A DNA stretch of 64,000 nucleotides from Pseudomonadota bacterium (GTDB taxonomy: Bacteria; Bdellovibrionota; UBA1018; CAIMNF01), in the NCBI GenBank assembly GCA_027486675.1, contig JAIXOQ010000008.1:62001-126000 (forward strand). Reading direction: 5' to 3'. This document shows positions 1 to 64,000 of this stretch, piece by piece (within the stretch, counting starts at the first letter, position 1; the number at the start of each line of letters is the position of its first letter). A program made the position numbers and the translations under genes. A model generated the notes under the pieces. The model did no database searches. It worked only from the letters and a program-made list of their open reading frames with translations, and was not told where the DNA came from.

Positions 1-4
1 CGAA

Positions 5-844
5 GTGCAATCCCGCTTGGATTCTGCGCGTGTGAAGCTTAAACATGAAATTTCAGACCTTGTCCTTGCGACCCAGACAGCAGATTCGGTAAGCACCCAC
101 GCCCGGGCATTCATGCTTGGAACTTGGGCACAGATTCGTTTTAAAGATTTTGAGGCGCTTCGAGCGGACGTAGAGGATGCGCTGTCTTTTGAACTCAAGA
201 TCCAGGAAGAGAAGTCTCGATTAGAAGAACTTCGCTCCTCAATCGTTGAAACTGAGGATCTATTGAAGTTCCATGAAGGTCTGAGGGAAGAGCTCTCTCA
301 AGAAAAACAAAAAGAACGCCTTTCGAAGCTCGAAGAGTATCGGAAACTGAGAGAGTCGAGCCTGGAGATGGAGCAGATGCTTCGAAGCTTTCATGAGCGA
401 CAGTTATCGGAGCGGCAGAAAGCCCAGGCTAAGTTGTTGCGCTTGAGCCCAAGCTTTCAGTGGTTATGGCCAGTGCAGGGGAGTGTCGCACGAGGTTTTG
501 GATTGCAGATGGATGAGGCGACGGGACTTCAGTACTTTCGAAAAGGTATTGAGATTCTTCCGACCTCCAAAAAACTTGGAGTGAAGGCTTCAGCCAGTGG
601 GACGGTCCAGTTCGTGGGCAAACTACCGGGTCGTGGGTACGTAGTCATTTTGGCTCACAATGGAGATTTCTACTCGGTCTACGGGCAACTCGCATCTGTG
701 ACTGTTGCGGCAGGGGCAGCCGTAGAGGCCGAGGCGCAGATTGCTGAACTCCCAAACGTCTCCTCTCCGCTGTACTTTGAGATTCGATCTCGCAACCTCG
801 CTTTGAACCCGTTAAAGTGGTTGCAGAGCGAGGCTCATCCATGA
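5..844 (+). CDS. Murein hydrolase activator EnvC-like / M23-family peptidase, probably 5'-truncated by window edge
   Basis: Coiled-coil N-terminus followed by LytM/M23-like C-terminus (GTVQFVGKLPGRGYVVILAHNGDFYSVYGQLASVTVAAGAAVEAEAQIAEL...LYFEIR). Confidence 0.8.
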   Translation: MQSRLDSARVKLKHEISDLVLATQTADSVSTHARAFMLGTWAQIRFKDFEALRADVEDALSFELKIQEEKSRLEELRSSIVETEDLLKFHEGLREELSQEKQKERLSKLEEYRKLRESSLEMEQMLRSFHERQLSERQKAQAKLLRLSPSFQWLWPVQGSVARGFGLQMDEATGLQYFRKGIEILPTSKKLGVKASASGTVQFVGKLPGRGYVVILAHNGDFYSVYGQLASVTVAAGAAVEAEAQIAELPNVSSPLYFEIRSRNLALNPLKWLQSEAHP

Positions 845-2178
845 TTTTTTCAGTTTTCTTTGTTTCTTTTGCCCTAGCCAAGTCCACCCCTCCGGAGACA
901 TTAAAATCCGATGCTGCAAAGTATCGTGAAATCGAACTCTTCCAAAAGGTGTTAGGTTTTGTGGAAAAAAATTATGTGGAACCCGTCTCCTCCGAGCGCC
1001 TCATGCAAGGCGCGATCCGCGGCATGATGGATACGCTTGATCCTCACTCGAACTATTTACCTCCCGAAGTTTACCGAGAGATGAAGATAGACACCGAAGG
1101 TCGCTTTGATGGCATTGGGGTCGAGGTCAGCGTCAAGGATGGAGTGCTGATGGTGATCACCCCGATTGAAGATTCTCCGGCTTGGAAGGTTGGAGTCAAA
1201 TCAGGGGACCGGATCATTCGCATCAACGGCGAAAGCACTAAAGGTCTCAGCATCTCTGAAGCCATACAGAAGATGAAAGGGAAACTTGGTACTGAAGTTG
1301 TTCTAGGAATCTATCGTAAGGGATGGAAGAAGTTTCGAGATCTGAAGATGACTCGCCAGTCGATTCAGGTGAAGTCTGTTCGTTCCGATATCTTAGATCA
1401 GAAATATGGCTATGTAGCCTTGGTGGGTTTTTCTGAGAACGCTGCCCGTGACGTCGATCAGGCGATTAAGAACTTAGAGTCTAAAGGGCCATTAAGTGGG
1501 CTCGTTTTTGACTTAAGAAACAATCCAGGGGGTCTGCTGGATCAAGCCGTCGATGTGACTTCTCTCTTTATCGATGAGGGGGTCGTTGTCTCGACCATTG
1601 GACGCGATCCTTTAGATAAGGAAGTCAGGTCCGCAAAGGCTGGAAAAGCCCGAAAGCAGCTTCCTGTTGTCGTTCTAGTCAACAGCGGAACTGCCTCAGC
1701 TGCAGAAATCGTGTCCGCGGCCTTGCAGGATCACCATAGGGCGATGATTTTAGGGGAGACCACGTTTGGAAAAGGTTCGGTGCAATCCGTGATTCCTCTG
1801 GGGGACGATCGGGGATTAAAATTGACGACTGCAAAGTATTACTCCCCCTCAGGACGGAGCATCCAGGAAGTGGGTGTCGTCCCAGACATCGCGCTTGAAG
1901 ACTTTGATCAACAGATTCTAGAGAAAGCGCGTCTCGCAAAAGAAGTTCAAAGAGAGAAAGATTTGAAGGGTCACCTGAAAGCAGTCCAGCCAGAAAGTGC
2001 GGTTAAATCTGGGGATATTTATACCATCGACGAATTATCCGTTCCTGAAACCGAACGATCATCTGACCCAGCCAATGAAGATCTTAAGCCCGTGAAGATG
2101 AATCCAAAGACCGATTACCAAACCCAGCAGGCCGTACGTTACTTAAAGTCCTTTGAAGTGTTTAAGCGACTCAAATGA
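841..2178 (+). CDS. S41-family C-terminal processing peptidase (CtpA-like) with PDZ domain
   Basis: PDZ (GIGVEVSVKDGVLMVITPIEDSPAWKVGVKSGDRI) and S41 core (DLRNNPGGLLDQAVDV, VLVNSGTASAAEIVSAALQDHHRA, GKGSVQ); start chosen at ATG 841 giving a signal-like N-terminus. Confidence 0.93.
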   Translation: MIFSVFFVSFALAKSTPPETLKSDAAKYREIELFQKVLGFVEKNYVEPVSSERLMQGAIRGMMDTLDPHSNYLPPEVYREMKIDTEGRFDGIGVEVSVKDGVLMVITPIEDSPAWKVGVKSGDRIIRINGESTKGLSISEAIQKMKGKLGTEVVLGIYRKGWKKFRDLKMTRQSIQVKSVRSDILDQKYGYVALVGFSENAARDVDQAIKNLESKGPLSGLVFDLRNNPGGLLDQAVDVTSLFIDEGVVVSTIGRDPLDKEVRSAKAGKARKQLPVVVLVNSGTASAAEIVSAALQDHHRAMILGETTFGKGSVQSVIPLGDDRGLKLTTAKYYSPSGRSIQEVGVVPDIALEDFDQQILEKARLAKEVQREKDLKGHLKAVQPESAVKSGDIYTIDELSVPETERSSDPANEDLKPVKMNPKTDYQTQQAVRYLKSFEVFKRLK

Positions 2179-3374
2179 ATCCAAGCGACTTTCTGACTGT
2201 TTCAGAATTAACTGCCCGCCTCAAAGGTCATATCGAACCGGAGTTTCGTGATCTTTGGATTCAAGGCGAAGTGAGCAATGTGCGCGTCATGAGTAGTGGC
2301 CATGCGTATTTTGCAATAAAGGATGCCGATGCAACAATCTCGGCAACTTTCTTCTCATTCACAAAAAGAGTAGGCGGAAAGTTTGAACTTAGAGATGGAA
2401 TGAAGGTCCTGGCTTGTGGCTCGGTAGGCGTTTATGCGCCAAGAGGCTCTTACCAGCTGAATGTGAGTCAGCTTGAGCCAATGGGCGTCGGTGCACTTCA
2501 ACTACAGTTTGAACAGCTGAAGGCTAAACTTCAGGCTGAAGGCCTTTTTGATTCATCTCGTAAAAGACCCTTACCGAAGTATCCAAGAAAAATTGTGATC
2601 ATCACTTCAGGTCAGGCGGCGGCATTTCATGATGTGAGAACTGTCTTAAAGCGAAGAGCACCTTTCGTGGAACTTCTTCTGATTCCTTCCCTAGTTCAAG
2701 GAGCAGATGCACCTCATCGACTGATTCAGGCGCTCCGTGTCGCGTCCCACTTTAAGTTGGGGGATGTCATCCTGCTGACCCGGGGAGGTGGGAGTCTTGA
2801 GGACCTTTGGTGCTTTAACGATGAGGCTCTTGCGCGTGAGATCGCTCAGTGCGAGATCCCGGTCGTTTCGGCCGTTGGTCATGAGATCGATTTTACGATC
2901 TCAGATTTTGTCTCTGATCTTCGTGCGCCCACTCCTTCCGCCGGTGCAGAAATATTGACCCAAAGCTGGCTTGAGCTTTCACAGTCGCTCAATCAAATGC
3001 ATGCTCGGTTGCGCGTTGGGGTAGACCGTGAAATTCAATCCAAACGTCGTTTGCTTCAGACACTTGCGGTTCGAGTACGAAGCCCGAAAGATAAGCTGCG
3101 TGAACAAGCGCAAAGGGCAGATGAGCTTTATCTTCGTTTGGAGCGCGCCACTCAGCTCACGCTAGAACGGCGTAGATCCAGGCTGCAGTCCCTCACTCTC
3201 ACTCTTGAGGCCTTGTCGCCTCTTAAGGTTTTAGGCCGAGGATTTTCTTTGGTTTCAGATTCTTCTGGGTCATTGATTCGGACTGTAAAAGAATTAAAAG
3301 CTAAGGACGCGATACAGATCCGCTTGGCCGATGGGTTGGTTCAGGCGCGTGTGGAGGAGGTCCGTCCAGGATGA
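2175..3374 (+). CDS. xseA: Exodeoxyribonuclease VII large subunit
   Basis: OB-fold N-terminus (LWIQGEVSNVRVMSSGHAYFAIKDADATI) and LTRGGGSLEDLWCFNDEALAREI...SAVGHEIDFTISDFVSDLRAPTPSAGAE. Confidence 0.96.
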   Translation: MNPSDFLTVSELTARLKGHIEPEFRDLWIQGEVSNVRVMSSGHAYFAIKDADATISATFFSFTKRVGGKFELRDGMKVLACGSVGVYAPRGSYQLNVSQLEPMGVGALQLQFEQLKAKLQAEGLFDSSRKRPLPKYPRKIVIITSGQAAAFHDVRTVLKRRAPFVELLLIPSLVQGADAPHRLIQALRVASHFKLGDVILLTRGGGSLEDLWCFNDEALAREIAQCEIPVVSAVGHEIDFTISDFVSDLRAPTPSAGAEILTQSWLELSQSLNQMHARLRVGVDREIQSKRRLLQTLAVRVRSPKDKLREQAQRADELYLRLERATQLTLERRRSRLQSLTLTLEALSPLKVLGRGFSLVSDSSGSLIRTVKELKAKDAIQIRLADGLVQARVEEVRPG

Positions 3375-4273
3375 CAACAATTTTGATCTTTCTATTTCAA
3401 ACTGCATGGGCAGCTCAGAACGCAAAGATCATCGCCGAGCTTGCTGATGTGCTTGATCAACCCAATGAAAAATCGAGGGTGATCGTCCAACTCAAAAAAG
3501 ACACAGAAGTCATTGTATCTAACCTGCCGACCGAAAATTTTTATAAGACACGTCTCTCGGACGGATCTTTTGGGTGGCTCTCTGGCAATCAGATTCGTAC
3601 GGAGTCAGCAGGAGAAAGTCAGATTGAGAAAGGATTTGAGGCGAACAAGGCTCGGACTGACTCTGCAAATGGGCAAACAGAAAAAAAGCAGTTCTGGTGG
3701 AGCAATTCTCGTGTGCTGCTGGGGTATGGCCTGCAAAATCTAAGTCTTGATCCGCTCGCAGGACTGCTGCGAGGCGTTGATCAAGTCCGCTTAACCAATG
3801 CGATTACCGCTGAGATGCAGTTTCAGATCTGGAAATTTTTATCCTGGGCTGCTCGAGTGGAGTATCGCTTTAGTTCTGTGCAGGGTATTTCGCTCGATGA
3901 TGGGTCGACCCGGGAGGTGAAGTACAACTCTGTGCCTATCTCTTTTGGACTTATTGTGTCTCCCCTCGAGTGGGGCGCGGTCCGTTTGGGTGCAGGTGTC
4001 TATGCAGGGCTTGCACTTCAGAATCGCCTTGAAATCACAGATTCGCTGAGTGGCAATGTGGCTAAGCTCACCTACACCTCGACCAATCCAATTTTACAGG
4101 GGCTCATTCAGGCTTCAGTAGGGCTAAGCCGAAACTGGGGCCTATTGGTCGAGGGAGGATACACCTTTCAGAGTGCAAGTTACCCTTCGAGCACTACTTT
4201 CAACCTGCCGAAGGTGGATGTGAACTTTGGTGGTTTTGTATCTCGTTTAGGGATTGAGTTTCGCTTCGAGTAG
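3371..4273 (+). CDS. SH3-like domain plus outer-membrane beta-barrel-like protein
   Basis: Signal peptide, SH3-like segment (DGSFGWLSGNQIRTES), C-terminal alternating aromatic/glycine strands ending in FRFE. Confidence 0.6.
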   Translation: MTTILIFLFQTAWAAQNAKIIAELADVLDQPNEKSRVIVQLKKDTEVIVSNLPTENFYKTRLSDGSFGWLSGNQIRTESAGESQIEKGFEANKARTDSANGQTEKKQFWWSNSRVLLGYGLQNLSLDPLAGLLRGVDQVRLTNAITAEMQFQIWKFLSWAARVEYRFSSVQGISLDDGSTREVKYNSVPISFGLIVSPLEWGAVRLGAGVYAGLALQNRLEITDSLSGNVAKLTYTSTNPILQGLIQASVGLSRNWGLLVEGGYTFQSASYPSSTTFNLPKVDVNFGGFVSRLGIEFRFE

Positions 4274-5764
4274 TTGCACTGAGTGCATCACTACGGGTTG
4301 GCCAGGTCCAAAATTCTTTAGAGATTCAAGTAGAGTAGCGACAATCATTTCAAACGAGGGTGGCACAAAACCACGCTCTTCCAACAAGTAAGCCGTGTAG
4401 CGCGCTGCACGATCGATCAGTTTTCCGTTGCTTGGACGAACATGAGTCATGACATTCCCTTTCACCCGCCCAATGCGGGACATGATGAGCAAAGATGCCT
4501 GATTAAGGTAAAGCTTCATCGCCACTTCCATAAAAAGGGGATGTCCAAAAGGGAGGGGTAACAGCCCTAAATGTTCCCCGTCCCATGCAATTGAAAGTTC
4601 ATGTCTATCGGTTTTTTCAATGGTCAGTATGTGTTGTTTCTTAGGAGCAGTTCTGAGTATGCGCTGACCTTGGGACTCACGACTAAAATCAAAACCAGCA
4701 ATAGCCTTACCATCCAACCGCCCGCCTAAACTTTCCCAAGCAAGTCCACGAGGTTGACGACCTAAAATCATTTTCCATGCCTGCGCAGCATCTGCCGCTG
4801 CCGGGATTGTGAGGTAACAAAGACTCGTCGGGCCCGGCTCATGACTCGTCTCAAAGGCGGTCAAACTAAAAGTAGGGGAACGTTCTGTAGTATCGGTCAG
4901 CACCGTGATGGGGAAAGAATCAGATGCATAGAGAACAGTGTCTTCTGATTCATACGCCACGGCTTCTCGTTCAATCCAACGCAGCAGCGCGGAGGACTCC
5001 CGTAAGAGATAGTGCCAATGGATGAAGCCCTCTAAATCATCCAATGTCAGATCAAAAAGCGCGCACCCAACCGCGAGCATCTGCACCGTAGCGGCTTGAA
5101 GTCTTGTCGATCCACTGAGCGCCATCGGTCCGACAAAAAGCTCCAAAGAATTCACGCGGGGGTTATTTAAGATCTCTTCACTCCGGACTACAGTGCGCGT
5201 CAGCACTTCGCGAGGGTTGCAGTAACAGAACCAGCAGTTTTTCTTACCGTGTTTCAGTGCGGCCCAGGCGGAGCCGATTACAAACGGGGTTTCGCCCCCT
5301 TCGGTGATCGCAATCAGCAGGTCATCTTCAGTAAAACCGAGATCGAGCAGTTGCCTTTCACCGAATTCCGGAAAGTCCTCAAAGTTTTCTACTGACTTCA
5401 CGAGAGCGTAGTCACCCCCAGCCATGAAAGCGCGTACCTGGTCCGATCCTGGAAAACGTTTTAACCAAAGTTGCTCAAGAACAAGTGCAAGTCGCCCAGT
5501 TGCGCCGCAGCCGGAAAGAAAAATTCGGTACCCTTGATTGAGGACATCTTTGATCTCTGACCTCAGTTTATGAATTTCAGGCCAGGATTTTCTAAGTACC
5601 CCAAGTGCCTCACTGTCCACGTCACGAAGGATATGGATCGCATGGCCTAGGTTTGTTTTTGCCAACTGAGAAAGAACGCGCGTCCTAGGGTGAAACCCTT
5701 CTGTCGGAAGGTGTCCAAGATCAAATGCTTTCGCTTGTGAGAGAAATTCCGCCGAGTCCATCAC
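4247..5764 (-). CDS. SIS-domain protein, N-acetylmuramic acid 6-phosphate etherase / glucokinase regulatory protein-like
   Basis: SIS motif LSGCGATGRLALVLEQLW, AFMAGGDYALVKSVENFEDFPEFG, ITEGGETPFVIGSAWAALKHG; 505 aa, longer than canonical MurQ. Confidence 0.75.
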   Translation of the reverse strand: MMDSAEFLSQAKAFDLGHLPTEGFHPRTRVLSQLAKTNLGHAIHILRDVDSEALGVLRKSWPEIHKLRSEIKDVLNQGYRIFLSGCGATGRLALVLEQLWLKRFPGSDQVRAFMAGGDYALVKSVENFEDFPEFGERQLLDLGFTEDDLLIAITEGGETPFVIGSAWAALKHGKKNCWFCYCNPREVLTRTVVRSEEILNNPRVNSLELFVGPMALSGSTRLQAATVQMLAVGCALFDLTLDDLEGFIHWHYLLRESSALLRWIEREAVAYESEDTVLYASDSFPITVLTDTTERSPTFSLTAFETSHEPGPTSLCYLTIPAAADAAQAWKMILGRQPRGLAWESLGGRLDGKAIAGFDFSRESQGQRILRTAPKKQHILTIEKTDRHELSIAWDGEHLGLLPLPFGHPLFMEVAMKLYLNQASLLIMSRIGRVKGNVMTHVRPSNGKLIDRAARYTAYLLEERGFVPPSFEMIVATLLESLKNFGPGQPVVMHSVQLLEAKLNP

Positions 5765-5800
5765 CTGATCCGATAGGCTAACACGAAGAGGTGAGTTGTC

Positions 5801-7075
5801 ATGTCTGCCAAACGTCTTGGAATACTTGTGTTTGTTTTAGCATTTGGACTCAATTTGGTTGGGTTCTTCTTCTTTGGTCGTTTAAAAGCCTTCGAGGACA
5901 CTCGCTCGATCTGGCTTCCTGAGTTGCCAAAGACCGCTGCACCTTGGGATGCCCATGCTTCATGGATGAGCGGACCCGCACAAGGATTAGTGGGTACATT
6001 AGCCAAACCAGATTGCGGAGGATATTTGGCTGAAACTTGGGACTGGGATCCATTGCATTATACGCTTCGGGTGCGCTTGCGTGAGGGACTGACCTATTCT
6101 ACGGGCGAAGCCATACTTCCCTCTGATTTCCTAGCCACCCGCGATTTCCTCCGCGCAGAGCTTCTTAAGATTGGTTTCGCGCCCTCACAGTTTCCCGAGG
6201 CCTTTCGTGCTTGGGAGCAGGCCAAAGTGGAAGTGAATGCTCGCGATCTGAAAATAGAGTTTCGAGGAAATGTAGATCCTGTGGCTGTGCTTTCATCCGT
6301 ATGGACCGGTGTGCTGCATGAAAAGAACCGCGTGCCGGGCCTCGTTGTTCCGGAACCTTCTAAGTGGATCAGCTCAGGTCCGTACATCATACGAAAATGG
6401 AAACCCAAGGAAGTGATCCTAGCTTCCCGCAAAGATTTTCCAGGTTCGCTGCACGCCAATCAATTTCGCACCGTCCGCATGAGTGCGGCTTCCGTGAGGA
6501 ATCCTTCCGCTGATCTTGTGACCACGGGACCCGACGAAGCTGAGATGACCTCAGAGCACCAGAAACTAATCGGTAACTTTGGTTTTGTGCATGCGATTGC
6601 GATTTGCCGCTCTCACGCGGTTGCTACACGGGTTTGTCAGGATCCAAAAATGGCCCGCGCCCTTAAGGATGCACTGCTAGGGATTTCTCCCATTCCTCCG
6701 GGCTTACTGCATGGAAAGACCATTGCATACCGCATCGCACCAGGGGCTGAGGATTTTCGAACCTCTTTTCCAAAAGAAATTCAGCGCGTGACGTTAGCAG
6801 GTGGTGGGACAGCCAAGGAGTTATCCTCGATCTTTGATCCGGTAGAATCGGCTGATCTGGAGCTTTCTTTTGTAGTCACGGCAGACGATGACGTCCTCGA
6901 GGCCTCCCGTATTGCTGCTTTAGGGATGCGGTTCAATCAAGCGGTCCTTCCCGAAGGTTCAGTGCTCACTTTAGAGGACCGGTTGACTCGCGTGATCCCG
7001 GTCGCTGTTTACCGCCAGTCCTATCAGATGAAACGTAAATCTGGATTACCCTTCACCGACGTTTTTCTCAGGTAG
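5801..7075 (+). CDS. Membrane-anchored extracellular solute-binding protein family 5-like
   Basis: N-terminal TM/signal, then AETWDWDPLHYTLRVRLREGLTYSTGEAILPSDFLATRDF resembling SBP_bac_5. Confidence 0.65.
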   Translation: MSAKRLGILVFVLAFGLNLVGFFFFGRLKAFEDTRSIWLPELPKTAAPWDAHASWMSGPAQGLVGTLAKPDCGGYLAETWDWDPLHYTLRVRLREGLTYSTGEAILPSDFLATRDFLRAELLKIGFAPSQFPEAFRAWEQAKVEVNARDLKIEFRGNVDPVAVLSSVWTGVLHEKNRVPGLVVPEPSKWISSGPYIIRKWKPKEVILASRKDFPGSLHANQFRTVRMSAASVRNPSADLVTTGPDEAEMTSEHQKLIGNFGFVHAIAICRSHAVATRVCQDPKMARALKDALLGISPIPPGLLHGKTIAYRIAPGAEDFRTSFPKEIQRVTLAGGGTAKELSSIFDPVESADLELSFVVTADDDVLEASRIAALGMRFNQAVLPEGSVLTLEDRLTRVIPVAVYRQSYQMKRKSGLPFTDVFLR

Positions 7076-7564
7076 TACTGGTTCTACTTGATCGCAGATA
7101 CAGTTTGGGGCTTTACCCTTGAAGAGGTCGGGATCCTTTGAAAAATAATGGGCGTGGTACAAGCTGCAATAGGAAAAAGCTTGGCCCTTCTGGCAGTGTT
7201 TTGGGCAGTGCACCACTTTAGCTCCAACCTCTATGGCTTTTGTCGAGGGTATGCTGAAGGCGCAGGTGCTTGGAACTTGCAGTCGACCCTTACAGACCGG
7301 ATTTATGTCCCGACAAAAGTTTTCGCACTTTTGTTTCGCGAGTTCGACGATTCCTTTGTAAAAACCCATTGTTTTTAAATAGACGTCATTGGCACTTCCA
7401 CATTCGTAGGCACTACCCTGAATCTTTGCCTCGTGGCCGCCACAAGGATTAGACGTCGCAGCCCGTGGTGGGTGTATCTCCTCTACGATGAGAGCGGTCG
7501 GAGCATTCTCACAAAGAATGTCATCGGCACGGGCAAGGAGTGAAAAGAGAAGTAACGTCATCAT
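7046..7564 (-). CDS. Cys-rich secreted hypothetical protein
   Basis: Short signal peptide (MMTLLLFSLLARA) and 12 Cys in the remaining ~159 aa; convergent overlap with preceding CDS. Confidence 0.6.
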   Translation of the reverse strand: MMTLLLFSLLARADDILCENAPTALIVEEIHPPRAATSNPCGGHEAKIQGSAYECGSANDVYLKTMGFYKGIVELAKQKCENFCRDINPVCKGRLQVPSTCAFSIPSTKAIEVGAKVVHCPKHCQKGQAFSYCSLYHAHYFSKDPDLFKGKAPNCICDQVEPVLPEKNVGEG

Positions 7565-7625
7565 CCTTTCCCTATCTTTTCACGTCTTCTGACACAATAG
7601 AAAGAGTGAGAGGGGGCTTTGACGG

Positions 7626-8738
7626 ATGAAAAAGAAAGTCGCGGTCATTTTTGGTGGGCGGTCAGGTGAGCACGAGGTGAGCATTGTCTCGGCCCTCTCC
7701 GTCGTAAAAAATATCGACCGCAGTCAATTTGATGTCGCGTTGATCGGTGTCACCAAAGAGGGACGTTTCGTGTCTGTCGATGAGGCCGAATTCCTCACGC
7801 ATCAAACGAATCCTCGTTTGCTTAAATTGGAGCAAGCAGTTCGAAATATTTCGCTCAACCCTGGAACAGATTTCCCCGCTCAGATCAAAGGTAGTGCTAT
7901 AGATTCACTTCAGGTCGACGTCGTTTTTCCACTCATCCACGGAACCAATGGGGAAGACGGGACTCTGCAAGGTTTATTAGAGCTCTCCGGCCTGCCGTAT
8001 GTGGGCTCAGGCGTGCTTGGATCAGCGATGGGGATGGATAAAGATGTCGCCAAAAGAATCTTGCGTGATGCCGGGATTTCAGTGGTTCCCTTCACGACTG
8101 TCAGGACCGCGGCTTGGGAAAAAAGCCCGCTCGAAGTCATGACAGAGATCTTGGACCGCTTCCCTTTCCCATTTTTTGTGAAACCCGCTTGTGCCGGGTC
8201 TTCGGTGGGAGTGAGTAAAGTGAAATCGAAAGCAGACCTAAGCTCTGCGCTTAAGAATGCATTCCTTTACGACAACAAGGTGCTCATCGAGGAAGGAATT
8301 TCAGCGCGTGAGCTTGAAGTGGCGGTCCTGGGGAACGAAGCGCCACGAGCAAGTCTGGTCGGCGAGATTCTGCCAAGCCATGAGTTCTATTCATACGAAG
8401 CAAAATACATCGATGAAAATGGGGCGCAGGCATTTATCCCTGCCCATGACCTTTCGTTGGCCGAGGTAGAAATGATTCGTAAGTTGGCAATGGACACATT
8501 CCTCGCCCTTGAGCTTTCTGGGTTAGCAAGGGTCGACTTTTTTATGGATAAAAACACCAGAGCGATCTACCTCAATGAAGTCAATACTTTGCCTGGTTTT
8601 ACGCCGATTAGCATGTATCCAAAGTTGTGGGCCGCGTCTGGAATTTCCTATTCCCATCTGATCAGCGAGTTGATTCAGCTTGCTGAGGAGCGTGCCGCTC
8701 AGCGTAGGAAACTCAAGTTAACCTACGACGTCGGGTAG
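7626..8738 (+). CDS. ddl: D-alanine--D-alanine ligase
   Basis: VIFGGRSGEHEVSIVSALSV, FPLIHGTNGEDGTLQGLLELSGLPYVGSGVLGSAMGMDK, YLNEVNTLPGFTPISMYPKLW. Confidence 0.97.
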   Translation: MKKKVAVIFGGRSGEHEVSIVSALSVVKNIDRSQFDVALIGVTKEGRFVSVDEAEFLTHQTNPRLLKLEQAVRNISLNPGTDFPAQIKGSAIDSLQVDVVFPLIHGTNGEDGTLQGLLELSGLPYVGSGVLGSAMGMDKDVAKRILRDAGISVVPFTTVRTAAWEKSPLEVMTEILDRFPFPFFVKPACAGSSVGVSKVKSKADLSSALKNAFLYDNKVLIEEGISARELEVAVLGNEAPRASLVGEILPSHEFYSYEAKYIDENGAQAFIPAHDLSLAEVEMIRKLAMDTFLALELSGLARVDFFMDKNTRAIYLNEVNTLPGFTPISMYPKLWAASGISYSHLISELIQLAEERAAQRRKLKLTYDVG

Positions 8739-9601
8739 AGGTGGATCGACCACAAGTCGATCACAATGCCAGCGAGGTAGATCATCAAACTCAAGTTCAC
8801 GGCCATAAAGAATCTGAGCCAGTTTTTTGAATCACCCGCTTTCAAGAATTGAAGCAACTCCCAGAGAATCCAGGCCCCAACACAGAGCGCAGTGCCGAGT
8901 GAGATTGCGCCGACTGGAAAGAAGAGTCCGCTCATCATTCCTAACCCGATGTAAGCGAGGCTCCACAAAGTGATGTGGGCCTTAGTCACAGGCACACCAT
9001 GAATTGCTGGCAGAATGGGGAATCCGCCTTTTGCATAGTCGTCCGCATATTTGATCGAGAGGACCCAGAAATGGGGCATTTGCCAAAAAAACAAGAGAGC
9101 AAACAAGTAGAGGCCCTGAGGTGCGAAGATATCTGGGTTAGCGGACAAATAACCCATCCAGATGGGAAGAGCCCCCGGAATTGCGCCTGGGACAGCCCCA
9201 AAAGCCATGCGAGGCTTCCACCAAAGTGTGTAAAGCCCATTGTAGAAAATGACGGCACAAAGTCCGACGCACATCACGGGAAAATTGATGAAGGACAGGA
9301 TGATCGATCCGGTAACTATCCAGAGAAGACTTAAGATCAAGGCCGTCTTTCGGCTCATTCTGCCGCTTGGGATCGGACGCTCTTTGGTTCGATCCATCTT
9401 GAGGTCGAGTGCAGATTCCTGAACTTGATTGAGTGCGGCCGACCCACCTGAGACCAGAGCTGTGCCCGCCAGAAGAAAAACAACAGTGAGCCAGCTCCAG
9501 GGATGTTCGCCGCTCGCACCTGCGGCATAACCCGCGATTGCTGTGAATAGGACAAGGAAGACAATTCCGCTTTTCGCGAGTTCTAAACAGATTCTGAGCA
9601 T
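8723..9601 (-). CDS. ctaB: Protoheme IX farnesyltransferase (heme O synthase)
   Basis: UbiA fold; NQVQESALDLKMDRTKERPIPSGRMS and PHFWVLSIKYADDYAKGGFPILP; internal ATG at 9601 preferred. Confidence 0.93.
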   Translation of the reverse strand: MLRICLELAKSGIVFLVLFTAIAGYAAGASGEHPWSWLTVVFLLAGTALVSGGSAALNQVQESALDLKMDRTKERPIPSGRMSRKTALILSLLWIVTGSIILSFINFPVMCVGLCAVIFYNGLYTLWWKPRMAFGAVPGAIPGALPIWMGYLSANPDIFAPQGLYLFALLFFWQMPHFWVLSIKYADDYAKGGFPILPAIHGVPVTKAHITLWSLAYIGLGMMSGLFFPVGAISLGTALCVGAWILWELLQFLKAGDSKNWLRFFMAVNLSLMIYLAGIVIDLWSIHLYPTS

Positions 9602-9655
9602 CCTTTTTTGTAACGGACGAACGGCCTTGCTGCTACAATTGAAAGTCAAAACCCA

Positions 9656-10582
9656 GTGAACAAGTTGAGAATCATTCAAACGAAGACCCCTGTTCTTGCC
9701 TCGGCACTCCTTCTTGCCGTGCTAGGGGTGGTCGCGTTGTCTTTCGGCTCGGAAGCATTTTCGGCGGAAGAGCCAACAGCTACGCCGACGGCGGTGCTTC
9801 AGGCTGACCCTTCGAAAGTGCCAGCTCCCTTGCGTGATGTGGGAATCGAAGAGCACCTCGGGGCAAAACTCAACTTCGATGGCTTAGAATTTGTCGACGA
9901 CCGCGGTGAGAGTGTTCAACTTTCTCAGTATTTCACCGGTAAAAAGCCAGTTTTAATCAATCTAGTCTATTTTGAGTGTCCGATGCTCTGCACCTTGGTG
10001 CTGAATGGAATTGTCGAGAGTCTCAAGGGCCTAGATCTTCAGGTCGGTCGGGACTTTAGTGTGGTCACCGTCAGTATCGATCCGAAAGATACCCCGGGAC
10101 TTGCCGCAGAAAAGAAGGCCAATTACCTGGCAGAGCTTGGCGTCGCGGCGACATCGGAGGCTGCTTCCGGGTGGCATTTTTTGACTGGAAAGCAGCCAGC
10201 CATCACCGGTCTCGCGTCCCAGCTTGGATTTAAGTACAAGTATGACGGCAGGGATGAGGAGTTCGCGCATCCAGCAGTCATTTTTATGGCGACTGGCGAA
10301 GGTGTGCTCTCAAGGTACCTCTATGGCGCCCACTATGCCGCGCGCGACATGCGGTTTTCCATCATTGAAGCGAGTTTGGGTAAAGTTGGGACTGTCATGG
10401 ATCGCTTTTTAATGTTTTGCTTTCACTATGATCCTGCTCAGCGAGGTTACGTAGTACACGCGATTCGCGTGATGCAGTTGAGCGGACTCGTGACCCTGTT
10501 AGTACTCGGGACTTTCTTAGGATCTTTTTGGCTCAGGCAGCGTCGTAAGTTTTTGTACGGAAAGGAACAGAAATCGGTATGA
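9656..10582 (+). CDS. SCO1/SenC-family copper chaperone for cytochrome c oxidase
   Basis: LINLVYFECPMLCTLVLNGIVESLKGL (CxxxC), DPKDTPGLAAEKK, HPAVIFMATGEGVLSRYLYG; next to cox operon. Confidence 0.9.
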   Translation: MNKLRIIQTKTPVLASALLLAVLGVVALSFGSEAFSAEEPTATPTAVLQADPSKVPAPLRDVGIEEHLGAKLNFDGLEFVDDRGESVQLSQYFTGKKPVLINLVYFECPMLCTLVLNGIVESLKGLDLQVGRDFSVVTVSIDPKDTPGLAAEKKANYLAELGVAATSEAASGWHFLTGKQPAITGLASQLGFKYKYDGRDEEFAHPAVIFMATGEGVLSRYLYGAHYAARDMRFSIIEASLGKVGTVMDRFLMFCFHYDPAQRGYVVHAIRVMQLSGLVTLLVLGTFLGSFWLRQRRKFLYGKEQKSV

Positions 10583-11631
10583 CTCTTTTTTTCGCCCTAG
10601 TGGCTAGTGCCTTTGCAGCAACTGTACCTGTGCAGGGGACGGACATTGCTGGCGCTTGGGATGTGCTTTATTGGTTTCTGATTTACGTGAGTGCGTTCTT
10701 CGTTTTCGGGATTCTAGCCGCGATGATTTATTTTGCGGTGAGGTACCGAAGGCAAGAAGGCAAGCGCCCTAAATTTATTGAGGGCAATACCGCTGTTGAG
10801 ATTGTTTGGACAGTCATACCCACCATCCTCGTCATGATCATGTTTGTTTGGGGTTGGGTTGTTTATAAGAAGATGATTCATGCTCCCTTAAATGCGTTAG
10901 AAATTCGCGTCATTGGGAAGCAGTGGCTCTGGCAGTTTGTTTATCCCGACGGCAAGCAGTCGATCAACGACCTTTATGTTCCGCTCAATCGCCCGGTCAA
11001 GTTGATCATGTCCTCAGAGGATGTACTTCATGGGTTCTTTATCCCTAACTTTCGTGTGAAACACGACGTCGTTCCTGGGATGTATACGGATGTGTGGTTT
11101 GAGGCAAAGATTCCTGGAATTCATCAGATCTTCTGTACAGAGTACTGTGGTGCTTCCCACTCAGGGATGCTTGCGCGTCTTCTTGTCCTCAAAGACGACC
11201 AGTGGAAGGAATTTTTAGGCGGCAAAAAGATTGATATTGCCGCCCTTTCTTCCGATCCGACGTTTCCTGGATTTCGCGCCAACATGCTCGGTGAAGGTAT
11301 GCCCGCCGTGAGTCAGGGTGATGCTTCCGCTCCAGTGAGCCTGGTGTCTCAAGGGAAAACGGTTGCCCAGTCTAAAGGCTGTATCGCTTGTCACTCCGCA
11401 GATGGTTCGAAGATGACCGGTCCGACCTGGAAGGGTCTCGCAGGATCTACTCGAAAATTTGCCGACGGTAGCGAGGGAAAGGCTGATGACGCTTACCTGC
11501 GTGAGTCGATCGAAAACTCAGCCGCAAAAATTGTTGCTGGTTATCCAGCCGGTCAGATGCCCGTTTATAAAGGACTGTTCACCGAAGTCGAGTTGGCTCA
11601 GGTGATTGAATACATCAAGAGCTTGAAGTAG
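10579..11631 (+). CDS. coxB: Cytochrome c oxidase subunit II with C-terminal cytochrome c domain
   Basis: CuA site HGFFIPNFRVKHDVVPGMY...CTEYCGASHSGM and heme motif GCIACHSADGSKMTGPTW. Confidence 0.96.
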   Translation: MTLFFALVASAFAATVPVQGTDIAGAWDVLYWFLIYVSAFFVFGILAAMIYFAVRYRRQEGKRPKFIEGNTAVEIVWTVIPTILVMIMFVWGWVVYKKMIHAPLNALEIRVIGKQWLWQFVYPDGKQSINDLYVPLNRPVKLIMSSEDVLHGFFIPNFRVKHDVVPGMYTDVWFEAKIPGIHQIFCTEYCGASHSGMLARLLVLKDDQWKEFLGGKKIDIAALSSDPTFPGFRANMLGEGMPAVSQGDASAPVSLVSQGKTVAQSKGCIACHSADGSKMTGPTWKGLAGSTRKFADGSEGKADDAYLRESIENSAAKIVAGYPAGQMPVYKGLFTEVELAQVIEYIKSLK

Positions 11632-11643
11632 GAGAAAGACAAG

Positions 11644-13260
11644 ATGGGACACGGAGTTGCGCTCGCGCACGGGGATAACTACATCAACCATTCGAAGGGT
11701 CTAAAGTCCTGGCTGAATACGCTCGACCACAAGCGCATTGGGATCATGTACTTGATCGCGATTTTGTCCTTCTTTTTAGTGGGCGGAATTTTCGCAATGC
11801 TGATCCGCCTCAATCTATTCTCTCCGGGGAGCACGCTGGTTAGCCCAAGCAAATACAACCAATTGTTCACATACCACGGGGCCATCATGGTCTTTATGGT
11901 CATTATCCCTATGATCCCGGCTGCAATTGGCAACATGGTCCTTCCTATGATGCTAGGCGCAAAAGATGTCGCTTTTCCCCGTTGGAATCTTGCGTCTTTT
12001 TATGTGTACCTTTCGGGTGCGGCCATCGCATGCGCTAGTCTGTTTCTAAACGGTGTTGATACCGGTTGGACCTTTTACACACCGTACTCAATTCGTACCT
12101 CAACCAGTGCTGTGTGGGTCTTGCTGGGTGCTTTCGTGATGGGCTTTTCGTCTATTCTGACGGGCCTCAATTTTGTGGTCTCGATTCACAAATTGCGCGC
12201 ACCCGGGATGGGGTGGGGAAAAATGCCACTCTTTCTGTGGGCGCTCTACGGAACTTCAGTGATTCAAATCCTTGCAACACCAGTTCTTGCCATCACTCTT
12301 TTGTTGGCAGCGTTGGAACGCATCGTGGGCATCGGTATTTTTGATCCAGCACTCGGTGGAGACCCGGTCTTGTTTCAGCATTTTTTCTGGTTCTATTCCC
12401 ACCCTGCGGTTTACATCATGATCCTGCCCGCGATGGGAGTGATCTCTGAGGTTGTACCTGTGTTTTCCCGTAAGCCCATTTTTGGCTACACAGCCATTGC
12501 AATGGCAACCTTTGGGATCGCATTGGTTTCTTTCGTGGTGTGGGGTCACCACATGTTTGTCAGCGGGCAGTCTGAGTTCGCAAACTTCCTCTTTTCGCTG
12601 ATCACGATGTTTGTTGCCATTCCAACAGGCGTGAAAGTCTTTAGTTGGCTTGGAACCATGTACAAAGGGTCTCTGCATTTCCATGCGCCCATGCTTTACG
12701 CAATCGGCTTCATCTTTGTATTCACCATAGGTGGAATGACGGGGATGTTTTTAGCCACTCTCGCGACAGACGTCCATCTGACGGACACCTACTTTGTCGT
12801 CGCGCACTTTCACTATGTGATGGTGGGTGGGTCATTGCTTGGGTTCTTGGCTGGACTTCATTACTGGTTCCCGAAATTTTCAGGGAAAATGTACGCAGAA
12901 ACACCTGCAATGATTGCAGCAATCCTGATTAACGTTGGATTTAACGTCACTTTCTTCCCTCAGTTCATTTTAGGGGTTCTTGGCATGCCTCGCCGTTACG
13001 CGGATTATCTCCCTCAGTTCACAACCTTGAATCGGGTTTCCACAGTGGGTTCTTGGATCATTGCAGCGGGGTTCCTCTTGGTGCTTTTCTATCTGATCCA
13101 TGCGCTCTTGCGTGGAAAGAAGGCATCGGACAATCCATGGAAGGCCCTCACGCTTGAATGGCAGAGCCCATCTCCACCGCCTCACGAAAACTTCCTTGTA
13201 GAACCAGTCGTGACGGATGGTCCCTACGACTACCGCGGTGCAAAAGCAGGCCCGATCTAA
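11644..13260 (+). CDS. coxA: Cytochrome c oxidase subunit I
   Basis: [44 protein letters not shown]-type heme-copper motifs, [17 protein letters not shown]. Confidence 0.98.
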
Positions 13261-13282
13261 CAGAAGGAGCATCAAGGAACTT

Positions 13283-13933
13283 ATGGGATCACATGAAGTT
13301 GCTGGAGAACATCAGGTCGCGCATCACTTTAAAAGTGCGCTTGATGAGTTTGAGGCCTGTAAGCAGGCGATGTGGATTTTCTTAGTTACTGAGGTCTTAT
13401 TCTTCAGTGGCTTGTTCGTGGCTTACACAGTGCTTCGTGTATTTGAGCCTGAGATGGTCAAGGCTGCCCATCACTTCCTGGATTGGCGGCTCGGTGCTCT
13501 GAATACGGTATTCCTGATCACAAGCTCTCTAACCATGGCATTTGCGGTGTCAGCGTCGCAGCGCGGTGACAATAAGCGCGTTGTGCGGCAACTGATCTAC
13601 ACACTGATCCTTGCCTGCGGATTCTGTGTGGTGAAGATTTACGAGTACTCACACAAATTTCACGACAAACTCCTTCCAGGTGCCCATTTTGGCAATACTG
13701 AGCTGACTGCTAATAAGGCAGGCCTCTTCTTCTCAGTCTATTTTGTGATGACTGGGATCCATGCATTGCACGTAGTGATCGGAATGGGCGTGATTCTCTG
13801 GGTTATTCTTCGTGCCCGAAAAAATGAGTTTTCTCCGAACTATTTTACACCCGTAGAAATCACCGGACTCTATTGGCACTTCGTCGATCTAGTCTGGATC
13901 TACCTCTTCCCGCTTCTTTATCTCGTGGGTTAA
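13283..13933 (+). CDS. coxC: Cytochrome c oxidase subunit III
   Basis: QAMWIFLVTEVLFFSGLFVAYTVLR, FSVYFVMTGIHALHVVIGMGV, GLYWHFVDLVWIYLFPLLYLVG; ATG at 13283. Confidence 0.95.
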   Translation: MGSHEVAGEHQVAHHFKSALDEFEACKQAMWIFLVTEVLFFSGLFVAYTVLRVFEPEMVKAAHHFLDWRLGALNTVFLITSSLTMAFAVSASQRGDNKRVVRQLIYTLILACGFCVVKIYEYSHKFHDKLLPGAHFGNTELTANKAGLFFSVYFVMTGIHALHVVIGMGVILWVILRARKNEFSPNYFTPVEITGLYWHFVDLVWIYLFPLLYLVG

Positions 13934-13947
13934 AAAAAGGAATTGAA

Positions 13948-14733
13948 ATGGCCGACTCAAATCAACATCACAAAAATCACGAACACCACATCTTAGCTGA
14001 TTCAACAGCAAAGCAGGTCTTTGTCGCTCTCATCGTGCTGACGATTGTCACGGTGGCGACGGCGCAGGTCGATTTAGGGATCTTCAACTTTGCAGTCGCG
14101 ATGCTCATCGCTTCCGTCAAGGCATCGCTGGTCTTCATGATCTTCATGGGCCTCAAGTATGACCACAGAGAGAACTCCGTCATTTTTGGATCGTCCTTAG
14201 TGTTCATGGCCTGTTTTTTCGTACTCTGTTTCGCAGACCTGCTCACTCGAGGGGATGTCTACGTCAAAGGCTCGATCCTGCCTGAGTCGCTCGTCAGCCA
14301 ACCGTCGAAGTTCCCAAAAGCTTGGGTTTCTACTCAAGAGCTAGTGGCTCATGGAAAAGAGCTCTACTCAGCGCAATGTGTGTCTTGCCATGGAGCTGAA
14401 GGAGCAGGGAATGGGATTGCCGCTGCAGCCCTTAACCCGAAACCAAGAAACTTCACTGTTGCTGATGGATGGAAGAATGGCCCTAAGCCATCGCAGATTT
14501 TTGGAACCTTAACCAAGGGCCTAAATACCATGCCAGCCTTCGCAAGCCTCCCTCCCCCTGACCGATGGGCGCTTGCGCACTACGTGCGGACTTTTGGTCC
14601 TCATGAAAGTGCTCAGGACACCGCCGCCGATTTTGCAAAGGTTGGAGTGGACCCCAATAAGGCTGAAGACGCTAGTGCGGGGCCTACGTCGATCCCTGTC
14701 GATGCTGCAATTGATCTTTTGTCCACAGACTGA
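13948..14733 (+). CDS. Cytochrome c oxidase subunit IV-like membrane protein fused to a C-terminal c-type cytochrome domain
   Basis: COX4_pro-like three-helix region (ADSTAKQVFVALIVLTIVTVATAQVDLG...ASLVFMIFMGLKYDHRENSVIF) then AQCVSCHGAEGAGNG...LNTMPAFASLPPPDRWALAHYVR. Confidence 0.88.
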   Translation: MADSNQHHKNHEHHILADSTAKQVFVALIVLTIVTVATAQVDLGIFNFAVAMLIASVKASLVFMIFMGLKYDHRENSVIFGSSLVFMACFFVLCFADLLTRGDVYVKGSILPESLVSQPSKFPKAWVSTQELVAHGKELYSAQCVSCHGAEGAGNGIAAAALNPKPRNFTVADGWKNGPKPSQIFGTLTKGLNTMPAFASLPPPDRWALAHYVRTFGPHESAQDTAADFAKVGVDPNKAEDASAGPTSIPVDAAIDLLSTD

Positions 14734-14763
14734 TCGGGTCCCTTTTGTGCTAAACTCTTGAGA

Positions 14764-15018
14764 ATGTCTCTCAACAAGAGTTTAGCTGACCTTGAGGTGG
14801 GCTCCCGGGCGCTCATCTTAGGTTACCGTTCACCGCCACAAACAGCATTTCAGCTGCGATTGATTGAGCTTGGGTTTCTCCCGGGGCAGCCACTCCGCGT
14901 CGTACATCGTGCTCCGTGGTCGAAAGATCCACTCGCGGTAGAACTCAGGGGCAGTGTGTTTGCATTGCGACGCGAAGATGCGCGCTGGATTTTACTTTTG
15001 GAAGAGGGTGTTGCTTGA
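14764..15018 (+). CDS. feoA: FeoA-family ferrous iron transport protein
   Basis: SLADLEVGSRALILGYRS...LIELGFLPGQPLRVVHRAPWSKDPLAVELRGSVFALRREDARWI; directly upstream of feoB. Confidence 0.88.
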   Translation: MSLNKSLADLEVGSRALILGYRSPPQTAFQLRLIELGFLPGQPLRVVHRAPWSKDPLAVELRGSVFALRREDARWILLLEEGVA

Positions 15019-16871
15019 AAACGGTGGCGCTGATTGGGACCCCTAATTCTGGGAAGACAACATTGTTTAACCGCCTCACCGAGAGTCGGCAGCGCGTTGC
15101 AAATGTAGGTGGCGTTACTGTCGAAGGGGCACATGGCATTGCATCCGGGACGAGCCCCTTTGCGGTGCAAGACCTCCCCGGAACCTATAGTCTGCGTCCC
15201 ACAAGCGATGATGAGCGGGTCACGGTGTTAACTCTGCTTCAAGTGCCCTCGCAATTTGATGCGATCGTTTTAGTTCTGGATGCGACTCAGCTTTGGCGGA
15301 ATCTAGGTTTCGCGCTTGAAATTTTAGCCTTAAAAAAGCCATTGTGTGTCGTTCTCAACATGATGGACTTGGCACGCAAACGGAAGATCAAGATTGATGT
15401 TGAAGAGTTAGCCAAACAACTCCAGTGCCCCGTTGTTGCGATCAGCGCAGCTCGGGATGATAGTCTTCTACCGCTCGTGAATCAGATTGAACTTACTTTA
15501 TCGATGATCGAAGAAGGAGGGCGAAATTCACCTCTGCATCTTGAGCAATCTGAGGCTACTCCGAATGATTTGGTGCTTACCCGCTTTAAGGAGGTCGATC
15601 GGATTTATCGAGCTGTTCAGGGCGGGGCCGCGCAGGACGAAAGAGATGAATGGAGTCGGCGTATCGATCGCGTCCTGCTGCATCCGATCTTTGGGCCGCT
15701 TCTGTTATTTTCGGTCCTTGGACTTGTCTTTCAGTTGGTCTTTAACGTCGCTCAAATTCCCGCATCTTGGATTGAGTCCGGTTTTTCTATCCTTTCTGGG
15801 GTCGTCCGGGATCTCATGCCAAGTGGCTTTTTGAGGGACCTCGTGACCGAAGGGGTGATCGCAGGGGTCGGAGGAACTTTGGTGTTTCTCCCACAGATCC
15901 TTATCCTTTTTGCAGCGATTTTGTTTCTTGAAGATTTCGGCTACATGGCGCGCGCAGTAGTGATTCTTGATGCGTGGATGGTGCGAGTTGGGCTTCATGG
16001 GCAGTCGTTTTTGCCGCTGCTCTCTTCTTTTGCATGTGCGATCCCAGGAGTCATGGCTGCGAGATCAATCGATGACCGCAGGGATCGGATTGTGACCATC
16101 CTCGTTGCGCCTCTAATGACTTGTAGTGCACGGTTGCCGGTCTATGCACTTTTGATTAGTGCATTTGTACCCAACACAACTTTGATTCCAGGCGTTGGGC
16201 TTCAGGGTATGGTGATGCTGGCGCTATACCTGGTGGCAATCGTCGCAGGACTGCTGGTCGGAGCTTTGTTTAAGCGGTTTTTACTGAAGGGCGAAAGACG
16301 GCCCCTTCTGATTGAACTGCCCAGCTACAAAATGCCAAGTCTGAACGCACTCCTGGCGGCAATTTGGTTTCGGGCAAAGACTTTTCTTAGAAGGGTGACC
16401 ACGATCATTGTTGCCCTTACAGTCGCGCTTTGGGTGCTTACCCAGTTTCCTAAGGATGATCACGGCGAAGTTAAAATTGAGTCGAGTTATGCAGGGGCTA
16501 TTGGACACGCGATTGAGCCACTGATTCGGCCTTTAGGTTTTGATTGGAAAATTGGGATGATTCTTGTTCCTGCATTTGCAGCAAGGGAGGTCGTTGTCAG
16601 CGCCTTGGCTACGACTTTAAAAGTCGAGGACGAAGAGAGTGACGCTGGGAATCAAACTTTGATCGAGCGCCTCCAGAAAGAGTGGAGCATCGCTACGGGC
16701 CTAAGCCTTTTAGTGTGGTTTATCTTTGCGCCGCAGTGCATCTCCACCATGGCGGTCGTACGTCGGGAGACGGGGAGCAACAAGTGGGTGATTGTGATGG
16801 TCGTTTATTTGTTTGCACTCGCGTACCTGGCGTCTTTTGTCACGTACCGGGTTGTTTCCTTTTGGCTCTAG
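15015..16871 (+). CDS. feoB: Ferrous iron transporter FeoB (TTG start overlapping feoA stop)
   Basis: GTPNSGKTTLFNRLTESRQRVANVGGVTVEG (G1), DLPGTYSL, NMMD; membrane part with SFACAIPGVMAARSI and TCSARLPVY. Confidence 0.95.
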   Translation: MKTVALIGTPNSGKTTLFNRLTESRQRVANVGGVTVEGAHGIASGTSPFAVQDLPGTYSLRPTSDDERVTVLTLLQVPSQFDAIVLVLDATQLWRNLGFALEILALKKPLCVVLNMMDLARKRKIKIDVEELAKQLQCPVVAISAARDDSLLPLVNQIELTLSMIEEGGRNSPLHLEQSEATPNDLVLTRFKEVDRIYRAVQGGAAQDERDEWSRRIDRVLLHPIFGPLLLFSVLGLVFQLVFNVAQIPASWIESGFSILSGVVRDLMPSGFLRDLVTEGVIAGVGGTLVFLPQILILFAAILFLEDFGYMARAVVILDAWMVRVGLHGQSFLPLLSSFACAIPGVMAARSIDDRRDRIVTILVAPLMTCSARLPVYALLISAFVPNTTLIPGVGLQGMVMLALYLVAIVAGLLVGALFKRFLLKGERRPLLIELPSYKMPSLNALLAAIWFRAKTFLRRVTTIIVALTVALWVLTQFPKDDHGEVKIESSYAGAIGHAIEPLIRPLGFDWKIGMILVPAFAAREVVVSALATTLKVEDEESDAGNQTLIERLQKEWSIATGLSLLVWFIFAPQCISTMAVVRRETGSNKWVIVMVVYLFALAYLASFVTYRVVSFWL

Positions 16872-16945
16872 GAGTGGGGATCACGTTTGCTCCACCCGAC
16901 AGAGTTTAGGGTTACTCAAACGTGATCCTCACTCCTAGAGCCAAA
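16861..16945. repeat. 29-bp inverted repeat with 27-nt loop (possible terminator-like hairpin or mobile repeat)
   Basis: tttggctctaggagtggggatcacgtttg (16861-16889) vs caaacgtgatcctcactcctagagccaaa (16917-16945), one G:T position; left arm covers feoB stop codon. Confidence 0.9.
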
Positions 16946-17094
16946 TCGGAGTACGCGGTAGGTGCGTACAAGGACGCTAGGGTGCGTAAAACTTGGGCTG
17001 AAATCCTTAAGCCTAAATTGCTCTAACGCAGAGCGGACAAAGGCTCTTAGAGCAAAAACGGAGTAGGCGGTAAGTGCGGACAAAAGCGCAGGGC
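16936..17094. repeat. Degenerate direct repeats in the feoB downstream intergenic region
   Basis: tagagccaaatcggagtacgcggtaggtgcgtacaaggacgctaggg (from 16936) and tagagcaaaaacggagtaggcggtaagtgcggacaaaagcgcaggg (from 17048). Confidence 0.7.
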
Positions 17095-17112
17095 ATCGTG
17101 TAGCATCAGACT

Positions 17113-18453
17113 ATGCGCTGTCTCATTGTCGCAACCAACTCGCAATTGACTTCAGCACTAAGATTCTCTGTGTCGAGCGCGCTCAATTGTGAATTCACAG
17201 AAGCATTGACCTCTGAACGGACCATTTCTGTTCTGCTTTCGGATCAAACCCCTGATTTGCTGATTCTAGAGGATGCACCCGCTCTTAAACTTGTTGTTCA
17301 GTATCTTCAGTCAGTCAGCTCGCCTGTAGCTCTTGTGATTTTGCAATCAGCTCCAGGCCCGCTTCTGCCGCCGCCTACGGGGCTCAGGGTCTTAGGTGTA
17401 ACTCGTCTTGAGCAAGGACTCACCGAGCTTGCGCGAATTTTAGATGATGCGGGTCTCAAAGGCAGCCGCTCGACGATTGAAGCAGGGGATGCGGACGTAT
17501 TTGTAGGCATTCCGACAGCACTCTTGATTCGTATGGGTCCGCTCGCTGCGGATATTTATATCGCGCTCACCTCACGCCGTTATCTTAAAATATTTCAGGT
17601 AGGCGATCTCATCGACGAACAGGATGTGCGTCACTACTACTTTAAGAAGGGTCTTGCGTACCTTTATTGCCGCGCTCAGGACTCGACGGCTCTTTTGTCC
17701 TCGCTCCAAGAGAGTCTCCACAGCCAAATGAAGCAGGCAGGTGGAAGTTTGGAAGATGGCACGGCGATTGTGTCTGAAGTTGCGGATCTCATTTATAGCT
17801 TTTTAGAGCAAGGGCCCATGACAGAAGAGCTCGGTAGGATGGCGACACAGGCTGTCGATTTCGCGGTCAAGACCGTGAAGAGTCATCCCGGGTTCAAGGA
17901 CTTATTTGCACAGCTTCAAACGGAGGAGGGTCGGTACCGGGCCAATCATGCGGCCATGCTTGCGCATGTTTCTTCCTGCATTGCGATTCAAATGAAGTGG
18001 GTGAGTGATGAAACCCTTGAGCGTCTTTGTCTCGCTGCATTGTTTCATGACATCGCGCTCCCATCTGATGCTCTGGCTCGTGTGGATGATTTGAATAGCC
18101 AAAAATTTCCTGGCTATGACCCTGCCGACCCAGAGAAGCGGTTGCTTGTCGAGCTGCATTCGATTGAAGGCGCCATGCAGCTCCGTAAGGCAGGACCTAT
18201 GCCGCGTGAGGTAGATACACTGATCATTCAGCATCACGAAAAACCGGATGGAACTGGATTTCCTGGAAAGCTTACGCATTCGCAGATATCGCCGCTTTCA
18301 GCGCTTTTTATCGTTGCACACGAAGTTGCGCAACTTCTGTTAGATGAAAAACTGACTTTAAAAGCAGTCCCTGAGCGTTTGGAAGCAAAGTATAGTCAAG
18401 GCAACTTCAAGCCTGTTTTGCGCGCCTTCGCAGAGCTTTGTCTCGAAGAGTAA
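17113..18453 (+). CDS. HD-domain (HD-GYP-like) phosphohydrolase with N-terminal receiver-like region
   Basis: LCLAALFHDIALPSDALARVDD ... VDTLIIQHHEKPDGTGFPGKLTHSQISPLSALFIVAHEVAQLL. Confidence 0.8.
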   Translation: MRCLIVATNSQLTSALRFSVSSALNCEFTEALTSERTISVLLSDQTPDLLILEDAPALKLVVQYLQSVSSPVALVILQSAPGPLLPPPTGLRVLGVTRLEQGLTELARILDDAGLKGSRSTIEAGDADVFVGIPTALLIRMGPLAADIYIALTSRRYLKIFQVGDLIDEQDVRHYYFKKGLAYLYCRAQDSTALLSSLQESLHSQMKQAGGSLEDGTAIVSEVADLIYSFLEQGPMTEELGRMATQAVDFAVKTVKSHPGFKDLFAQLQTEEGRYRANHAAMLAHVSSCIAIQMKWVSDETLERLCLAALFHDIALPSDALARVDDLNSQKFPGYDPADPEKRLLVELHSIEGAMQLRKAGPMPREVDTLIIQHHEKPDGTGFPGKLTHSQISPLSALFIVAHEVAQLLLDEKLTLKAVPERLEAKYSQGNFKPVLRAFAELCLEE

Positions 18454-18491
18454 CTTGCTCGCGATGATTCAATCTGGCAGATTGAAAGATC

Positions 18492-19643
18492 ATGGCCTAC
18501 GACATTCGCACGATCAACACAGTACGCGACCGTTATCCTGAAGGCGGACGGCCTGAGGTCTGGAAAGACACCTCTCAAAAAGATTGGGATAGCTGGATTT
18601 GGCAGCAACAAAAACGCATTAAGAACATGGAGCAACTTGAGAAAGTGATCCATGTGACCGACGACGAGCGCTCGGCGTTTCAGAATTCCCATGAAATGTT
18701 CAATATGGGAATTACGCCTTATTATGCAGCCCTCATGGACAAGGACGATCCGAATTGCCCGATTCGGTTGCAATCCGTGCCTAAAGGCGGCGAACTTGTA
18801 ATCGCCCCCGAGGATATGGAAGACCCACTCGCAGAAGAGCGCGACATGCCAGTTCCTGGGATCACACACCGATATCCCGATCGTGTTTTGTTTTACACGA
18901 CACACAACTGCGCAATGTATTGCCGCCATTGCACCAGAAAGCGCAAAGTCGCCGACCCAGATTCAGCAGCATCCACCAATCAGCTCGAAGAGAGTCTTGC
19001 TTATATCGAAAGAACAAAGTCGATCCGTGACGTCATTATTTCCGGTGGTGATCCGCTTTCAAACTCCGACGATCGTTTGGAATATATTTTGTCTCGCCTT
19101 CGCGCGATGAATCACATCGAGGTGTTTCGCCTCGGGAGTCGCAACCTAGTCACCCTGCCTCAGCGCATCACAGATGATTTCGTCAAGATGGTGAAGAAGT
19201 ATCAGCCCGTCTATATCCACACTCACTTCAATCACCCCAAAGAGTGCACGAGGGAAGCCTTTGATGCCTGTGCTCGCCTTGCGGATGTCGGGTGTCCGAT
19301 CAACAATCAGATGGTTCTTTTAAAGGGCGTGAACGACGACGCGAAAATCGTGAAGGAGCTGAACCACAAATTGCTCATGATGCGTGTTCGCCCTTACTAC
19401 ATCTTCCAATGCGACATGTCTCAAGGCATTAGTCACTTTAGAACTCCCGTTGAAAAGGGAATTGAGATCATAGAAAAGCTGCGTGGATGGACAAGCGGGA
19501 TGGCCGTTCCACACTTTGTGATCGATGCTCCAGGCGGCGGCGGGAAAATTCCGCTGATTCCAAATTATGTGATCCGTCGTGACGGAAAGAAATGGCTGCT
19601 CCGGAACTATAAGGGCGGACAGTACGTCTACAACGAGCCGTGA
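18492..19643 (+). CDS. KamA-family radical SAM lysine 2,3-aminomutase-like protein
   Basis: HRYPDRVLFYTTHNCAMYCRHCTRKRKV (CxxxCxxC), DVIISGGDPLSNSDDRLEYILSRLR, HTHFNHPKE, PHFVIDAPGGGGKIPLIPNYV. Confidence 0.95.
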   Translation: MAYDIRTINTVRDRYPEGGRPEVWKDTSQKDWDSWIWQQQKRIKNMEQLEKVIHVTDDERSAFQNSHEMFNMGITPYYAALMDKDDPNCPIRLQSVPKGGELVIAPEDMEDPLAEERDMPVPGITHRYPDRVLFYTTHNCAMYCRHCTRKRKVADPDSAASTNQLEESLAYIERTKSIRDVIISGGDPLSNSDDRLEYILSRLRAMNHIEVFRLGSRNLVTLPQRITDDFVKMVKKYQPVYIHTHFNHPKECTREAFDACARLADVGCPINNQMVLLKGVNDDAKIVKELNHKLLMMRVRPYYIFQCDMSQGISHFRTPVEKGIEIIEKLRGWTSGMAVPHFVIDAPGGGGKIPLIPNYVIRRDGKKWLLRNYKGGQYVYNEP

Positions 19644-20101
19644 TGAAAACACGTAGGTTCGCTCTGCTTTTTGTGGCTCTCGTATGTGGTTGCTCGTCGC
19701 TCCCAAAAGTAGAGCATAAGGTCTATAAATTTCCGCCCGCGAATGCCTTTGTCGATAGCCCTCCTGCGGGCAAACAGTACACGGTGCTGGGATGGGTGCG
19801 TGCGAAAACTCCGTTTGTGACGATGGATCCAGACAGCAACCTTAAGGCCCTATGCGCGAATTATTACAATAAAGCCGTGGCGTCTTTGTTGATGGAGGCA
19901 AAGAAAGCCGGCGGTGATGCAGTGGCCGAGATCCGTTCGGTTACGTTTCTATTGAATGGAAAAATCGAAGAGCACGTGACTCCCGAATGTTCCGATGACG
20001 GGGGCGAGGGAGAGATTCTGGTGCGGGGGGTTGCTGTCCGTTACAAAGTGGCCCCTTTGCCTGCGCCTCGCGGCACCAAAGCAGCCCAGTTACCCAAGTA
20101 G
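19640..20101 (+). CDS. Hypothetical lipoprotein
   Basis: MKTRRFALLFVALVCGCSSLPK lipobox-like; ATGA-type overlap with previous CDS. Confidence 0.65.
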   Translation: MMKTRRFALLFVALVCGCSSLPKVEHKVYKFPPANAFVDSPPAGKQYTVLGWVRAKTPFVTMDPDSNLKALCANYYNKAVASLLMEAKKAGGDAVAEIRSVTFLLNGKIEEHVTPECSDDGGEGEILVRGVAVRYKVAPLPAPRGTKAAQLPK

Positions 20102-20259
20102 AGATAGGGACATCCTGTTGCCAAGCTCGGGCAGCGCCGCGCAGACGCCAGTAACTATCTGAATTCAAAAGGAAAAAGGCAGCAGCAGGCGCAGTCAAAT
20201 GGGCCAGTTTGCAAGAGATGGACTATTTGGGTCTGCCTTGGCAGAATCTGGAGCTCCTC

Positions 20260-21564
20260 ATGGCTTTCTTGCGGCTCCCTCTGCTCATCTTCCTTTTCTT
20301 GGTCTCTCAGTCTGGCCACTCTGCCACTTTGCCGAACACCTACTTGAAATTCTTTTGCAAAATCGCGGTTTCAGATTTTTATTGGGCGCGTCTGTTCGAT
20401 GTGCGTCATCTGGACTCAGCGCTCATCAGTATTGATGAACTGTTCTATAAAGCCCAGACAGGTGGGCGTGCTGCGACCCCAATGTTAGATCAGTACTATC
20501 CGGCTGGCTTAAGACAGCAGCTCGAGCAGCATGTCTCCGATATTTCAAACACCCTGAAAGAGGAAGATTATTTCTATGTAGATACTCGAGACTACTTACG
20601 TTTCATTCGGAAGTTTGAATCGGATCAGCTCGATGATTTGATCCTTTTGCATCCCGAAATTCTGGAGCAGGCGTTAAGTATCTCACGTAGATCCCTGTTA
20701 CTCGGATACCAGGAATACGCTGACCAGGTAAAAAGAGGACAGCTTGTTACCAACAAGGACGTCTTAAAGAACCTCCTCGCCTCAGCTTTCTTTCATGATC
20801 CCGCAGCAGTTATTGGCACTATCAAGAAATCCTATGCAAACACCTATCTCCCAAAAAAAGAAGCAGCCGGGATCGGGTATCGTCATACGAAAGAGGAAGT
20901 CGCGCAATTTCTGACCTCCGCCTTCGACACGTACCTTTTATCCGTAGAAGAGCGTTTATCGCATGTGCAAGTTGGAGTTTTCTTGCCAACGGATCAGGCC
21001 CTATCGGTGGATGCTCATGCTCTAACGTTTGGGCTTCCCATCCAGTGGTTACCCATATTCAATACGGAGAAGGACCTACATGGCTCTACCGCAAGTTCAG
21101 GTGTAGCGACACTTGTTTACGTGGAGCAATCCATCGAAGCGATGCAACGCATGGCGTACACCATAGAGAAGACAAAAAAGAACAATGCAACGTGGGTCTT
21201 TAATAATTACTTAGCGGTGCAGGGTATCCTATCAACAGCTCAGCAGAATGTACGCACATACAGAAAGAGGCGCCTCGCTTTAGGGGTTTTTTTGCTGAGT
21301 CACGAACAATGGATGTGGCTCGGCGGCGATGTCGATCCCGTACTGACTGTGGCTGGTTTAAAAAAAATGTGGCAAGAAATCTCTAAAAGAAGGTATAGCG
21401 AAAGTGGCGCTATTGATCCGCTGAGTAGTTTTGCTCGCATGCTTGGGTTACTGAATGCGGATTCACGAGAATGGGGTCGAGGGAAGGATACAAAGCCCTA
21501 CACAGAGGCTGAATTGGGAAGGATGCTCGGAGTACTCATCGCATCCTCTCAAGGGACTGAGTAA
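20260..21564 (+). CDS. Secreted hypothetical protein
   Basis: Long ORF; signal peptide-like MAFLRLPLLIFLFLVSQSGHSA from internal ATG 20260. Confidence 0.65.
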   Translation: MAFLRLPLLIFLFLVSQSGHSATLPNTYLKFFCKIAVSDFYWARLFDVRHLDSALISIDELFYKAQTGGRAATPMLDQYYPAGLRQQLEQHVSDISNTLKEEDYFYVDTRDYLRFIRKFESDQLDDLILLHPEILEQALSISRRSLLLGYQEYADQVKRGQLVTNKDVLKNLLASAFFHDPAAVIGTIKKSYANTYLPKKEAAGIGYRHTKEEVAQFLTSAFDTYLLSVEERLSHVQVGVFLPTDQALSVDAHALTFGLPIQWLPIFNTEKDLHGSTASSGVATLVYVEQSIEAMQRMAYTIEKTKKNNATWVFNNYLAVQGILSTAQQNVRTYRKRRLALGVFLLSHEQWMWLGGDVDPVLTVAGLKKMWQEISKRRYSESGAIDPLSSFARMLGLLNADSREWGRGKDTKPYTEAELGRMLGVLIASSQGTE

Positions 21565-21586
21565 CTAAGTAGGGGGGGGTGCTGTT

Positions 21587-22324
21587 GTGAGTCTGAGAAT
21601 AGTTTTTCTGCTGCTCCTCCTCTTTATTCAGTCTTCCCTGCCTGAGTACACTGCTCAAGCCGCGCCATTACCGAAGCTTGAAGACCTGGTGATCACTCGG
21701 CTCAGTGAGGAGTTCGAACTCAATTTATTCTACCTGCTCGGCGAGGGTGAGTTTTGCATGAGTGCAGCTGAAGGCGCACCTCCTTACCTGAAGCCAGGTC
21801 GGAAGCTACTTGCGCGCATCCACCTGGAAGTGCAGAGCGCCCGCGAAGCCATGGCCGTGAAAGAAAACCCAAGTCTGATCGAGGTTCAGCGTCAGTATTA
21901 TTTCTTTAAGCGACATTGGGATCCTTCAGCAATGATGGAGCTCAGAAAATTCATGTTGCCCCACGAGTTTCTCAACCTCCCACCACCCGCTCCCGAGGTC
22001 TATAGAGAAACACAGAGGAAGCGTGTCGACCGAGCGAGGCCGGTCCTAGAGACAGCTCTCCTCATTCAAGATGGGAGCTACGTTCTTGGGAGCAGGCTCG
22101 CGCAGCAAACGGGGTCCATCAGCCTTTTGGATGCCTTTGAGCTGTTTGTGACACGGATGCGTGAGGGGAGTGCGCTCGCATCCCGAGAGAACTTTAAAGA
22201 AAAGAGTATTGCGGACGCCTACCGACTGGCAGAGGGCCACAAAGAAGAAGAGAGCGTTAATTTTTCGACGCTCGTTGGCTTTATCGACGGCTATTTTCAG
22301 TCCCTCATGAAGCGCGGCCTCTAA
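21587..22324 (+). CDS. Secreted hypothetical protein, GTG start behind a G8 tract
   Basis: Signal peptide-like MSLRIVFLLLLLFIQSSLPEYTAQA; ORF spacing consistent with co-transcription with upstream CDS. Confidence 0.65.
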   Translation: MSLRIVFLLLLLFIQSSLPEYTAQAAPLPKLEDLVITRLSEEFELNLFYLLGEGEFCMSAAEGAPPYLKPGRKLLARIHLEVQSAREAMAVKENPSLIEVQRQYYFFKRHWDPSAMMELRKFMLPHEFLNLPPPAPEVYRETQRKRVDRARPVLETALLIQDGSYVLGSRLAQQTGSISLLDAFELFVTRMREGSALASRENFKEKSIADAYRLAEGHKEEESVNFSTLVGFIDGYFQSLMKRGL

Positions 22325-22420
22325 CGCGCTGCGCAAACGCGTAATCGGATCACCTCCCTTTAGTTCAGTCAAACTCCCACCGATAAGATCGAAGTAGACC
22401 CGTGGGAGAAAAAGGGCAGC

Positions 22421-24349
22421 ATGAGCGATCCTGTACTCAAGAAATTCGGGAAGTACTTCCTCCTCGATAGGATCGGGGAAGGGGGTATGGCAGAGATCTT
22501 TCGCGCGCGGCTTGCTGCGGGCGATACCTCTCACCGTCTCCTAGTCATCAAAAGGATTCATGCAAGCGCTTCGCAGAATGCCGACTTTGCTGGAATGTTT
22601 CGAAGCGAAATCCAAGTCACTATGCGTTTCACGCATCCTAATATCGTTCAGCTCTATGATTCGGGTGAGGAAAATGGCCAGGCTTTCATCGCGATGGAGT
22701 GGGTCGATGGACGTAACCTAAGACAAATCCACACGAAACTCGCCGCCATTCGAGAAAAAACTCCTATTGAAGTCTCTTGCTACATCGCTGAACAAGCGGC
22801 ATCAGGGCTTCACTACGCACATACATTTCGCGATCGAATCACAGGACAGCCGTTAAAGGTAGTACATCGCGACGTATCGCCTCAAAATATCATCGTATCT
22901 TTTGATGGAAATGTAAAAGTGATCGACTTCGGTGTTGCTAAAGCAACTACAAATGCGGACGCGACCCGTGCAGGCGTAATCAAGGGGAAACTCAGTTATC
23001 TATCTCCGGAGCAAGTCACTGGGGATGAAGTAGATCCGCAGACCGATGTATTCGCACTTGGCATAGTTTTGTGGGAATCCCTGACCGGAAAAAGACTTTT
23101 TTTAGCAGAGGGTGAAAACGATTTTAAGGTTCTTAAAATGATTGAGGCCTGCAACAGCGTAGTGAGACCGCCTTCAGAGTTTAATAGTTCTATTCCTCGT
23201 GAGTTAGATCTGATTGTTCTTCAGGCTCTTGCGCGGGAAAAGAGCAGAAGGTTCCGGACTGCCGAAGAGTTCAGTAAAGCATTACGACGATTTGTTGCGA
23301 CCAACTATCCTGAAGTTGCGGCAACGGAGATTGCACATTACATCAAGAGGGTTTTTGCCGATAGTATTGTGGAAGATCGACGACTTCTTCAGGAACTGAA
23401 TGCAGAAGCTACCCAGTTGATCCGTCTCGTAGAGGGTCCAAAAGCCACAGTCACTCATTCTGTCACTACGACCCCGCAAGGTCAGGCAGGCACCACCATG
23501 GCGAATCTTGGTGTGCGCTTTCAAAAGGACGAGATTAAAGTCGCCGATCGTATTGAAGTTGCAGGGCGCATCGCGCCTACATTTAAGCAGGTCACCGCTC
23601 GCCCAAGCGCTACTCAGACTCAAAGCCAATCTCTCGACACGCGTCCGTCTCGGTCCGTGCGGCGCCAGACATTGAGCTTCGATCGGGGTGAGCGTGATTC
23701 GAGTGGTTTAGCAAAATTCGCCTCGTTTTTCTTTGTAGTGGGTGGGGTTGCAGCGGGCGTGTGGTACCTCAATCATGCCGGATATGTTCAATTTCCAGGG
23801 GTCAAAGCGGTCGATCCGACTTCCGTAGGTGAAGAAGTAAAGACCGCGGAACCAGTGGGCAAGCAAGCGTCTCTGATCATTCGGCCGATTCCAGATTTAG
23901 ATTCACTCAGGACAAATATTTATGTGAATCGTGAGTTATTGCCTCCCGGGGATCGTAAGGCGCTCATCAAACTCGGTGAACCCATTGTAATAGTTGTTGA
24001 ACGCCCTGGATTTGTAACCTTTCGCAAAGAATTCATGCTGAGCGAGTCCGAAGTACTCAATGGTGTATGGGAAGAACAGGTACGCCTTGAGCCTATGACT
24101 TACGGCCGCTTATCAGTCTCAACAGATCCCCCTCTTGCGGACGTGACGATTCGATCGGTGGATCGTACGCCTGCTGCTGGTAGTAAGCCTTGGATTATGC
24201 GAGCCCCCTTTGAAGGGCAGAAGGTTCCGGCTGGGCGTTACGAGTTGATCTTTCAGAACCAAGTTCTTGGAATGAGTGCAAATAGACATATCGTGATCCG
24301 TGAAGGTTCAGACCAAAAACTCAATGTGCAGTTGAAACTAGATCGTTAG
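22421..24349 (+). CDS. Eukaryotic-like Ser/Thr protein kinase with C-terminal TM and PEGA-like region
   Basis: GKYFLLDRIGEGGMAEIFRAR, VVHRDVSPQNIIVSFDGNVKVIDFGVAKA, KLSYLSPEQVTGDEVDPQTDVFALGIVLWE; TM FASFFFVVGGVAAGVWYLNH. Confidence 0.95.
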   Translation: MSDPVLKKFGKYFLLDRIGEGGMAEIFRARLAAGDTSHRLLVIKRIHASASQNADFAGMFRSEIQVTMRFTHPNIVQLYDSGEENGQAFIAMEWVDGRNLRQIHTKLAAIREKTPIEVSCYIAEQAASGLHYAHTFRDRITGQPLKVVHRDVSPQNIIVSFDGNVKVIDFGVAKATTNADATRAGVIKGKLSYLSPEQVTGDEVDPQTDVFALGIVLWESLTGKRLFLAEGENDFKVLKMIEACNSVVRPPSEFNSSIPRELDLIVLQALAREKSRRFRTAEEFSKALRRFVATNYPEVAATEIAHYIKRVFADSIVEDRRLLQELNAEATQLIRLVEGPKATVTHSVTTTPQGQAGTTMANLGVRFQKDEIKVADRIEVAGRIAPTFKQVTARPSATQTQSQSLDTRPSRSVRRQTLSFDRGERDSSGLAKFASFFFVVGGVAAGVWYLNHAGYVQFPGVKAVDPTSVGEEVKTAEPVGKQASLIIRPIPDLDSLRTNIYVNRELLPPGDRKALIKLGEPIVIVVERPGFVTFRKEFMLSESEVLNGVWEEQVRLEPMTYGRLSVSTDPPLADVTIRSVDRTPAAGSKPWIMRAPFEGQKVPAGRYELIFQNQVLGMSANRHIVIREGSDQKLNVQLKLDR

Positions 24350-25017
24350 GATTCAAAGCGATAACCCACACCATAAATACTATGAATATGTTTGGTGAGG
24401 CTCGGTAGTTTCTTGCGAAGCGATCGAATATGCACATCAATAGTGCGATCTGAGGTTTGACTTGCATCGTCTTTCCAGAGTTCCTTCATGATTTCAGCCC
24501 TGGATACGACTACGCCTTTTTTCAGAGCTAAGTACCGTAGAATGTCGTATTCGGTCAGGGTGAGACTAATCCTCTTTCCTTCAAAGAGGACTTCTCTGGT
24601 GCTGGTATCTAAGACAAAGGGCCCGGCTTGTATCATCGTACGATTCGTTGTTTTTCTGCGTTCGATACAAGACTTCAGTCGGGATAGGACTTCCTTATAA
24701 TCAAAAGGTTTAGGGATGTAATCGTCAGCACCAACAGAAAGTCCATAGGTGATGTCGGTTGTTGTGTTTCTGGAAGACAGAAAAATGACGGGTATGAGGC
24801 GTGTTCTTTCGTCCTCTTTGAGAAGTTTGCACGTGTCGTAGCCATTGAGTACCGGCATCACGACATCCATAAGAATGAGGCTAGGAGTTTCGGCGCGTGC
24901 AATCTCTAACCCTTTGATCCCATTCTCTGCGACAAGCACCTTAAATTCTCGTGCAAGCATTACTTCCATAAAACGACGCGTGTCGAGGTTGTCCTCGATG
25001 AGGAGAATGCTTTCCAT
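24346..25017 (-). CDS. OmpR-family response regulator (no adjacent histidine kinase)
   Basis: ILLIEDNLDTRRFMEV...LILMDVVMPVLNGYDTCKLL...KPFDYKEVLSRL, winged helix LTEYDILRYLALKKGVVVSRAEIMKELW...VDVHIRSLRKKL-like. Confidence 0.93.
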   Translation of the reverse strand: MESILLIEDNLDTRRFMEVMLAREFKVLVAENGIKGLEIARAETPSLILMDVVMPVLNGYDTCKLLKEDERTRLIPVIFLSSRNTTTDITYGLSVGADDYIPKPFDYKEVLSRLKSCIERRKTTNRTMIQAGPFVLDTSTREVLFEGKRISLTLTEYDILRYLALKKGVVVSRAEIMKELWKDDASQTSDRTIDVHIRSLRKKLPSLTKHIHSIYGVGYRFES

Positions 25018-25120
25018 GTCTTAACAATTAGCTTCGCACAGTTTTTATAATAATATGACGTGTCAAAACTCTGGTGCACAGGATGACTCTTAATCAGCAC
25101 TTTTCGACCGATAAGAAAGG

Positions 25121-26212
25121 GTGAAGGCGTCCCTAACTCTCATTCTGATAGGAACTCTGTGCGGCGCAGACAATGCGAGCGCACGGCTTACGGATAATCC
25201 TCAGTCGCGCTACCTCAATGCACGTGCCGCTGCGATGGGTGATGCGTCCCTTCCGCTGGTCGAAGATCTTGGCCTTGCCTTAATGCAAAACCCCGCAGGT
25301 CTGGCTACGCGTCACGGGCTCAGTGGACAGACCGACATCATCACAGAATTTACGCCTGGTGCAGCAAGTGCAGTGGGTAGTGGTGTTGGGAGCGGTTTCT
25401 CATTGAGTAATCTTTCCAAGGCAAGTTTAGATAATTTCTCAGCCTTGGTGGGCATGGGACTTCAGGTTTTTCCTGCCATCGCTTGGAGTGGTTTGACTGC
25501 AGGTGTTTTATTTCAAGAACGCATCCGCGTGACCAATGACGGGACAAAACAGCAGAGCCAGTTTGTGAATCAGTTCATTCCAACTCTGGGTTACGGGATA
25601 CCCCTAGCTCGTGGCTTATTACGTGTGGGATATGCCCTTCAATTTGTGAATACCTCTATCGCAAACAATGATGCGGACGTCGCAACTGCACCAACGGCGT
25701 TCTCAGAAAATTCAAAAGTAGGTCAGGGGGTCTCACATAACGCCTCCTTTAATCTCATTGTTCCAGTGCGATATCGGCCAACATTGAGCTTAGCTGCTCG
25801 AAACATTTTCGGCCTTCGATACAATAGCGGTACATTGCTCAAACGTGCGAGTAGCACCTCGGGGACCCCAGAAAATGAATCCATGACGGTGGATGCTGCA
25901 TTTTCAATTGAGCCCAGAATTTATGGAGACGTTACTTCGATCTGGAGCATTCAAGTGAGAGATCTTTGGGATGCACAAGGGCTGAACTTGATGAGCAAGA
26001 TCGGCATTGGGACCGAGATCAATTTTTTTAGATCGCTTGGCCTGAGAGCGGGCTACACGGCCAATGAGTTCTCCTTTGGATTTGGATTTCGATTCACCGA
26101 TAGCAAGCTTGATTTTGCTATGTATAAGGATCGAGACCTCGCAGGTATAGGGCCAGAATTTAATACTCGTTACATGATTCAATACAGCTTTAGTTTTGGG
26201 GGGCACCGATAG
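25121..26212 (+). CDS. Outer-membrane beta-barrel (PorV/UPF0164-like) protein
   Basis: SRYLNARAAAMGDASLPLVEDLGLALMQNPAGLA N-terminus and amphipathic C-terminal strands (YMIQYSFSFGGHR). Confidence 0.6.
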   Translation: MKASLTLILIGTLCGADNASARLTDNPQSRYLNARAAAMGDASLPLVEDLGLALMQNPAGLATRHGLSGQTDIITEFTPGAASAVGSGVGSGFSLSNLSKASLDNFSALVGMGLQVFPAIAWSGLTAGVLFQERIRVTNDGTKQQSQFVNQFIPTLGYGIPLARGLLRVGYALQFVNTSIANNDADVATAPTAFSENSKVGQGVSHNASFNLIVPVRYRPTLSLAARNIFGLRYNSGTLLKRASSTSGTPENESMTVDAAFSIEPRIYGDVTSIWSIQVRDLWDAQGLNLMSKIGIGTEINFFRSLGLRAGYTANEFSFGFGFRFTDSKLDFAMYKDRDLAGIGPEFNTRYMIQYSFSFGGHR

Positions 26213-27316
26213 ATGCAGTGGCACACCTACGATGAACGCACGCATGGATTGTGGAAAGATCAGCTCATCCAGCTCGAGGTTGCGGCACGGATGAATTTTA
26301 GAAATATGAATCTCCCATGGGTATGGATTGACCGCAGACGCAGTGATGCTGAAGCGATCGCACTTGAGTGCCGGTCTTCCGGACTCTATCCCGTGCTGGT
26401 ACTTGAGGCAGATTGCAGACCCCAGGATGTTGTATTAAATGAAGTATGGGCTGGAGTGATTTCCGTCCCCCTGCGTCTCTCGGAACTACTCACTCTGTCC
26501 CGCTTGCTTCGGCTTGAGCAAATCAAAGCTTCTTTGCGTGAGGATCAACGCACAATCACTGCGTCGAGCAGTAAGCTTGAGATCGTGCACTCGATCTTAG
26601 AGCGCGCGCGTGAGGCGACCCGGCCGGATCGATTTGCAGGATTAAAAGGCGTACGGGTAGGCGCAAGACATGTTGTGGGTGATGCAAGTGGCGGTGACTT
26701 TTTTGACGTCTTTGAATCCTCTAGGTCTCAGACCACAAACATTATTCTTGCGGACTCTTCTAACTACACAGTTTCTTCTGCGTTTGTGGGAATGTTACTC
26801 GGCACAGGTGTCAAGATTGCCGAAGAAACGGGCGTTGCAGTTCATGCTTGGGTCCAAGCTATACAGAAGGAATTATTACGTGCTCTTGAAAATGACGGCG
26901 CGCTATCCTTATTTTTAGGTCGCCTCTCAAAGAGAGATTTAACTTTGGATTATCAGCTCTATGGAACCTGTGAGGCTTTTGTGGTGAGTCCGGAAGGCGT
27001 GGTCACACGTCTTAAGAAGACGGGTCCTAAGATTGATTCGCACACGAGCTTCAACGATCTGCCGGAGTGTTCCATCCAGGTGCGGCCCAAAGACAGAATC
27101 ATTCTTTTGTCCGATGGATTGATGCACCGATTAGAGGGTGTGGCCCAACTTTCGAAGGTAATCGGGGAGTTACGGGAAAAGAACCCCACTCAGCTTGCTG
27201 AAGAACTAGCGTTTCAAGCACGCAAAGAGTCAGAAAACAAAGGGAGAGCCGACGATCTCAGTGTAGTTGTGATCGAAGTCGAAGCGCGGTTCTTACGTTT
27301 AGCCAGCGGAGCTTAG
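26213..27316 (+). CDS. SpoIIE-family PP2C-type protein phosphatase
   Basis: GVRVGARHVVGDASGGDFFDVFES...NIILADSS...IILLSDGLMHRLEG...KGRADDLSVVVIE. Confidence 0.8.
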   Translation: MQWHTYDERTHGLWKDQLIQLEVAARMNFRNMNLPWVWIDRRRSDAEAIALECRSSGLYPVLVLEADCRPQDVVLNEVWAGVISVPLRLSELLTLSRLLRLEQIKASLREDQRTITASSSKLEIVHSILERAREATRPDRFAGLKGVRVGARHVVGDASGGDFFDVFESSRSQTTNIILADSSNYTVSSAFVGMLLGTGVKIAEETGVAVHAWVQAIQKELLRALENDGALSLFLGRLSKRDLTLDYQLYGTCEAFVVSPEGVVTRLKKTGPKIDSHTSFNDLPECSIQVRPKDRIILLSDGLMHRLEGVAQLSKVIGELREKNPTQLAEELAFQARKESENKGRADDLSVVVIEVEARFLRLASGA

Positions 27317-27399
27317 GCGAACGTAAGTGGACGTGAGCCGAGCAGGGCTCGGATAATGCGACGTAGCTGTTTCATTTAGGTCTAAACTAGCACTGGAGC

Positions 27400-28557
27400 C
27401 TAGATGGCAGCAAGTCCGTTCTCAATGTCTTCAATCAAGTCGGCACAGTCTTCAATGCCCACGCTAAAACGAATCAAGTTGTCGGTAATGCCCAGTTTCT
27501 CACGCGTTCCTGGAGGGACGGAGGCATGGGTCATGATGCTTGGGATCTCGATCAGGGACTCGACGCCTCCTAAACTCTCAGCAAGGGTAAAGAGCTTTAA
27601 TCGCGATAAGAACAGGTTGGCTTCTTTACTTCCCCCTCGGACTCGAACGCTCATCATTCCGCCAAAACCCTTCATCTGACGTTTTGCAAGCTCATGTTCA
27701 GGATGTGATTTGAGTCCAGGGTAAATCACGTGCTCTACTTTTTTGTGGGCTGAGAGATGTTCGGCAATCGTCATGGCATTGCGTTGGTGTGCATCCATCC
27801 GAACATGAAGCGTTTTGAGGCCCCTTAAGATCAAGAAGCAATCCCATGGACCGGGCACTGCGCCCGACGCATTCTGCAGAAATCGTAGGTCTTGCGCGAT
27901 CTTGGCATCGCTGGTGAGTGCGATTCCACCGACGACGTCGCTGTGGCCGTTGATGTACTTTGTCGATGAATGCATCACGATGTCTGCGCCGAGCGCGAGT
28001 GGGTTTTGGAACGCGGGACTCATGAAGGTATTGTCGACGACGGCTTTTGCTCCATGTTTGTGCGCCAGCGCGCTCAGTCGTTCGATATCCAAGATCTTAA
28101 GCATGGGGTTCGTTGGAGTTTCGATCCACACCAGCCGTGTGTTGGGTTGGAATGCTTTTTCTGCTGCCTCTAAGTTGGTGAGGTCTACAAAAGTAAACTC
28201 CATTCCAAAGCGCCTAAGCACCTTATCAAAAAGACGGAAGGTTCCACCGTAAACATCGTCCGAGCACACCACGTGATCACCCGCTTGAAAGGTCTGAAGA
28301 ATGGTGTTCGTTGTGGCTAATCCTGACGCAAAAGCAATCCCTTGTGCTGCACCCTCTAAGCTTGCGACACATGCCTCAAGTGCTTCACGCGTTGGATTAT
28401 GCGTACGTGCATATTCATACCCACTGTGTTCGCCAGGGGACTTTTGAGCGTAGGTTGAGGTTTGAAATACAGGCACCATCACAGACCCTGTAATTTTTTC
28501 TGGCTCTTGTCCTGCATGAATCGCTCGAGTGCCTAGGCGATATTTTTCATTCTTCAT
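27400..28557 (-). CDS. Trans-sulfuration PLP enzyme (cystathionine gamma-synthase/lyase family)
   Basis: TRAIHAGQEPEKITGSVMVPVFQTSTYAQ, YARTHNPTREALEACVASLEG, DIVMHSSTKYINGHSDVVGG. Confidence 0.95.
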   Translation of the reverse strand: MKNEKYRLGTRAIHAGQEPEKITGSVMVPVFQTSTYAQKSPGEHSGYEYARTHNPTREALEACVASLEGAAQGIAFASGLATTNTILQTFQAGDHVVCSDDVYGGTFRLFDKVLRRFGMEFTFVDLTNLEAAEKAFQPNTRLVWIETPTNPMLKILDIERLSALAHKHGAKAVVDNTFMSPAFQNPLALGADIVMHSSTKYINGHSDVVGGIALTSDAKIAQDLRFLQNASGAVPGPWDCFLILRGLKTLHVRMDAHQRNAMTIAEHLSAHKKVEHVIYPGLKSHPEHELAKRQMKGFGGMMSVRVRGGSKEANLFLSRLKLFTLAESLGGVESLIEIPSIMTHASVPPGTREKLGITDNLIRFSVGIEDCADLIEDIENGLAAI

Positions 28558-29822
28558 TTTGTAAGCTCCTCAATTTCTAGTGCGGCTGCGATGGCGCTGA
28601 GTCTTGAGGCGGTTCCGTAAACCGCTTCAAGTGCTGGAAATTCAGATTGTGAACAATCCGACCAAGATTCTCTTAAGTCCTTCATGCAAAGCTTTCGAAA
28701 AAGCATCCCGGCACTATTGAGGTTATCGCTGTCTCCACGTTCCGCATTCGAGCGAATGAAGCCGCCCATGAGTTCATGACCAAACATGTAAATGACGGGC
28801 TCTGAGGAGGTTTGATCGACTAACATCTGCGTCGGAATCCCTTCTTGGACAATGACAGATCGGATGGGCTGTTTTCCTTTACCCATGCTCAGTTTGTTTT
28901 TCTCACGGCGATTTAAGGTTCTTACGTCTTCGCCGTTGTGGACTACATGGATACCGATACCATAGGTGCCTTTATCATTTTTGATGAAGATAGAGGGAGC
29001 ATGTTTGATGCCCCGCTTTTGATACTCTTCGTTGAGTTCCGTCATCATTGAGTCAACCGTTTGCGCCACTGTTTCTATGCCCGAGCCCTCAGAGAAATCG
29101 ACGTGATCCACAAGTTCAGTGCGCACTGTGAGGAGCCAAGGATCAATGGACAGAATCTGAGCCAGCTCGGTTGCGAGTCGGTTGTAGTGTCTAAAGTGAT
29201 CGCTCTTTTTTCTTTTGTGCCAACCTAAGCCAGGCGGAGGAAGGAGTTGCTGTGTGATCCCAGTGATCACTTCTGGAAAGCCAGCACTGAAGTCATTGTT
29301 ACAAATCACTAAGTCCGGCACGAACCCACTCCGGGTTCGGAGTCGATTCTCCGCATCTTTCTTAAGCTTTGAAAACTCGACCGGTGTGCCGGTAGTAGAT
29401 TCGAGTGTGAACTGATCGTTTTGTGAAACATTCTCATCACCGATCCAGCCGAGTTTGGTTTCATATCCCGCTTCGTTAAAGATTTGGAGCAAGAGCGAAA
29501 GATTTTCAACGTAGTAGCGGTTCTGAGTGTGTCCTTCCGGGAGAATCAGGATTTTTTGAGTGTTCTGTCCATTGGTTGCTTCTTTCATCCAGGTTTTTAG
29601 GATCTCCGGAGCAACAGCCAAATCGTCCTGGCAGATATTGTTAAATCCGGCGGGGAAAAGATTGCAATCGACGGGTGCAATTTTAAATCCGGAGTCTCTT
29701 AGGTCATAGGATGAATAGAATGGAGCTTTATGTTGAGAAAACTGCCGAAGGAACCATTGGTTCACATCGTTCCGGTGTTCGTAGATCGCGCAAGCTAAAG
29801 TGTGGGCAACGCCATTACTGAT
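28554..29822 (-). CDS. gshA: Glutamate--cysteine ligase (Acidithiobacillus-type GshA family)
   Basis: FSQHKAPFYSSYDLRDSGFKIAPVDCNLFPAGFNNICQDD...IFIKNDKGTYGIGIHVVHNGEDV...IVQEGIPTQ. Confidence 0.8.
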   Translation of the reverse strand: MSNGVAHTLACAIYEHRNDVNQWFLRQFSQHKAPFYSSYDLRDSGFKIAPVDCNLFPAGFNNICQDDLAVAPEILKTWMKEATNGQNTQKILILPEGHTQNRYYVENLSLLLQIFNEAGYETKLGWIGDENVSQNDQFTLESTTGTPVEFSKLKKDAENRLRTRSGFVPDLVICNNDFSAGFPEVITGITQQLLPPPGLGWHKRKKSDHFRHYNRLATELAQILSIDPWLLTVRTELVDHVDFSEGSGIETVAQTVDSMMTELNEEYQKRGIKHAPSIFIKNDKGTYGIGIHVVHNGEDVRTLNRREKNKLSMGKGKQPIRSVIVQEGIPTQMLVDQTSSEPVIYMFGHELMGGFIRSNAERGDSDNLNSAGMLFRKLCMKDLRESWSDCSQSEFPALEAVYGTASRLSAIAAALEIEELTK

Positions 29823-30583
29823 CATTGAGGACATTTGAAGAGGCTCAGTTTCTTGTTAAATAAATCAAGCTCGTACTTTTTATCTGCTGCATCGAAGTTC
29901 TGGACTTGAGATAGCGCTGAGGCATAAATGCTTTTTGAGCGCTGGCACCAGTCTGGAAGAACGGATTGTCCCAAAGGCATTTCTGGCGCCGACTGTTCCA
30001 AACAAAGTCCTACAGTCTGAAAACGCTCACTGAGGGCGCAGCGTTTAGTGTTCACCAGAACGCGAGCCCTCAACAAATCAGAGGTTGTTTCCCCTGGGAT
30101 GATTTCAGCGGCGTCTAAGTAGGCTTTTCCCTCGATCGGCAGATTCATGCTGGCCGAGACGAACGCAAGGAGGATTAAGGCATCTCTCTTGCGTGGTCCT
30201 TTGAGGAGTGGAAGTAACGTGGCTTTGGCCGAGGTGTAGTTTGCTGCTGCAATTTGGGTACGCGCTACTTTTATTTTGAGCCGGTTTTCCGTGGAAGGAG
30301 TCGTTTTTCCGAGAAGTATGGCGTTGTAGTGGCGTTCGGCGTCGTTCTGTTGCCCTTGTTTGAAAAAGAGATCGCCTAGACGCTCCTCAGCATCATCGCG
30401 ATCGCTATGTTTTGGATAGCGGTCTAAAAAAAGTTCAAGATCTGAGATGGCACGTTCTGGGTTCTTCCGTGCATTTTTGTAGGAAGATTGGATCAGTGCC
30501 CTTGCCTCAGCGTTTGAACGGGGGCCAGGTTGGGAGGGCACAGCAAAGGTGATCCCAAAGAGCGCGCAGTAAGCAATCAGCAT
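29822..30583 (-). CDS. TPR-repeat periplasmic protein
   Basis: LIQSSYKNARKNPERAISDLELFLDRYPKHSDRDDAEERLGDLFFKQGQQNDAERHYNAIL. Confidence 0.65.
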   Translation of the reverse strand: MLIAYCALFGITFAVPSQPGPRSNAEARALIQSSYKNARKNPERAISDLELFLDRYPKHSDRDDAEERLGDLFFKQGQQNDAERHYNAILLGKTTPSTENRLKIKVARTQIAAANYTSAKATLLPLLKGPRKRDALILLAFVSASMNLPIEGKAYLDAAEIIPGETTSDLLRARVLVNTKRCALSERFQTVGLCLEQSAPEMPLGQSVLPDWCQRSKSIYASALSQVQNFDAADKKYELDLFNKKLSLFKCPQ

Positions 30584-30619
30584 AGAGATTTCAGTGTAAC
30601 GTGTTACCTTTCGGGACGC

Positions 30620-31846
30620 ATGAAAGTATGTTTATTAACGACGGTTTGGCCCGAACCCGATTCCTCGGCGGTCGGAGTTCGACTTCTTCAGTGGATCGAA
30701 TTATTTTTACGTTGGGGGGCGGCGGTCACCGTAGCAAGCCCAGGCCGTACGCTCTCTTTGGATAAGCGGCAATTGCCAGAATCTGTAAGAAAAATGCAAC
30801 TGAAGCTCAATCGAAGTGATCAAGATCAATGGTGGACAGATGAGTCGTTTGATTTTGTCCTATTTGAACGCTTTACAACCGAAGAACAATTTGGATTTCG
30901 GATTGCACGTTGCTCGCCACAGACGATCCGAGTACTAGAGACCGTGGATTTGCATTTTCTTCGACGTCAGCGGGAAAGTGGAAAACCCCGAGAAGAAGAT
31001 GAGTTGCGCGAAAGATCAGCGGCCGCACGCTGCGATCTTTCCATTGTTTGTTCGTTTGTTGAGAAAGAGATTCTTGCAAAAACCGGCTCGTCGCCGGTAG
31101 AAATCGTGCCCTTTTTTTATTCCGACTTGGCGAAAGCCGCCGCAGAAGAGCCTGGTGCATCTAATCCGTCTTGTGTCTTCATTGGTAACTTTCGCCACGG
31201 CCCAAATCGAGCGGGCATCACATGGTTTTTAAAAGAGGTCTGGCCGAAGATACGTGCCGAGCTGCCCTCGGCCGAAGTCCACATCGCCGGCGCTTATCCA
31301 ACTCCGGCCATACATGCTTTAGAAAATCTAAAGGCCGGAATTTCCGTCTTAGGTACAGTGGATCATTTAGATTCTTTCTTTGCGAGGGGTGTGGTGAATC
31401 TTGCGCCTCTTCCTTCGGGTGCGGGGATCAAAGGTAAAATCTTAGAGGGATGGCGCAGAGGACTTCCTTGTGTTGCAACCTCTGTAGGAGCTGAAGGGTT
31501 TTGTGACGACGGAACCTTTGGTGGTCTGATCGCAGATTCCGCCGAAGCATTCGCCAAAGCTACGGTAGATCTTTTGACCAACACTTCGCTGAGGCAGCAT
31601 CAAGCCCTGGTGGGTAGAAAAATTATCCAAACGGTTCATTCACTGAGTGCCCAAGAGGAACGAGTTCGTAACATTTTTGATGATGCATTGCGTTACAGGG
31701 ATCAGCGGAGACAAGAGAATTGGATAGGGAGGTCTCTGCTGATGAGTCTCAATCGTTCGACGGAGTATTTTTCGCGCTGGATTGAGCTGAAGGAAACGAC
31801 AGAGTTGAGAGAGCAAAGCCGCAGTCAATCGAGTAGGGATGCATGA
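30620..31846 (+). CDS. Glycosyltransferase, group 1-like
   Basis: MKVCLLTTVWPEPDSSAVGVRLLQWIELFLRWGAAVTVASP; CVFIGNFRHGPNRAGITWFLKEVWPKIRAELPSAEVHIAG; LPSGAGIKGKILEGWRRGLPCVATSVGAEGF. Confidence 0.88.
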   Translation: MKVCLLTTVWPEPDSSAVGVRLLQWIELFLRWGAAVTVASPGRTLSLDKRQLPESVRKMQLKLNRSDQDQWWTDESFDFVLFERFTTEEQFGFRIARCSPQTIRVLETVDLHFLRRQRESGKPREEDELRERSAAARCDLSIVCSFVEKEILAKTGSSPVEIVPFFYSDLAKAAAEEPGASNPSCVFIGNFRHGPNRAGITWFLKEVWPKIRAELPSAEVHIAGAYPTPAIHALENLKAGISVLGTVDHLDSFFARGVVNLAPLPSGAGIKGKILEGWRRGLPCVATSVGAEGFCDDGTFGGLIADSAEAFAKATVDLLTNTSLRQHQALVGRKIIQTVHSLSAQEERVRNIFDDALRYRDQRRQENWIGRSLLMSLNRSTEYFSRWIELKETTELREQSRSQSSRDA

Positions 31847-32010
31847 TGGTCTTGCTTTGTTCAGATGCCAAACCGCGGAGATTCTTCTGGTAGTCCATCA
31901 CATGGAACCAGACTCCTACCCATAATCCAAAGAGGTACCAAAGGTGGCGCACATCTTTCCTGTCGGAAGATTGACGCACGAAGCTTCAGCCTCTTAACAA
32001 TTGAGCGGTG

Positions 32011-32133
32011 GCGCCCTCTTTGGGGGATGAGCTTCGTTAAATGCTCCGGTCACTCATCCATGAGCCAGCCTGGGCCTTCCTGGCCCAAGCTTTTAGTCAC
32101 ATTTAACGAAGCTCATCCCCCAAAGAGGGCGCA
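32011..32133. repeat. 33-bp perfect inverted repeat flanking a 57-nt hairpin-containing loop
   Basis: gcgccctctttgggggatgagcttcgttaaatg (32011-32043) and catttaacgaagctcatcccccaaagagggcgc; outer partial match ttcagcctc / gaggctgaa extends symmetry to about 31986-32158. Confidence 0.93.
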
Positions 32134-32182
32134 CCTGTGCAGAGTGGGGAGGCTGAAACCTAGGGCGTCTTGAAGGCGGGGA

Positions 32183-32896
32183 TTAGGGCTTTGGCCTAAG
32201 CCGCAACATATGAATGGGGAGGCCATCCCGGATAAACATGCGCTCAAACAGCGTCACGTCTGGGATACGTAGTTTTTTGGCGTCTGGGTTTCCCGCATGA
32301 AGATCAAACGATTCATCGATCACTTCCCAAAGATCAGCACACGCTCCAGTGACCGCGCGCATCTGATCAAAGTATTCTCTGTGGTCAGTCTTAATGTAGA
32401 ACTCGGTCTTCACCAGCGGATGGATCTTCCTGAGCCAAGGTTCCTGAAAGATTCGATTTTTGTTATGAACGCGCTTCGGCCAAGGGTCAGGGCAAAAAAG
32501 ATAAAGGTGATCGATCTCTTGGGGGCTAAACATCTCAGGGAGGCGTTCTTGATTGGCACGGAAGGTCAGTAAGTTCTGAACCTGATTTTCTATAATCTTT
32601 TCGTGTAGGCGATAGACTTGTTTAAACTTCCAGTCGATGCCTACGAAACGTTCTGTTGGTCTTTGTTTGGCCCAATCGAGTACGACATGGCCGGCGTTGC
32701 AGCCGAGTTCAACGTGTAGTTTTTCTTTTGTGGTCGGCGCTAAAAACTTGGAGCGCCAGGAGCCACGGTAAGCTTCTGTTTCATGATCACAGTAGGCGAT
32801 CTGATCCTTGTTCCCTCGCAGCGCGATGAGACGATTGTAATAAGGATTTCTGGATGGAGCGTAGATCTCTTGCATGGGGATCCACTGGAATAACAA
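32183..32896 (-). CDS. trmB: tRNA (guanine-N7-)-methyltransferase
   Basis: LHVELGCNAGHVVLDWAKQRPTERFVGIDWKFK...HLYLFCPDPWPKRVHNKNRIFQEPWL...FYIKTDHREYFDQM. Confidence 0.92.
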   Translation of the reverse strand: MLFQWIPMQEIYAPSRNPYYNRLIALRGNKDQIAYCDHETEAYRGSWRSKFLAPTTKEKLHVELGCNAGHVVLDWAKQRPTERFVGIDWKFKQVYRLHEKIIENQVQNLLTFRANQERLPEMFSPQEIDHLYLFCPDPWPKRVHNKNRIFQEPWLRKIHPLVKTEFYIKTDHREYFDQMRAVTGACADLWEVIDESFDLHAGNPDAKKLRIPDVTLFERMFIRDGLPIHMLRLRPKP

Positions 32897-32920
32897 TTGA
32901 AAGTCCAGATGACAAGAGGT

Positions 32921-32946
32921 GGGGGAGTGTTTTAAGGCACTCCCCC
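32921..32946 (-). terminator. Hairpin downstream of flagellin (possible terminator; weak T-tract)
   Basis: gggggagtg-ttttaagg-cactccccc, 9-bp stem. Confidence 0.5.
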
Positions 32947-32982
32947 TAGAGTCTTGTTCTTAGGCTTTGCGTATAGGTCTGA

Positions 32983-33816
32983 TTAACCGAGCAACTTCAG
33001 TGCTTGCTGTGGATTCTGGTTCGCTTGTTGGAGAACCGAAATCCCTGCCGTGGTGAGGATGTTCTGCTTCGTGAGCTCAGAAGTTTCCTCAGCCATGTCA
33101 GTGTCGCGAATTCGCGAGTTAGCAGCCGACAAGTTTTCACGATAAATCGTGAGGTTATTGATCGTTGATTGCAGGCGGTTTTGAGTCGCACCGAGTGAGG
33201 CGCGCTGTTCGTTCACCGTCGTAATCGCTTGGTCAATCATCGCCAGGTTTTGCTGGGATGCTTCTTTGGTCATGGTATTGACTTCAGTGATCCCGAGCGA
33301 TTTGCCGGTCAGATTGTGATTTGCAGCTTCAAAGACCAGGCGATCCTGAGTTGGGTCGTTGAAAAGACCTACTTGGATCTCAAGGGCTTTTGAAGTTCCG
33401 TTGAGTAATTTTGTACCGTTGTATTCGGTATTGTTTGAGATACGGTCGACTTCGGACTTCAGGCTTTGAACCTCTTTGTCCACGAATCCGCGCTCTAGAT
33501 TTCCGATCGTATCGGAAGCAGCTTGGATCGAAAGTTCTCTCAGACGAACGAGTATGTTTGAGATCTCGTTGGTCGAACCTTCTGCGACTTGGACTAAGCT
33601 GATGCCGTCCTGCGCGTTCCGCCCGGCTTGCGCCAAGCTTCGGGTTGTTGCCTTCAAGCGCTCGCTGATGGCGAGTCCCGCGGCGTCGTCTCCTGCACGG
33701 TTGATCCGTGTACCCGACGACAATTTCTCTAAGGACTTTTCTTGTGCCTGGCGTGTTAAGCCAAGGCTGCGCTGTCCTTGAAGCGCCTGAATATTAGTAT
33801 TGATACGCAAGCCCAT
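32983..33816 (-). CDS. Flagellin
   Basis: MGLRINTNIQALQGQRSLGLTRQAQEKSLEKLSSGTRINRAGDDAAGLAISERLKATTRSLAQAGRNAQDGISLVQVAEG; C-term NILTTAGISVLQQANQNPQQALKLLG. Confidence 0.98.
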   Translation of the reverse strand: MGLRINTNIQALQGQRSLGLTRQAQEKSLEKLSSGTRINRAGDDAAGLAISERLKATTRSLAQAGRNAQDGISLVQVAEGSTNEISNILVRLRELSIQAASDTIGNLERGFVDKEVQSLKSEVDRISNNTEYNGTKLLNGTSKALEIQVGLFNDPTQDRLVFEAANHNLTGKSLGITEVNTMTKEASQQNLAMIDQAITTVNEQRASLGATQNRLQSTINNLTIYRENLSAANSRIRDTDMAEETSELTKQNILTTAGISVLQQANQNPQQALKLLG

Positions 33817-33893
33817 TCTATCCTCCTATGGTCCTAGTCCTCCTCCTTGGTTCAGTTTCCGTCCGACAAAAGTTCCGTCGTCAGACATTTCAC

Positions 33894-33920
33894 TCATCGG
33901 AGCATTTCGTGCCGACTTGA
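33894..33920 (-). promoter_or_regulatory. Candidate sigma-28 (FliA) promoter upstream of flagellin
   Basis: On minus strand TCAA-N16-CCGATGA, close to the TAAA-N15-GCCGATAA consensus. Confidence 0.5.
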
Positions 33921-33960
33921 GGAAATTTGTCATGAAAACAAGTACTTACAGTTGACTGAT

Positions 33961-35112
33961 TTAGTCAGAAATAGTCAGGGACTTGTCGGATGCAGACTTG
34001 ATGACATGGATACCGCTGGATTCGAGCCAGGCTGCTGCATCTGGTTCGACGCCGTTCTCAAAAAAAACACCGATCGCAAAGGTATCTTCAGGTTTCTTGT
34101 TCAAAAGAGCAGCGAATAGATTTCTGGTATCCAGTTGATACCTAATTTGTTGGCCCATTTGTACGACGTCTTGGTCCTCAGGGTCCAATGGCTTCCTCAG
34201 GTCCTTGACTTGAATGGGTTTGGCTCTGTATTTCACCTCGATCAGGGTCGGGACATTACCTATGATCGCTAAGACGTCATACTCGCGGTTGTTCACTGAG
34301 TCCTTAAGGCGTTGAAGGGTTTTCTTGAAATCAATGGTGCTCAGTTCTAGTAGCTCTGCGAGGTCCGGAGATTTTAATCGCAGGAGTTGTAAAAAATCCT
34401 CCTGACTGAGCTTCGAGGCCGATAGCCATGCTTCGTTTCCTAGGGTGAGAAGAGCTTGTTTTTCTTTTGTTAGCCCTTTCGTATTCGGATTTTTTCTAAA
34501 TCGGAAACTGAGACCCCGTACATTAGGAATTTCAATTGCTGCTTTCAGCTCTGTGACCAATCCGAAGATGTCCTGAGCGAGTTCCTGACGTATTTTTCTT
34601 CGAGTGGGACCTGTTTCTGCAAGTGCTAATGCCTCTTGTCGCATTCGATTTGTTCTGTCGTATTGCACGAATAGGTTTGAGAAGTCGCGCTTTAAGAATC
34701 TTTGTTCTTCTGGGAGATATTCTGCAATGATCTCAACGATCTCTTGGTTCATTTTTCTAATAAAATCAAAGTCTGCTTGGGGCCCACTCGGAGAGCTCTT
34801 GTTAATTTTTAGCAACGCAAGACTTTTATAGGAGTCGATTAAATTGATCAGCCTAGGCTCGATCGCGCCGATCGATCCTGGAGTGAACCTTACATTTTCT
34901 GCTAAGCGCTTCGTTTTGAGAATCTTGATCTGGTCTGGAGTCAGCGGGAGAGTACTCCTTGCTCTTTTTATAAAACGATCAGTCGGTGACTGAGAAAAAT
35001 TTTTACTAAAATTGCTTAGGGCTAAGAGTACGCTGTCTACGATTGAATCACAGAGTCCAGCGCCGTGAGACGGGTTTGAAGTCAAGGAGAGAAGCATGAA
35101 AACGAAACCCAT
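33961..35112 (-). CDS. Secreted protein with PD-(D/E)XK nuclease-like C-terminal domain
   Basis: Signal peptide MGFVFMLLSLTSNPSHGA; core-like GLVTELKAAIEIP...REYDVLAIIGNVPTLIEVKYRAKP (D-x12-EVK). Confidence 0.6.
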   Translation of the reverse strand: MGFVFMLLSLTSNPSHGAGLCDSIVDSVLLALSNFSKNFSQSPTDRFIKRARSTLPLTPDQIKILKTKRLAENVRFTPGSIGAIEPRLINLIDSYKSLALLKINKSSPSGPQADFDFIRKMNQEIVEIIAEYLPEEQRFLKRDFSNLFVQYDRTNRMRQEALALAETGPTRRKIRQELAQDIFGLVTELKAAIEIPNVRGLSFRFRKNPNTKGLTKEKQALLTLGNEAWLSASKLSQEDFLQLLRLKSPDLAELLELSTIDFKKTLQRLKDSVNNREYDVLAIIGNVPTLIEVKYRAKPIQVKDLRKPLDPEDQDVVQMGQQIRYQLDTRNLFAALLNKKPEDTFAIGVFFENGVEPDAAAWLESSGIHVIKSASDKSLTISD

Positions 35113-35118
35113 GCGCGA

Positions 35119-36690
35119 TCAAAGCTCTACTTCCACAGAAGTCGTGCCAGCAAGGCCTGAGCCATTCAGCACAGAAAGCGATACCGTATGTTTCACAGTG
35201 AGTGCATCGCCTGCACGCATTCCATTGGTACAGGAATCAAAGCGGTAGTTCAGTCCACGTGTCCATTCGTTACTGTTTTTAGCAGGGTGGGCCTGAGAGG
35301 CCCCGCCCTTGTATATGCAGAGGACATCATCCAGTTGCAGCCTCACCCAGTGATTTCCAGCATTTCCGCTGGTGACGGCTACAGCCTCAGGAATTTTTGC
35401 TTCCACCTTTGCTAGGATGTTTTGTGAATCATCGTAGAACGTCGATGGATTATACGTCTTTGAAGCGCGTAGCTTCTTTCGGCTCACGGATTCAAGCCAC
35501 CTCAGTCCACCGCGGCCATCTGCCATCAGAATAAAGGTGCGATCCTTCACGGTGTGAATGTGCGCTGCGTTTGCACTTCCTGGGTCGTCAGCGAAATCAA
35601 CAGTACCTAAAACAACCGCGTGTTTGTCATACGCAGGCGGCGGGGTCATCGGATTTTTAAGCGCTGGCCAAGCAATTTCGCCTGGGAAGATTCCACGTAA
35701 ATCCACCCAAGCTAGGCCCGCCTCACCTTGAGAAAGAATTGCGACCGATTCGTTCAATGCGACACCATTCCCCGTGCCACGAATTTCTATGCTGTCGCGT
35801 TTCTCGGTGACACCCTCTTTAAACATAAAGCTGTCTAAAAACCCTTTTCGAGCATTAGTGATGAGTAGGTTTTCCTGAAGGGCCGCTCGTGCTGGCGCAT
35901 CGCTTAGGTCGGACTCAAACTTGTCTAGGGTGTCGAGCGTTTCAGAAGAAGCGAATGAGAAGATGCCTGAACAGTCGTTTGTGCCTATTAGGAGCGCCAA
36001 TCCCTCTTTCGAGAATAAACCGAAGGTCGCGCGCTTCAGGCTTGCCTTCGCAATAAACTCCAAAGACTTTGGATCCGTCATCTTGATCCTAAACGCACCC
36101 CCAGGGTCGCCGCTCGTGACTAGTAACTCGTCTTCCTGAACTGCAACCGAAGTGGCTACCGGCCCTTGCAATGAAAGCTTTTGGATGAGGCGAGCTTGAT
36201 CAGAAGACCTCACATCATAGAGGCTCAGCATTGCACCATTCTCATCGGCACCGGCCACTGCAACTAATCCATCCTGAATCCACTTCACATCCGAAAAATC
36301 CTCATTGAGGACGGGTGTCGAAGAAATAGTTTTTGGTTTGTCCGGATTTGAAAAATCAAAGAGATCTAAATGCGAACCCCGCGCTTCACCCGCAATGTTA
36401 TAGACCACGACGACTAGGTGTTCATCGTTGGAATCGATCGCTGTGGCCTGTACTGGCACTTCTAACTTTTGATCCAGCGGTGGCAGGATCTGCGCAATGT
36501 AATTGAGAGAGACTGAACGACCTCCGCGAAGGACCGTGTCTAAGGTAGCCTCAGAGGATAAAGCGAGCGAAGTGGTTTTCATGACCACGCGGGGATCAGC
36601 ACTCGATGCGCTTAAGTTGTCCTCGGTCGCGACAGAACAAGCGGTGAGTAGCGGGAAGGTCAGAAGGGCAGAAAAAAGCTTTTGAGACAT
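35119..36690 (-). CDS. Lipoprotein with beta-propeller-like (LVIVD-like) repeats
   Basis: MSQKLFSALLTFPLLTACSVATED lipobox; repeated FDFSNPDKPKTIS, YDVRSSDQARLIQKLSLQGP-type blades. Confidence 0.6.
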   Translation of the reverse strand: MSQKLFSALLTFPLLTACSVATEDNLSASSADPRVVMKTTSLALSSEATLDTVLRGGRSVSLNYIAQILPPLDQKLEVPVQATAIDSNDEHLVVVVYNIAGEARGSHLDLFDFSNPDKPKTISSTPVLNEDFSDVKWIQDGLVAVAGADENGAMLSLYDVRSSDQARLIQKLSLQGPVATSVAVQEDELLVTSGDPGGAFRIKMTDPKSLEFIAKASLKRATFGLFSKEGLALLIGTNDCSGIFSFASSETLDTLDKFESDLSDAPARAALQENLLITNARKGFLDSFMFKEGVTEKRDSIEIRGTGNGVALNESVAILSQGEAGLAWVDLRGIFPGEIAWPALKNPMTPPPAYDKHAVVLGTVDFADDPGSANAAHIHTVKDRTFILMADGRGGLRWLESVSRKKLRASKTYNPSTFYDDSQNILAKVEAKIPEAVAVTSGNAGNHWVRLQLDDVLCIYKGGASQAHPAKNSNEWTRGLNYRFDSCTNGMRAGDALTVKHTVSLSVLNGSGLAGTTSVEVEL

Positions 36691-36767
36691 CCATGTCTCC
36701 TTCCACTCTCTATTCTAGTTCGATTCCAGGGAAACAAGGTGTGCCAAACCGTTGACGCCCTGGTTGG

Positions 36768-37514
36768 CTACTTCAGGTCCTTTTCAATCGACCCAGTGCG
36801 TCTAAAGTTCGGGTAAAAGAGCTGAGGATGATCCACATAGAACTCGCGAGCGCGCCTGAGCAGGGCTTTACGTCTTGGCAGGACTCGGTAGGTCTTAAGC
36901 GCTGTCGAGAGCTTCCTCATCGCGTCCACATCGACCTGATTGAGTTGCATGTAAGTATCCATCAGGAAGTAGGGATAGGCCTTCCAAGCGAGGTATTCGC
37001 CGTCGTCCGCTGATTGTGCCTTTTTGAACTCGCGTGTCATCCAAGATGAAATCTCGTACTTTTGCTCGCTTAAGAACAAAAGTAAGGAGAGCGCGCGCGC
37101 CACTTCAGTGGGTTTACGGGCGTACAATTTAGGCAATGCATCCTTGATCTTTTGAAACGCGTTGCTTGGGTCTTCGCTCACATCCCGCTCGAGTTGTACA
37201 AGTAGCCGAGACTTCGGAGCATCTTCATCTATTCCTTCGGGTGGCACTTCCTCTTCAATATCAGTGAGGTCTTCATTCCCGGTCGATTGCAGCTCTGCGG
37301 TTTTTAAGGCCTTCTTGAGGCCAGCTTGAAAGTCCTTACTTTGCAGCGCTTTTTTTGCATCGGCGATCGGTGTAGGGCTTGGGATGGCCTCATCGCCCGC
37401 ATTCGTGAACTCCTCGGGCTGATCTAGGGTGCCTAATTTCTTAGAGGCCCAAAAACAAAGAAACAAAATCGCGATGATGAGCAGGGCGACTCGCGCCCGA
37501 GACTGAGATGACAT
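36768..37514 (-). CDS. Membrane-anchored hypothetical protein
   Basis: N-terminal TM ARVALLIIAILFLCFWA; otherwise no recognised domain. Confidence 0.55.
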   Translation of the reverse strand: MSSQSRARVALLIIAILFLCFWASKKLGTLDQPEEFTNAGDEAIPSPTPIADAKKALQSKDFQAGLKKALKTAELQSTGNEDLTDIEEEVPPEGIDEDAPKSRLLVQLERDVSEDPSNAFQKIKDALPKLYARKPTEVARALSLLLFLSEQKYEISSWMTREFKKAQSADDGEYLAWKAYPYFLMDTYMQLNQVDVDAMRKLSTALKTYRVLPRRKALLRRAREFYVDHPQLFYPNFRRTGSIEKDLK

Positions 37515-37554
37515 GACTCCTTAGAAGGTTAGCAGGTGCCATCACTGCTTTCAC

Positions 37555-38016
37555 CTAAGGCTTATGGATGAGGGTTTTTACATCCCCCTGAAAGAGGATT
37601 TCGACCTTGTTGGGATAGACGGTCTTTTGCACGATCCCCATCCCAAAGGTCGGATGGGAAAGTTTATCGCCGATTTTAAAGGTTTGGCCGGGTGCGTAAG
37701 GCTTAATCGCGCTGGCCGAAGCGTTCATTTGCCGTGACCATTCTAGTTCCACAGGGATAGCCTGAGGTTTTGGAGCTTTTGGGGTCGTTACGTCGACCAT
37801 GCGGCGGCTCGTGCCTGTCGATGGTGGGGGTGTTTCCCCTGCTTTGAGTGGGGTCGAAACCCCTTTTTTCCCCTTATAATTGTGTTCACTCCGGCAGGTT
37901 CTACAGATCACTCTCGCGATCTGGCTTGCTGCTACAGCTGTGACGGTATGCCCTAGATCCATGCGACAACGGGTGCAATAACAGACGATCTCTTTTCCTA
38001 CGGCGACGGCGCTCAT
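37555..38016 (-). CDS. Zinc-ribbon protein with CarD-like C-terminal segment
   Basis: CYCTRCRMDLGHTV...RVICRTCRSEHNYKG and C-terminal FKIGDKLSHPTFGMGIVQKTVYPNKVEILFQGD. Confidence 0.7.
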   Translation of the reverse strand: MSAVAVGKEIVCYCTRCRMDLGHTVTAVAASQIARVICRTCRSEHNYKGKKGVSTPLKAGETPPPSTGTSRRMVDVTTPKAPKPQAIPVELEWSRQMNASASAIKPYAPGQTFKIGDKLSHPTFGMGIVQKTVYPNKVEILFQGDVKTLIHKP

Positions 38017-38050
38017 GTTCCTCATTATACTAGACCCAAGCTTGAAATTT

Positions 38051-39766
38051 ATGGAGTCTTCCAAAGAACGAAACCCGATTCGCACTGAATTGCTGACGAA
38101 AGCCAAAGAATTGGCTACAACTCCGGGCGTTTATCTGATGAAGAGCTCTGAAAAACAGGTGCTCTACGTCGGCAAAGCGAAAAGCTTAAAGAATCGGGTC
38201 ACGACCTACTTCCAACCCGTTGTACATGAGCTGGGCAGGATCGAGCTCCTTTTGTCCAATGTCATCGATTTTGAGGTGATCCTGACCGAGACCGAGAGCG
38301 AGGCGCTGATCTTAGAGTGCTCACTCATTAAGCGCTATAAACCCAAATTCAATATTCGTCTGAAAGACGACAAACATTTTCCTTACATCAAAATCCGTGT
38401 GGATCAGGATTTTCCTAGGCTGGAGTGGACAAGAAAAGTTCGCTCCGATGGTGCGCGATACTTTGGCCCGTTCGCTTCGGCCTATTTGGCGCGACTGGTT
38501 CTTAGTCTTTTGAACGAAAGTTACCGCCTGCGCGATTGTAGCGACAACACTTTTTTACATCGCTCCAGGCCCTGCATTTTATTTCAAATGGATCAGTGCT
38601 CGGCCCCTTGCGTGAAGCATGTGACTGCAGAGGAGTATCATAAACAAATCGGCCAAGCCGTTCAGGTGTTAGAGGGTAAAGGAACGGAATTACTTGCGGA
38701 AATTGAGGCGCAAATGTCTGAGGCCGCCGCAGACGAGCGCTTTGAAGATGCAGCTCGCGCACGCGACCAACTTCATGCAATTCGAGTGATCACTGAAACA
38801 CAGGCTGTATCGCAACCTGGGCGTGAAGTGGATCGCGACGTGTTTGCTTCAGCTCGTAAAGGCGCAGAGGCGCAAGGCGTAGTCCTGCAAGTGCGCGGAG
38901 GAAAGCTACTTGCTGTGAAGCACTATTATCTGCAGAACGTGGATGATGGAATCCCTGAATCCGAACTGCTGGTGGATTTCTTGTCGCAACACTTTTTACT
39001 CGAAGAGACCCAGAGTGAAGGCAACTTTTTGAAGCGAGCAAAGGAAGTATTATTAAGCTCTATGCCCGATGATCTTGAACTCATCGAGCGCACCTTTGGG
39101 GTGCAGGTTTATATGCCGGATGGGGAGGCGGATCAGCGTTTGGTGCAGGTTGCGCAAACCAATGCCAAACACGCTCTGGAGCAGGGCGAAAAACGCAGCT
39201 CGGGCCATGGGTATGCCGCCTTAGACGATGTGATGAAGAAGCTGAACTTGGACCACATCCCGCGCCGCATCGAGTGTTTTGATATTTCAAATACGGGCGG
39301 GGAAGAGGCAGTGGCCTCACGGGTTGTCTTTATCGACGGCTCGCCTGAGAAAGAGCTGTACCGACGTTACAAAATTAAAACGGTCTTTGGATCGAATGAC
39401 TTCGCCATGATGCGGGAAGTTTTGGGCAGGCGCCTGTCCCGCATCGAGGAAGAGAAGCCCGATCTCATTGTAGTGGACGGGGGCAAAGGGCAGCTGTCCC
39501 AGGCGGTTGCAGTATTGGAGGACCTCAATATTCAGGGTGTGGCCTTGGCGGGCTTAGCTAAGGCCCGGACCGAAGGGGACTTTCAGTCCAAGGAGGTCAA
39601 GGGATCCATGGAGCGGATCTTCCTGCCCAATCGCGTGAATCCGGTTGTTCTTTTGCCTCATACGAAAGCGTTTCAATTGTTGACCCATGTCCGGGATGAG
39701 GCCCACCGTTTTGCGATCTCCTACCACAGGCTGCTTCGGGATAAAAAATCCATGGGTAGGGGCTAA
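38051..39766 (+). CDS. uvrC: UvrABC system protein C
   Basis: GVYLMKSSEKQVLYVGKAKSLKNRVTTYF (GIY-YIG), RRIECFDISNTGGEEAVASRVVFIDG, LIVVDGGKGQLSQAVAVLEDL. Confidence 0.96.
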   Translation: MESSKERNPIRTELLTKAKELATTPGVYLMKSSEKQVLYVGKAKSLKNRVTTYFQPVVHELGRIELLLSNVIDFEVILTETESEALILECSLIKRYKPKFNIRLKDDKHFPYIKIRVDQDFPRLEWTRKVRSDGARYFGPFASAYLARLVLSLLNESYRLRDCSDNTFLHRSRPCILFQMDQCSAPCVKHVTAEEYHKQIGQAVQVLEGKGTELLAEIEAQMSEAAADERFEDAARARDQLHAIRVITETQAVSQPGREVDRDVFASARKGAEAQGVVLQVRGGKLLAVKHYYLQNVDDGIPESELLVDFLSQHFLLEETQSEGNFLKRAKEVLLSSMPDDLELIERTFGVQVYMPDGEADQRLVQVAQTNAKHALEQGEKRSSGHGYAALDDVMKKLNLDHIPRRIECFDISNTGGEEAVASRVVFIDGSPEKELYRRYKIKTVFGSNDFAMMREVLGRRLSRIEEEKPDLIVVDGGKGQLSQAVAVLEDLNIQGVALAGLAKARTEGDFQSKEVKGSMERIFLPNRVNPVVLLPHTKAFQLLTHVRDEAHRFAISYHRLLRDKKSMGRG

Positions 39767-39791
39767 AAGAGCTGCTATTCTCTGGCAACTC

Positions 39792-40043
39792 ATGACCCCT
39801 CAAGCGATCGCTGAACGCATCCGTAAGCTCCATCCGGAGACCCATGTTGAAGTCCGTGATTTAACGGGGACTGAAGACCACTACGAGGTCCTTGTGGTCA
39901 GTCCTGCATTTCAGGATAAAATGATGATCGAGCAGCAGCGGATGATCATGGCTTTGCTGAAGGCAGAGATCGACACAGAAGAAGTTCATGCTTTGACGAT
40001 GAAAACCTATACCCCTGAACAATATGAAAGGTTCAAAAAATAA
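39792..40043 (+). CDS. BolA-family protein
   Basis: IAERIRKLHPETHVEVRDLTGTEDHYEVLVVSPAFQDKMMIEQQRMIMALLKAEIDTEEVHALTMKTYTPEQY. Confidence 0.92.
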   Translation: MTPQAIAERIRKLHPETHVEVRDLTGTEDHYEVLVVSPAFQDKMMIEQQRMIMALLKAEIDTEEVHALTMKTYTPEQYERFKK

Positions 40044-40354
40044 TGTCGCACCCAAGAATTTCAGAAGTTGAAAATTTCGTGAAGACCAACAAAGTGGCCG
40101 TGTTCATGAAGGGCACCGCAGATTTCCCGATGTGTGGTTTTAGTGCGCGCGCGGTAGCGGTGTTAAAGCACGCTGGCGTTGAAAAACCTGCAAGCTTCGA
40201 TGTGTTATCCGACGACGATCTTTGGGGCGCGTTAGAAGAGTTCACCCAGTGGCCGACCGTTCCGCAGATCTTCATCAACGGAAAATTCATCGGCGGCAGC
40301 GACATCATCACCGAGATGCATGAGCGCGGCGAGCTGAAAGAGCTGCTGGGGTAG
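40043..40354 (+). CDS. Grx4-family monothiol glutaredoxin
   Basis: NKVAVFMKGTADFPMCGFSARAVAVLKHAGV...EFTQWPTVPQIFINGKFIGGSDIITEMHERGEL. Confidence 0.96.
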   Translation: MSHPRISEVENFVKTNKVAVFMKGTADFPMCGFSARAVAVLKHAGVEKPASFDVLSDDDLWGALEEFTQWPTVPQIFINGKFIGGSDIITEMHERGELKELLG

Positions 40355-40749
40355 TTCCTTTCACTCGGTTTTTTATAAGATTCAGGCAGTGGTCCGGTGC
40401 GTTGCTATAACGATTGGCCGGTATCTCAGAGTCCCTCAATTCTTGGGTATTGAAGAACCGAAGGAATCCTTACGTTTCTCTACTTATGGCTGCTTTTCAC
40501 GCCTGTCGGTCTGCGCCCACCCATGCGGCATAGCATTTTTTTAGGCTTTGAGGTTAAGCAAGGTTCCGTTTCAAAAGAGTGTTTTCTGTACTCAGTAAAA
40601 TCGTAGCGTTGTGGTCGTAAAAGCAGCCGGCTATAGCAGCAACTCTATAAATATCTGAACCATTTTTACTTTTAGAATCTTGGTTTTTGGGTATTCTTTA
40701 ATCGATATTTGACATCGCTGAATACAGGTGCGATTCTGGTGGTCGAGTC

Positions 40750-41331
40750 ATGGCGTACAAGCAAATCGCACTTCCAGGGTTTGAAAGAGAATTCTCTCGT
40801 AGTCATTTCGGTGGTTCTCTTCTTAAGGGCAATCCTCGCGATGCTCGCCCTATTGCGGTGAAGAGGCCTATGCATTTGGTGCTTAAGTCTAAGAAAGCTA
40901 CGGGTGCGCGGTCATTTCTTGCTCCTGCTCGGGCGGCGGCAATACTGATTTTAGTCAATCGCGTCGCACGTCTGCATGGCATTAAAATCCATCGCTACGC
41001 CAATGGCGGCAATCATCTGCATTTGGTCGTTCAATCGCCATCTCGTGCTGCATTCCAAAGGTTTTTACGGGGTACGACCGGCGTAATCGCTCGGATGACT
41101 CTGGGACGGGAGCGCGGGAAGGCACTTGGTCCTACACAGGCCGCTTCAAATAATCCCGGTGGAGCCGATCTTCCAGGTGGGGCCGCATTCTGGGACGCGC
41201 GTCCCTTCACCCGCATCATCGAGTGGGGGCGGGACTTTAAGCGCACCAATGATTACGTGATCAAGAACACGCTTGAAGCACTGGGCTTTGTTTCTTATGC
41301 AGCAAGGCGATCGCGCCCGCGCGGAGGTTAG
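40750..41331 (+). CDS. REP-associated tyrosine transposase-like (RAYT / Y1_Tnp), copy 1
   Basis: RPMHLVLKSKKA, HUH motif NHLHLVVQ, candidate catalytic Tyr RTNDYVIKNTLEALG; near-identical to 47772-48359. Confidence 0.85.
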   Translation: MAYKQIALPGFEREFSRSHFGGSLLKGNPRDARPIAVKRPMHLVLKSKKATGARSFLAPARAAAILILVNRVARLHGIKIHRYANGGNHLHLVVQSPSRAAFQRFLRGTTGVIARMTLGRERGKALGPTQAASNNPGGADLPGGAAFWDARPFTRIIEWGRDFKRTNDYVIKNTLEALGFVSYAARRSRPRGG

Positions 41332-41407
41332 GGGATGTGAGCCTGCGCATAGAAAAAGTGTCAAAAAACTGAAAAAAAAGTCATTTTTAATGAGCTAAAC
41401 TCTGCTA

Positions 41408-42808
41408 GTGGTTTATCTCGGTTTCTGGTTTTTCGCTTTCAACTCAAATGCAGCGCCAGATCCTAGTTATTTGACTTTAGATCAGCGCATCTCTGAGTAT
41501 TCTTCTGACCCGGACTGTTGCGAGTATCAATACTTCAAGCTTTTCAAAGACGGGACTCCAGATTCGGCTAAAGAAACGACAGGAGCGAGTGCCCCCACTG
41601 CGATCCCTGAATCTTGGAAGAAAGTAGTGTCCTCTCAGGAAAAGTTGTTTTTAAGACTACTGGAAAATACCGCACTTCAGAGCTGGGGGGCAGAGCACCT
41701 TCGCAGGTCAAAAAGAGCATGCTTTGGGGATAATGATTCCCAGAGTATCGGTGGCTTTCTTGATTCCGGTCTACTTGGGTGTGCGGCGGCCAGCGCTTCC
41801 CGATCGAAAGCCGAGTATGATTGGAAAACCTTTGAGGCCAAGAAAATGGATGCAAACGGGATCCGGTCCAGCGAAGGTCTTGTGTATCCAGCACCTCAAG
41901 TCATTGCAACGCAGGGTTTGAAGGGCGCGGCTCTAGGGGCCCAATTATTCGTCCTTGCCCATGAATCCGGACACGTCATGGACTGGATTCATCCGGACAT
42001 GCAAAGTTGCCTGAGCGGCGCCCAGTCCATTTCTGCACATGATGTTCAAGAGCTACCCGGAGACCTAGCTGTACTGAAAAAGCTCAGGGAGGAAACCATG
42101 CGCCAGAGAAAGAATCAAAATAAGTCTCACTCCGAAGTGGATCAAGGAAAAGGAACCGAATTCTATGTTTTCGCGAGGACCCTGCTCAAGTACCAAGGTC
42201 CCGAAAAAGTGAGTGCATTCTTTGAGGCCATGAGAAGTCCTTCCACGAGTGACGTGCTTCCGTTCATTTTGGCCGTTCGCGCGGAGTTCAAGAAAAAGAA
42301 TATAGATCCAGATTTAGAAAGTTTAGGGATCGGTGACTCTTGGACCGATACTTTGCCACCCTCAGCAATCAAAGAGTTATTCACCATAGAGCAAACCTTT
42401 CGAGAACTATTGGAAGGTGGCGTCTCACTGCCTGAGCAGTTTACAGAATCTGCAGCCGACTCTTTAGCAACGGCGACCCTGGCTGAGTATCTCAACACCC
42501 CAGGCTTGACTGCCGCACAAAAGAGAAGCGCTGTGGTGTCTGTTCTGAGCGCCTTTCCACCAGAACTCTACAATGATGCTGCTTTGAAAGTGATGAGAAC
42601 TGTGGGGTCGAAGCAACCCAATGAAATTCGAATGCTCAGAATTTTTCTAGCTGATCCCAAAATCAGGGCGGCCATAGGATGCCATCCTCATCCGAAGACC
42701 GAGCCTCAGCCTCGCGCATGTTTTGAAACACTGACGAAAGTCTCAATTCCTCCGAAGCCTCAGCCTATGGGAACTCGTAAAAAACCTTCAGGGGTGATCG
42801 TGAAATAG
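41408..42808 (+). CDS. Secreted HExxH metallopeptidase-like protein, paralog 1 (GTG start)
   Basis: Signal-like N-terminus, FVLAHESGHVMDWIH, later EQFTESAADSLATATLAEY, C-terminal LADPKIRAAIGCHPHP. Confidence 0.7.
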   Translation: MVYLGFWFFAFNSNAAPDPSYLTLDQRISEYSSDPDCCEYQYFKLFKDGTPDSAKETTGASAPTAIPESWKKVVSSQEKLFLRLLENTALQSWGAEHLRRSKRACFGDNDSQSIGGFLDSGLLGCAAASASRSKAEYDWKTFEAKKMDANGIRSSEGLVYPAPQVIATQGLKGAALGAQLFVLAHESGHVMDWIHPDMQSCLSGAQSISAHDVQELPGDLAVLKKLREETMRQRKNQNKSHSEVDQGKGTEFYVFARTLLKYQGPEKVSAFFEAMRSPSTSDVLPFILAVRAEFKKKNIDPDLESLGIGDSWTDTLPPSAIKELFTIEQTFRELLEGGVSLPEQFTESAADSLATATLAEYLNTPGLTAAQKRSAVVSVLSAFPPELYNDAALKVMRTVGSKQPNEIRMLRIFLADPKIRAAIGCHPHPKTEPQPRACFETLTKVSIPPKPQPMGTRKKPSGVIVK

Positions 42809-42927
42809 GGCTATGTACTATGGCGGCAGTCTATCCGTCTTCTCAGAAACCCAAGGTGCAGAGTTGCGCGGATTTGGATCCCTCGGGGGCTGCTCAAGTA
42901 ATCTCCGCAACCCACCGAAAAGACTGG

Positions 42928-44639
42928 GTGGTTTATCTCATGGTCTCAAACATTTTGCTGCTTTCAGGTCTCACTGCGAACGCAGTTGAAGCCTGTAAGC
43001 GCTGCGAAGTTATCCCCTCGAAGGTGCCAACTTTAGAAACGATCTGCAAGGTACATCCAGACCTATTTTGTCAGAATGTGGATCAAGAACGAAAAAAGCC
43101 CACAGGGCATTTTGGAGACTTCTACACGTCCGTGTCTCGAAGTTTTGAAAAATTCAAAACAAGAAGCAATCAGACGGATAAGAAAATCAGTGATCTCGGA
43201 GACGAATCCCCCAAGGTACTGAGGTCCTTCGAGGGCGAAGTCGAACTTGCACTTTTGCATTATCAAGATGAGATCGAACGGTTAGAGAAAGAATCTATTG
43301 AGCCCCTTTTAAAAGAAGTGAAATCGCTTCATGCCAAGGCGATTGATCAAGCAGTCGCTGATCGAACTCTCGCAGACTCCATGAAGAATGATGTTCAAAA
43401 AGTGGAGTATCTGGGTTTTGGAAAGAACAAGAATGAACTTCTGAAATGGAAAAAGAGCGCCATCGATCCAGAGCCTCCGTCGACCCAGAGCCTCCGTCGA
43501 CCCCTGGGGGTCAGAAGAAAGAAAAGCCGCTTGCCAAGGAATTTGAAGAGCTCGCGACTTTTGAGCTCGATTTGAAGCGTGATACTGGAAGTTTCTATGG
43601 GGACTATCGGCAACACCCAGCGCCGAAGGACTACTGCGATGACTCCAAAAAATTGAAGATGCATCTATTTAAAGAAATGCCAATTTTCGACAAATTGTTT
43701 GATATGCATGATCTCCGCAAAGAACTGCTTCCCCGTCATTTCGACCAACTCCAAAAGTCAAATCATATGTTCGCGCAATATAGAGCCGTAAAATCAGGAA
43801 CCGACGATCCGTTACGGGTGGCGGTCGAAAGGTTAATGCAAAGAGACAGGATAAACTTTGAAGTGCCTGCCGAGTCCGAGAGTCCAACGAAGAAACGTTA
43901 CTGCGAATTGCGGAACAAATTGAATGCTGACCCCCGGACGAAAGAATCTTTTCTCGAGTTGATCCGATTGACCCTAGAACAGGAAAAGTGGCAGAGATAC
44001 TGTGGGGCTGCGGGCACGAAAGGGAATGCGAGTTACGTGGGTTACACCCGCTTTGATAAAATGGGTCACATTCCAGATAGCAGTCAGGCTTACTTGCCTT
44101 CATATCCTAAAGAGGATTATAGGCGAATCATTGTTTGCCCTGGTTTTGCGCTGAAAGCTAATCCGAACGATCGTACCGATCAGCTGAATAAGCTAGGGCA
44201 CATTTTGGGTCACGAGCTTGGTCACGATAATAGTACGGTTTATCACCCAAGTCTCTTTGATGCGGTCCTTCAATGTCAAAACGCGGCACATGGAAATCGT
44301 ACGGAAGACTCTGCGGATCTTTTAGGCCTTGAAACTATGCTTCAGCATCTGAATAACCTACGGGGCAAAATGACCGCTTCCCTTGTAGAGCAAGAAAAAA
44401 TCTCAGAGCAGCTCGCGGATATAGTCGCACTCGAACTTTCGGAGCTCTGCCCTGAGAAAATGGCCAAAAAAGATCCAGCGAAAGAAATAGAGGAGATTCA
44501 CGGAATACCCGATACGCACGCCGACGGTCTGGTGCGTGTTCAACGGGTCATGCAAGACCCTTATCTTCGAGGGATGCTCGGTTGCCCAGCCCTTCCGAAA
44601 GCATGTTCGCTTAGGAATTGCATTAGCAGTTGCAAATAG
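42928..44639 (+). pseudogene. Secreted HExxH metallopeptidase-like protein, paralog 2, split into two frames by a 17-bp tandem duplication
   Basis: ORFs 42820..43575 and 43446..44639; deleting one 17-bp unit joins them as ...AIDPEPPSTPGGQKKEKPLAKEF...; LGHILGHELGHDN, C-terminal DPYLRGMLGCPALPKAC. Confidence 0.8.
43468..43501. repeat. Exact 17-bp tandem duplication
   Basis: ccagagcctccgtcgac x2 (43468-43484, 43485-43501). Confidence 0.97.
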
Positions 44640-44695
44640 TTCTCAATCCATTGACGAAGGATGCACCCACCTACAGCGTCGGTTGTGCTCTGGCG

Positions 44696-46540
44696 CTACT
44701 TCAGTTCGCAGTGTTTTTGTAACGGACGAACTGGGCATCCGAGTGCTTTTCGGATGCGTGGGGATGCCAGCAGAATGCGGTCGTAGCGGGTAGAGCCTTT
44801 GGCGTGAGTTTCGGAGGTGCCACCTGCAATGAGTCCACTGACTTGTTCCGAAAGGCTTCGAGTATCATTACCTATCATTTTTGAAATCCAGGGAGACTTG
44901 GGCATACAACCAGTTTGTTGATAGAGATCTTGGAGCAAAGTCTTTAGCGTTTGTTCCTCTTTTGGCGCAGTTGGACAGTATGCGTAGTAAAGACCTAGGG
45001 CCCCTGTAATGAGTTTCTTTTTTTCTTTAACTTTCAGATTGTGCTCCAACACTGTGGCTTCAAACCAATCAGCCCCCGACTCTTCGGCTTCACTGTATTG
45101 AGCGTCTATAACATCTTTACAAGCGGCCATTTCTTCGGTGAGTTCCTTGAAGATTTTTTTAGAGTCCCTAATTTCTGTAATTGTACCCTCAGGATTCTTC
45201 TCCTCTGAATGCTCCACCAGCTGACGCACCCGTCGTTCAGCATCTTTCACATGAATTTTTGCGGCTCTACGTTTGGATAGGCAGCCCTTAAGAGCCCTAA
45301 AAGGGTGGTCTTTAAACGACAACGCCCGGCTGACTACCTGGGGTGGGGCGGTATCAGAGTTGTTTAGGTGGAACGTATATCGATCGGCTTCTGATTCTGC
45401 CTGAAGGGTATCGAAAAGGTCTGATTTCCTTGGACGGCTTGAAGAGAAGTGCACGGTGTTTTGATATAGAGGCTTCCGGGTGAAACACGCGCTGGTCGCA
45501 TGACCGATCTCGTGCAGAAATATTCCATAGATTGCGTCACTCGGAAAAAGTAGGGCGGGTGAATCGATAGTGAGTTGGTGGTTATCGCGGTCGTAATGGG
45601 CATTGATCTCGGTGGTAGGTATGAATCTCAGAGAGAGCAATTGAATCCGTTCGATCATCAGCGCATACTTCGTAGATTCTTTCGGATGGCGAAGTTTTAA
45701 TGACTCAAGATAGGAAATTGAGTCATTTTTGGCATTCTCAAATGCGGATTTTGCAATAGCAGTCCTTCGCAGGATCTCTGTGACCTCATCCCGAACAAGT
45801 GGTGTGTAGTCGCCGAGACTCCCGGTCAGGGAAAGGCCAAGCATGCGTGCCGATTCTTCATCCTGGTTTGGTGCTGGGGAGTAGTTGTTTGGAACTGCAT
45901 GACTAAGCTCCAGGGATTTCAGATATTTCAAGTACTCGGACTTACAGAGTTTGATGTGGGTCTCTAAGCATTCGTAGGCTTTAGACATCTGAGGATCGAG
46001 TGATGCATCAGAGGATTTTGTAGGATTAGTGCCTGCTGGATCCTTCAGCGGCACTCCGTCGCGGCAGAGTGCGAAGTTACCGATTTCTTGCTTAGCCTTA
46101 TCCCCAAACTTCTCTACACAGCCTGCGACCGCCAAGAGATCTTGGGCAAGTGTAGTTGGGAGCATGGTCTCCTGAGGTGGACTCTTCGGCGGCTGTCGCA
46201 GGAGTAGGCATTTGCGAATTTCAAGCGTCGCCACGTGAATCGTGCTGTTGACTAAAATATCCCCATTCCCGAAGTCATGATGGATCGCAAGCGATGGGCT
46301 CTTTCTGGTTTTGCACAGTTGCTCAAGCGAGCAGAACTTCGGCGATTTCGTCTGACACAGCGGATCTGTTTCGTAAGCGCAGTCTAAGATTTCATCAGCG
46401 CGAGTCTGCAGGCAGTCTACGCAGCCCTCGGTGGGTGAGGGGGAAATGTCGGTGAAGCCATTTTGCCCCCAAGCTTCGGTCAGTGGACCACTGCCGGCTA
46501 GGATCATGAGAAGTGAGAGATTTAACCCAAATTGGCTCAC
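44696..46540 (-). CDS. Secreted HExxH metallopeptidase-like protein, paralog 3
   Basis: IFLHEIGHATSACF, EAEESGADWFEATVLE, C-terminal SPRIRKALGCPVRPLQKHCELK; signal-like N-terminus. Confidence 0.7.
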   Translation of the reverse strand: MSQFGLNLSLLMILAGSGPLTEAWGQNGFTDISPSPTEGCVDCLQTRADEILDCAYETDPLCQTKSPKFCSLEQLCKTRKSPSLAIHHDFGNGDILVNSTIHVATLEIRKCLLLRQPPKSPPQETMLPTTLAQDLLAVAGCVEKFGDKAKQEIGNFALCRDGVPLKDPAGTNPTKSSDASLDPQMSKAYECLETHIKLCKSEYLKYLKSLELSHAVPNNYSPAPNQDEESARMLGLSLTGSLGDYTPLVRDEVTEILRRTAIAKSAFENAKNDSISYLESLKLRHPKESTKYALMIERIQLLSLRFIPTTEINAHYDRDNHQLTIDSPALLFPSDAIYGIFLHEIGHATSACFTRKPLYQNTVHFSSSRPRKSDLFDTLQAESEADRYTFHLNNSDTAPPQVVSRALSFKDHPFRALKGCLSKRRAAKIHVKDAERRVRQLVEHSEEKNPEGTITEIRDSKKIFKELTEEMAACKDVIDAQYSEAEESGADWFEATVLEHNLKVKEKKKLITGALGLYYAYCPTAPKEEQTLKTLLQDLYQQTGCMPKSPWISKMIGNDTRSLSEQVSGLIAGGTSETHAKGSTRYDRILLASPRIRKALGCPVRPLQKHCELK

Positions 46541-46609
46541 GGGCTTAAGGATAACATAGGCAAAAATAGGCGGGCGGGAATGGGGCGTGCGGGCAGGGTC
46601 TCTTCTTGC

Positions 46610-47602
46610 CTAGTCTGGGTTTTGCTCAAAATAGCTCACGTCAATGAAGACTGCGGCCGCAAGAATCAGCCTCCGCTCGTCCTCTGTCAGCTTTCGACTT
46701 TTAAACTCAATGACAAAGTTATCGCGGTCGGTGAAGAGCTCGGTGAGTAAACCACTGAACCGTTTCGTGAGCTTCGCTATCTCTATTCCGTGACGGGTAA
46801 ATGCAAAAGTCCAAATTCTAAAGAATGGGGACTTCACCTCACACATCACTTCTCCTTGGACGTTCTCAATCACGAAGTATTTATGCAAGATCGCGAACCT
46901 TTGCTGAATCGCGCCTATGTAACCGCCGGATGGGTCACGAAGTTCGATCCGCTTAAACCAGAATCGAAACGGTTGGTGTAGGGTCAGCAGGAGTTTACGA
47001 CTCACACTTAAGATATGGACATCAAATGGCCGCCAATGCCCAAACCACTGTCTCATCAAAAAACTTCCAAAATCTTTGCCCTGTTCTGTCAGGAAGCCGA
47101 TTGTATTTTTCTGTTCATCATAAATGGCGTACCGATTGCGAGTTTCAAACCCTAGAAGCTCGAATGGTTCTCCGGTTTGTCGGATGAAGAGTTTTTGATA
47201 GTTGAGAAGCTCCAGTGAGTTCGGGTCTCGCCTGAATGGAGCTTCTTTGAGTTTATTTTGCTGTGCTTTTTTTAACTCTGCCTGGATGAGAGGCAATTCC
47301 TTTTGATCGAGCCAGATGCCCTTGCAGGTCGTGCAGTAGTCGATATCGGTTCTTTGCTGATTAGAGATCGGAAAGGCTACGAGCTTAGTTTCCGGATTGC
47401 TGCATGTGGGACACGGAAGTCGTGTTTCCTTAGATTGGGAATAAGCAAAGCTTGGGTCAGGTAGGTCTTGATCTGCGTTACAGCTCTTCGCAAGAACTCC
47501 TGCTTTCAGCCACATGCCGCGGCACTGAGAGCACAGGTCGATCGTATTCCTGGCGTCGAGCGGGTAGTCGTAAAGCGCAGTATTGCATTTTGGGCATCTC
47601 AT
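46610..47602 (-). CDS. Two N-terminal zinc ribbons (zf-TFIIB-like) fused to a phospholipid scramblase/LURP-like domain
   Basis: MRCPKCNTALYDYPLDARNTIDLCSQCRGMWLKAG; CPTCSNPETKLVAF...IDYCTTCKGIWLDQKEL; then YQKLFIRQTGEPFELLGFETRNRYAIYDEQ...RPFDVHILSVSRKLLLTLHQPFRFWFKRIELRDPSGGYIGAIQQRFAILHKYFVIENVQGEVMCEVKSP. Confidence 0.75.
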   Translation of the reverse strand: MRCPKCNTALYDYPLDARNTIDLCSQCRGMWLKAGVLAKSCNADQDLPDPSFAYSQSKETRLPCPTCSNPETKLVAFPISNQQRTDIDYCTTCKGIWLDQKELPLIQAELKKAQQNKLKEAPFRRDPNSLELLNYQKLFIRQTGEPFELLGFETRNRYAIYDEQKNTIGFLTEQGKDFGSFLMRQWFGHWRPFDVHILSVSRKLLLTLHQPFRFWFKRIELRDPSGGYIGAIQQRFAILHKYFVIENVQGEVMCEVKSPFFRIWTFAFTRHGIEIAKLTKRFSGLLTELFTDRDNFVIEFKSRKLTEDERRLILAAAVFIDVSYFEQNPD

Positions 47603-47771
47603 CTTGGTCTCTTTGGGACTTTATCGGAGATGGCTTCAGCTTGTCTATGGGTGAGGAACCTTTCCTGGTATCCCACAATTGGACCCGAGTCATTTCAAGG
47701 ATTGTTTGTCTTTGTTTTCACAGAATCATTTGACATCGCTGAAGCCTCGCGCAATTCTGATGGGGCAGGTC

Positions 47772-48359
47772 ATGTCACAAAAGCAAACAGCACTCCCTGG
47801 GTTTGAGAAAGAATTCTCTCGTAGTCATTTCGGTGGTTCTCTTCTTAAGGGCAATCCTCGCGATGCTCGCCCCATTGCAGTGAAGCGGCCTATGCATTTG
47901 GTGCTGAAGTCTAAGAAGGCTACGGATGCGCGGTCATTTCTTGCTCCCGCTCGCGCGGCTGGGATTTTGATTTTAGTCAATCGCGTCGCACGTCTGCATG
48001 GCATTAAAATCCATCGTTATGCCAATGGCGGGAATCATCTGCATTTAATCATTCAGGCGCCATCTCGGTCGGCATTCCAAAGATTTCTACGCGGGACGAC
48101 AGGCGTGATTGCCCGGATGACTCTGGGGCGGGAGCGCGGGAAGGCGCTTGCTTTGGATGGAAAAGCTACTTTAGGAAGGGATGCCGTCAGTCAGGGCCAA
48201 GGTGCCTCGTCCGCATTCTGGGACGCGCGCCCCTTCACCCGCATCATCGAATGGGGACGGGACTTTAAGCGCACGAATGACTACGTGATCAAGAACACGC
48301 TCGAAGCACTGGGCTTTGTTTCTTATACAGCAAGGCGATCGCGCCCTCGCGGAAGTTAG
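47772..48359 (+). CDS. REP-associated tyrosine transposase-like (RAYT / Y1_Tnp), copy 2
   Basis: Near-identical to 40750..41331 apart from a variable linker; NHLHLIIQ, RTNDYVIKNTLEALG. Confidence 0.85.
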   Translation: MSQKQTALPGFEKEFSRSHFGGSLLKGNPRDARPIAVKRPMHLVLKSKKATDARSFLAPARAAGILILVNRVARLHGIKIHRYANGGNHLHLIIQAPSRSAFQRFLRGTTGVIARMTLGRERGKALALDGKATLGRDAVSQGQGASSAFWDARPFTRIIEWGRDFKRTNDYVIKNTLEALGFVSYTARRSRPRGS

Positions 48360-48365
48360 GAGATT

Positions 48366-49724
48366 CTACTGGGCAGCTTTTGCCCGAAGTTTCATCTCCT
48401 GTTCGCCGACTCCCTTGAGCTTCGAATACAGATGATCGACAGACTGCTGAATTGACTTTTTCGCCCGCGTGCCCGTGTCATCACCTGCAGCTTTTGCCTC
48501 GGCCGTTGCACGACTCCCAGACTGAGACTGACGGTATGCTTCAGCCTCTAGGAGCCTAGAGATGAGTTGTTGTGCATGGTCGTGCCGTAACGCTAGGGCT
48601 TCGGCAATAATATTGGCTTGTGATGATTCGGGTTCCTGGTCGGCTATTTCGCTGAGTGGCTTTCTGATCATCTCAATCTCACGCCTCAAAAGCTCCACCC
48701 TTAAGGCTAAGTTCCAAATGGATGCTGCCGAACTATCGCCCTTTGCCTTCAGTGCATTCAGTGCCTCTTTAACTTCTGCTTGAAGCACCACTAGTTCCCA
48801 TGCACCCAGTTGGACGGCATCGACAAGCGAGACAGATCCTGATGCAACTTGGTTCGGAAGGGTCCCATCGAAGTAAACGTCTTTTAAGAGTAAGCCCTCG
48901 GGTGGTTGGGCCACGAGGGGGCTGACCGTTGTTACATGCGAAGTAGAAAGAAGTGGATCAATGACACTACGAACCCACGCGTTGCCCAGAACATGGCCGC
49001 CGGCGATGCCACTCAAAATAGCACTAGGGATAATCAGAAGTAGGTGCATGTCGGCGAATACGTGAGCCATCGCACCCGTAAATCCGCCAAGTAGACCAAA
49101 AAAAAGAGGCCCTGACCACTTGGAGGGGTTCCTCGCACGGATTTTCTTCTCCAGCCAAAGTCGCTCTGCTTTTGGAAGCGTCACAAATGCTGTCGCCGCA
49201 ATTTTCACCGCAGCCTCCGCGTACTGGAATTGCCTTCGAGCTAAACTGAGTGTGCCGGGTTGATCCTCAACCAGACCAAAGTGTTTTTTGAGCTCCTTCT
49301 GCCATTGATTTCTTTCGTAGTTGACGCGGTCATCAGATGTTTTCCTTGTAAACAGCTGAAGATCCACTGAACTCAAAAGAGTCCCCATATCATTCTTTGA
49401 GTGGTGGTCAGGCGAATCGGTGCTTCTGATGAGATATTCTTTAAATGCATCCATCCCATTATCAGTGACGATACTACCCGCTAGGTGAGCGCGCAGTGGA
49501 AGCGACATGCTTTCTACCACTGCCAACCACTTCACGTTTTCTTGAGCTGTTTCTAAAATCGCTTTCTGTAGCGACGCGGACCCTTCAGCTGCCTTCACGC
49601 AAGCCTCTGTCACAGCTTGGTTTGCTAGCTTTTTCAGCAGCTCATCCTCTGGTTGGGTCGCATGCGACAGCGGCTGGATGGCGAGGAAAATGCCTAGAAA
49701 AATGGCAGTAGTTTTATAAAGCAT
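48366..49724 (-). CDS. Tandem exported Gly-hairpin protein family, member P1
   Basis: Signal peptide; EACVKAAEGSASLQKAILETAQENVKWLAVV; hairpin GPLFFGLLGGFTGAMAHVF...AILSGIAGGHVLG; ASGSVSLVDAVQLGAWELVVLQAE. Confidence 0.85.
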   Translation of the reverse strand: MLYKTTAIFLGIFLAIQPLSHATQPEDELLKKLANQAVTEACVKAAEGSASLQKAILETAQENVKWLAVVESMSLPLRAHLAGSIVTDNGMDAFKEYLIRSTDSPDHHSKNDMGTLLSSVDLQLFTRKTSDDRVNYERNQWQKELKKHFGLVEDQPGTLSLARRQFQYAEAAVKIAATAFVTLPKAERLWLEKKIRARNPSKWSGPLFFGLLGGFTGAMAHVFADMHLLLIIPSAILSGIAGGHVLGNAWVRSVIDPLLSTSHVTTVSPLVAQPPEGLLLKDVYFDGTLPNQVASGSVSLVDAVQLGAWELVVLQAEVKEALNALKAKGDSSAASIWNLALRVELLRREIEMIRKPLSEIADQEPESSQANIIAEALALRHDHAQQLISRLLEAEAYRQSQSGSRATAEAKAAGDDTGTRAKKSIQQSVDHLYSKLKGVGEQEMKLRAKAAQ

Positions 49725-49888
49725 ATGTGCGGAACCTTAACGATAAAGCCATGCGTAAGCAAGAGTTAGGTTTGAGGTGAATGATTAGACTTGAGACGGA
49801 GTTCGTCTCTATTTCCTAAGGTCCATTGCTTCCTGTTTCCCTGGGACGGTCACACTTCTGCGGGCTGTGGACGCCAGCGCTGCTGGGG

Positions 49889-51148
49889 CTAAGGTTTTAT
49901 ACCCGCGATTCCCTCGCGGCGTTTCATTTCCTGGGTGGCGGCTTGTTCTAACTCAAGCAAAAACTCTTCCTGGTTCACCTCAGGGTTCATCCTATTTATG
50001 ACATCTACTAGGAGTGTCTGAGCCCTTTTGTCTCGCGTCGCAATCGCATCCAGTAAAGTCCCTACAACATCAAGCTGTCCGAAATCGTGATCCTGGCGGA
50101 CCGCATCGTGTACTTTGTACGCGAGATCCATCAGCTCAAGAGTGTAAATACGAATTTTCAGGGCGAGTGCGCCGCTGGTTTCTTTTGCTGCTCTGGTTTC
50201 TGACTCAAGTACTGCAAGTTCCCATGCGCCAATCTGTGCGGCATCGATGAGAGAGACAGATCCGGAGGCTAAACGATCAGGAAAGGACGATTCAGAAAGA
50301 ACGCTTGTTAGATTTAGAGTCTGGTTGGGTTGAAGCAATAGACCACCATAGCTTTGGAGCTGTGCCGTAGTGAGGAGTGGTGCAGTGAATGCGCTTAACC
50401 ACATTTTATCCCCAATCCCTTTGCCAATCTTTGTACCCAGATACCCACCTAATAACATCCATGTAAAGATGCTGACTCGTGGGACTAGGGCGCTTGCTAA
50501 TCCACCGGCGACCACACCAATGACTGTGCCAACGGCGGCGCTATTCTCTCGAGTTGGATTGAGCTCAAAGATCTTCTTCTCCAGGCTCTTTCGGTTTGCC
50601 TTTGGAAGCGTCACAAAAGCAGTTGCGGCGATTCTTACCGCTGCTTGTACATACTGGAACCTTTTCCGATCTAGACTCTCTGCGTTTTCCTGAACACTGC
50701 TGATGTCAAAATATCTTTTGAGTTCATTTTTCCACTCAGTCAGTTCGTAAGATAGGCGCTTATTTGAATTTCTCCTCAAAGTGATTAAATGGAGTTCAAC
50801 ATTTTCTAAAAGGGCATCTAGTTCAGTTGGAGGGTGATCTAGGGATTCAGTGTGGGCGATGAGATAGTCTTTGAAAGTCTCAAATCCATCACTTGTACTA
50901 AGATTCGACGCCAACTGCACTCGCAACTCGGGACTCATCGCACTGACCACAGAAAGCCACTTCACGTTTTCTTCGGCTGTTTCTAAAATCGCTTTCTGCA
51001 GGGATGCGGATCCTTTAGAAATTTCAAAGCAAGCCTTCTCTATTGCATGATTTGCTACCTTCTTCAGCAGCTCATCGTTTGTCGCATGCGCCAACGGCTG
51101 AAGGGCGAAGAAGAGACCTAAGGAAAGCGCAGTAGCTTTTAGAAACAT
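49889..51148 (-). CDS. Tandem exported Gly-hairpin protein family, member P2
   Basis: KACFEISKGSASLQKAILETAEENVKWLSVV; GTVIGVVAGGLASALVP...LLGGYLGTKIGKGIG; ASGSVSLIDAAQIGAWELAVLESE. Confidence 0.85.
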   Translation of the reverse strand: MFLKATALSLGLFFALQPLAHATNDELLKKVANHAIEKACFEISKGSASLQKAILETAEENVKWLSVVSAMSPELRVQLASNLSTSDGFETFKDYLIAHTESLDHPPTELDALLENVELHLITLRRNSNKRLSYELTEWKNELKRYFDISSVQENAESLDRKRFQYVQAAVRIAATAFVTLPKANRKSLEKKIFELNPTRENSAAVGTVIGVVAGGLASALVPRVSIFTWMLLGGYLGTKIGKGIGDKMWLSAFTAPLLTTAQLQSYGGLLLQPNQTLNLTSVLSESSFPDRLASGSVSLIDAAQIGAWELAVLESETRAAKETSGALALKIRIYTLELMDLAYKVHDAVRQDHDFGQLDVVGTLLDAIATRDKRAQTLLVDVINRMNPEVNQEEFLLELEQAATQEMKRREGIAGIKP

Positions 51149-51357
51149 GTTGGTCAAAACGCTAGCGTTAAAATGAGTAGTGTGACAACAGATAAGGTCA
51201 TATGAATGATAAGGATTGAAGGGTAGTTCGCCTCTTGAACCAAAGTCTATTTCTTCTTACCCGGACAGCCGAGGGCAAAATTTGATGCCTGTGCACTCTC
51301 ATGGCGATCACTCGATTCACTCCTCTCTCGCTGTTGGTTTCCAGCCCCTCCCTTTTT

Positions 51358-52701
51358 TTATATGTCCCACGCGCGCATCAGCGCATCAGCGCGTTTGATG
51401 TTCTCAAGTCGCTGTTCCGGTTTGATTAACTCATCAATCATTCGGTCTGCTTTATCGAGCCGCACACGGAGCACATCTTCAGCAGGATCCGGGATATGCA
51501 ATTTTCTCCGTGCAGCGGCTTTGTAGTTTTCTTGGACTCTGATGATCTTACGCCTATAAAGTTCAAGTTCTAATGCCAAGTCCAATTTGGCCGCAGAGGT
51601 TAGTTCGGTTACGGCTTCTGCCTCAAGCACGGCTAACTCCCATGCTCCTAGCTGAACGGCACCGATGAGCGAGACCTTTTGCGAATATGGAAGCAGCGTC
51701 AAAGTAGAGGAGAAGGAGACCGAGGACAACGCCAGTTTATCGGGAAAAGCTTCGTCGAGGTAAACGTCTTTTAAGAGCAGTCCTTGGGGCGGAGGGTATC
51801 CGTTCCGAGCTTGATATACTTTTCTGAATCCTCCGAGGTCCTCGCTGATAGTAATGTCGAGTGTAACGGACCTAGCTTCCTGCAATAGCGGGGCGCTGGT
51901 TGTGACCTGCGCGGCGGAGAGAAGTTGAGAAGTTGCTTTGCGCAACCATTTGTTGCTCGCAATCCAATATCCCAAAACACCACCACCGAAGACAAAAGGT
52001 ATCGCACTCGTCGGATCGAGGCTGCCCGGGAACAGTTTGTAAAGCACCACATCGGCCGCAAGACCGAGTATCGCGCCATAAATCGCTCCATTATCGGCTG
52101 TCGGGCTGATCATGCGGAGCATAAACTCTACGCGTTTTCTATCGGCTTTTGGCAGAGTTGCGAATGCAGTCGAAGTGATTCTTACAACTGCCTCTGCATA
52201 TTGGAATTGTCTTTGGGCTAAACTGAGGTCGTTCGGTTGGTCTGAGGCGAGGCCGAAGTGGTGCCTGAGCTCTGCTTTCCATTCCCTGAGTTCATAATTC
52301 AGGCGGTCATCAGAACTTTTGCCCGAGGTCATAAGATTGAGGTCAACATTCTTACTGAGCGCCTCGGCTTCGCTCGGGGTTTCGTCCGGGTATCCGAGTT
52401 TGTTCTTGAGATAGTCTTTGAATATTGAAAATCCGGACTCGGTAGCAAGATTCTCGGCTAAATGCACCCTTAACTCGAGCGACATGCTCATCACCACTGC
52501 AAGCCACTTCACGTTTTCTTGGGCTGTTTCTAGAATCGCTTTTTGCAGCGAGGCGGCCCCTTTGGCAACTTCATAGCAACCCTTCTCTATCGATTGGTTT
52601 GCTAGCTTTTTCAGAACCTCATCGTCTGCTTTGGTCGCATGCGCCGGTGGCGTGAGAGCAAAGAAAAGACCGAAGGAAAGCGCAGCAGCTTTTAAAACCA
52701 T
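51358..52701 (-). CDS. Tandem exported Gly-hairpin protein family, member P3 (with insertions)
   Basis: KGCYEVAKGAASLQKAILETAQENVKWLAVV; GAIYGAILGLAADVVL...FVFGGGVLGYW; KVSLIGAVQLGAWELAVLEAE. Confidence 0.85.
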   Translation of the reverse strand: MVLKAAALSFGLFFALTPPAHATKADDEVLKKLANQSIEKGCYEVAKGAASLQKAILETAQENVKWLAVVMSMSLELRVHLAENLATESGFSIFKDYLKNKLGYPDETPSEAEALSKNVDLNLMTSGKSSDDRLNYELREWKAELRHHFGLASDQPNDLSLAQRQFQYAEAVVRITSTAFATLPKADRKRVEFMLRMISPTADNGAIYGAILGLAADVVLYKLFPGSLDPTSAIPFVFGGGVLGYWIASNKWLRKATSQLLSAAQVTTSAPLLQEARSVTLDITISEDLGGFRKVYQARNGYPPPQGLLLKDVYLDEAFPDKLALSSVSFSSTLTLLPYSQKVSLIGAVQLGAWELAVLEAEAVTELTSAAKLDLALELELYRRKIIRVQENYKAAARRKLHIPDPAEDVLRVRLDKADRMIDELIKPEQRLENIKRADALMRAWDI

Positions 52702-52862
52702 GATGGCCAGAACACTAACGTTAAAACGAGGTGCATGAAAGAGATAAGTTAGAGTGAATGATAAGACTTTAGTCTGGTGTCGTCCCTTGAATCAAAGCCT
52801 TCTTCATGTTGCATGGACAATCGAGAGCACACTTCGATGCTCCGCTTGAGCACTCACGAAGG

Positions 52863-54140
52863 TTAGGGGAGTCGCTTCCCTCGGGTTGGTAGAGGCCATA
52901 TTCTGCTTTCTACACGGCCCACTTGGTCGTCGACGGAACGAATCATTTGAAGCCGCTGATCTTGTGTGATTAGCGAGTCTATCAATTTATCCACCTTTTT
53001 TAGACGCATACGGAGTACGTCATCTGCGGGATCAGGGATTCTCACCCCTCCCGCCTGAGCAGCGTCATAGTAGTTGTCCCGAAGCTTGATCAGTTGACGC
53101 GCATAGAGTTCAATTCTCAGTGCTAAGTCTGATCTTGCTTCAGGGCTTAGATCGGCCACGCTTGCTTCTGCCTCAAGCACGGCTAGCTCCCATGCACCCA
53201 CCTGCACGGCATCGACGAGAGAGACAGAGCCGGATGCGACTTGTTCTGCAAAGGACTCTTCGGTCAGTGCGTCTTGTAGCTTTCTGGTTATTTTGTTGTC
53301 AGCAAACGTTATGCCGTTCTCAGGGCTTAGGTCCGACAACAAACGGAGTTTGACATTCAGTTCTTTCTGCCATGGATCAGCTTTGGGCTTAAGCCCCAGA
53401 TAAATGAGAGCAGTACCAACTGCCGACCCGCCCCCCGAAAAGATCAGTGCGTGTGCGGGGTCAATTGAACCACCCAGTACAAGCCCAATGAGTCCACCGA
53501 TCGAACCCCCAAAGAGGATACTAAATCCAAGTGATCCCTGAGGAGCGGGGCGCAAAACGCGCACCTGACTCATCCATTTGTTCATTGCAGCTTTTGGTTG
53601 AGTCGCCCAACAAATTGTTATGATTTTTAATATTGAATCGACATACTCAAGATGCGCTTTTGTTAAGTCCTCCGCGCTGATTGTCTTATCCGAAAAACCT
53701 AGCCGATGCTTAATCTCGCTGTCCCAAAGTTCTTTTTCAGTACCCAGTGCTTCATTCTTCGTGGTTTCCCAATCGAAGAGATCTTGAGTTCGATCAAAGA
53801 GCTGCTTGATTCTTATTGGGTAGTCTTCTGTTAGCTGGCTTAACTTCAAAAAGTCCTCAACCAAACTAATGCCTTCTGCTCCTGATATCTTTTCTACAAG
53901 ATGTGTTCGCAGTTCTGAGCTCATCGCGTTCACAACGGCAATCCACCTCACGTTTTCTTGTGCACTTTCGAAGATCGCTTCCTGAAGGGAAAGCTTACCC
54001 TCAGCAACTATCCCACAAGCATCGGCGTTGGCTTTTTCTGCAAGGTTCTTCAGCAGTTCATCGTACGCTTTGGTCGCATGAGCCGGTGGCGTTAGAGCAA
54101 AGAAAAGACTTAAGAAGATACAGGCTATTCTCATGTGCAT
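52863..54140 (-). CDS. Tandem exported Gly-hairpin protein family, member P4
   Basis: DACGIVAEGKLSLQEAIFESAQENVRWIAVV; FSILFGGSIGGLIGLVLGG...FSGGGSAVGTAL; ASGSVSLVDAVQVGAWELAVLEAE. Confidence 0.85.
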   Translation of the reverse strand: MHMRIACIFLSLFFALTPPAHATKAYDELLKNLAEKANADACGIVAEGKLSLQEAIFESAQENVRWIAVVNAMSSELRTHLVEKISGAEGISLVEDFLKLSQLTEDYPIRIKQLFDRTQDLFDWETTKNEALGTEKELWDSEIKHRLGFSDKTISAEDLTKAHLEYVDSILKIITICWATQPKAAMNKWMSQVRVLRPAPQGSLGFSILFGGSIGGLIGLVLGGSIDPAHALIFSGGGSAVGTALIYLGLKPKADPWQKELNVKLRLLSDLSPENGITFADNKITRKLQDALTEESFAEQVASGSVSLVDAVQVGAWELAVLEAEASVADLSPEARSDLALRIELYARQLIKLRDNYYDAAQAGGVRIPDPADDVLRMRLKKVDKLIDSLITQDQRLQMIRSVDDQVGRVESRIWPLPTRGKRLP

Positions 54141-54255
54141 GATGGCCAGTAAAGTAACATTAACTCTCAGTCAGCACAATCAAAGAACTCAACAGTTATT
54201 GATTCTGTTTATTTCCATTGCTGGACTTTCCTGACGCGTAGGGAATTAGGGAATA

Positions 54256-55530
54256 CTATCCTTTGCTTGCTTGCTTGCGGAGTCGCATTTCTGCATCCGC
54301 AGCTTCATCCAGGACTCTAAGTTTGGCCTGATCTTCTATCAAATGACGACTCAGAGTTATTGCTTCTTTGAGCCGGTTTTCCAATGCCTTCTTTGCAGCA
54401 GCGAATATGGGTATACCCGATGCCTCAGTGGTATTGAAGTTTGCAACTAACTCCCCCAGGTCACGCGCTAAAAGTTCAGCTCTCAGTGCTAAGTCCCATT
54501 TCGCTTCAGGACTAATGTCCTTTGCTTCCGACCCAGCAACTAGGACCGCAAGCTCCCATGCGCCCAGTTGTACGGCATCGACGATTGAGGCGGCGCCGGA
54601 GGCTAGTTCTTTTGGAAAGTTGCTATTCCAGAAGACGTCGATCAGGCGTAGCCCCTGGGCTGGTGCAACACGAGAGGTCGAGAGAGGAGTAAATGTGCTG
54701 ACCTGTGAAGTCCCGATGAGTTCAGGGGCGACATTTCTGCCCTCTCTCTTGTTTCGAGTTTGAATTTTGAGGTGGATACCGACTGCTGCAGCGGCACCGA
54801 GAATACCACCTACGGCTCCCGCGACTATGGCCGCTGGCACAGTGACATATCCTTCGGCTGTATTGCCCAAAACTGCATGAATGAAGAACCCACAAAAACC
54901 AACGATGAAGCTAAATGTAACACTTCCTGTAACATCTTTCGGTGGATCACTCGGAATGAGCATTCTTATGTCGGTCGGAAGTGTAACAAATGCAGTCGCT
55001 GCGATTTTCACTACTGCCTCCGCATATTGGAGCTTTCTGCGATTAACACTCAGGATGCTTTTTGAATTGGTGGATAAGCCAAAGTGATCCTTCAGCGCAG
55101 TTTTCCATTCAGTCAATTCATATTCGAGTTGCCGGGTAGGGTTCTTTCCGAGTGTCATCAATTTCTCTTCGACATCGGCCGTAAGTACCTCAATATCCTC
55201 TGCGAAATTATCGGGCGCATTGTTCTTCCGAGCATTGAGATATGAGTAAAAAACACGTGACCCATCCAAGCCAACAAGATTAGATGCTAGGTGAGTTCTT
55301 AACTGAGTTGACATGCTCTTTGCGACTGCAAGCCACTTCACGTTTTCTTTTGCCTTCTGAATGAGAGCCACCTTGAGTGACATCGCCCCTTCTGCCGTGA
55401 AGTTGCAAGCCTCGGTAATGGATTCATCTGCCAGTTGCTGCAGAGCCAGATCGTCCGCTTTGCCCGCATGCGCCAGCGGGGTGAGAGCAAAGAGCAGGCC
55501 TAGAGAAACATAGACTGTTTTAAGAAACAT
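54256..55530 (-). CDS. Tandem exported Gly-hairpin protein family, member P5
   Basis: EACNFTAEGAMSLKVALIQKAKENVKWLAVA; FSFIVGFCGFFIHAVLG...AAIVAGAVGGILGAAAAV; ASGAASIVDAVQLGAWELAVLVAG. Confidence 0.85.
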   Translation of the reverse strand: MFLKTVYVSLGLLFALTPLAHAGKADDLALQQLADESITEACNFTAEGAMSLKVALIQKAKENVKWLAVAKSMSTQLRTHLASNLVGLDGSRVFYSYLNARKNNAPDNFAEDIEVLTADVEEKLMTLGKNPTRQLEYELTEWKTALKDHFGLSTNSKSILSVNRRKLQYAEAVVKIAATAFVTLPTDIRMLIPSDPPKDVTGSVTFSFIVGFCGFFIHAVLGNTAEGYVTVPAAIVAGAVGGILGAAAAVGIHLKIQTRNKREGRNVAPELIGTSQVSTFTPLSTSRVAPAQGLRLIDVFWNSNFPKELASGAASIVDAVQLGAWELAVLVAGSEAKDISPEAKWDLALRAELLARDLGELVANFNTTEASGIPIFAAAKKALENRLKEAITLSRHLIEDQAKLRVLDEAADAEMRLRKQASKG

Positions 55531-55536
55531 AAAAGA

Positions 55537-56898
55537 CTACTTCAATCCGAGCTGCGCCTTGCGAAGGTCCATTTCTTGCTGTGCTGCATTCTCAAGCGCC
55601 CATTGTAGTTTCGTCTTCCGGTGGTGGACTGATTGATCAGGCTGAGCGCTGGCCACTAACCCGTCGATGGAGCCATTGCCTTCCTCTGAAGCCAGGAATT
55701 CTTCCTCCTTGAATATCAGCATTGAGCTGAGTCTTTTTGCCTGATTCCCCCTTAACTCTAGTGCTTTAGCAATGGTTTGAAGTTCTGGTGATTGTGGGAA
55801 TCTGTCTTCATACTCTTTTATAATCCTGACTATCTGGCCCAGCTCGAAATACAAAAGCTCCACTCTCAAGGCCAAGTTCCAGACTGACTTTTTGGATTCC
55901 TGAAAAGCCTGTGTCGCCTCATCTTGAAGCACGGAAAGCTCCCATGCCCCGAGCTGGACTCCGTCCAGGAGTGAGATATAAGAAGACGCTACTTGTTCTG
56001 GGAAGGATCGATCGCCATAGACCTCGCTTAAAGATAAACCCTTAGACGGTTGAACAAGGGTTGGGCCCAAAGTTGAGATTGGCGAACTAGAAATGATGGG
56101 CGTAGTTAACTCATGCAACAAAATCCTGTAACTGCGCACCTTACCAAGGAGTCTGCCTGCAATAACTCCCACAATTGTGCCAGCCGATGAGAATGGCCCA
56201 AGCCCAACATAGTTGAGCAGCGCAACATCGAGCGCGAAACCAACGGAAAGCCCGATGGCACCACCGTATAAGCCACCCCGTGTGATCACATTCGTATTTC
56301 TGAAAGGTTCTAACTCCATTTTTGCGGTATTATCCCAGGTTTCTCTAGTCGCTTTTGGAAGTGTTACGAATGCGGCCGCCGTAATACGAAATATTGCGTC
56401 CACATATTGAAATTGTCTTCGGGCTAAGCTGAGAGTGCTTGCTTGACCGTATGCAAGTTCAAAACGCCGCTCGAGTTCCTTCCGCCATTGCTGTTTTTCA
56501 TATCTCAGGTGATCGGACCGGGGCGTACTAAAATAACTGCGGACCGAGTGATAGACATTCTCGATTTGCTCAGAATTGTGATCAGGCGACTTTGTTTTCA
56601 AATCGAGATACGTTTTAAAATGATTGAATCCGGAACGATTAGCGAGTCGCAGTGCGAGCTCTGTTCTGAGCTGTGCCGACATGCTTTCCACCGCAGCAAG
56701 CCACCTCACGTTTTCTTTCTCAGTTTTTAAGATCGCTTCTTGCAGGGATAGGTTGCCTTCCGCAGCCTTCACGCAAGCCTCTTGGATCGCTTGTTTGGAT
56801 AGCTCCTTAACCAGCTCGTCTTCCACCGGTTCCGCATGCGACAGAGGTGTGATGGCAAAGAACAGGCCTAACAAACTAGCAGCACTCTTAAAGGACAT
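55537..56898 (-). CDS. Tandem exported Gly-hairpin protein family, member P6
   Basis: EACVKAAEGNLSLQEAILKTEKENVRWLAAV; GGLYGGAIGLSVGFALDVAL...AGTIVGVIAGRLLG; SYISLLDGVQLGAWELSVLQDE; start at internal ATG 56898 restores signal peptide. Confidence 0.85.
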   Translation of the reverse strand: MSFKSAASLLGLFFAITPLSHAEPVEDELVKELSKQAIQEACVKAAEGNLSLQEAILKTEKENVRWLAAVESMSAQLRTELALRLANRSGFNHFKTYLDLKTKSPDHNSEQIENVYHSVRSYFSTPRSDHLRYEKQQWRKELERRFELAYGQASTLSLARRQFQYVDAIFRITAAAFVTLPKATRETWDNTAKMELEPFRNTNVITRGGLYGGAIGLSVGFALDVALLNYVGLGPFSSAGTIVGVIAGRLLGKVRSYRILLHELTTPIISSSPISTLGPTLVQPSKGLSLSEVYGDRSFPEQVASSYISLLDGVQLGAWELSVLQDEATQAFQESKKSVWNLALRVELLYFELGQIVRIIKEYEDRFPQSPELQTIAKALELRGNQAKRLSSMLIFKEEEFLASEEGNGSIDGLVASAQPDQSVHHRKTKLQWALENAAQQEMDLRKAQLGLK

Positions 56899-57040
56899 AT
56901 TGACCGGGAACTTAACTGTTAGATGAGGTGTGTGGCAATAGATAAGTTTATGTGAATGATAGAAGTTGTAGGATATAACGCAAATTTTCACTTAGAACAT
57001 GAAAATTTGCGTCAGATTTTCATTACACGCAAAGCCCAGC

Positions 57041-58024
57041 TCATTCCCAAAACGGCTCGACCCCGATCACCTCTGAAATATCGCGTGCACCCAGCGCAAG
57101 CATCGCCAAACGATCTAAACCTATAGCTATCCCTACCGTGGGCCTCATCTTAGCAATAGAAGTTAACAAATCTTCGTCGATGGGCGACTCTGGGCGCTCG
57201 GAACCGTAGGCCTGACGCCGCTCTTCTTGATCCCGTAGAAAGTTCTTTCGCTGAAGTCCCGCGTCCCGAAGCTCTGAAAATGCATTCGCAAGCTCAATGG
57301 GTCCTGCGTAACACTCAAAACGATCAGCCCACAGATACCCTGAATCATCAGCGACTGTTTCGCAGAGGCTGGATTGGGAAATCGGGTAGTTCTCTATGAA
57401 GTAGACCTCATCTTTGGGTAGGCGGGGCTCAATCCCGTTGAACCAAATCCGAAAGTAGATGTCGTTCCAGGTGTCGGTGCTCTCAGTCCTAATGGAGCGC
57501 AGAGCTGCAGCCCGGGCCAGCTCCTCCTTTGTTTCGTGTTTCCTGAGATCAATTTCTACGAATTCCAAAAATAGGTCGTTCACTCGAAAGCTTCGGCACT
57601 TTGAGTCTACCCGTATTGGCTTTCCCTGATGCGACAGTGGCCCTGCGGCGCGCAGGAGATTTGAAACCTCAGACTGTAGGCCCTTCATATCTAGCGTGAT
57701 TGAGTACCATTCCAGCATCGTGAACTCGACGCGGTGTTCAGGGCTTTTAGGTTCAATGCGAAACGACGGAGCGAATTGGAAGATCTGTGAGGCCCCGCTT
57801 GCTAACAATTTTTTCATTCCAAACTCTGGCGATGTCGGGAGAAAAACAGGGGCCGCGGCAGGGCCGGAATCGGCACTGACCTGAATCGGGAAAATGTGCG
57901 GCTCCATGCCGGCCGATCTGACTAATAGCGGAGTGCGGACTTCAAGATAGCCGCACTGCAGCATGAAGTTTCGGACTCTCTGTTCCCATTCAAAGCGAAG
58001 CGTCCAGGTCGGTTTTGTTTCCAT
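57041..58024 (-). CDS. epmA: Elongation factor P--(R)-beta-lysine ligase-like / LysRS-related protein
   Basis: Truncated class II aaRS: FMLQCGYLEVRTPLLVRSAGMEPHI...TSPEFGMKKLLASGASQIFQFAPSFR...EFTMLEWYS...IGLDRLAMLALG. Confidence 0.82.
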   Translation of the reverse strand: METKPTWTLRFEWEQRVRNFMLQCGYLEVRTPLLVRSAGMEPHIFPIQVSADSGPAAAPVFLPTSPEFGMKKLLASGASQIFQFAPSFRIEPKSPEHRVEFTMLEWYSITLDMKGLQSEVSNLLRAAGPLSHQGKPIRVDSKCRSFRVNDLFLEFVEIDLRKHETKEELARAAALRSIRTESTDTWNDIYFRIWFNGIEPRLPKDEVYFIENYPISQSSLCETVADDSGYLWADRFECYAGPIELANAFSELRDAGLQRKNFLRDQEERRQAYGSERPESPIDEDLLTSIAKMRPTVGIAIGLDRLAMLALGARDISEVIGVEPFWE

Positions 58025-58040
58025 GGTGTGGTCTTTATTA

Positions 58041-58060
58041 TTGCAACACCTGTGTTGCAA
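58041..58060. promoter_or_regulatory. 20-bp palindrome, putative operator upstream of epmA-like gene
   Basis: TTGCAACAC-CT-GTGTTGCAA, 9-bp perfect arms, 17-36 nt upstream of ATG 58024. Confidence 0.55.
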
Positions 58061-58228
58061 AACACAGCAACGGAAGTCGTGAATGGCCCATGGAGTCAGG
58101 CCTAGGGGCTTTTGCAGTCCGTGCCGACAGTTGGCAAGGGAATTGCTTGTAAAGTTGTGCGCAGATCCTAGATGACAGCGGGATGGTCCCAAAGCATTTT
58201 GGTCTGCATTTCAACCTTAGGAGATCTC

Positions 58229-58477
58229 ATGAAACTACTAGCAATCTTGGCAGCATTTGGATTCGTATCCCCAGCTTTCGCAAATTCCCATAGCGCAGAA
58301 GCCCCCCACGGTGATGCAGCGATGGCCGCCCATGGCGACGCCCATGCAGAAGTAAAAAAAGAAGAGCCAAAAGGCAAAAAGAAGAAAGTAAAGCCAACAA
58401 AAAAAGCAGAAGAAGCAGCGCCAGCAGCAGACGCAGCGCACGGTGATGCAGCGCACGGCGAAAAAGCAGCTCACTAA
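58229..58477 (+). CDS. Small secreted Ala/Lys/His-rich protein with HGDA repeats
   Basis: MKLLAILAAFGFVSPAFA signal; APHGDAAMAAHGDAHAEVKKEEPKGKKKKVKPTKKAEEAAPAADAAHGDAAHGEKAAH; terminator follows. Confidence 0.7.
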   Translation: MKLLAILAAFGFVSPAFANSHSAEAPHGDAAMAAHGDAHAEVKKEEPKGKKKKVKPTKKAEEAAPAADAAHGDAAHGEKAAH

Positions 58478-58504
58478 GCCTGATCTTTAAAACAGCTTAA
58501 GAGG

Positions 58505-58539
58505 GGGCCGAGAGTCTACAGACTTTCGGCCCTTTTTTT
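58505..58539 (+). terminator. Rho-independent terminator
   Basis: gggccgagagtct-ac-agactttcggccc followed by ttttttt. Confidence 0.85.
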
Positions 58540-58561
58540 ATGCTACCTACTTAGGAAGGCT

Positions 58562-59971
58562 ATGCGGAGTTTAGACCTTCAGGCACGGGTCATCGCCATC
58601 TTGCTTGCGGTGGTGGTCCCTATATTCTTACTTTTGACCCCGGTGCAAAACCAGGTCTTATCCCCTTTGCTTGAGGATGAAATCCAAAGCTCAGGCATGG
58701 TCTTTATTCAAAGCCTTGCAAACACGATCGACTCAAAAAAACTTCTCCTCAGTCCCGACCCGACGCGTGCAATTGAAGACCGTATCCAGCGGGCTCTTTA
58801 TAGCCAGCCCAGCGCATTGCGGGTAGATGTGTGGCTGAAAGATCAAAAAAGTGATGTGTTAACAAACATCGCAAGCACCGTGGAAGAGGATCCGGGTGTT
58901 AGTCCTGAGCCTCCACAATTTACTGATAAAGCAAAAATCATTCGAACCACTGATTCTGATCTGCCTGTAATCGTGGTGACTTACCCGATTAAAACGACTG
59001 GACGCACTTTAAATATCGTAGGCGTCTTTAGTTTACGTTTAGTGAAGTCCCTTCAAACAACGATTAGCCGCTTTAACTTGTTTGCAGCCTTTGTCACCTG
59101 CGTCCTCCTAATCGTGTTCCTCTCTTTCTTTCTGCGTCGCGCGATTCAAAGCGAAAAAAAACTCAGAGAGGCACAAGCCTCAAACGAAGTGCTCGTAAGT
59201 CGCTTAGAGCTTGCTCAAAGGGAGTTACATCAAAAAGAGAAGCTATCCGTGATGGGGCAGCTCACGGCAAGTTTCGCGCATGAAATTGGGACCCCGCTCA
59301 ATTCTATTAGCGGACACGCGCAGCTTTTAGAGCAAGATTTGAAAGAGCCTTTTGCCACTGCTCCAGATGGCCGGGCATTAGATCGTTTAAGAATCATGAA
59401 AGAGCAATTGAATCGAATTGAAGGCATCGTAAAAGGCTTCTTAGAAACTACGCGATCGCCAGAAAAGATTCTTGGAGAGCGCTTGTCGCTTCCTGATGTG
59501 CTGACCCGCATGAGTCAGTTACTTGAGCCCACGTTTGCCCAGTATAGGATCACCCTCGAGCGCAACTGGACTCCAAACCTCCCTTGGGTGAATGGCACTC
59601 CGATTGAGCTTGAGCAGGTTTTGCTCAATCTCTTAAACAACGCGATTGATGCGATTAAGGAGCGGCAAGAAATGGATCCAAAATATGAAGGCACAATAGC
59701 CCTTGGAACAGAGCTTGAGCCCAAGCTTCGCTCGGTCCTGATTCATGTGCGCGACAATGGCAGCGGCATTTCCGATGAAGCGAAATCACAGATTTTTAGG
59801 CCTTTCTTTACTACAAAACGGCGGGGTGAAGGCCATGGTTTGGGACTGGCCATTTGTCAGGACTTGATGCGTGGCATGGGTGGGCAGATCCGTGCAGAAT
59901 CTCAAGTGAGCGTTGGTACCCAGATGACACTCGAATTGAAAATCGCAGAAGTCCAAGGGAGTGTCTCATGA
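58562..59971 (+). CDS. Membrane sensor histidine kinase
   Basis: Two TMs; MGQLTASFAHEIGTPLNSISGHAQLL, N-box LNLLNNAIDAI, DNGSGISDEAKSQIFRPFFTTKRRGEGHGLGLAI. Confidence 0.95.
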   Translation: MRSLDLQARVIAILLAVVVPIFLLLTPVQNQVLSPLLEDEIQSSGMVFIQSLANTIDSKKLLLSPDPTRAIEDRIQRALYSQPSALRVDVWLKDQKSDVLTNIASTVEEDPGVSPEPPQFTDKAKIIRTTDSDLPVIVVTYPIKTTGRTLNIVGVFSLRLVKSLQTTISRFNLFAAFVTCVLLIVFLSFFLRRAIQSEKKLREAQASNEVLVSRLELAQRELHQKEKLSVMGQLTASFAHEIGTPLNSISGHAQLLEQDLKEPFATAPDGRALDRLRIMKEQLNRIEGIVKGFLETTRSPEKILGERLSLPDVLTRMSQLLEPTFAQYRITLERNWTPNLPWVNGTPIELEQVLLNLLNNAIDAIKERQEMDPKYEGTIALGTELEPKLRSVLIHVRDNGSGISDEAKSQIFRPFFTTKRRGEGHGLGLAICQDLMRGMGGQIRAESQVSVGTQMTLELKIAEVQGSVS

Positions 59972-61335
59972 AATTGCTCATGGTCGATGATGATCAGGTC
60001 ACGCTCGATCTCTTACGTGAAGTATTAGAAAAACAGAAGTATGAGGTCTTCAGTGCACGCAGTGTACAAGAGGCGCTGGGGTTAGTCGCCAGTGAATCTT
60101 TAGACCTCATTTTGAGTGATATCCGTATGCAGGATCGTGACGATGGACTGCATTTGCTGGAAGCGATTAAAAAGTCGCGCCCGAATGCAGTGGTTGTTTT
60201 AATGACGGGATTTGGGAGTGTCGGTGGCGCGATTGATGCAATTCAGTCTGGGGCTTTCGATTATATTTCAAAGCCCTTTAACTTAAATGAGCTGACTCAC
60301 GTTCTGAGTCGCGCTTCGAAACAAGTTCTTTCGCAGTCTGCCCCAGAAAAAAATGTTCTAGAGACAGATGTACTCTCTGGGGATGCAAAACAGCTTTTAG
60401 GAAGCTCTCCTAAGATGGTGGAAGTCTATCGTACTGTCGCGCGCGCAACTCTTTCTACGAGTACGGTTTTGATCCTTGGCGAAAGCGGTACTGGAAAGGA
60501 ACTGGTCGCCCGTGCGATTCATGCGAATTCGCAGCGAAAAAAAGCGCCCTTCGTTCCTGTGAATTGCGGCGCCATCACAGAGTCACTTTTAGAAAGTGAA
60601 CTCTTCGGTCACGTGAAAGGATCTTTTACGGGCGCAAATCAAGACCGAATTGGCTTATTCGCCGAAGCGGATCAAGGGACTCTATTCTTAGACGAAGTGG
60701 GCGATCTATCTTTAGCGCTCCAGGTGAAGCTGCTGCGTGTGCTGCAAGAGGGAGAGGTCCGGCCCGTGGGATCGTCGCAAACCCGGAAAGTTGACGTGCG
60801 CATCATCGCAGCCACCCATAGAGACTTAGGTCAATGGGTGAAAGATGGACGATTCCGTGAAGATCTGTTTTATCGGCTAAAAGTGATCGAAATTAAGGTC
60901 CCGCCCCTTCGTGAACGGCCGGAAGATATCGCTGAACTTGCAAAACTCTTTGTGGCGCGTGCTTCGGCTCGGAGCGGAAAAAAAGTCAGTACGCTCGCAA
61001 AGGATGCGATTCAATTGCTGAAGACCCATTCATGGCCAGGCAACGTGCGTGAGCTTGAGCATCAGGTCGAGCGGGCTGTTGCCATGACTTCATCTCATTT
61101 TTTAAGTGCCCAGGACTTTCAGCTCAGCGCTGAGCTTCCCCAATCTTTTGAGGCTATGGGTGTCGCAACGGGGAAAGAGTCGCTCGAAGAGATCGAAAAA
61201 GCACACATTCAAAAGGTGCTGAAAAAACATCAGTACAACAAATCGAAGGCCGCAGAAGTCTTGGGCATTGATCGCGCCACTTTGTATCGAAAAGCTCAGC
61301 GTTATGGCCTAGTCAAAGAAGGGGATGAGGAGTGA
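59968..61335 (+). CDS. Sigma-54-dependent NtrC-family response regulator
   Basis: Receiver (LILSDIRMQDRDDGLHLLEAI), AAA+ GESGTGKELVARAIHANS, GAFTGA-type SFTGANQ, C-terminal HTH. Confidence 0.95.
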   Translation: MKLLMVDDDQVTLDLLREVLEKQKYEVFSARSVQEALGLVASESLDLILSDIRMQDRDDGLHLLEAIKKSRPNAVVVLMTGFGSVGGAIDAIQSGAFDYISKPFNLNELTHVLSRASKQVLSQSAPEKNVLETDVLSGDAKQLLGSSPKMVEVYRTVARATLSTSTVLILGESGTGKELVARAIHANSQRKKAPFVPVNCGAITESLLESELFGHVKGSFTGANQDRIGLFAEADQGTLFLDEVGDLSLALQVKLLRVLQEGEVRPVGSSQTRKVDVRIIAATHRDLGQWVKDGRFREDLFYRLKVIEIKVPPLRERPEDIAELAKLFVARASARSGKKVSTLAKDAIQLLKTHSWPGNVRELEHQVERAVAMTSSHFLSAQDFQLSAELPQSFEAMGVATGKESLEEIEKAHIQKVLKKHQYNKSKAAEVLGIDRATLYRKAQRYGLVKEGDEE

Positions 61336-61904
61336 CTCGTGGTCTTTATGCACTGCCGCCTGAAATGCTGGAATGGCATGATCGGGCGATCGCCGATAAA
61401 ACCCGGATCCGTGCAGCGGTCGCCATTGTATTTGTCGGTCGGGGGATTGCTTCTCAAAAAGTACTTCTGACCTTGAGGCGCAATGATTTGGCTACGCATG
61501 CAGGGCAGGTGGCCTTTCCAGGTGGGATGATGGAGCCCTCAGATCGGGGTGACCCTGTAAAGACTGCGCTCAGAGAGCTTCAGGAAGAGGTCGGCTTCCC
61601 GGGAGAGCAGTTAGAGAAGATTCAAAGCCTCCCTCCATTCCCAACCGTGACTGGGAATTTCATCATCGACCCGTTTATTTTTCAGAGTGAAGAAGAAGCA
61701 ACGCTCTGTTTAGATCCCCGCGAAGTTGCCCGAGCGGAATTTGTGGCCCTGCATGAGTTGCGGAAAACATTGCAATACGAAGAGCGCAAGTTCTTTGGCA
61801 ACACGGTCAAACTTCCCGTATTCTATTGGCATCAAGAAAAAGTATGGGGCGTTACAGCAATGTTGCTCGCGTCGGTGGTCCCAGAACTACTTGAGAAGGA
61901 GTGA
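61332..61904 (+). CDS. Nudix hydrolase, CoA pyrophosphatase-like
   Basis: GQVAFPGGMMEPSDRGDPVKTALRELQEEVGF. Confidence 0.88.
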   Translation: MTRGLYALPPEMLEWHDRAIADKTRIRAAVAIVFVGRGIASQKVLLTLRRNDLATHAGQVAFPGGMMEPSDRGDPVKTALRELQEEVGFPGEQLEKIQSLPPFPTVTGNFIIDPFIFQSEEEATLCLDPREVARAEFVALHELRKTLQYEERKFFGNTVKLPVFYWHQEKVWGVTAMLLASVVPELLEKE

Positions 61905-61911
61905 ACTTAAG

Positions 61912-62406
61912 ATGAAAGCATTTTTGATCGGACTAGGTTTTATATTGGCTTGTAGCACTGCACAGGCAGAAATTTGGAAGGGCAATACTCAGAGTCCTCC
62001 GTATGAAATCGGGGCGATGAGCGGCCTTGGCCTCTATGGGGATCAGGCCTCCTGGAGTTTTTTAGGAAATGTCGCAACCCTGATCGAGCCTGAGGGCTGG
62101 ATTGATGATATCGACGACCGCGTCTGGGCAGAGTTTCAGGGCGGGCCCGCGTTTTTTACCGTACAAGGGAACGATAAAACTGCGTTCCAGTACAGCGCGC
62201 ACATGCGTTGGGACTTTACCCGTGATGCCACATGGACCGTCTATGGTTTAGGCGGGGTTGCAGGATTCATCAATGCACCCGGGGACTCTTTCTCATTTCA
62301 TCCGCGATTTGGGATCGGCGCACTCTTTCAAACGAAACTTCCTTTGGTATTTCGATTTGAACTCAGCCACGAATTCTCAGGCCTAGGGGTTGCGTTTAAC
62401 TTCTAA
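61912..62406 (+). CDS. Secreted/outer-membrane hypothetical protein
   Basis: Signal peptide MKAFLIGLGFILACSTAQA; C-terminal strand VFRFELSHEFSGLGVAFNF. Confidence 0.6.
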   Translation: MKAFLIGLGFILACSTAQAEIWKGNTQSPPYEIGAMSGLGLYGDQASWSFLGNVATLIEPEGWIDDIDDRVWAEFQGGPAFFTVQGNDKTAFQYSAHMRWDFTRDATWTVYGLGGVAGFINAPGDSFSFHPRFGIGALFQTKLPLVFRFELSHEFSGLGVAFNF

Positions 62407-62939
62407 TGGACTTAGTTCCATTTGATCAAACGGCTTCGTTTCAGGTCAGTGTTTGGCCAGCATTTGGCACCTCGGATTGGGAAGTGACTTACGAAGTCAG
62501 AGGCGCAGTCCAAGACCTTCTGTGGGATCGTTCTCTTGCCGGTGAAACCACAGATCTATGGAAACGAACCTGCATGGAGCTCTTTGTATCTATAGATGGC
62601 AAGCGCTACTTTGAGTGGAATGGGTCTCCGAGTGGCGCTTGGAGTGTGTTTCAGTTTTCAGACTACAGGGCGCCGGTACCCTACACGCATGTAGGGGGCA
62701 GTCCTTCGCTGAAGCGAGCACCAGATGACCCGAGGATGCTTCGCCTTGTTTGGACGCTCCCTTCCGCTTTATTCCCGGGAGTCGATTTGTCTCAGGCTGA
62801 AATTTCTTTGAACGCTGTGGTCCTATCAAAAACCAGTGCAGTAGCTTCATACTTCGCTCTGAAACACGGTGGGGACAAGCCAGATTTTCATCATAAAGCG
62901 GGCTGGATCAAAGTGAAAGAAGAGTGGGTGCAGAGATGA
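62406..62939 (+). CDS. DOMON-like domain protein
   Basis: DLWKRTCMELFVSIDGKRYFEWNGSPSGAWSVFQFSDYR resembles the DOMON-like family. Confidence 0.6.
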   Translation: MDLVPFDQTASFQVSVWPAFGTSDWEVTYEVRGAVQDLLWDRSLAGETTDLWKRTCMELFVSIDGKRYFEWNGSPSGAWSVFQFSDYRAPVPYTHVGGSPSLKRAPDDPRMLRLVWTLPSALFPGVDLSQAEISLNAVVLSKTSAVASYFALKHGGDKPDFHHKAGWIKVKEEWVQR

Positions 62940-64000
62940 AATTTGGAATTGATGTCGTGCGTGATCGTGATCCTGCATGCCGCCGTTTGTTTTCGGGTGA
63001 TCGGGTAGGGCTCGTTGCGCATCCAGCAAGCGTTGATCGACATTTGCGCCATTCAGCAGACGTTTTAAAATCTTTGGGGGTGAACCTCACCTGTGCCTTT
63101 GGCCCGCAACACGGGATGCGCGGGGAAAAGCAATACAACATGCAGGAATCCGAAGACTACGTTGATCCTGTTCACGGGTTCCCAGTGTTTAGTCTTTACG
63201 GTGAATTTAGACGCCCTACAAAAGCGATGCTTTCTCATTGCGATGGTGTAGTCATCGATCTGCAAGATGTGGGCTGCAGAATTTATACCTATCTCACAAC
63301 TCTGGCGTATGTCTTAGAGGAGTGCGCGAAAGAGGGGAAATGGGTGATGGTCCTAGATCGCCCCAATCCTGCGGGCCGAGTTGCAGAGGGAAATCTGCTT
63401 GAACCTGGCCAAGAGTCCTTTGTCGGCGTTGCTCCGATCTTGATGCGCCATGGGATGACGCTCGGGGAACTGGCATTTTGGCTGAAGAAACACTTTGCGC
63501 TGGATGTGGATCTTACAGTGATTCAGTGTGAGGGTTACAAAGTCGATGAAGCCCCAGGCTTTGGCTGGCCAGCGGAACGCGCATTCATCAATCCTTCTCC
63601 GAATATCCCGAACCTTTCTAGCGCGCGAGTGTACGCAGGGTCGGTATTGCTCGAAGGAACGCATCTCAGTGAAGGGCGCGGCACCACGCGTCCTTTTGAG
63701 TACCTAGGACATCCCAAGTTAAAGGCCGAGGAGGTCCTCAGGTCCATGCAGAAAGAATGCCCAGGCTGGTTAGAAGGGATAGGGCTTAGGCCCTGCACCT
63801 TTGAACCCACATTCTATAAGCACCAAGGCACCCTTTGCCATGGGATGCAACTGCACGCGGAGGGGCATCACTACAATCCGTCACAGGCAAAGCCTTTCCG
63901 GCTTGTATCGCTTTGGTTAAAAACGATCCTGAAGCTTCAGCCAGAAATTGAGCTTTGGCGGGACTTTCCTTACGAATATGTCTATGACCGGCTGGCGATT
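62936..64000 (+). CDS. DUF1343 / NamZ-like exo-beta-N-acetylmuramidase, truncated at window end
   Basis: VGLVAHPASVDRHLRHSADVL, FGPQHGMRGEKQYNMQE, VIDLQDVGCRIYTYLTTLAYVLEE, LDRPNPAGR, EGTHLSEGRGTTRPFEYLG; reading frame open to window end. Confidence 0.88.
   Translation, partial: MKFGIDVVRDRDPACRRLFSGDRVGLVAHPASVDRHLRHSADVLKSLGVNLTCAFGPQHGMRGEKQYNMQESEDYVDPVHGFPVFSLYGEFRRPTKAMLSHCDGVVIDLQDVGCRIYTYLTTLAYVLEECAKEGKWVMVLDRPNPAGRVAEGNLLEPGQESFVGVAPILMRHGMTLGELAFWLKKHFALDVDLTVIQCEGYKVDEAPGFGWPAERAFINPSPNIPNLSSARVYAGSVLLEGTHLSEGRGTTRPFEYLGHPKLKAEEVLRSMQKECPGWLEGIGLRPCTFEPTFYKHQGTLCHGMQLHAEGHHYNPSQAKPFRLVSLWLKTILKLQPEIELWRDFPYEYVYDRLAI

What the first reader, a model, noticed from the sequence alone, without database searches (positions are those of the whole stretch)
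48366..56991. Tandem array of six paralogous exported proteins of unknown function with a divergent Gly-rich transmembrane hairpin
Seen: six consecutive minus-strand genes of about 420-455 aa each have a signal peptide, a conserved N-terminal block (DELLKKLANxAxxxAC...SLQxAIxxxAxENVKWLAVVxxMSxxLRxHLA), a middle block (RxFQYAEAxVKIAATAFVTLPKA), a hydrophobic Gly-rich double segment whose sequence differs in every copy, then a conserved block (ASGSVSLVDAVQLGAWELAVLEAE) and a charged C-terminal helix region. I recognise no known family. Inference: this is a locally amplified membrane-inserting family in which the hairpin is the diversifying part. Candidate roles include pore/channel, toxin-like, cell-cell interaction or envelope functions; the sequence does not tell which.
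Basis: partly seen in the sequence, partly recalled or inferred. Interest (0 to 1): 0.87.

Follow-up and report, generated by a model that had tools for sequence, protein, structure and literature searches.

The report
Exported hairpin protein family, six tandem
A relative of predatory Bdellovibrio, known only from DNA, carries eleven related exported all-helical proteins, six of them in a row, that match no known protein family and probably act on membranes through a glycine-rich helical hairpin; the target and purpose are still unknown.

Summary
Six intact minus-strand genes (48366-56898, 419-453 aa, 32-47% identical) encode Sec-signal, all-helical proteins with a central hydrophobic hairpin. 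They match nothing significant in Pfam, NCBIfam, PADLOC, PHROGs, the PDB (sequence or fold) or BFVD. Two additions: the family is larger (five dispersed, more divergent copies; four keep the hairpin, one lacks it), and no member was found in 373 other genomes of the phylum. The hairpin is the least conserved part (22% identity against 53-64% in two conserved blocks, with no positional homology left), yet all six array copies keep a glycine zipper in it; the dispersed copies do not. Hairpin tips are acidic and the flanks basic, the wrong way round for an ordinary exported inner-membrane hairpin. One cysteine is invariant in all eleven. I favour a lineage-restricted family whose hairpin inserts into, and self-associates in, a membrane from the exported side (about 0.4); attack on other cells is possible but unproven. 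In passing: a second, unrelated tandem array in the same genome has the same layout, and exported proteins here are enriched for a single cysteine near the mature N-terminus (held-out test, p about 1e-5 against three relatives).

The parts
48366..49724 (-). copy w1, 452 aa, signal peptide, single Cys42
49889..51148 (-). copy w2, 419 aa (AlphaFold2 model md413f4fe806f, pLDDT 80.6, pTM 0.74, all-helical)
51358..52701 (-). copy w3, 447 aa, inserts in linker and block 3
52863..54140 (-). copy w4, 425 aa, most divergent array member
54256..55530 (-). copy w5, 424 aa
55537..56898 (-). copy w6, 453 aa (ATG at 56898 preferred over GTG at 56991)
48978..49109 (-). hairpin of w1 (residues 206-249), glycine zipper, tip DMH
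50423..50539 (-). hairpin of w2 (residues 204-242), glycine zipper, tip PRVSI
51958..52089 (-). hairpin of w3 (residues 205-248), glycine zipper, tip PGSLDPTS
53391..53534 (-). hairpin of w4 (residues 203-250), glycine zipper, tip GSIDPAH
54775..54921 (-). hairpin of w5 (residues 204-252), glycine zipper, tip NTAEG
56143..56277 (-). hairpin of w6 (residues 208-252), glycine zipper, tip GPF
51190..51211 (-). conserved upstream element before w2 (TATCATTCATATGACCTTATCT)
52742..52763 (-). conserved upstream element before w3 (0 expected in shuffles)
56940..56961 (-). conserved upstream element before w6
49778..49785 (-). core ATCATTCA of the same element before w1

Best explanation
A lineage-restricted family (eleven genes in this Bdellovibrionota genome, six in tandem) of Sec-exported proteins made of two all-helical domains joined by a central hydrophobic hairpin. 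After export the helical domains stay on the exported side of a membrane. The hairpin inserts into that membrane tip-first and, in the array copies, self-associates through its glycine zipper, giving homo- or hetero-oligomers. The single conserved cysteine may allow disulfide-linked pairs. Duplication and drift keep the helical frame and the hairpin's composition but not its sequence, giving a set of related membrane-active proteins. Shown: the genes, orphan status, signal peptides by sequence, helical model, hairpin hydrophobicity, zipper, invariant Cys. Inferred: insertion, orientation, oligomerisation, role.
For: Signal peptide and two adjacent hydrophobic segments in 10 of 11 members. All six array hairpins hold a glycine zipper as defined in PMC12744356; strict GxxxGxxxG in 5 members, shuffle P 0.005; the looser pattern over all ten hairpins P 0.06. 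The zipper is kept although residue positions are not conserved, so packing ability rather than sequence seems selected. Purifying selection on the frame: two blocks 53-64% identical while synonymous sites are far diverged. Hairpin tips: 2 K/R and 10 D/E; flanks K/R-rich: a tip without positive charge suits insertion from outside rather than the positive-inside arrangement. All-helical model with hairpin helices 200-219 and 227-262.
Against: No experiment. The hairpin is only marginally hydrophobic and could be buried in the fold. Dispersed copies lack the zipper and L011 lacks the hairpin, so neither is essential to the whole family. The model rests on 11 sequences, and a second model (L007) has low confidence exactly in the hairpin. 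Zipper statistics rest on six related genes. No immunity-like gene lies in or beside the array, which argues against a toxin role.
Confidence: 0.4

Rival explanations
1. Ordinary inner-membrane-anchored envelope proteins: the hairpin is two conventional transmembrane helices that anchor two periplasmic helical domains, serving as structural or scaffold subunits.
For: Signal peptide plus hairpin puts both domains in the periplasm; no immunity gene nearby. The second, unrelated array (L131) has the same layout with K/R in the loops, as a conventional hairpin would.
Against: In this family the tip carries 2 K/R and 10 D/E while flanks are basic, against the positive-inside rule; insertion energies are weak.
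Confidence: 0.28
2. Membrane-depolarising or pore-forming weapons used against other cells, working like glycine-zipper toxins (TelE/EsxX type) or like multi-component alpha pore-forming toxins, with the array a repertoire of components.
For: Exported, paralogous, tandem, central hydrophobic hairpin, glycine zipper in all six; lineage-restricted fast divergence; phylum known for predation. Zipper-mediated insertion and depolarisation is the model supported for EsxX (PMC12744356).
Against: No match to HBL, HlyE or other toxin models; Foldseek hits to HblL1 and AhlB are non-significant (E 0.7 and 1.1, TM about 0.1); no immunity gene; no evidence that this species is a predator.
Confidence: 0.18
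3. Soluble periplasmic proteins in which the hydrophobic hairpin is a buried core or binds a lipid or other hydrophobic ligand.
For: Marginal hydrophobicity; one member without hairpin still keeps the rest of the family signature.
Against: The hydrophobic segments are the least conserved part, unusual for a buried core; glycine zippers favour helix-helix packing in membranes.
Confidence: 0.14

Closest known systems
Glycine-zipper membrane toxins (EsxX, TelE, TspA of type VIIb secretion; PMC12744356)
   Same: Exported proteins with an extended glycine zipper in a hydrophobic helical stretch; proposed membrane insertion and oligomerisation.
   Different: No LXG domain, no T7SS context, no immunity genes, zipper central rather than C-terminal; Sec signal peptide; no sequence match; toxicity untested here.
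ClyA-like alpha pore-forming toxins, tripartite Hbl/Nhe/Ahl/Smh (PMC6162564)
   Same: All-helical, hydrophobic membrane-active region in mid-sequence, paralogous components (side-by-side genes: from general knowledge).
   Different: No Pfam match; Foldseek not significant; model helices are short (mostly 6-28 residues outside the hairpin) rather than a long five-helix bundle; six near-equal copies plus dispersed ones.
Lineage-specific protein families of predatory Bdellovibrionota (PMC11656739)
   Same: Lineage-specific families and duplications in the same phylum.
   Different: Those highlighted include peptidoglycan enzymes with known domains; this family has no known domain and was found in one genome only.
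Second tandem array in the same genome (L131, C13:328396-334202)
   Same: Exported paralogues, conserved flanks, divergent central hydrophobic hairpin, orphan.
   Different: No detectable homology (hhalign probability 2.4%); loops carry K/R; four copies, 270-346 aa.

Membership tests
ClyA/HBL alpha pore-forming toxin family | Match to family sequence models | tested here: not met
   No HBL/HlyE model among Pfam hits up to E=1 for any of the eleven members
ClyA/HBL alpha pore-forming toxin family | Five-helix-bundle fold shared by all components | tested here: not met
   Foldseek PDB: 7nmq E 0.70, 6grj E 1.1, TM about 0.1; nothing at E<=0.001. Rests on a predicted model
ClyA/HBL alpha pore-forming toxin family | Pore formation in target membranes | not testable with these tools
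   Needs biochemistry
Glycine-zipper membrane toxins | (G/A/S)xxxGxxxG or GxxxGxxx(G/S/T) within a hydrophobic helix | tested here: met
   All six array copies; none of four dispersed hairpins
Glycine-zipper membrane toxins | Secretion-specific N-terminal domain (LXG) or T6SS/T7SS context | tested here: not met
   Only a Sec signal peptide; no such domain in the proteins or their immediate neighbours
Glycine-zipper membrane toxins | Cognate immunity gene nearby | tested here: not met
   Gaps of 6-209 bp between copies are too short for a gene of usual size; flanks are a Y1-transposase-like gene, a scramblase and an EpmA-like gene
Glycine-zipper membrane toxins | Toxic, depolarises membranes | not testable with these tools
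   Needs expression assay
Pfam glycine-zipper families (e.g. PF13441) | Score above the curated cut-off | tested here: not met
   PF13441 13.4 bits against cut-off 28.9, one copy only
Conventional inner-membrane hairpin proteins | Positive-inside charge distribution | tested here: not met
   Loops K/R 2, D/E 10; flanks K/R-rich

The most novel reading that the evidence does not exclude
The family belongs to a larger, genome-specific class of exported proteins marked by one cysteine just after the signal peptide, often as CxxxxEG. That segment would be a sorting or maturation signal for unrelated cargo (helical hairpin proteins, a ClpA-like AAA+ ATPase, a copy fused to the C-terminal domain of an aromatic amino acid hydroxylase), delivering it beyond the periplasm, for example into an ATP-containing prey or host cell.
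Probability: 0.07. Interest if true: 0.88.

Novelty: new variant of a known kind. Interest (0 to 1): 0.52.

Why it matters
It is an orphan exported family, large for a 2.7-Mb genome, in a phylum known for predation. It offers a ready set of natural variants in which the scaffold is constant and the putative membrane-active hairpin changes freely while keeping a glycine zipper, a good system for asking what a membrane-inserting hairpin really needs. The genome-wide excess of exported proteins with a single N-terminal cysteine, and the second array with the same layout, suggest a poorly known export or envelope system in this lineage.

Tried and rejected
Known family by profile (Pfam, NCBIfam, PADLOC, PHROGs): nothing significant; the only real hit was the fused C-terminal domain in L008. 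Solved or viral fold: nothing at E<=0.001. Relatives: none in the class or in 373 other phylum genomes; two hits at E 0.005 judged noise; the named-genome scan found none. Same place in relatives: the FAD-protein neighbour of L007 is conserved in the family but no family member sits beside it there. Gene conversion: no pair significant after 15 tests (lowest p 0.0375). dN/dS: not attempted, synonymous sites near saturation. Common origin with the second array: rejected at profile level. CxxxxEG motif as a general export tag: strong in the first 920 kb (9 non-family hits near the N-terminus against 1 in 78,844 residues elsewhere) but only one hit in the held-out 379 kb, so only the single-N-terminal-Cys excess is claimed.

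Full report
WHAT IS THERE. Six consecutive minus-strand ORFs occupy 48366-56898. They align over their whole length with 33-46% identity to the first copy (A1). Each has a signal peptide with an AHA-type cleavage site, a conserved N-terminal block (53% mean pair identity), a variable middle (31%), the QFQYAEAxVKIAATAFVTLPKA-type block (48%), the hydrophobic hairpin (22%), a linker (33%), the ASGSVSLVDAVQLGAWELAVLEAE block (64%) and a variable charged C-terminus (29%). Four copies (w1, w2, w3, w6) share an upstream element (TATCATTCAC..AACTTATCT; whole-pattern matches upstream of w2, w3 and w6 against 0 expected by shuffling, and its core ATCATTCA upstream of w1), so at least some may be transcribed from their own start (inference; it could also be a relic of duplication).

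THE FAMILY IS LARGER THAN THE ARRAY. The host genome (2.70 Mb, 33 contigs; the window is contig 28, 62001-126000) holds five more members: L007 (C23), L008 (C33), L009 (C28:7419), L010 (C12) and L011 (C13), found with the array profile at E 2e-22 to 1e-5 and then matched over most of their length with the 11-member profile, which they helped to build. All-against-all comparison of exported proteins in the sampled genome returns the same eleven as one cluster. Four residues are invariant in all eleven, including one cysteine (C42 in w1); it is the only cysteine of the mature chain in seven of the eleven (the other Cys of L010 lies in its signal peptide). L011 lacks the hairpin. L008 carries at its C-terminus (residues 402-551) the C-terminal domain of the long-type aromatic amino acid hydroxylase (NF010657 E 1e-23 and PDB 7vgm E 8e-18).

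NOT FOUND ELSEWHERE. No member was found in the other genomes of the order or class or among 373 other genomes of the phylum (two hits at E 0.005 are noise), and the named-genome scan with A1 found none. The same search method readily finds a conserved neighbour protein in 13 of the 14 other genomes of the same family, so the method works; a very diverged relative could still be missed. COX1 matches (up to 79%) place the host among uncultured 'Oligoflexia'/Bdellovibrionales MAGs.

SELECTION. At positions where two copies have the same residue, codons agree in 46-54% of cases in the conserved blocks, against about 30% if synonymous sites were saturated, but in 24% against 26% expected in the hairpin. 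Four-fold sites tell the same story (0.45 and 0.44 in the N-terminal block and block 3, 0.25 in the hairpin, 0.25 at random). The frame is therefore old but under purifying selection; in the hairpin, aligned identities are compositional and no positional homology is left. No gene-conversion tract is significant. This supports 'the hairpin varies most', not 'the hairpin is under diversifying selection'.

HAIRPIN. Two neighbouring hydrophobic segments occur in ten members; approximate insertion energies (scale quoted from memory, same-window controls) lie between membrane and soluble controls (the second segment of L008 is weak). All six array hairpins contain a glycine zipper in the sense of PMC12744356, none of the four dispersed ones; strict GxxxGxxxG in five members has shuffle P 0.005, the looser pattern over all ten P 0.06. 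Tips hold 2 K/R and 10 D/E, flanks are rich in K/R. For a protein whose whole mature part is exported, an ordinary inner-membrane hairpin should have the positive charges at the tip, so insertion from the exported side, or burial, is at least as likely (inference).

STRUCTURE. AlphaFold2 on the 11-row alignment gives an all-helical model of w2 (pLDDT 80.6, pTM 0.74; hairpin helices 200-219 and 227-262). A second model, of L007, repeats the helix order but is unreliable in the hairpin (pLDDT 63.5); the two are not independent, since the alignment is the same set. Foldseek finds nothing at E<=0.001 in the PDB or BFVD.

MECHANISM. Best reading: exported helical proteins whose hairpin enters a membrane and, in the array copies, self-associates by the glycine zipper (0.4). 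Rivals: conventional envelope anchors (0.28), membrane-attacking weapons (0.18), soluble ligand-binding proteins (0.14). The weapon reading has precedent in zipper toxins (PMC12744356) and multi-component alpha pore-forming toxins (PMC6162564), but no toxin model, fold or immunity gene supports it.

WIDER OBSERVATIONS. A second tandem array of four exported orphans (L131, C13:328396-334202) has the same layout, conserved flanks around a divergent hydrophobic hairpin, with no homology to this family and no match in 56 other genomes. In sampled stretches of the host genome (about 1.3 Mb), 38 of 315 non-family exported proteins with fewer than three TM segments have a single Cys located at mature residues 4-41, against 6 of 299 in three relatives (p 6e-7); in the held-out stretches alone 14 of 97 (p 1e-5). 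The signal-peptide finder is a simple home-made rule, so these counts are relative, not absolute. One such protein is an apparently exported ClpA-like AAA+ ATPase (L183:957-2537; AAA_2 E 3e-26), odd for an ATP-free periplasm. The tighter motif CxxxxEG was striking in the first sample but did not clearly replicate, so it is recorded only as a lead.

Noticed in passing
L131:8396-14202 (G000:C13:328396-334202): Second tandem array of four exported orphan paralogues with conserved flanks and a divergent central hydrophobic hairpin (loops K/R-containing); unrelated in sequence to the window family; no match in 56 other genomes of the class.
   Followed up: partly
host genome samples L108-L112, L127-L146, L171-L190, L231-L250: Exported proteins with exactly one Cys located at mature residues 4-41 are enriched (38/315) over three relatives (6/299), replicated in held-out stretches (14/97).
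   Followed up: partly
window 21587-22324; L112 2027, 10301; L130 7414; L171 16535; L173 7721; L177 15344; L183 888, 2541; L247 15983: Short motif Cxxx[ASVGT]EG just after the signal peptide in otherwise mostly unrelated exported proteins; strong in the first sample, one hit in the held-out sample.
   Followed up: partly
L183:957-2537 (G000:C23:110957-112537): ClpA-like AAA+ ATPase with an apparent signal peptide and CVIVAEG motif, next to other single-Cys exported proteins; best matches in relatives over the AAA region are mostly long, about 780-aa Clp-type frames at 34-37% identity.
   Followed up: partly
L008:259-1932 (-) / L109:4287-5960 (-): Family member fused to the C-terminal domain of long-type aromatic amino acid hydroxylase (NF010657, PDB 7vgm).
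   Followed up: partly
window 40750-41331 and 47679-48359 (+): Two similar copies (89-94% DNA identity in the matched stretches) of a Y1/REP-associated-transposase-like gene (by motif recalled, no Pfam match) flank a group of exported proteins; the second ends 7 bp from the array. Could have helped local duplication.
   Followed up: no
window 41408-42808 (+), 43446-44639 (+), 44696-46540 (-): Three neighbouring proteins, at least one with an apparent signal peptide, with HExxH-type motifs (HESGH, HELGH, HEIGH) and a shared 'GCPxxP'-like C-terminal motif, no Pfam match: possibly another local zincin-like family.
   Followed up: no
window 46610-47602 (-): Bacterial scramblase-domain protein (PF03803, E 5e-38) with two TFIIB-type zinc ribbons at its N-terminus.
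   Followed up: no
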